Source: Spirogloea muscicola
Lineage: Eukaryota; Streptophyta; Zygnematophyceae; Spirogloeales; Spirogloeaceae
Assembly: GCA_009602725.1 (NCBI GenBank)
Contig: WELB01000012.1
Span: 946,941-975,241, forward strand
Length of the DNA: 28,301 nt
Direction: 5' to 3'
Part shown: positions 1-28,301 of the stretch, in pieces
Layout: every line of letters starts with the position of its first letter
Numbering within the stretch: position 1 is the stretch's first letter
The notes under the pieces: model-generated
Told to the model about the DNA's origin: nothing
Seen by the model: the letters and a program-made list of their open reading frames with translations, nothing else
Databases searched by the model: none
Made by a program: the position numbers and the translations under genes

Positions 1-1100
1 GGATCCAGCCAGCGGCTGCCGAAAGCCCCGTGTACATCCATCGCCAGGGCCGCGAATTCATCCCCCACCGGGTGATCAGCGTATTTCGCTCCTTGCCGCG
101 GGCCGCCTGGCCGACCGCGTGCCCTGCAAACGACGCCGATCTGGTGGGGTTGGCGGAGTCGATGCAGTCTGTTGTCACCACATCAGCGATGATGCGGGGA
201 CCGCCGCCGGGAGGGATGGCGACCAGGTCAGCGCGTCGCGTATGGGGCTGGCCGTCCGCGCCCAGCTGAATGGGCATGATTGAGGAGTTCTCTACCGCAA
301 CCTTGAAGCCCGCCTCCGAAAACACCCCCTGCATACCGTCGCGCAGGAGGTCATGGGAAGCGGTCCGCTCCCCCCCGTGGGCGCAACGGAGCATGTGGGC
401 GGCCAGCTCCGCAGGATCATCGTGTCGGGCACCGCACTCGCATTGAGGGACGCCCACGAGGCAGGGGGGAAGGAGGCCCAAGAGCCGGTGGACCGCCGTC
501 CGGAAGACCTCGTCAGGCATTGTGAGCGCCGCGTGGAGTGGAAGCGCCGATAGCCACGCCGCCGCCCCAGGGGAGGAGGCTGAGAGCAGCCGGGCGCGCC
601 CTCGCAGGTCAGCCGGGGGGAGAAGCTCCACCACCTGGTCGGAGGGCCAAGCTCCGCAGGATCATCGTGTCGGGCACCGCACTCGCATTGAGGGACGCCC
701 ACGAGGCAGGGGGGGAGAAGGCCCAAGAGCCGGTGGACCGCCGTCCGGAAGACCTCGTCAGGCATAGTGAGCGCCGCGTGAAGTGGAAGCGCAGATAGCC
801 ACGCCGCCGCCCCAGGGGAGGAGGCTGAGAGCAGCCGGGCGCGCCCTCGCAGGTCAGCCGGAGGGAGAAGCTCCACCACGTGGTCGGAGGCCGCTTGTTC
901 AACCAACGCCGAGAAGCGTGCCTGGGCACGCTGGTCTGGGGTGTGGGCGAGGTGGGTGAAAGGAACAGCCTGTTCCGACATGCAGGGGTGGACCGCCAGG
1001 AGCCCGTCGCGGGCAGAGCGGAGGGCAACCTGAAAAGGCAGCTGACCGATCTCCACCTCAGCTGCCACCCGCTCCAGGACGCGCTGGCCGTCCACGAGGA
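1..1100 (-). mobile_element. LINE-like reverse transcriptase C-terminal region, degenerate
   Basis: On the minus strand, reading from 1095 downward, the translation carries the C-terminal landmarks of a non-LTR retrotransposon protein downstream of its RT domain. In order these are an AWLSALP block (near 805), a zinc-knuckle-like CECG...H-x3-C segment, a GERTASHDLLRDGM block (near 350), a RADLVAI...GGGPRIIADVV block (near 190-230), and the start of an MDVHGAFGSRWLD block at the left edge. The frame is broken at least twice: at the tandem duplication (402-890), and near 60-70 where a one-base shift is needed to continue. No RT catalytic motif is present. The family assignment rests on the order of blocks and on many sibling copies in the window. 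The copy runs off the left edge, where the window begins with a BamHI site (GGATCC). Confidence 0.7.
402..890. repeat. 245-bp tandem duplication inside the LINE remnant
   Basis: About 402-645 is repeated almost exactly at 646-890, an offset of 245 bases. Both units start at GCTCCGCAGGATCATCGTG and end at GGTCGGAGG. They differ by a handful of substitutions and small length changes in G runs. The unit covers the zinc-knuckle and upstream coding blocks of the minus-strand LINE remnant, so duplication happened after insertion or in a local copy. Confidence 0.85.
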
Positions 1101-1235
1101 ACCTCTGGCTGGTTGGAAAGAAGAATGCGGCTGCTGATATGAAACGAGCGTTGTTGAAAGGAAGTGGATAGTCGCATGCGGAACACCTAGGCGGCTACTT
1201 GGCGGCTTTGAACCCGGGCAAGCTTTTCACTTTGA

Positions 1236-1275
1236 GGAGCAAGCGCGGCCAGATTAACTGGTGGCTGGGAGAAGG
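1236..1275 (-). repeat. Dispersed short repeat (GCGGCCAGATTAA module)
   Basis: The segment GAGCAAGCGCGGCCAGATTAA with the following GGTGGCTGGGAGA recurs at 10939-10976, and its second half recurs at 14846-14871. In the other copies it leads into the reverse complement of the GGGCTGG hairpin module. Here the hairpin part is lost after GGGAGAAGG. Confidence 0.6.
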
Positions 1276-1414
1276 GACTTTGCTGTCTTTGCCGACGATC
1301 GATGGGCCGCCAGCCGTAAAGGTGTCACTCGACAAAAATCAAAAGCAGAATTGCATAGGTTTGCTTGGGGTAAAAATAAGTGCGACTACAAAGCAGCCAC
1401 GGGTTAGGGAACAG

Positions 1415-1529
1415 GACGAAGTCGAGGTACAACCGTTCTGTGCTCTTCGGCATCTTCAGAGACCCGATGGTCAAGTTCATGATCACCGTTGTCAACATTG
1501 GGTTCATCAAAGCGGAGCTCAAGGTGTAA
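1415..1529 (+). CDS. Possible terminal exon of an unrecognised gene
   Basis: After an acceptor-like ACAG at 1411-1414, an open frame starts at 1416 and reads THR-LYS-SER-ARG, then YNRSVLFGIFRDPMVKFMI, then TVVNIGFIKAELKV, and stops at TAA (1527-1529). The residue mix, with hydrophobic stretches separated by charged residues, looks more like real protein than the flanking repeats. It overlaps a longer minus-strand open frame that includes short-repeat sequence and is probably a shadow. I do not recognise the family. No upstream exon could be joined, so this may be the stranded last exon of a gene displaced by repeat insertion. Confidence 0.25.
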
Positions 1530-1574
1530 AGAAGAACGCGCCTCGCTAGCCCTGGTACTGCGGCCATTTCGAGC

Positions 1575-1640
1575 CCTTGGGCATTTTGGGCTGGCTTTGC
1601 TAGCCCCCCTTCTCTCAGGGCGAGCACTTTCTTCTTGGGC
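1575..1640 (+). repeat. Hairpin module, CTTTGCTAGCCCC variant
   Basis: TTTTGGGCTGGCTTTGCTAGCC followed by CTCTCAGGGCGAGCA matches the modules at 11785-11835 and, more loosely, 2895-2950. This subtype replaces the CCTCTCACAG loop with CTTTGCTAG but keeps the GGCTGG...AGCC pairing. Confidence 0.6.
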
Positions 1641-1990
1641 ATCGCCTCCATGTTCTCCAGGACAAAGGGTAGCTGCTGATGCTTGGGCACCTCAAATATC
1701 TGAATTAGCTCCATCCAGCCCTGGCAGTAAGTCGTGACCTCCAATCATGTCTAGGATGTAAAGGTGATCTGGCCTTTGATCAGGTCGATGCAACCATTAG
1801 GCCGGGAAGCTTGACTTTATGAAGATAAAGTAGAAGCTTATCCATGAAAGAAGCACTTTGTAAGGGGAATGATGTGTGATTGGATCTATTGGAAGGGCAA
1901 TGGAAGAGCTGCAGCTCTTTCAATGGGTCGAGGGCTGCTGAGCGCCAACCTATGAAACTCTGACAAGGATAACTGTATCTGGCCTCTTCA
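1640..1990. other. Gene-free stretch, nothing recognised
   Basis: No homologous repeat, RNA gene or convincing exon was seen here. The only open frames are short and have unremarkable translations. Confidence 0.5.
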
Positions 1991-1994
1991 AACT

Positions 1995-2150
1995 TTGTTC
2001 ATCTTTTTTCTGGGCTGGCCTCTCACAGCCACCACCCTCTCCTGGAAGCGTCCTTTCTTCTTATCAAAGAGGCGCCATCCGGCGCTTCCAGACCTTGTAC
2101 ATTCTTTTGGGCAAAGAGCTGTTTTCCTATCGAAGATGAAGCAGCCCTGC
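1995..2150 (+). repeat. Double hairpin-module repeat
   Basis: This holds a full hairpin module at 2012-2031 (GGGCTGGCCTCTCACAGCCA) followed by CTCTCCTGGAAGCG, then a second partial unit with CGCCATCCGGCGCTTCCAGACC and TTGTACATTCTTTTGGGC. The second unit is the usual 5' flank of the module, so two units lie nose to tail. Confidence 0.65.
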
Positions 2151-2240
2151 CATAGGGGCCAGTACTTGGCGGGAGTGGCCAAGCGCACAGAGGCAAGCAC
2201 GTCCATAAATATACGCCACCTGCTGCTGAGCAGACCCACT

Positions 2241-2453
2241 GTAGGTACTGGTCAGTAAGTGGAGGTCGCTAGTCGATTGTTGAGTTACGGACGCCAAACT
2301 CCACGTCCGTTTGCCCCCACCAACTAAAGCTCGTCCAGCTTTCTGGTGCACCGCATGAGCCTGGCCTAGCTGCAAACAGGCTGACGCAAAATGACGCAAG
2401 AACCACAAACGTGCTGCTGGCAAGCCCATATCAGCCAGAAGCACATCCTCATG
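2241..2453 (-). mobile_element. LINE-like C-terminal tail, divergent subfamily
   Basis: The minus-strand translation runs from HEDVLLADMGLPAAR through SACLQLGQAHAVHQKAGRAL to STSDLHLLTSTY. This matches the tail of the other copies (SVSLQRSMARALHLRAGRAL ... SDLRLLSRGY) but belongs to a second subfamily, shared with 13433-13645, that has an HQKAGRALVG signature. The terminal stop is lost. It lies head to head with the plus-strand copy that begins near 2490. Confidence 0.6.
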
Positions 2454-2489
2454 TCGTTGAAAAATTTTCGAGCAATCTGTTGATTGTGA

Positions 2490-2819
2490 ACAGCAGATCA
2501 CCCGCGGGAAGACGAGTTCTTCCCGCTCGCCATCGATACGCACGGGGCGCTGGGCGCTCGGTGGCTCGAGCTGCTCAACCAGCTCTCTCGTCACGCCATT
2601 GCCCGCCGCTTCCATGGGGAGCCGGTGGACTCCCATGCAGCACGGTCGCTAGCGCAGGTGTACCGCATGCGCTTGGCCGTCTCGCTGCAGAGGTCTATGG
2701 CCCGCGCGCTGCACCTGCGTGCAGACAGAGCCCTCGCTGCTGCCTCTGGCTCTGGCCAGGGGACCCGCTTCCAGGAACCCAGTCTCTCTGACCTGAGGCT
2801 GCTTAGCAGGGGTTACTGA
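2490..2819 (+). mobile_element. LINE-like C-terminal tail copy
   Basis: The plus-strand translation, after small frame shifts, gives DEFFPLAIDTHGALGARWLE, then SLAQVYRMRLAVSLQRSMAR, ALHLRADRALAAASG and SLSDLRLLSRGY, with a TGA stop at 2817-2819. It is 5'-truncated and complete at the protein C-terminus, as expected for a LINE insertion. The sequence just after the stop (2822-2907: AGCTGCTTCG repeats, CTGGCCCCTT, TTTGTTCATTCTTTT) is a 3'UTR that reappears as an independent insertion at 8311-8402. A hairpin module follows at 2909-2930. Confidence 0.7.
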
Positions 2820-2821
2820 GT

Positions 2822-2950
2822 GCTTCGTAGCTGCTTCGTTTCTTTTCTGTGCTTGTTGTTCTTTGTACTTCCCCTGGCCCCTTTTCGTCCTTTGTTCATT
2901 CTTTTCTGGGCTGGCTTTTTCCAGCCCCTTATCCCCGATGGGTGAGCCCT
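2822..2950 (+). repeat. LINE 3'UTR and hairpin module
   Basis: The 3' flank of the preceding copy is pyrimidine-rich and ends in TTGTTCATTCTTTTCTGGGC, then GGCTTTTTCCAGCCCC. The GGCT...AGCC palindrome is conserved while its loop differs from other copies. A reversed, diverged relative (AGTCCAGCCAAAAGAGAAGA) lies at about 3133-3160. Confidence 0.6.
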
Positions 2951-3204
2951 TCTTCTGTGAACAGCCAGCCCTCTGTAGAGTGAACAAGGTCCAGCAAAGC
3001 TGGAAAGACCAGTGTGTGAGCCAGGTGGAGACAAGGTTTTTGTGAAGCCTCAACATGGAAAGCACAACCGACTCAGAAAGAGGAGCACTTACAACGCATA
3101 AGAGCTTATATTAGAAGAGGGCGATGGCCGTGGAAGTCCAGCCAAAAGAGAAGAGGTCTGAAGGTGCCAGAACGCAGAAAACCTTACATGTACGCAAGTG
3201 GCTA

Positions 3205-3545
3205 CAAAAAGCAGGTGCTTATAATATCGTCGGGTGTGGTTCAGTGCGAGTGCGGAGCTACACAACGCCGACGCTGCGGAGTTGCCTGCGGACATGCTTC
3301 GCTGTGCATGCAGGGAAGAGCGGACCTGATCTCACGACCTCCTGCGAGACGGCATGTTCGGCGTGTTTGGGAGAGCCACTTTCTTGGAGACCGACTACAC
3401 CGTGGCCACGAATTACACGTCCGTCGTGCCTATTTAGCTGGGGCTGACGGTCCTATCCACGCTGACCCCGTCGCCATCACACTCGGAGGGACTCCCGCGC
3501 GCTGTGGGGAAGGGGTCTCCGCACCTCGCGGACGTCGTTGTCAAT
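3205..3545 (+). mobile_element. LINE-like zinc-knuckle region fragment abutting a gene start
   Basis: Frame-shifted plus-strand translations reproduce the LINE order: VVQCECGA, DAAELPADMLRCACREERT, SHDLLRDGMFGVFGRA, LGADGPIHADPVAITLGG, and finally SPHLADVV. The corresponding blocks in copy 1-1100 are QCECGARHDDPAEL, GERTASHDLLRDGM, LGADGQPHTRRADLVAI and GGGPRIIADVV. In-frame stops follow REERT and VVPI. The fragment ends at the GCC repeat (3550-3580) that precedes the gene at 3632, so this gene's upstream region is LINE-derived. Residues 3312-3430 are repeated at 8747-8846. Confidence 0.65.
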
Positions 3546-3547
3546 CG

Positions 3548-3549
<2 letters not shown>

Positions 3550-3580
<31 letters not shown>
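3550..3580. repeat. (GCC)n microsatellite, about 10 units
   Basis: An uninterrupted run of GCC/CCG triplets lies about 50 bp upstream of the ATG at 3632. Similar runs sit at or near other gene starts in the window (16726, 24441-24480, 24648 and 28250), suggesting 5'UTR or N-terminal homopolymer tracts. Confidence 0.9.
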
Positions 3581-3581
<1 letters not shown>

Positions 3582-3631
3582 AGCCCGAGCCGCCGCCGGT
3601 CACCGAGGCCAAGCCGGCTGCCGTCGCCAGA

Positions 3632-6600
3632 ATGGGCGGCGATGGCGACCGAGACGAGGCATCAGCCACCAGCATGGACATGCTCAGCGCACCGGCATTC
3701 GCCACAGCGGACCCGTTGATGGGGGCTGGCACCACTGCCGTCGTCGGGAGCCCGCGCGGCAACGACGATAGCCGTGGCGGCGGGAACCAAGGGCTCCTCA
3801 CCGCCAAGCGCCCGCCATTGCTGCAGCCCGAAGCACCGCAGATGCTGGCGGAGCTGCAGCGCCGGCAGCACGAGCAGCGCCAGCGGCTTCAGCCCCTTGA
3901 GGTACGAAAGCCAGGCGTGACGACGCATGCAGACCATCACAGGATTTGGCCAGCTTCGCCATGCTTGGCTGGCCAGGCATTTGCCCGTGCTGAGGTTGGG
4001 CCGCTGACCAGCGTCAGGGCTGTCCATCGTCTTGTGGCTTGCCGCAGCTGCTGCAGATGAAGCTCTTTGTGCAGAAGGCGGTGCAGCTGCAGGCTGAGGT
4101 GCACTGCAAGCACCTGCAGTACATGATCGATCAGCATCAGTTGCGTGTGACCGGTTCGACGCTCGCCTCCGGCAGAGCTGCTGGCGGCCGCAACTCTCCA
4201 ATGGAGGGGAGCGAGAAGCAGGCAGACCTGCTGGATGGCCGTGGCAGAAGCAGCGGCGACGCCAGCAGCGCTGGCGACGGCGTCAAGAGCAGGGAGACAA
4301 GCACTGTGGAAATGGAACCACCTGGGGCCGCCGACACTGCTGCCAAAGCGAGCTCCTGTAGCGGCGGCGGCGGCACTGGTGGCCATGGAGGCGGGCGCTA
4401 CGGGGTGGCCACTGGAAGAGGTTCACCAATACTGCAGCCACTTTCCTCGGAGCTGAGCCAGGTGATGGAGCGGCTGGCGCTTGCGTATGGGGACTCGTGG
4501 AGCTTCCGGGTGGTGCGTGAAGTTGTGAAGCCCCGTGCGGCAGCGGTGCTCGCAGAGATCACTGTCGGTGCCGCAACCCGCCAGCAGTGGGGAGTTGCTG
4601 AAGCTGCGGCAGTGGCGGCAGGAGAAGGCTGCCACGACATCGGCGTCGTGCTGCTCCCGGCCGCAACAGCACAAGCCCTCGCAAATGCCACGCTGCTGTT
4701 CCTCCCCTCTGCCGGGTTGCCGGCGGTTGAGGCTGTGCACCAGCCAGCTGCCGCTCCTCCCGGCACCGCAGTGCAGATAATAGCGGCGGTGGAGGCGTTG
4801 GCGCCATTTAAGGCGGCGGCCGCGGCAAGCGCGGCAGCGGCGGTAGCCAAGCAGGACGGCGAAGAGCAAGCTTCGCGGACCTGCGTGGCTCCTTCCAGTA
4901 TGACAGACCCTTGTTCTTCGCCGACCGTCGTCGTCCATGGTGTCAACAGCATGGCACAGCTCAATACTCCAAGTGCCGGTCTCATTCCTCGTGACGCAAC
5001 TGATGGGGCGGCAACGCACCTGGAGCATGCGACATCGCTGCCAACGGCGGTGGCCAAGACGAGCTCTGGCGGCCAGCTTGCGCGCAGCGTTAGCCTGAGG
5101 TCGTCAGCAGCGGAAGCTCAAGCACAGGGGTCCATGCCCGCCTCAGCAGCAGACCCCTTGCTGGACACTCCGACGGTGGCAGCTGGGCTGCCCTTGCAAC
5201 CTCCACTGCCACCAGGAAGCTCAAGCTCCGGAGGGTCCTCTGTGTTTGTCCCAGCGCCGTGCCTGTCGCCATCATCTCCGTCAGTCCAGAATCCCCAGCT
5301 CGTCTGCAAGCTGCCGAGCGATATGTCTCTCCTGCATTCTGATCCTCTCGCATGGTCAAGGCATGCTCCCAACACCAACACTGGGAGCAAGTTATCATCT
5401 AGCAGCTCATTGACCACGGCACAGTCCCCTGCTTCAGGTCCTTCCAGTACATGTGGACTGAAGGTAAGTCACCCCTCTTTCGTTGCCCTCTGGATGTTGT
5501 CATGGTTTTGAATCTATTCTAGCAAGCTTTGGCATGTCAGCGTTTCTCAGTGATATCATTGTTAAGTTCAGCCTTAGTTGTACAGAAGCGGCAGTCCTGT
5601 ATGTTTCTAGATGTATCTTGCCTACGCCAAAGAGTCAAGATTGGGAAGCAACATTGACTGGCCACATAGGTGAAATTTGAGACTTGGATGATGAGGGCTT
5701 TGTATGTGACTTTGAGAGCTTGAGCAGGTTTTGGTCGTTAGCAACGGACCTGACAATGTCAGGGATGTCTTGGATGCACTGGACAAGTACTGTCTTGTCG
5801 CACCTCAACTTTGCATTGCACAGTGAGGACTAAGCTGGATACATTGTATCCAGCTTTACACTTCAGCTTCTTCGGAGATACCTGGCCGCTGCAATGTGGT
5901 GTCAGGCTGCAACATGTTCGACTTGCAATTCTGAAAAGCGCAGTGAAATCTTCTTGTATTTTGATTCCATCCCTTTCCATCCCATGTCATTCCATTGTTT
6001 TGGTAACTACTTCAGATACATGTAACAAATACATTTTCTTATTGACGACTGACATGTATTCGGCTATACTTCGGTGACAGAGTTGAGTATAAGGTGGTGG
6101 CATGGGCAGACGTGATCTCCAGGATTGTTGTGGGAGAGAAGATTGACGCCCTTCTTCTTGATGAAAGGTGGAGTGATGATGAACTGACCGTAGATTCATC
6201 TCTGCTATGCCTTATGCTGTCCATATCACCTGGGCCGCGTGTGAAGCTAGTGCAATGATCATGTGACTCATTGGCAATGTCAGCAACATCAATATTCAAA
6301 AGCTTCTGCACAACATAGTAACTGTCTGCCTGCATCCTCATGTGAAGGTATAAAGTCACGAATGGCTTCTACACGTGCCAGCTGTTTCGACAATTTGAAG
6401 TGGATCACAATCTCCCACAAATGCCCATCATTGGCATCTCCGCAAAAGTGAAGCGTGCAGACCTGGTAATATGGCTGTTTCAGCACCACAGGGCCCATTT
6501 GTTTGGTTGGTGTCAGCATCTCCGTGAGCATGAGTTGTGGCGCCAAGACAGCTTATGACTCCACAAGCTTGTTAGACTTCGGCACAACAAGGCCCTGCAA

Positions 6601-6840
6601 GCGGACTTCCATGCTGGATAATCATGCTGACATCTGCGCTGTCACTTGCAGGAAAAGTACGCTAAGTCAGATTATTCAGCTATCTGGGGAAATCCAATCA
6701 ATGAGCGCACAGCTGGCAAGTGGATTTGCAACTTCCTGACAAAATACAAACCGCCCTCAAGTAAGAGACGAGCTCAACTGAAGCGAGGAGACATTGCAGA
6801 GGTCAAGACCACGTTCAACGGCTTTATGGCGTTTGTGTAG
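3632..6840 (+). CDS. Five-exon gene, 709-residue protein of unknown function
   Basis: Five exons join with consistent phase: 3632-3901, 4048-5463, 5728-5822, 6081-6240 and 6652-6840 (TAG stop). All introns are GT-AG, and a TGTAA poly(A) signal lies 82 bases after the stop. The ATG at 3632 is the first in frame after the LINE fragment and GCC repeat, but an earlier start is open. The N-terminus is Gly/Ala-rich. Next comes a Gln-rich helical part (LQRRQHEQRQRLQPLE, then LQMKLFVQKAVQLQAE), then GDSWSFRVVREVVKPRAAAV and EITVGAATRQQWG, then a long low-complexity Ser/Ala/Pro region. The C-terminal exons (VLVVSNGPDNVRDVLDALDK; VEYKVVAWADVISRIV; IDALLLDERWSDDEL; KYAKSDYSAIWGNPINERTA) are compact and look folded. 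The SWSFRVV...EITVG piece faintly recalls RAD52-like strand-annealing folds, and the third to fourth exons faintly recall a receiver domain. Neither is strong enough to assign a function. Low-complexity content and mixed composition suggest a nuclear regulatory protein, as inference only. Confidence 0.6.
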
Positions 6841-6921
6841 CAAGGCAAGATACTGCTTAGCTGTTAGCCATCTTCACTCCTACAAAACACAATTCAAGAA
6901 GCTCAGGTGTGTCTTTTGCTG

Positions 6922-6926
6922 TGTAA
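6922..6926 (+). terminator. TGTAA poly(A) signal
   Basis: TGTAA, the common green algal polyadenylation signal, lies 82 bases after the TAG of the five-exon gene, inside an AT-rich stretch. It supports that gene's proposed 3' end. Confidence 0.45.
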
Positions 6927-6929
6927 TAT

Positions 6930-7320
6930 ATAATAGATGGAGAAATGAGGCACGTCTTTCAGTGTCTCCTTGCACCCTTAGTAATAGCATAAACGAGCAA
7001 CACTGACGCAATAGGGCTGGCGCTTTGTACGCCCCTCATGTGTTCTGTGCACTGTACAAAGGACACGCTCTGACCATTGTCGTGCCACACAGTGTCGACT
7101 GCCAGGTAACGTCAATAGGACAGATATGTAGATAATTTGTGACACAAGAGTCGACGTGGCCGGAAACGCAACCAATTGTGAATGAAAGTGAAAAGCGAGG
7201 ATTTTCGGCATTCCTTCGTTTGAAATAAGGAATATGTACGAGTCGATAGCCTAGTAATGGCATCTTAAGATAACTCGAGCTTGTGATGGATGACTTTAGA
7301 TACTGTTCATGTCTGCCTTT
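6930..7320. other. Intergenic, nothing recognised
   Basis: This AT-richer stretch lies between the five-exon gene and the P0 pseudogene. Only short open frames are present. A TCTGACCATTGTCG-type segment and GTCGAC repeats (7095, 7150) do not match the dispersed families. Confidence 0.4.
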
Positions 7321-7321
7321 G

Positions 7322-7629
7322 CCACGGGCGGGGGAAACATTGCCGCACTCTCGCTAGGCGCAAACTACCCGACACTCGCCTTTCCTGCCCCACACATTTG
7401 TCAACTGCAAGAAGAACGTCATTGCTGTTGTGTTGGGTCTGAAGAATTACTCCTTCCCCATTGCAGACAAGGTCAATGAGATCCTTGCGGATCCTTCAGA
7501 ATTCATGGTTGCAGCGGCGCCGGAGGCCACCATTGAGGCTGCGCCAGCGGCTGAGGAGGAGGCAAAGGAGGAGGAGGAGGAGGAGGAGTAGGAGTCGGAT
7601 GATGACTTGGGCTTCAGACGCTTGACTAG
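7322..7629 (+). pseudogene. RPLP0: Ribosomal protein P0 C-terminal pseudogene
   Basis: The plus-strand translation matches the C-terminal third of the large-subunit stalk protein P0. [16 protein letters not shown] is followed, after a frameshift near 7385, by [39 protein letters not shown], the acidic (GAG)n run, and ESDDDLGF. Four faults mark it as dead. The 5' two thirds are missing. The frame shifts between YPTLA and PHTFVN. An in-frame TAG (7589-7591) interrupts the acidic hinge where GAG is expected. The terminal GF(S/G)LFD motif is spoiled by a one-base loss (AGACGCTTGACTAG at 7616-7629). P0 anchors P1/P2 dimers on the 60S GTPase stalk, so a functional copy must exist elsewhere. No poly(A) tract is visible, so a processed origin cannot be shown. 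Confidence 0.8.
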
Positions 7630-7749
7630 GCAAGCAGGTCTCTCTTGAGCGTGCTTTCCCGCCTGATTTCACATAGTCACAAGCACTTAATGTCAATGGC
7701 ACACGCGTTGGGATTGCGTGCTGGCCCCTTTGGTCAGCCTCTGGCATAG

Positions 7750-7813
7750 ACAGGGGACCCGCTACCCGGAGACTAGTTTCTCTGACCTGCGGCTGCTTAA
7801 CAGGGTAGATTGA
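7750..7813 (+). mobile_element. LINE-like tail, last 20 codons
   Basis: GACAGGGGACCCGCTACC to the TGA at 7811-7813 aligns with 2755-2819. The translation ends TSFSDLRLLNRVD. It is severely 5'-truncated. The 3'UTR continues with GTGGCCACTTGAGCC and a hairpin module at 7887-7908 whose closing arm is decayed (GGGCTGGCCGATCACAGTGA). The same UTR is found inverted at 12780-12845. Confidence 0.65.
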
Positions 7814-8015
7814 GCACCCAGTGGCCACTTGAGCCGTTGTGTGCTTTAGCACTTTTCTGGGCCCTACAAACTGTGTTCATTATGTTTTCTGGGCTGGCCG
7901 ATCACAGTGATTCGCCCTCTGCTGGAAGAGTCTTTCTACTTGAGATCTGCTTTACGTAGCCCACGTAAGGTCGAACGTCGGGCTTCGACGACAGGATGGA
8001 CGTGAACCAAACGGT

Positions 8016-8463
8016 GGTATCAATACGCCGACCACCCCGTGGGTAATGAGTTCCCGCTCGCCGTCAATGTACACGGGGCTTCTGGGACTGGATGGCTTGA
8101 CCTTCTCCAGCGCCTTGCGCGGCGTGCAGTGGCCCGCCGCCAAGGCCAGCAGAGCGAGCAGCCTGGCTTTGATGCCGCCGGGTCCCTTGCTCAAGTCTTT
8201 CGGATACGATTGGCCATTTCCCTGCAGCGGTCCCTGGCCTTCGCTGTTCACTTGCGTGCAGGCCTCGCCATGGCTGCGGCCTCCGGCTTCCGTCAGGGCG
8301 ACGTGTATCCCAAAAAGAATGAACAAAGTCCGCAAGGGGCCAGTGGAAGCGCTAGAAAGAAACCAACCCCAAGAAGAAACTAAGCAGCTACGAAGCAGCT
8401 ACGGGCGACGTCTATCCGCCTGCTAGCCATTCCGATTTGCATATACTGACTAGAGTTTACTGA
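8016..8463 (+). mobile_element. LINE-like tail interrupted by a short insertion
   Basis: The translation reads YADHPVGNEFPLAVNVHGAS, then WLDLLQRLARRAVARRQGQQ, SLAQVFRIRLAISLQRSLAF, LAMAAASGFRQGDVYP. A 92-bp insertion follows, and the copy then resumes as GDVYPPASHSDLHILTRVY with TGA at 8461-8463. It is the longest nearly open plus-strand tail. The 3'UTR (GAGCCCCCTTGCTGCCGTC) matches the one after 11925 and continues into a hairpin module at 8544-8563. Confidence 0.7.
8296..8417 (-). mobile_element. 92-bp SINE-like insertion with 15-bp target duplication
   Basis: GGGCGACGTGTATCC (8296-8310) and GGGCGACGTCTATCC (8403-8417) flank 8311-8402. Removing the insert and one copy restores the LINE tail frame (RQGDVYPPAS). 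On the minus strand the insert runs from GTAGCTGCTTCGTAGCTGCT through CTGGCCCCTTGCGGAC to TTTGTTCATTCTTTTTG. This is the sequence found as the 3'UTR of the LINE copy at 2822-2907. The insert therefore looks like an independently mobile short element sharing the LINE 3' end. Confidence 0.7.
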
Positions 8464-8589
8464 GAGCCCCCTTGCTGCCGTCTTAGCTCTTAGTACCTTG
8501 CTTTCTGCGCCATTCGGCTCCTTCAGACCTCGTCCATTCCCTTGGGCTGGCCTCTGACAGCGACCATTCAATATGGAAGCGCTGTTCAA

Positions 8590-8742
8590 TAGTGTGGCCC
8601 AAGCTGCCCCCCCGACTTCGACGACGCGCGTCAACCAGTCGGGCCAGATGCTGGATGCGGGAGGACCACTTTCACGCCATGGCCACCGTAGTTATCCATA
8701 ACGCACGGATAACGTGGTCCCCTCGAGGGTGGTCTTTGTACT
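8590..8742 (-). mobile_element. LINE-like fragment (inner tail region)
   Basis: The minus-strand reading gives CVMDNYGGHGVKVVLPHP, equivalent to CAMDIYGGYGLKWSSLIQHL of the copy at 14071-14499. Both copies share GCCCCCCCGACTTC.ACGACG and GGGCCAGATGCTGGAT on the plus strand. It lies head to head with the plus-strand fragment at 8745-8850. Confidence 0.6.
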
Positions 8743-8744
8743 AC

Positions 8745-8850
8745 AGAGAAGAGCGGACCTGATCTCACGACTCTCCTGCGAATCAGCATTTTCGGTGTGC
8801 CTTGCAGGCTGGCTACACCGTGGCCGTGAAACACGTCTGTCATGCACGTT
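8745..8850 (+). mobile_element. LINE-like fragment (REERT-SHD block)
   Basis: GAAGAGCGGACCTGATCTCA and the following 90 bases repeat 3312-3430. The reading frames recover REERT, SHD and GYTVAVKHVCHAR, equivalent to GERTASHDLLRDGM...FKVAVENS. It carries the same TGA after REERT as the copy at 3205, so the two are sibling copies of an already mutated source. Confidence 0.6.
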
Positions 8851-8884
8851 CAGAGGTTACTTGCTTATTGCGCCACCCGGGCTC

Positions 8885-8952
8885 CTTCAGACCTTGTCCT
8901 TTGGGCTGGCCTCTCACAGCCACCAGTCAGTTTGGAAGCGCTGTTGCTGTTT
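8885..8952 (+). repeat. Hairpin module, canonical copy
   Basis: CTTCAGACCTTGTCCTTTGG, then GGGCTGGCCTCTCACAGCCA (8903-8922), then CCAGTCAGTTTGGAAGCGCT. It is one of the best-preserved units and shows the full layout of upstream box, palindrome and GGAAGCGCTGTTG tail. Confidence 0.75.
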
Positions 8953-8959
8953 TCTTTTG

Positions 8960-9357
8960 TACAGTTTTGAGCTCTGCCATCTGTGCTGGTGTGCAAAGAC
9001 GAAGCGCACAGGGAATTGATGCAAGCCGCAGCCGCCGCCGTCACGCCTTGCGGGGATTTGCTGCAGCTCCGGTGCCACCGCCGCTGCCGCTGCTGCCGCT
9101 GTGGCTGCTGCTGGCAACCTCACTACGCGACCTCCGTACTGCCGCGCTTGCAGTGCGCTCTGCTGGGCCGGCGGGGATCGGTGGCGTACGCCCTAGTGAG
9201 TGCAAGGAAGCAAGCCCCTCCAGCCCCCTCAAACCCTGACCCCGGCGGCACGCCCTAGCGCTGCCAGCCTGGATCTCATGGGTCGGCGCCAACCCAACGG
9301 TGGAGATCCAACCAATCCACCAACCGCTGAGACTACCGGACACCCTAGCTCAGGGAT
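8960..9357. other. GC-rich stretch with no recognised gene
   Basis: It contains GCC/GCTGCC-rich sequence (9025-9110) and an open plus-strand frame with KDEAHRELMQAAAAAVTPCG followed by Cys/Arg-rich low complexity. That frame could be part of an exon, but no splice partner was found. Two copies of CCAACC-rich sequence at 9286-9330 precede a telo-box. Confidence 0.4.
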
Positions 9358-9366
9358 AAACCCTAA
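9358..9366 (+). promoter_or_regulatory. Telo-box AAACCCTAA
   Basis: An exact AAACCCTAA lies 230 bp upstream of the leucine-rich-repeat fragment. In plants such boxes occur in promoters of translation and cell-cycle genes. A role here is inference. Confidence 0.35.
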
Positions 9367-9591
9367 GCTCCTCATAGAATCTCCACCAACTTCTTGCTGT
9401 TTGTGAGAGAGAGCGACTTAGATGTAGAGCGAAGGATGTTCAAGGACGTGAGACTTGGGCACCATTGTGCAAAGGACAGGAACTGTCGCTCCCCCATGTG
9501 CCCTTCACTTGGGAGGAGCGAGAGCTGCCTGGTTGGTCTTGAGCTTGAAGTTCGTGTGCGTGATGCGGATACAGATACAGATGATTGACCT

Positions 9592-10067
9592 TTGGCTTCA
9601 GATTCTACAGTAGCTCCTGACATTTTGGATGCATGGAACAGCCTTAAGCTTGACTCTCTCAGGAGTCTCTCCTGCGAGCACATGCACGCCCACAACTTGG
9701 TCAGCCTAGGGATTACAGTCCCCCTTACTAAAGACTTCCAACACCTGCTGCTTAGAGTTGTTTCTCTCGCCTTGGCAGCTTTCCAAATATTTTCCTGGTT
9801 CGCCTGAGCTTTTGGACATTTATTATGTCCATCGTGATGGCAACCACGACTCATAATGTCAATATCTGCTTTTCCTGTCATGGAAGACAAATTCGTGACT
9901 TGGCTGTAATAGCAAAGACGTCCCCGCATTTGCGAGAAGTGCACTTGAGAGCCTGCATGACTGTACGGATGGAGTCAGTTCTTGACCTTCTCTTTTCGTG
10001 CCCGAATTTAACTACATCAGATTCTGGGAATGCTCTGTGGCTGCTTCAAAGTCGACGGCTTGCTTAG
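9592..10067 (+). pseudogene. Leucine-rich-repeat protein fragment
   Basis: Two plus-strand stretches have the leucine-rich-repeat pattern of F-box/LRR (AMN1/Skp2-like) proteins. The first is DILDAWNSLKLDSLRSLSC (near 9619-9675). The second is IRDLAVIAKTSPHLREVHLR, then VRMESVLDLLFSCPNLTT (9890-10015), where PHLREVHLRAC and SCPNLT fit the LRR-CC consensus. Stops separate the two stretches, so either an intron lies between about 9680 and 9880 or the gene is broken. No F-box, start codon or downstream repeats were found. It is probably a partial or decayed gene, and a real multi-exon gene with unresolved exons remains possible. Confidence 0.4.
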
Positions 10068-10079
10068 CAAACGAGTGGC

Positions 10080-10690
10080 ACGTTCTCCGAGGGCATGTAT
10101 GTGAAGTAGTGCACTTAGAAATTGTAGATGGAGACTGGGGACTCGATTTGGGGTGATTGTGACCCAGATCGGTTTGACACGGTCTATATTACATATATGG
10201 ACAATGCTTCAGCCACTCTCATTGAGATGGAAGTGAGGCTCAAGGAAAGGTGCTGGTTTATTTTGATGTGGGGTGCATGGAAGTAGCAATACTTGCATCG
10301 AGTAGATGCCACCTTGTGCTGGTCATGGCATGCAGATGGGCTCTCCTAGAAGCAGTGTTAGGTCCAAGGACCTTAATGCAGATCCTGGCAGCCATCTAAC
10401 AGAGTGAGGCAATTGCAGGCTAGCATGATTGCACGAAGGTTCTGTACTGCAAGTACACAGATACCTCTCGATACGAAGCATAATGTCGCCTGAGAGCGGG
10501 TGAGCCCAAACGATGTGAATAGCTGGCAAAATGGCGGAGAAACATCTCTTCGTGGAGCTCCTGCACGAGGTTCGAGCCATGATCGGCTGCATAATTTCAA
10601 GGGCCCATTGGCAACATAGGGCGGAGAGGAAGTGGGCTCCTGTATGAAGAACTGGCTGTAGGAGCAGGCCAAGGGCGACGGCGTTCACAA
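10080..10690. other. No gene recognised
   Basis: Open frames on both strands are short or have unremarkable translations. A small plus-strand piece reading DRFDTVYITYMDNASATLIE (10168-10230) may be a relic exon but could not be joined to anything. Confidence 0.4.
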
Positions 10691-10693
10691 TCC

Positions 10694-10890
10694 CAACCCT
10701 CAAAAGCTCCTTCATCGCTGTCCATCGTTGGCCAGCTTCGCGATCGCAAGGGAACTACGCATGCAGCGGGAAGCACGCGCCGGTGTATCGGTGCAACCAA
10801 TCAGGACGGTGGCCAGCTTGCCAGCTGCCAGCCCGCTTGGCGGCTAGCTTGCTTGTCTTCACTTGAGCTGGCCACCCTTTCATTTCATGC
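10694..10890 (+). repeat. Dispersed 195-bp repeat, copy A
   Basis: AACCCTCAAAAGCTCC through GCGATCGCAAGGGAACTACG, GGACGGTGGCCAGCTTGCCA and GGCCACCCTTTCATTTCA is repeated at 12248-12440 in the same orientation with moderate divergence. Its last 30 bases recur alone at 15483-15512 and inverted at 13955-13982. Confidence 0.75.
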
Positions 10891-10894
10891 GCAC

Positions 10895-11030
10895 GGCGCG
10901 CCTTCTCTCTCTCTTTGGACTGACCTCTCGCAGCTATTGGAGCAAGCGCGGCCAGATTAATTGGTGGCTGGGAGAGGCCAGCCCAAAAGAATGGACAAGG
11001 TCTGAAGGAGTCGGAGTGCTAAGGACTGAG
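10895..11030. repeat. Facing hairpin modules
   Basis: A plus-strand module (10912-10935, GACTGACCTCTCGCAGCTA, diverged) is followed by the GCGGCCAGATTAA unit. Then comes a minus-strand module at 10964-10984 (GTGGCTGGGAGAGGCCAGCC) and its flank AAAAGAATGGACAAGGTCTG. Two units therefore face each other. Confidence 0.65.
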
Positions 11031-11129
11031 ACAGCAGTAAGCGAACTCTCAGCTATTGCCTTCCACTGGTAGAGTTGCTTTTCTTTGCCAGCTTGCATCC
11101 ACATTTCTGAGTCGAACGAATGAAAGTAA

Positions 11130-11512
11130 ACCAGCAGCAAGCCATTTGCGCCAAAGGCTCCGTGTACGTCGACGGCGAGTGGAGACAAACTCGTTTCCCA
11201 CCGGGTGATCCGAATATTTCCGTTCTTTGGCGCCTGCCGCTTTGGCGGACTGCGTAGCCCGCCTCCTCCGACGAGAGTTTGGCGCTCCTGGAATCAAAAG
11301 AGTCAGTCGTGACAACGTCGGCAATGAGCCGAGGCCCCCCGCCGAGGGCGATGGCGACGAGATCGGCGCGCCGGGTGTGGAGGCGGCCATCCGCCCCAGC
11401 GGTCGGAGGCATGATGCTGGTATTCTCGAGCGCCACAGACCTCCACGAATATGCCAAACATGGTATTGCGTTGCTAGTCGTGGGTTTCGGTCCGCTCGCC
11501 TCCCCGTGGGCA
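11130..11512 (-). mobile_element. LINE-like segment, inverted 5' part
   Basis: The minus-strand reading gives ENTSIMPPTAGADGRLHTRR, then RADLVAIALGGGPRLIADVV, TTDSFDSRSAKLSSEEAGYA, KYSDHPVGNEF and, after a frameshift, SPLAVDVHGAFGANG at the left end. The upstream limit at the junction is about GERTETHD (near 11500). This is the part of the source protein just before the portion found in plus orientation at 11530-11925. The pair fits a LINE 5' inversion. Confidence 0.7.
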
Positions 11513-11529
11513 CCCCCGTGCGCTTCCTT

Positions 11530-11925
11530 AGGACTCGCTGGCTTGACCTTCTCCAGCGCCTTGCGCGGCGTGCAGTGGCCCGCCGCCAAGAGCAGCAGAG
11601 CGAGCAGCCTGGCTTCCATGCCGCCGGGTCCCTTGCTCAAGATTTCCGGATGGGCTTGGCCGTTTACCCGCAGCGGTCCCTTGCCTTCGCTGTCCACTTG
11701 CGTGCAGGCCGCGCCTTGGCTGCTGGATTTTTTTAATTATTTCCGGCACCGTTTTGTGGCCTTTGTGGCCTGCGAATATTGTCCATTCTTTTCTGGCCTG
11801 CCTTTGCTAGCCCCTCTTTCTATGGGCGAGCAATTTCTCTTGGCTGCGGCCTCTGGTTTCCGTCAGGGCGTTGTCTATCCGCCTGCTGGCTGTTCCAATT
11901 TGCACGTACTGACTAGAGGTTACTG
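11530..11925 (+). mobile_element. LINE-like tail, direct 3' part, with insertion
   Basis: It begins at TRWLDLLQRLARRAVARRQE and continues SLAQDFRMGLAVYPQRSLAF and VHLRAGRALAA. A 113-bp insertion breaks it, and it resumes as LAAASGFRQGVVYPPAGCSN and LHVLTRGY with a TGA at 11924-11926. Its first residues are contiguous, in the source protein, with the left end of the inverted segment at 11130. The 3'UTR (CTTGCTGCCGTCTTAGCGCC) and a fragment with CACCAGTCAATTTGGCAGCG follow. Confidence 0.75.
11715..11849 (+). mobile_element. 113-bp short-element insertion with target duplication
   Basis: CTTGGCTGCTG (11715-11725) and CTTGGCTGCGG (11839-11849) flank 11726-11838. Excision restores the LINE reading ALAAASGFRQG. 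The insert begins with a T-rich GATTTTTTTAATTATTT segment and ends with the CTTTGCTAG hairpin variant (TTCTGGCCTGCCTTTGCTAG), matching 1582-1635. Confidence 0.6.
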
Positions 11926-11989
11926 AGAATCTCCTTGCTGCCGTCTTAGCGCCTCTCATAGCCACCAGTCAATTTGGCAGCGCTGTTGT

Positions 11990-12245
11990 TTTACTTAGGC
12001 CCCTCGTGGGAGCCAAGGGCTGCTTGTCACAAGTCTGTTAGTCCATGGATTATTCTCTTCTATTTGGATCCAATCCTACCGTTCAGTTCAAGCTTGTAGA
12101 AGTTGTTTGATGGCTTCCACATTCGAATATTAAGATCTCTACTGGATCAGATGGGATAATGAAAAGAGCAATTATTATTCAGACCACACCTTAGTACCAA
12201 TCTGCCTTTTAGGATAGTAGGGTAGATTAGTATCAAGACCAAACT
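11990..12245. other. AT-rich stretch without a gene
   Basis: This is markedly AT-rich compared with its surroundings (TTATTCTCTTCTATTTGG, AATTATTATTCAGACC). No repeat relative, exon or RNA gene was seen. It separates the LINE tail at 11530 from repeat copy B. Confidence 0.4.
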
Positions 12246-12247
12246 CA

Positions 12248-12440
12248 AACCCTCAAAACCTCCGTTATCGTTGTCCATCGTCGTCTATCTTTGCGATCGT
12301 AAGAGAACTACGCATGCAGCAAGAGCACGCGCCGGTGCCTTGGTGCAACCAGTGAGGACGGTGGCCAGCTTGCCAGCTGCCAGCTCGCTTGGCGGCCAGC
12401 TTGCTTGTCTTCCGGTAAAGTGGCCACCCTTACATTTCAG
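12248..12440 (+). repeat. Dispersed 195-bp repeat, copy B
   Basis: This is the direct partner of 10694-10890, sharing AACCCTCAAAACCTCC, the GCGATCGTAAGAGAACTACG segment and GGACGGTGGCCAGCTTGCCA. The spacing between copies is about 1.55 kb. Confidence 0.75.
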
Positions 12441-12574
12441 CTCAGCTCCCTCAGCTTGTCTGATTTCTACTGCTGACACGGGGGTACTAATGAAGAGCGC
12501 CCGGTCTGCCTAGCCTGTGGCTCCGTCATGAACATCTGTATGCCGCTAGCTGGCTTTTACAGCCGCTCTTTGAT

Positions 12575-12930
12575 TTCAGCAGCGGCATTCTTTCCATTGT
12601 CATGCGCACCGCGCACTCACTCTCTCGTTGGGCTGGCCTTCAGCAGCCATTGCCTTACATTATACAAGCTATTTCTCTTTGCCAGCTTGCATCCACATCC
12701 CTGTCAACGAAAGAGAGAAAGACTCTTCCAGTAGAGGGCGAATGCTGTGATCGACCAGCCCAGGGAAAAGAATGAGCAAGATTTGAAGGGGCCAGAAAAT
12801 CGCTAGAGCACACAGCGACCAAAGTGGCCACTGGATGCTCAATATCAGAGAAGAAAACAGCTCTTACAACCTAACGGCAGTGGCTGCGAGAGGCCAGCCC
12901 AAAGGAATGGACAAGGTCTGAAAGGGGCAG
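12575..12930. repeat. Cluster of hairpin modules and LINE 3'UTR relics
   Basis: A plus module lies at 12626-12650 (GGGCTGGCCTTCAGCAGCCA). Minus modules lie at about 12757-12785 (ACCAGCCCAGGGAAAAGAAT) and 12881-12925 (TGGCTGCGAGAGGCCAGCCC with AAAGGAATGGACAAGGTCTG). Between them, 12800-12845 is the inverse of the LINE 3'UTR at 7813-7860. Confidence 0.6.
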
Positions 12931-13019
12931 CTGGCGCTATTCTCTAAGACGTCGGCAAGTGGGCTCGCAAACGGAAGAAAGTGCTCTCCCACAGGAGCTG
13001 GGAAAGGCCAGCCCAGAAA

Positions 13020-13280
13020 GTCCCTGGCTAGGGCCAGAGGCTGCAGCTAAGGCACGACCGGCACGCAGATGTAGTGCGCGAGCCATGGACCTCTGCAGTG
13101 AGACGGACAGGCGCATGCGATAACCTCTAGACAGTAAGTGCAAGTCTGAGAAACAAGAGAGCGGAAAAGCGACGCCCTGACGGAACCTAAAGGCAGCAGC
13201 CAAGACGCGGCCTGCACGCACGTGGACGGCGAAGGCGAAGGACCTCTGCAGAGAGGTTGCCAGGCGCATTCTGTACACCT
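13020..13280 (-). mobile_element. Two LINE tails fused in tandem
   Basis: In one open minus-strand frame, a first tail (YRMRLATSLQRSFAFAVHVR ... CFSDLHLLSRG) runs straight into a second (YRMRLSVSLQRSMARALHLR AGRALAAASG, each under 20 residues when read separately). The join falls exactly at the Tyr codon, which is both the last residue of the tail (SRGY) and the start of the YRMRL block. The second copy ends at a hairpin module (13000-13015). Confidence 0.65.
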
Positions 13281-13432
13281 AGGGCTATTTCACACAGGGA
13301 CGGACGGACGGACGCCTGGCGTCCCGCCCCGGTGGGGCAACATTTCGTGTATTTGAAACAAACGAAGGCCAAATGGCCAAGTACAAAGGCAAGCAGATTA
13401 AGGCCTACATAACCTACAGTAGATTGACCCGC

Positions 13433-13645
13433 TCAGAAACCACGGGTCAAAACATAAAGGTCGCTAACCGATGCCTGGATAGTAGATGGCAGATACGAAG
13501 CCCTTCTGCTACCAACTAGAGCTCGCCCAGCTTTCTGGTGCAAAGCATTAGCCTGAGCACGCTGCAAACAGGCCGAAACTCGTCGTCGCAACAACGACAG
13601 ATAAGCAGCTGGCAAGCCCATCTCAGCCGGGAACACATCTGCATG
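13433..13645 (-). mobile_element. LINE-like tail, HQKAGRAL subfamily
   Basis: The minus-strand reading gives HADVFPAEMGLPAAYLSLLR, RRVSACLQRAQANALHQKAG, RALVGS and SVSDLYVLTRGF, with TGA at 13433-13435. It matches 2241-2453 more closely than the main subfamily. The upstream boundary coincides with the single ambiguous base N at 13647, and sequence on the other side (13650-13800) is unrelated, so the junction may be an assembly seam. Confidence 0.6.
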
Positions 13646-13809
13646 TNACGGGGGCGCTGAGGACAGGCGCGCCGCCCCTGCCCGGTACCCCGCCAACGAC
13701 GTCGCCGGCTCAGGGCGCCCTTGTGAGAGACGGTGGCCTCGGCTGCCCAGCCCGCCAGACCACAGCGCTTCCCGCGAGCCTGCTGCCGCTCCTGAGGCAC
13801 AGGGAGCTT

Positions 13810-13995
13810 GTACATTCGTTCGGGCTAGCCACTCACAGCCGTTGCATGGGAAACGCTGCTTTCTCGTTGTGAAGAAAGCCTGTCGACGAGTGAGCTCGTC
13901 CAAAGGGGGCGAGGCCCGTGAAAAGCCAGCCCGAAAGAGAGAAGGCGCGCGGGGGCGCATGAAATGAAAGGGAGGCCATTTCAAGCCAATACATT
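13810..13995. repeat. Facing hairpin modules
   Basis: A plus module (13822-13843, GGGCTAGCCACTCACAGCCG) and a minus module (13918-13945, GTGAAAAGCCAGCCCGAAAG) face each other. The inverted GGCGCATGAAATGAAAGGG end of the 195-bp repeat follows. Confidence 0.6.
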
Positions 13996-14070
13996 GTTCA
14001 AGCAGAGGCGAGTGCAAACTAAACAAGGCTACATAAGACGGACACCTAAACTAATGTGCTTAAGGTGACA

Positions 14071-14530
14071 TTAGTACCCACGGGAGAGCACAAACAAATC
14101 GGACAAGCTAACTTGGGGAGCTGGAGCGCCGCCACGAAAGCCGGAGGCCCGACTTAGAGCGCGCCCTGCACGTTGATGAAGAGCCAAGGCTTGCGAGCGC
14201 AGCAAACAAAGCGAGAGCCGCATTCTATAATATGCAATTAAGGCCTGTGGAATGCTGGAGTGACCCAACCTGCCCCCCCGACTTCTACGACGCGCATCAA
14301 CCAGCCGGGCCAGATGCTGGATCAGGGAGGACCATTTCAAGCCGTAGCCGCCGTAGATATCCATGGCACACGGGCAAAGATGGTCCCCTCGGGGATGGTC
14401 CTGGTAGTGCCGCTCCTTCTTGCGCTCCGCGCTGGACGTGGCCCAGCCAGACACGGTTGACGTGGGTGCGCCAGCCTTGTATGCGTCGATCAGTACCACG
14501 TCCAGGAGCAGACGAGGCCCACCGCCCCGG
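14071..14530 (-). mobile_element. LINE-like tail, longest intact minus copy
   Basis: The open minus-strand frame reads through DVVLIDAYKAGAPTSTVSG, ERKKERHYQDHPRGDHL, CAMDIYGGYGLKWSSLIQHL, RMRLSLCLLRSQALALHQRA and VSLSDLFVLSRGY. GGGPRLLL is readable upstream of the first ATG. The frame covers more than 140 codons without a stop, the best-preserved stretch of this protein in the window. It meets a plus-strand tail fragment head to head at about 14533. Confidence 0.7.
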
Positions 14531-14533
14531 GGG

Positions 14534-14740
14534 GTGGCGACCTGCTGCCTCCGGGTTTCGTCAGGGCGACGCTTTTCCGCTCTCTACTTATTCTGACTTG
14601 CACTTACTGTCTAGAGGTCATTGCGAGCCCACTTGCTGACGTCTAAGAGACTAGTATCCTGCTTTTTGCGCCATCCGGCCCTTCCAGACCTTGTCCATAC
14701 CTATGGGCTGGCCTCTCACAGCCATTAATGTCAATTTGGG
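14534..14740 (+). mobile_element. LINE-like tail fragment with 3'UTR and hairpin
   Basis: LPPGFRQGDAFPLSTYSD, then LHLLSRGH and TGA near 14622-14625. The 3'UTR (CTTGCTGACGTCTAAGAG, CGCCATCCGGCCCTTCCAGA, CCTTGTCCATACC) and a canonical hairpin module (14705-14724) follow. Confidence 0.65.
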
Positions 14741-14845
14741 AGCGTTTTCCAAGTCAGGCCACCGGCTTCCGAAACGGCACTCGGGCTCCCCAACTTAGCT
14801 TGTCGGAAATTATGTGCTCCCCCGTGGGTACTAATGTCACACTAA

Positions 14846-14945
14846 TTAACTGGTGGCTGGGAGAGAAGTGGCTCTCCCAATGGGGGCAAGGGCTGTGAGA
14901 AGCCAGCCCGAAAAGAATTGACAAGGTTCGAAGGGGCCAATCTAC
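14846..14945 (-). repeat. Hairpin module, minus orientation
   Basis: TTAACTGGTGGCTGGGAGA, then GGGCTGTGAGAAGCCAGCCC (14890-14909), then GAAAAGAATTGACAAGGTTC and GAAGGGGCC. It is the reverse complement of the canonical module with its upstream box, and lies just downstream of the tail copy at 15007. Confidence 0.65.
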
Positions 14946-15006
14946 GAGCTAAGCAGAGCCTGTGGGGCCTGAAGAGGCTATGGCAGAAGGGGGGAGGATG
15001 GACCAC

Positions 15007-15345
15007 TCAGTAGTTACGAGTAAGGAGCCTCACATCCGACAGACTAGCTGCCGGAAAACTATCCCCCTGACGAAAGCCGGAGGCCGCAGCGAGAGCACGG
15101 CCAGCACGCAGATGCAAGGCGTGGGCCATGGACCGCTGGAGGGAGACGGACAAGCGCACACGATACACCTGAGCCACCGAGCCAGCGGCGTTGAAGTCAG
15201 CCGGCTCACCACGCCTGCGGGACACAGCGCGCCGTGCAAGCCTGGCCAACAGGTCGAGCCAGTGGGATCCGAGAGCCCCGTGCACGTCCACAGCCAGGGG
15301 GACGAACTCATCGGCAGCCGGGTGGTCGGCGTGTTTGGCCAACGA
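15007..15345 (-). mobile_element. LINE-like tail, best-preserved C-terminus
   Basis: The minus frame is open from HADHPAADEFVPLAVDVHG through LGSHWLDLLARLARRAVSRR, VAQVYRVRLSVSLQRSMAHA, GRALAAASGFRQGDSFP and SLSDVRLLTRNY, to a TGA at 15007-15009. It serves as the reference for the other tails. It is the last LINE copy in the window, and nothing of the family was seen to its right apart from one short repeat end at 15483-15512. Confidence 0.75.
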
Positions 15346-15482
15346 CACTAACGACTTAGTAACAGCCATCGCCCTCTACTGGAAGAGTTTGTCTTTTCAC
15401 CTTGGCCACCTTAGCATAGGGCTTCGCTTTATGTAGCCCCACTTTCTTGCTTTCATATTTGCCTGAACACTGCATTGCTTGA

Positions 15483-15512
15483 TTTGGCCACCCTTTCATT
15501 TCATGCGCAGTG
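15483..15512 (+). repeat. End of the 195-bp repeat
   Basis: GGCCACCCTTTCATTTCATG and GCGCAGTGCGCGCC match the right end of copy A (10868-10902). It marks the right boundary of the repeat-rich region. Confidence 0.55.
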
Positions 15513-15549
15513 CGCGCCATCCCCTTACTACTAATCAGTTGCTGACCAT

Positions 15550-16520
15550 TTGATACTTGCTGTGGCCCAGTCCGGTGTGTCACTGCCCTTCGCAGCGGCA
15601 CAATGCCTCGGGTGCACGCTTATGGGCTTCTCTTTTGACTTCGTGGGCTTCCCTTTGAGAGGCATGGGTGGCAGGATTGGCTTGTATGTCGTGCCACTTG
15701 TATATAGGATATTGATAGTATATTCTCTGACCGAAATCGTGTCGGAGGTACCGTGCTCGCACACCAAGCCAATGCATGACGCGCCTCATATATCCACGTG
15801 AGCACCCACCTTCGCAACCTTGCCAGATTGACACGATTGAGCCACCGACGGGATGTAGCACGATAGTGCTCTTAGTCTGGCGATCGCCACCTGCTTGCTT
15901 CTTCTTTACCAACTTTGTCAAGCATCTGGGCTGTACTTTTGATGTGGAGCCGCTGGCCCTCTTGGATGCGGACCATTTTGCAGGATCATGTATTCAAGCA
16001 GAGTTGGGTTTGGATATTGGCACTTCTGGGAATAACACTGCCCACAGGGTCGAACAACGTTCATGAGCTGATTTAAAGTCAGACATGCAGCACGTTCTCA
16101 GGGTCTTAAGAATTGCAGGAACCAGGTGACAGATCTGTATCCTCCGCCCAAGTTCCTTGCCAGTAAATGTTTACTGATCTCTTGCCCAACTTGAAAAGCG
16201 GACCGATCCGACGATGAATATGATTGACTGCTTCATTTAGCGTGTGTTACATTAGCAGATACTAATAGATTGCGCAGTTTGGCCCTCCATCAAGGGGCAG
16301 TGGCTGTGAGTTGCAGGCCATGACGAAACAGTGTAACCCAGTGCAGTGGCTGCCTTATGTAGCACTCTCAGTCCGTGTCCTCTCCCTGCTTGTGACCTAA
16401 AGAAGGTAAGCAGCTCATATGACTGGGTGACTTCCACATTGGACGTGTCAGGCATTAGGGGCTGACCACCCGAGGTTGATAAGCAGACGGGTTACAGAAC
16501 ATGGCAAAAAGCCAATTGTG
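15550..16520. other. Intergenic stretch, no gene assigned
   Basis: Open frames of up to about 110 codons exist on both strands, but none has recognisable family features or splice partners. A plus-strand piece reading CFFFTNFVKHLGCTFDVEPL (15896-15960) could be a relic exon. Confidence 0.4.
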
Positions 16521-16528
16521 GTGATTGC

Positions 16529-16532
16529 AAAA
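16529..16532 (-). terminator. RNA polymerase III T4 terminator
   Basis: On the minus strand, TTTT begins four bases after the last base of tRNA-Ala, the expected place for a pol III stop. Confidence 0.75.
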
Positions 16533-16535
16533 GTC

Positions 16536-16608
16536 TGGAGGTGAGGGGCATCGATCCCCTTACCTATCGCATGCGAAGCGATCGCTCTACCATTTGAGCT
16601 ACACCCCC
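16536..16608 (-). tRNA. tRNA-Ala(CGC)
   Basis: This is a 73-nt cloverleaf without an intron. The acceptor GGGGGTG pairs with CACCTCC, including the G3:U70 wobble pair that identifies alanine tRNAs. The D arm is GCTC...GAGC. The anticodon stem is ATCGC/GCGAT with loop TTCGCAT, giving CGC at 16573-16575 (reads GCG). The T arm is AGGGG/CCCCT with loop ATCGATG. A54 in the T loop is typical of plant tRNA-Ala. The internal A box (TAGCTCAAATGG) fits the consensus. The B box (GGATCGATGCC) has only the A54 change. Discriminator A73 is present and CCA is not encoded, as in nuclear eukaryotic genes. Confidence 0.95.
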
Positions 16609-16725
16609 GCTCGCGCGGGCGCAATCATATCACTGGTGGCGCTGTTTCACTACATAACGGATTCATCACTAGTCTCGGCGTCGCCACCGCGACGCCGCGA
16701 CCAGCCGCCAGCGCCGCCTGCGGCG

Positions 16726-16747
16726 ACGGCGGCGGCGGCGGCGGCGG
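16726..16747. repeat. (GGC)n microsatellite
   Basis: About seven GGC triplets sit about 85 bp upstream of the candidate ATG at 16831, in a GC-rich segment that is probably the 5'UTR or promoter of the next gene. Confidence 0.8.
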
Positions 16748-16830
16748 TCTTCGACGAAGACGGTGGCGGCGGCGCCAGGAGGCGAAATTGGGATCGGTAA
16801 CAATAACGGGACGCTAACGAGGAGAACGGG

Positions 16831-17874
16831 ATGGTAAACGGGAGCCGTCACAGCTGGCTATTTGCGCCCGGGAAGCCACCGCCGCCGCCGCCCGGCGGCG
16901 CGCCGCAGGGCCAGGTGCGGGCTCGGGGGCGTCACCGGAACCCTAGCTTAAACCCCAACCCCTGGCTCGCAGCTCGAGCGCCCGTCCGCCATTGCCTCGT
17001 CCCTCCGCCTCTCGGAGCGGCCGCTCCTGACGGCCCCGCCGCGCCGAGGCGCTGCGGCCGAGCGGCAGGAGCTGTGGCGCAAGGAGCTGGCGGGCCTGGA
17101 GGACGGCGCGCTCGCCGGCGCCGGCCTGCAGGAGGACGTGGAGCGGCTGCGCCGGCAGGAGGAGATTGAGCGCTTCAAGAAGGTGTGGCCTTGTCGTCTC
17201 CCCCCTTCGCTTCGAGCGCTGCGAGGCCTTTGGTGGTCGCTCCCGTTAGAGCATCTGCATCGGCTCGTCCTGCATTGATGTCTTTAAGGGCGCTGCTCAC
17301 TGGCAAGGTGGGGGCCATTGGGGAGGCCCCACGCATTTGCGTGGCCTTCTCCAAGTGTCCTGATGCTCAGTCTGTGAAGCCATCGTCAAGCATGGTCGCC
17401 ATCCTTTCAAGAGCGGCGGAGTTAGACTTTCCAGGGCTCACTTGTTCAGGTTCGGGACATGGGAGTCAGGGCTTGAAGCTCAGGGGTCAAGCGTCCAAGA
17501 TATGATGGAAGCATCTAGCCGTATTGAGGTCCTTGGCTTCGTCACTTGCAGGACTCTTGACGTCCCTTCTGTTCTCTGTGTCGCTCTACCAGGGGAGCTA
17601 CAGTGCCAAGTTCGGTGGTGCTGGAGCCGAGGAGGCCAAGCAGCAAGGAGGGCTCAAGGACGCCATTGAGAAGGTCCTTATCGCCGACTTCTTCTTCATC
17701 CTCGCGGCCCTTGCGTGGTTCCTGGCGGGCGTCGCCCAGCGGGCCACATCCGGCGAGGCCGCCTGGCTGGACGCTTGGCTGGGCCTCTGGGGGCCCGTCT
17801 TCCAGCCTGCCCTGGGGGTCTTCATGGCTGCCGCCCTCTACTCCGCCGGCTCCAATCTACTCAAGAAGCGCTAG
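16831..17874 (+). CDS. Small plastid-type membrane protein, function unknown
   Basis: The C-terminal exon (from acceptor TTGCAG near 17551 to TAG 17872-17874) encodes LLTSLLFSVSLYQGSYSAKF, then GGLKDAIEKVLIADFFFILA and LAWFLAGVAQRATSG, then WLGLWGPVFQPALGVFMAAA and LYSAGSNLLKKR. That gives two or three hydrophobic helices and a basic end. It resembles plant proteins of unknown function with DFFF...AWFLAG and WVFQPALG motifs, some predicted plastidic. An upstream exon (about 16973-17182, GT donor at 17183) encodes a charged helix (ERQELWRKELAGLEDGALAG ... LRRQEEIERFKK). It can join in phase to a possible first exon 16831-16914 (MVNGSRHSW...). The phase between 17182 and 17551 does not match directly, so a middle exon in 17183-17550 is missing from this model. 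The N-terminus is tentative. Confidence 0.55.
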
Positions 17875-18626
17875 CAAGCTCTTAGTACTGAACGTCAGCT
17901 CACCTGCACTTGTGGCTGCCCGCTGGCCCAACTCTAAGCAAGGCTGCTGGAAGCTCCTGATACCAAATTTGCTGCTCTGACATCGGCTCAGCTGTTTTCC
18001 CCCAGCTTATTTGCTCAAGGTGCTCCTCCAGCATCCCTCCCAGAATATGTGCACTCAGTTGCCTGCAATGGCCAGTGCGCCCTTGGCCCCAGGCTCTGCA
18101 GTTGCCCGACTACCTGTCTATGCAAGAACGTGAAACGAGCTAATATCTGAGATCTCAAGCCCCATACTTCTTCATATGAAGGGCCTAACGCAACTGATAA
18201 AGCAGGAATAGATCGTCTGTAGCAGCCGGGTAGAGCGATGCGGCCAACTGCTAGCCATCTGCACCATTGGCACAGAGTGTTGCACCTGCGCAGGCACTCC
18301 GCTCTACCTTTGCCCCTTTGATTGAAGTGACCAAAGCTCTGGAAGTGATGCATACTCTGCTTACTGCAATGCAAGGATTTCTATGTTGAGACCACGGATC
18401 ATGAATAACATGATTACAAGTTTCTACGAAGATGACAGAGCTCTGAACAGTACAGTCGCCCTGAGCCTCAAGACCGCATGCCTTGATTACCCTGCAATGC
18501 TGTGGCCCCATTTGGCCAATATCTATCGTGCTTTATCCATGTGTGTTGAGGTGCTGCCTGAGATGCTACAGTTGGTACATCATACGTGTCAGCAGGTGCC
18601 ATGATGCTAACGCCGGAGGCCCTGGA
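17875..18626. other. Convergent intergenic region (two 3' ends)
   Basis: This is the gap between the TAG at 17874 (plus) and the SAC gene stop at 18627 (minus). No other gene was seen. A minus-strand TGTAA (TTACA at 18413-18417) lies about 210 bases after the SAC stop and is a candidate poly(A) signal for it. Confidence 0.5.
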
Positions 18627-21600
18627 TCAAGCTTTTGACTCCATGGCTTCATCCATCTTGCACAAGTGGGGCTTGTCGCAGAAAGCCTTTGCATTGTTAT
18701 ACAGCACAAAGCCAATGGACGCCCCCAGGCCCGCCCACAACGCGGCAAACACCACGAACTGTGCCTCCAGTGGTGCTGCACCATGAGCGCAGATTGTGAC
18801 ACAGTTGCATGGACATGTGACATGCAACATGATACGTATACAAATATGACACCAGCTTATACCAGTGGTTTACCAACATAGAGGTATCATGCAAAAAGCT
18901 CAAGTGGAGGACTCAAGTGAAAGGCACATGCAATGGAAGCTTTCACTGCATGATAGGTGCACACAAAAAGTAAGCCAAACTTAAGAAGATGCGTTGTTAC
19001 AACTCACCTTGAAGTAGTGACGACATTGTTTTCCAGCTGCTTACAAGTATTAGGCAAAGGGCCACAGGAAAGAACTGCAAGCAGGGAGAGAGCCTCAGCA
19101 AGATCGGCACCTCCAGGCCAAGCATGACCTCACACACTGCTACTCATAAGAACAAGGAAGCCCTGTTATCAAGCAGCTGCAGATAAAGGAGCTTACTGCG
19201 AAGCGCTCAACACCAACACTGGCAAAAGGGGACGGCTTGCTTCGATCAACCTTGTACTTCCCAGTGATGAGGTCAAGACCATCCTGCAAGTTCACGTGCG
19301 AATGAGCCGTCTGGAAGCCTGTGTATTCCCTGCATAACTCAGACCTTCATGAGGTGCACTTTATGTGCTATTTATGAACAAAGCGTTGTTAGTAGCATCA
19401 TTGCACAATTGTTCTACCTGTCGGATGCCGTCGGTGAAGTTGTTGTAGTAGTAGCGCAAGAGTGCGTTGATTCCATCTTGTAAGAAACCTTGGGTGGTCC
19501 TCTTTCCAAACCTTCAAAGACAGGTGGCCAGCATCAGTGGAAGATGTGAGCAGCCCAAGTGCACGAGTCAACAAACACTTAGTGACATCAACAATCCTGC
19601 ACCTGTGCTATCCTAGACGCTGTTGGTCACAACAGTGGGTACATTGGTATCAGCTCGTGCAATCACTCGTGCATTCAAGCCTGATGGATATGAAGGACAA
19701 TGAACCTTTAAGAGATGGGAATAAAAGAATCTGAGTCTCAGAAGCTTACTTTTGTGGAACAATCTACCAGCAACAAGCAGCGGCGAGACCAGCAACTCAG
19801 CGGCAAGATCAGCAACCAGCATCGGCTGACCTGACAAAGTCACCCTTCAAGGCACCAGTACCAGAATATTGCTTGCTGATGTCATCCCCATGGTTAGCCC
19901 ACACTGCAACCATGGCGCTCATGAAAGAAAGATCAGGGATGGTGCAACAGTCTGAAGACCTCACAAAAAGCCAATGGTGGCGGAATGTGTCCACAGCCCA
20001 TACTCCACCGTCGGCAACTTAGAAATATGCAACGTACATATTTTGTACTGGAAGTCGAATTGGGCATGCTGCGCAACAGACTCCGATGAAGAAAAGATCC
20101 CTGTTTCCCGAAGTTGAGCTTCCAAAGCCCTTCGGGCCAGATAACTCTGGCAAGCCAGAAAGTACTACGTGAGATCACCTTTGGCAAAGTTGAAGACAGT
20201 ATCAAGAAGAGAAAGAAGGCCTGGAGGAAGACACAGATTGACAAGCAAGACTATTTCCATGCACACAATGCACTGTGACCAGGCAGCACCTTCCGCTGAA
20301 GCTGGCCATGCCTACAAGGTGACTGACTTCCACCTTCATGGCAGCAGACTTACCTGGGTGACATTGGTCCGGTCAAGGCAGTCGATGCAGTTTGTCCTGG
20401 CCACACCCTTCTGCTCCTCCACTACCTTCCCACTTGCAAGAGCGAGGAAGTATCTGCAATCACACAATGTCACAGCGCTCCTCTAAGCACCTAGCTGCCC
20501 CAGCACACTTTGACAGATCCGTGCTGGTGTGGCTGTCCTTCGAAAAGCAACAAGCAGCAAGTCAAACGAGTTACCTCTGCTTGCTAAGTGTATCCGCAAC
20601 CTCATCGTACAGAAGAGACAGCCGCTCAAAGTGCACATGTCCACAGACCCTGTGGAAATCGAAGGGGACGTATCTAGGAGCAACAACAAACTGCTTGTTC
20701 AGTATTATGCGAGGAGATAAGTACATGAGAGCATCCTGCCACAGGATCTGCAGCTGCAACCAACCAGGAAGCCACAGCAACTAACCTTGCATGACCTGGG
20801 GCACACTGTTTAGCGTCTTCTGGACACCACACACAATCACACCATCACACAATCTACACTTTTCCTTGAATATGATATGCAACTGTCACAGAGGCAACAT
20901 ACAGTCCACCCCTGATTCACCTGACATCTTCCAGTTCATTGAGGGCCTGCATAGCTTCAGCGTACTTCTTGCCTAAGTCCCCCTCGCTACCTCTCTGCAA
21001 ACAAGGTGCGCAATGTACAGGCAAAATCTTTAAACTTTACACAAGATGGCACATACACTGCAGTCATTGAAATGCAAGACGGCATCCTTGTACACAGGTC
21101 TGCCTTAGCATGTTATAATATATGCTTGGTGCATTAGCAAAGCACAATCAGCAGGCAAGGCTTAAGAAGAGTACCTGATTGATGAGGTCAAGCACAAGCA
21201 CTGAGCCATACGACTCAACCAAGGCCTTGAAGTGCTTCTCTGCCGTATCTCTCTGCAAGCACCAGCGTTGCAGGGGGAGCGGCAAGCAGTAATCCATTAG
21301 GGCTGTGATAATTGTCAGATTGAAGAAGTTTATCACAACCACATTATATTGTTAGCCATAATCACCTCGTTGTCTCAAGCACATCTCACCATCAAAGAGC
21401 TGATTGCCCTTGACCTTATTGTCAAGATTATGAATCATAACGCCTTGAAATATGTGTGTACATCTACAAGAGCATCAGAGCTGGAGGTGTCTGCCTTGCG
21501 CAAGAAACATAGTGATGCTTGCTATTCTCCGAGCAGCTACGCAGATAACAAAGATGCTGCCCTAAGAGTTATACCTGCTTCTAGCATGGAGACTTTCCGC

Positions 21601-24463
21601 CATTGCACAATCAGCAGTTATCCCGATCTCAGGCTGCTAATAGTGAAATGTAAGGCAGCTCACCGCGTCTTCAACCACTAAGTGCACCATCTTGGGCTTG
21701 TACACGAGGTTCACCACTTGCTCCCAGGTCAGTGGTATAGATCCTCTCACCTGCAAGAGCATCACAAAGAATTCTTCCTTCTTTGCTGACTTCACCACCT
21801 AATACCTACGAGCTATGAGTATGCTGACATTGACCCAGAAGGTGAAGGTTGTGAGTGACAATCATGGCAAGCACATCGTGGCCACAGACAGTCCTCCAAC
21901 TTCGCAAGATGGACGCTTGTTGGCGCATGAAGAGGCGTGCATTAATTCAAGTGGCCTGCAGTGCAGATTACACGGTATGTCCATATATGTAGGCACCTAA
22001 CCATCATGTACAGGACACGCCACGATGGCACAGCAGACTGGAGGATGAGAAGCTGACCTGTACAAAGGCAGCAATTTTGCCATTGACCTCAACAATCTGT
22101 TCACTCTCCACGTAATTAGCAACAGCTCCAGTCTTATCAGCCCCTCTCCTCCACATGCGGGTTCCTGTCAGAGGACAGGAACAACCTCTTGTGCTTGTGC
22201 ATGGCAGTTGGCTTCAAGAAACATAGTGGAGAAGCTTACGTAGGAAGGAGAAAAAAAGGGCAGAAAGTCCATGAAAAGCTCTGCTGTGCATTATGGCTTA
22301 CCAATGCGCTGTGTATTTCGCCTAGCAATAAGAGTCACAAGCACAGGCTTGCCATGAACATCAATCTGCAGGTTTTGAAAGCTTGACTAGCCGTCAAGGA
22401 AAATCTTGGGGGGCTTCATGCAGCACACAGATCGACACGCAAGAGCCAGTAACACGTGCCATAGGTTCCTGATTTTGTGAGCTATATATTACAAGCTAAT
22501 CGAATCTGCTGACATAGCCCGACGATGCGCTTGACAACTGTGAGGGTGAAGCACGCTCCAGTGACAGTCTTAGCTTGTAACGAGAGCGCCACCAGTATCA
22601 ATGTTTGAGAAAGCAGTGCCAGTGTCACGAAGAGATCTGTTTGCTTCCAACATTTGCTTCCAACTGCAATATAAGATTTGCATCTCTTTGTGCTAGTATT
22701 CTGGAGCAGGATATTGCCTTGCATGACTGGAAGAAGGAAAGGCTCCATCTGCTTCAGACACAATTAACAGGTTGTCGAGGTGTAAGTATGTGATTGTCTC
22801 TCCCGACCTATGAAACTGCTCAACATGACAAGAGAGTTGGTGAACGCTGGCATTGTCAAAGCTGGTCGATGCAAGCTCACCCCTTTGGCAGCTGCAATGC
22901 TTTTCAAGATGTACTTATTCCAGAAAAACAAGGGGTCGGCCTGTACATAATGGCAGAGTTAAATAGTTGCTCTTCAGCAATAAGGTATGGTGCGACTAGT
23001 GAAACATACTTTCCTCAGAATATCACATCTTTCTTAGAGAACACATTCACACACTCTGTCTTGAGTAGCCCGTCCAATTTCAAGTCTACACTCATAGAGA
23101 CTATCAGCTGAACTATGTGGAGATCTTAATGCCGTAGTGTGCTCATCGCCGTCATTACCTGCTTATATAGGGGACGATCAGATGCAGCACCACCCATAGA
23201 AAAGGTCTTCTGAGTGCTGCAAGCGAGAGCTTTGAACACATCAATTTGAACACATCAATTCCTCGTATCGTAGGGGAATATGATGCTCGTTGATATAGAG
23301 CAGAAATGAATGCAGAGATACTCACTTGACTGTCAAGTCAGTTGTGTAAGAGAAGAAGAGGCCATGAGATGCTTCAGCACTTCGCAGCCTCCGCAGAAAG
23401 TGCTTCTCGTCCTCCCTCTGCCAACACAGTTGCCAGTGATGGCTGAGACACCCTTAGAAGCTTGAGTCATGCTCCATCTACGGATACGTTGATACTGCAG
23501 GAAGCAAAAGCAATCCATTGATCTCCGAGCACTACACACCCCTCCACAACTGAAGCAGAAGTGCTGAAGAGCAGACTGATGTAGTCCTCAGAAAACTTCT
23601 TCTTCAGGAAGCTAAAGCCGAGTCAAGTAAGGTGGATAGAAATTGCATGACTAAATCTTTCATAAAGTCCTCGCCTATGGCAAATCCTGCGAAGGGGTCC
23701 AGGTTCACTGCAGACTACAAAGTGCTTGAGATGGGCCTGCTGGAACCACTTATACCTGTGCTGGAGATAACACTTTGAGTGTGGGGCTGCAGGCAAGATG
23801 TCTGCACCCTGTGACGCGGAAGACTTCCCCGCCTCGATATGTTCCAACTTTCTTGCGGCTGGTGATGAAGATTACATAAGAACCTGCACGCACGTAGAAT
23901 TGACCCTCGGCTTACTACACAAGCATAGTGGCTCTGCACAATTTATGCAGACTTCTGGTAATTAACCAAAGCAGCGACAACAGAGTAGCAGCACGGAACC
24001 AGCCTCACGAGCAAGGTCGTCAGACACTGGACTGATCATGCAATGGCCGGGTGCAGCACCTGAGAGGAGCTCGACGATGCCCAGGAGGCCGAAAACGATG
24101 ACGGGGGGCGCGATGGCCGCGTCCCTGAACGGAGGTTGATCTGGCAGGACTTGCTTGACTGACCATCAGTGCTGAGCAGCTTGACAAGGTGCTCCAAGAG
24201 TGGCCCCCTGCCGTCTCTCGCGCCACTCAGCCAACGAGAAACCTAGCAACGTCCAACGGAGCTGGAGGATGGGAAGCTGTGGCGGCTGCCGTCTCGAGAA
24301 GCGCAGCGAGGGGCTCACCGAGCAGGCTGAGCTCGCCGCTGCGGCGGGCCACCGTCAGGCACTGCGGCGCAGCGCCGTCGGCGGGCTCCAGCACGAACCG
24401 CTCGCGGTACTGCCACAGCCGCAAGCGCGCGGAGAGCCTCGGCGCCGCCGCCGCCGCCGCCAT
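18627..24463 (-). CDS. SAC-domain phosphoinositide phosphatase (SAC1/RHD4-like)
   Basis: About 21 exons join in phase. They are 24463 to about 24240, then 24140 or 24158-24060, 23883-23756, 23417-23326, 23216-23159, 22940-22881, 22748-22718, a short unresolved exon, 22365-22302, 22164-22058, 21750-21664, 21252-21175, 20994-20921, 20673-20575, 20453-20354, 20146-20038, 19903-19831, 19511-19418, 19283-19197, 19074-19008 and 18775-18627. The N-terminus ([17 protein letters not shown]) and mid-domain ([71 protein letters not shown]) match plant SAC6-8. The active site CIDCLDRTN (CX5R) is intact at about 20370, followed by [20 protein letters not shown]. Two C-terminal hydrophobic helices ([32 protein letters not shown]) would anchor it in ER/Golgi-type membranes. 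Family role: dephosphorylates PI4P and related lipids. Uncertain points are the exon 1/2 junction, one mini-exon in 22366-22717 and possibly one in 23418-23755. The 22718 donor appears to be GC. Confidence 0.93.
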
Positions 24464-24676
24464 GGCCGCCGCCGCCGCCAGACTGGCTTTTACAGGCGCT
24501 CGTTTAGCAAGGAATCTGTAAAATCAGTAACAATATTTTACCAGCAGCCGCATTTTACTCCTCTTCCCAGCGGCCTAAATCAATTTGGTCACAGTCACTC
24601 CTACTGCCATGATTTAGTAGCACTCACAGTACCCCCCGGGCCAGGTCGCGGCGGCGGCGGCGGCGGCGGCGGCCGC
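24464..24676. promoter_or_regulatory. Shared bidirectional promoter region
   Basis: 213 bp separate the ATG of the minus-strand SAC gene (24463) and the ATG of the plus-strand ePHD gene (24677). GCC/CGG runs sit at both edges (24441-24480 and 24648-24674). Between them is an AT-rich core (24525-24620) with AACAATATTTTACC and a CCTAAATCAATTTGG segment. The layout suggests divergent transcription from one promoter. No TATA box was identified with confidence. Confidence 0.5.
24648..24674. repeat. (CGG)n microsatellite
   Basis: About nine CGG triplets sit immediately before the ATG at 24677 (GCCGCATGG, a good Kozak context). It is in frame as poly-Gly if translation began upstream. Confidence 0.85.
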
Positions 24677-25305
24677 ATGGCGGCTCCAGTCGAGCTCACG
24701 CCACTCGAGGATCCATTGCCGCCGTCGCCGCCGCCCGCGCCTGCGGCGGAGACATCTCTCTGCGGTGCTTCCGCTTCCGATGGCTCTGGAGCTCGTCAGG
24801 GAGGCGCCGATTCCGCTTCCGATGGCTCTGGAGCTCGTCAGGGAGGCGCTGACACCAGTAGGGCTCACGGCGGCGCCGCGGCCGAGCACCTGGCTGCCGT
24901 CGCGGCCGCGGCCAGCGGCGCGCCGGAGCGCGTAATTGCGGCGGCTGGCACGAGCTCGCAAGTCCTCGTGCAGCACGACATCAAGCTGCTGGATGGGCCC
25001 AAGTGCGCGCTCTGCGGGGGTGTTTCTGGTGACAACGGCGAGCGCTTGGAGCAGGAAGGCGAAGGTGCACATCATCGCGGACGGCCTTGCTCAGCTCACA
25101 GTGGAATTTGGTCGTGTCTGCAGAGGTTTGCTGCTCAGACACTATCGGCTTGTCGAGCTTGGCAGATGCTGAGGCCAGGCAGGACGCCGGCTTAGGCTTT
25201 TCAGAAGGCCCTGGCTGGCTTGGTCCCCTGCTCGGCCCCCTCAGTGACAGGATCAGTGGCGGAGGCCTGTGGGTGCACCGAGAGTGTGCTGTTTGGAGCC
25301 CTGAG
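24677..25305 (+). CDS. Extended PHD finger protein, 5' part only
   Basis: Exon 1 (24677-25019) encodes an Ala/Pro-rich N-terminus, a duplicated 14-residue unit, LVQHDIKLLDGP, then KCALCGG. It joins in phase to exon 2 (25166-25305), which gives DAEARQDAGLGFSEGPGW, LGPLLGPLSDRISGGG and LWVHRECAVWSPE, with a GT donor at 25306. The CxxC pair, PGWLG.LLGP.(S/N)DR and WVHxxCAVWSPE(V) are the first half of the extended PHD found in plant AAA-ATPase chromatin proteins (At3g15120 type, related to ATAD2). Those proteins continue with the second zinc site, an AAA+ ATPase and further domains. None of that is present before the convergent murD gene begins, so the gene is truncated here or continues elsewhere. 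If functional, the complete protein would bind chromatin in the nucleus. The acceptor at 25165 and the alternative of one continuous frame were weighed; only the spliced form yields the ePHD motif. Confidence 0.7.
24769..24852. repeat. 42-bp tandem repeat, two units
   Basis: 24769-24810 and 24811-24852 are identical except for one C/T difference. They encode SASDGSGARQGGAD twice, in frame, within the low-complexity N-terminus of the ePHD protein. This looks like a recent slippage duplication. Confidence 0.9.
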
Positions 25306-25423
25306 GTGAGCTGCAGCACTAGCAGCTCCTCACAGTTGTCAAGTCCTTCATAGATAATCTTCAGTCTGCAATATTAGTAGGTTTGGAGTACGTCACTTAC
25401 TGATGCGCGTGCATGACACCTCA

Positions 25424-28240
25424 TCAGCCAGCTGAAGCAATGGAAGACGATGACTTGAGAAGCGAGGTTTTGGAGCCCTCACCGAGCTGCATGCGGTGCG
25501 GCGGGGGGCTCAGGGCACTGATGCCGGCCTGTATGTCGCCCTCACACAGGCCGACATCCAGGCCCAGCGCCAAGAGTGCCGCTGTGCCAGCATTGTGCGC
25601 GTTGTGCAATCCAATAGCCTTGAGGGAGGTCAAGTACAGCCGGGCCTCGACGCCAGTCGTCGGGACTGCAACGATTGCCCTCCTAGCCTGGCTGTCCAGC
25701 TGGCCAGAGGCAAAACCAACTAAGTCAGTGATTGTCTGCTGTCATCATCACGATGCTTCTGTCAGAGTTGGTTCTGTCAGAGTCTGGCTTTGCTGCAATG
25801 GGAGCAGGCAAGATGGACGCTTGCACTTCTCAGCTTGCATGACAGAAACAGGGCCTGTGATTCAGCCTTTAGAACAATAAGTACAGCCAATGCAGTGCCC
25901 ATGACGACCAGGCCGCTATTGAGACGAGGCCCGAGATAAGCAGGGCCCGAAACAAGCAGGGCCCGAGAAAAGCTGGGTGGCGGAGCAGCACAGAAGGTGC
26001 TCGGCACCTGGACGCCAGGAAGGCCCCCCAGCCAGGCGCGCTTGCCGCTGCTGCCAGCTAGTGCGCTCAGCCTCCGGAGCATGACGTCATCTGCAGCAAC
26101 GAAGCGCAAGATGACGGGCAATCAGATCAATTTCCAAGATTGTCATCTTCAGCACCTGCTCAAGCAGACAACGCGAAGAGGGCAATGAATACCTCCATCT
26201 GCTCTTGAGCCTCGGCATATGCTTTCTTCTGAGGTCCACATTGTCTTCTAGAAAACTCAATGCTTTATCTTAGCTCGCTACGCGAATCCGTGGCCAGTTC
26301 ACGAAGCAGCACAAGGGAAAGCGAGCCAAGAGTCTCACATTCCTACTCTGTGGAATGATGGCCAGGTCGGACGACTCCTGCCGTGCAAAAACGCGGCACT
26401 TGGCAGCGCCGTAGGCCTCCATGGAGCTGTGGCGTTCCAGGTGGTCTGGCGTCAGGTTCAGCACCACTGCAGCCTGCACCAAATCAAAGGCAGTCAAGAA
26501 CCTTCAGTGATATTTAATACCTGACTGCACAACTGAAAGCCATGACCTGAGCCGTAAAGGCCACAGCGCAAGTTCAAGAAGGCCAGGGCTTCAATAATCA
26601 CTTCAATTCTAGCAGATGAAGGAAGAGGGCAGTGAGGTTCAAGAGGCCTTGTGCAAGCAAAGGGTACACAGATAGGGCACAATAACGCTGGACGTGGATC
26701 TTGCGGGGCCGCTTGCTCGCCTTGGGCTTCAAGTCGCCAGGTAGCTCCATCTGGTAGCTGCTAACCTCCACCACGGCAGCCTGGACGCAGTGGACCACTC
26801 TTAACGACCACTATTGGTGGATGAACAACATTATTGTGCCGTAGCTGCACCAAAACAAGGTGCGACGAAAAATGCGGGTCGACCATTCTGACATGGCTTG
26901 ACCTGCTCATGCGTGGTGAATACAGTCTGCAAATCGATTCCAGATATTCTAGATACAAAGGGGCGCCCAAGTGGTTGCCAGTTACCTGATAAGGAACTTT
27001 GTCAGGCGGTTGTGCGAGACACTCGAGCGCAGCACAAGAGAGGGGCTGGCCCAAATTGCCTCCAACGAACGCGCGCACGCCGGCGAATTGCAGCAGCTGA
27101 CAGAAGCCACCGACATAACTTTTCAGAGTGAAGTCCCAAGTTGCCTATACTCACTTAACCCTCATGAACAGGACCTAAGGAACAGACAGGCGAGGAGCAG
27201 CGACAGTGAATCGAGCCCGCCCTTCCACAACCCCAGTCTTTGCCGCAGTCGCTCGGTGAGTGACGGAGGTTTGCGGCGGCACCTGACCGGTGAAGGTTGT
27301 GACTGTGGACTTGCCATTGGTGCCGGTGATGGCTGCAATCTTGACCTCCTTTGGCAGGGCCGCCGCCGCGAAGGCGAGCTCCGACAGCGCCGGCACGCCC
27401 TGCCCGCACCGCACCAAGTGGTGGCGTCCATTAGGCCAGCCAAACGATAATGGACAAAGCTGATGCAAAATGCGGATGATTGTGAGTCAAGATCAGACGA
27501 AAGAAGCATTTGGGTCCAAGGGTTCAAGCATCTACGGTTAGGGTTTAGGGTCAGTGAAATCATATGTAGGCCTGTCTTAGAGAGCCTGGGTGACAGACCA
27601 GCCGGATGGCCGCGGCGACGTCTGGCTGCGCCACAGGCACTCCCGGCGACAGGACAATGAGCGACGCGCTCGCGAGGGTGGCTGCGCAGTGGGGCCCAGC
27701 CACAGTTTGGACGCGCGCCGCGTCGAACCCCGCCAGGTCCGGATGTTCCTGAGGCCCTCAACACACGATAGAGAAAATAACTTAAGCAACCACTATACCA
27801 TATGAAAGGTAATAAACGCTTTGGTTATACATCTAGGACCGCGCCAATTAGCCACCGATCAACCAAGCCTGGGGAGAATGAATCAGGGCGTAATTCGCAA
27901 TGATGGGGGTTACTTAGGGTTTGCCTTTAGGGTAGGCGGAGGAAGTCAACCACTAAGTGTCAATCGTCGCCACAGGGCGTCGCAGCCCACCTCGAGCGGC
28001 GGCGTCGCCGGGTTGCTGTCCATGGCGACCACGTGGTCGGCGCCGCGCGCGAGGGCCAGCCGCACCGCCGCCCTGCCGGACGCGCCGAGGCCCACGACCT
28101 GCCCCGCTCGCCCGCCATTTCCGGCGCGCAGCACAGCCGTCATCGGCGCCGGCCGTGGCGGGTCGCCAGCACTGGCAGCAGCCCCCCAGAGTGCCCAATC
28201 GTCGGCTCACCGCCACAGTCTGGCCGCGGAGGTCGTCCAT
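25424..28240 (-). CDS. murD: MurD, UDP-MurNAc-L-Ala:D-Glu ligase, C-terminus missing
   Basis: Nine exons join in phase: 28240-28211, 28098-27991, 27748-27599, 27399-27283, 27096-26986, 26780-26721, 26473-26347, 26090-26008 and 25699-25483, or read through to the TGA at 25424. Domain 1 has VVGLGASGRAAVRLALARGA and LIVLSPGVPVAQPDVAAA. Domain 2 has the ATP loop ITGTNGKSTVTTFTGQ, FVGGNLGQPL, AAVVEVSSYQMELPG and VLNLTPDHLERHSSMEAYG. Domain 3 starts with IGLHNAHNAGTAALLALGLD and LSPPPHRMQL. This is the full order of bacterial MurD, which adds D-glutamate to UDP-MurNAc-L-Ala. The product is about 353 residues, against roughly 440 in E. coli. The NDSKATN segment and everything after it are not found. 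The intron after exon 6 has a GC donor (CCCAAG|GCGAGC). The frame is open upstream of the ATG (poly-Ala from the GCC repeat) to the window edge, so a plastid transit peptide could lie outside. Eukaryotic MurD is expected to serve plastid peptidoglycan. Confidence 0.88.
27538..27546 (-). promoter_or_regulatory. Telo-box in a murD intron
   Basis: TTAGGGTTT (AAACCCTAA on the coding strand), extended by a further AGGG to nearly two TTTAGGG units, lies in the intron between the third and fourth murD exons. The element class is known from plants, but function here is inference. Confidence 0.4.
27914..27922 (-). promoter_or_regulatory. Telo-box in the second murD intron
   Basis: TTAGGGTTT lies in the intron between exons two and three, with a further TTTAGGG five bases later (27926-27932). 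On the coding strand this is AAACCCTAA downstream of the translation start, a position also seen for telo-boxes in plant genes. Confidence 0.4.
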
Positions 28241-28247
28241 GGCGCCC

Positions 28248-28249
<2 letters not shown>

Positions 28250-28283
<34 letters not shown>
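28250..28283. repeat. (GCC)n microsatellite at the murD start
   Basis: About eleven triplets end eight bases upstream of the murD ATG. On the coding strand they are in frame as poly-alanine (TGC then GCC repeats, GGG GGC GCC ATG). They could therefore be part of a longer N-terminus rather than a 5'UTR. Confidence 0.85.
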
Positions 28284-28284
<1 letters not shown>

Positions 28285-28301
28285 ATCTAACCCGCGCCCG
28301 C

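Follow-up and report, generated by a model that had tools for sequence, protein, structure and literature searches.

The window, which is the whole 28,301-nucleotide stretch of Spirogloea muscicola DNA that was analysed (C12:946941-975241), most likely carries the first nine of 13 exons of a nuclear murD gene that has two further homeologous copies in a triplicated streptophyte genome. This copy appears to be cut in intron 9 and no active ligase is expected from it. We give this reading a probability of about three in four. The assembly that was searched consists of 153.1 Mb in 471 contigs, and the two other murD copies are found on contigs C14 and C38.

Exon structure of murD in the window

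The murD gene of the window lies on the minus strand. Nine exons were modelled from 28240 to 25483, and the spliced product has 334 amino acids. The exon model is conceptual and was built from copy-to-copy comparison and motifs. The exons and the open frame that precedes them are as follows.

28241 to 28301, minus strand: open frame 5' of the ATG (RARVRCAAAAAAAAAAAGGA) that enters the N gap C12:975242-980864 and may be the last part of a transit peptide
28211 to 28240, minus strand: MurD exon 1 (MDDLRGQTVA), from copy comparison
27991 to 28098, minus strand: MurD exon 2 (VVGLGASG..., domain 1), from copy comparison
27599 to 27748, minus strand: MurD exon 3 (LSPGVP, domain 1), from copy comparison
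27283 to 27399, minus strand: MurD exon 4 (ITGTNGKST, ATP loop), from copy comparison and E. coli alignment
26986 to 27096, minus strand: MurD exon 5 (VGGNLGQP), from copy comparison
26721 to 26780, minus strand: MurD exon 6 (EVSSYQME), with the GC-AG intron after it, from copy comparison
26347 to 26473, minus strand: MurD exon 7 (LNLTPDHL, AAKCR), from copy comparison and E. coli alignment
26008 to 26090, minus strand: MurD exon 8, from copy comparison
25483 to 25699, minus strand: MurD exon 9 (GLHNAHN ... PPPHRMQL), the last one present, from copy comparison

Intron 6 is GC-AG, whereas the seven other introns are GT-AG. The exon order and the splice sites are common to the C14 and C38 copies. 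The gene as assembled stops within intron 9, and exons 10-13 are absent. The GC-AG form of intron 6 (26474-26720) is conserved in all three murD copies. Intron 3 exhibits about two telomere-like TTTAGGG units at 27537-27553.

The open frame that precedes the murD ATG is rich in Arg and Ala, and its VRC/A end resembles a transit-peptide cleavage site. N gaps lie immediately 5' of murD in all three copies (C12:975242-980864, C14 up to 744787, and C38 from 322033), and the presequence is therefore unreadable in each of them. GC-rich repeats adjoin the N gaps upstream of murD.

Family membership and motifs

The product of exons 1-9 (334 amino acids) matches the NCBIfam family TIGR01087 with an E-value of 6.3e-52 and 177.1 bits over profile positions 2-309 of 441. 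This match and the introns bear out the original prediction of a MurD-type gene that is split by spliceosomal introns. The score lies under the curated whole-protein cut-off of 211.95 bits because the match covers no profile position beyond 309, which indicates the right family and an incomplete protein. The MurD of C38 scores 308.2 bits over profile positions 2-437 of 441, which is over the cut-off. The window protein is above the Pfam cut-offs of both MurD-like_N and Mur_ligase_M. Mur_ligase_C is matched by the C38 protein but not by the window protein. The closest solved structures are bacterial MurD (best E-value 1.1e-28, obtained with a 297-amino acid query from an earlier exon model without exons 1 and 8).

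The alignment with E. coli MurD (NC_000913, locus b0088) exhibits whole domain 1 and domain 2 motifs in the window protein, which are VGLGASG, GTNGKST, EVSSYQ, NLTPDHL, and AAKCR, as had been claimed from the sequence beforehand. The ATP loop ITGTNGKST of exon 4 aligns with ITGSNGKST of E. coli MurD. The lysine of AAKCR in exon 7 aligns with the lysine of AAKLR in E. coli. This lysine of domain 2 corresponds to the position that is carbamylated in bacterial MurD. Domain 3 of MurD bears substrate-binding residues, and NDSKATN and SPACASFD/LD are its motifs. Both are missing from the window copy, whereas C14 and C38 have exons that encode them. A carbamylated lysine of MurD is mentioned in the excerpts of PMC9434261.

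The C38 protein is 40% identical to E. coli MurD and has the same domain 1 and domain 2 motifs. The algal gene differs from that of E. coli in that it is nuclear and intron-split, with a possible presequence that enters a gap, and the window copy further differs in that it is without most of domain 3.

The three murD copies

The aligned pieces of the three copies, introns included, are 84-91% identical, and introns 1-8 differ by 14-16% between copies. The copies on C14 and C38 have 13 exons each, and the domain 3 motifs NDSKATN and SPACASFDEF are encoded by exons 10-13. C38 carries an intact copy whose 485 amino acids read without interruption. In the C14 copy, which is also complete in its 13 exons, exon 3 has a net deletion of 7 bp that shifts the frame, so that the first stop is codon 187 of the conceptual coding sequence. 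This deletion may be an assembly error. Only C38 reads through among the three copies. The claim that the window gene encodes an intact MurD is hence not upheld for the sequence as assembled.

Exons 1-9 of the three copies have pairwise dN/dS of 0.18-0.25 and dS of 0.13-0.18. Codon differences confined to a single copy, counted with nine codons that differ three ways set aside, are nonsynonymous and synonymous in the ratio 4:11 for the window, 6:16 for C38, and 12:22 for C14. The 4:11 ratio on the window branch suggests that the window murD was under selection until recently, or that it is whole in reality.

The constrained and open exons 1-9 are also consistent with expression of the truncated copy as a shortened protein that has domains 1 and 2 and plays another role. 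Read-through into intron 9 would add 19 further codons (HRMQLGEGSKTSLLKSSSSIASAG) before a stop. However, domain 3 bears substrate-binding residues of MurD, and a simple recent loss accounts for the same facts. We consider such a protein very unlikely. A more elaborate version would be a return to a single working murD after the triplication by two independent breakages, where the broken window copy still yields a two-domain MurD-like protein that binds substrate without ligating it and may regulate plastid wall synthesis; this is highly doubtful.

The junction at which the assembled murD ends

The homology of the window to C14 ends at 25,424 and that to C38 ends at 25,407. An exon 10 query gave only chance-level matches in the window and no homologue. 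The junction and the gene to its left are listed below.

25395 to 25407, no strand: junction, with collinearity to C14 and C38 (MurD) on the right and to C123 and C331 (PHD/AAA gene) on the left, from alignments
24659 to 25310 (approximate), plus strand: 5' part of a PHD-finger/AAA-ATPase gene, identified by reading

The stretch at 24,000-25,420 of the window matches C331 (84%) and C123 (87% and 91%, in two pieces), and these matches end at 25,373 and 25,394, respectively. This 1421-base DNA query gave 78 matches, where the only long ones besides the window itself are those on C331 and C123; the remaining matches, of 26-48 bases, fall where the query is a GC-rich repeat and were left uncounted. 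C123 and C331 are mutually collinear for about 6.8 kb beyond the junction point (86.7%), and C14 and C38 are mutually collinear for 6.7 kb beyond the point where their homology to the window ends. The C123 continuation carries PHD-like and AAA-ATPase exons that are lost at the junction on C12, and the junction thus cuts two genes at once.

The loss of the 3' halves of both genes at one point is what would also be seen if the contig were chimeric at 25,395-25,407. The third murD would then be whole in the living alga with exons 10-13 on another contig, which is consistent with the constrained appearance of the window exons (4 nonsynonymous to 11 synonymous differences). However, the alignments show neither an N run nor an extended shared word at that point; this speaks for a real break and against a repeat-driven misjoin, though not decisively. 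We regard a chimeric contig as possible but rather unlikely. Under the preferred reading of a truncated copy, a rearrangement would have cut murD inside intron 9 and removed most of domain 3, with the junction presumably real rather than an assembly error. The loss of most of domain 3 is the reason that an active ligase is not expected. The window copy is probably not a working ligase, judging from its sequence, unless the contig is chimeric.

Genes of the peptidoglycan pathway

The original prediction had proposed that other mur genes, mraY, ddl, and PBP genes be sought in the same genome. MurA, MurB, MurC, MurE, MurF, MraY, and class-A PBP matches were obtained, Ddl is only probable, and PF04101 did not turn up MurG among the two of its three matches that were read. 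Each match is to a single exon only, and exon-split genes easily escape profile searches of this kind. The MurA, MraY, MurC, and MurF matches, being single exons, do not reach the whole-protein TIGR cut-offs.

MurA matches are located on C106 and C10, with a MurA score far above that of aroA. MurB matches are located on C214 and C200, where that on C214 was confirmed by a second family comparison. MurC matches are located on C71, C45, and C32 (C71 and C45 confirmed by a second comparison) and MurF matches on C39, C8, and C42 (C39 and C8 likewise confirmed). MurE matches are located on C149 and C435. MraY matches are located on C261 and C185 and were confirmed by a second comparison. PBP transglycosylase exons are present on C3, C56, and C107, where one exon of C107 is best in the PBP1A family. 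The PBP transpeptidase is above the Pfam cut-off on C107 only, over positions 1-60 of 299 and with two internal stops.

Ddl is probably present, judging from sequence likeness. The PF07478 search of the genome gave no match, and TIGR01205 gave weak matches below the cut-off on C16, C223, and C345. A part of E. coli DdlB is 47% identical to locus L035 over 34 amino acids, and the reading of that locus (VKPVSDGCSTGVARL) resembles plant Ddl. The case is weakened by exon-length pieces of L035, of which two had no Pfam match and one had no NCBIfam match.

MurG was searched for with PF04101, which gave three matches; the two that were read are both ALG13-like, and the third is on C52. The two loci that were read (L021 and L022) were rejected as MurG, as their best NCBIfam families are other glycosyltransferases and E. 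coli MurG matched nothing there. Their sequence (FVTVGTTSFDALV ... ALMDNHQRELADEL) resembles ALG13.

A relic, with murD as the only survivor of a lost pathway, would be in keeping with two of three murD copies that look broken and with a MurG that was not found among the PF04101 matches read (two of three). However, exon-level matches to MurA, MurB, MurC, MurE, MurF, MraY, and class-A PBP are present and one intact murD remains on C38, which makes a relic scarcely probable. The claim that the murD gene implies a kept, or recently kept, peptidoglycan pathway agrees with these matches in the same genome.

The pathway genes occur in twos or threes. Both MurE copies have DDREECREAL near the C-terminus, and locus L002 shows an acidic N-terminal region ahead of MurE. 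DDREECREAL of MurE is named as a streptophyte consensus in the excerpts of PMC9434261, and those of PMC9065682 attribute a recent triplication of the genome to S. muscicola. The host of murD looks like a streptophyte alga on the strength of DDREECREAL in both MurE copies, and the triple copies would fit Spirogloea muscicola.

Genomic setting and origin of murD

C12 and C14 are collinear again beyond the N gap upstream of murD, in pieces that are 75-87% identical. C38 upstream of murD is all N in the stretch examined. A gene that was named by reading as choline-phosphate-cytidylyltransferase-like lies beyond the gap, from C12:980865 onward. Ten ORFs of the window outside murD gave no Pfam matches at an E-value of 0.01. 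A 245-bp unit is repeated twice at 401-890 of the window with a 96% match. The ORFs of that region contain a stretch like HTRRADLVAI...GGGPRIIADVVTTD, which was found again by reading near 11,053-11,736. This stretch, which is without a Pfam match, may belong to a mobile element.

The spliceosomal introns, the eukaryotic neighbours, and the collinearity argue that the window murD is nuclear and not bacterial contamination, in agreement with what had been predicted. The protein family itself is bacterial, which would suit contamination or a recent bacterial transfer. However, the intron positions are common to three diverged copies, and the PHD/AAA and choline-phosphate-cytidylyltransferase-like neighbours (the latter by reading) stand in collinear blocks. 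An intronless near-identical copy on a bacterial contig was not seen among this genome and 80 bacterial loci. The prokaryote scan by two peptide patterns gave at least 468 relatives, of which the best 80 were kept. A quick tree of 82 rows, from which the window copy was left out, gives the algal row a long branch of 1.68 within an unresolved 33-row group. That group spans several phyla and also holds rows of Pseudomonadota, Myxococcota, Binatota, and Thermodesulfobacteriota, which does not favour a recent bacterial source. The probability of such a source is close to negligible.

No cyanobacterium is named in the record titles of the best 80 of the at least 468 prokaryote relatives. The plasmid tblastn search gave, in the 15 rows listed out of 59 records, distant bacterial MurD only, with at most 35.1% identity. 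The excerpts of PMC9434261 report that P. patens MurD is nearest to the Fibrobacteres-Chlorobi-Bacteroidetes group, and those of PMC6946739 state that many of these enzymes are not of cyanobacterial origin.

Comparison with known systems and significance

If its activity follows its sequence, the MurD of C38 would carry out the usual MurD reaction, the ATP-dependent addition of D-glutamate to UDP-MurNAc-L-alanine. By analogy with what has been published for mosses and streptophyte algae, where the pathway would form a thin wall surrounding the chloroplast, MurD would be located in the plastid, and the C38 enzyme would most likely act inside it. Its product may be a precursor for plastid peptidoglycan that is used in chloroplast division.

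All core peptidoglycan enzymes have already been reported in all streptophyte algae according to the excerpts of PMC7455551, and several of the same core enzymes were found in this work, whereas MurG was not detected and Ddl is only probable. Moss pathway intermediates are reported in the excerpts of PMC9434261. Physcomitrium patens, Mesotaenium endlicherianum, and Klebsormidium nitens likewise have eukaryote-encoded mur genes, the MurE DDREECREAL extension, and the acidic N-terminal region in the same excerpts. However, comparing these moss and algal systems to the findings in this work, several genes here have three genomic copies, and one murD is truncated and another is frame-shifted. A published account of the state of the three murD copies was not found in the literature searched.

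The C38 copy is the one to choose over the window copy for the annotation or expression of MurD from Spirogloea muscicola, and the junction at 25,395-25,407 of the window is flagged as a point of the contig worth checking. The finding is already known in kind, and what is new is a small detail on the state of the murD copies. The findings in this work add a case that is consistent with the retention of plastid peptidoglycan genes by streptophyte algae, which is already in print. Beyond this, it is useful to know that one murD is intact, one is frame-shifted, and one is truncated by a junction.
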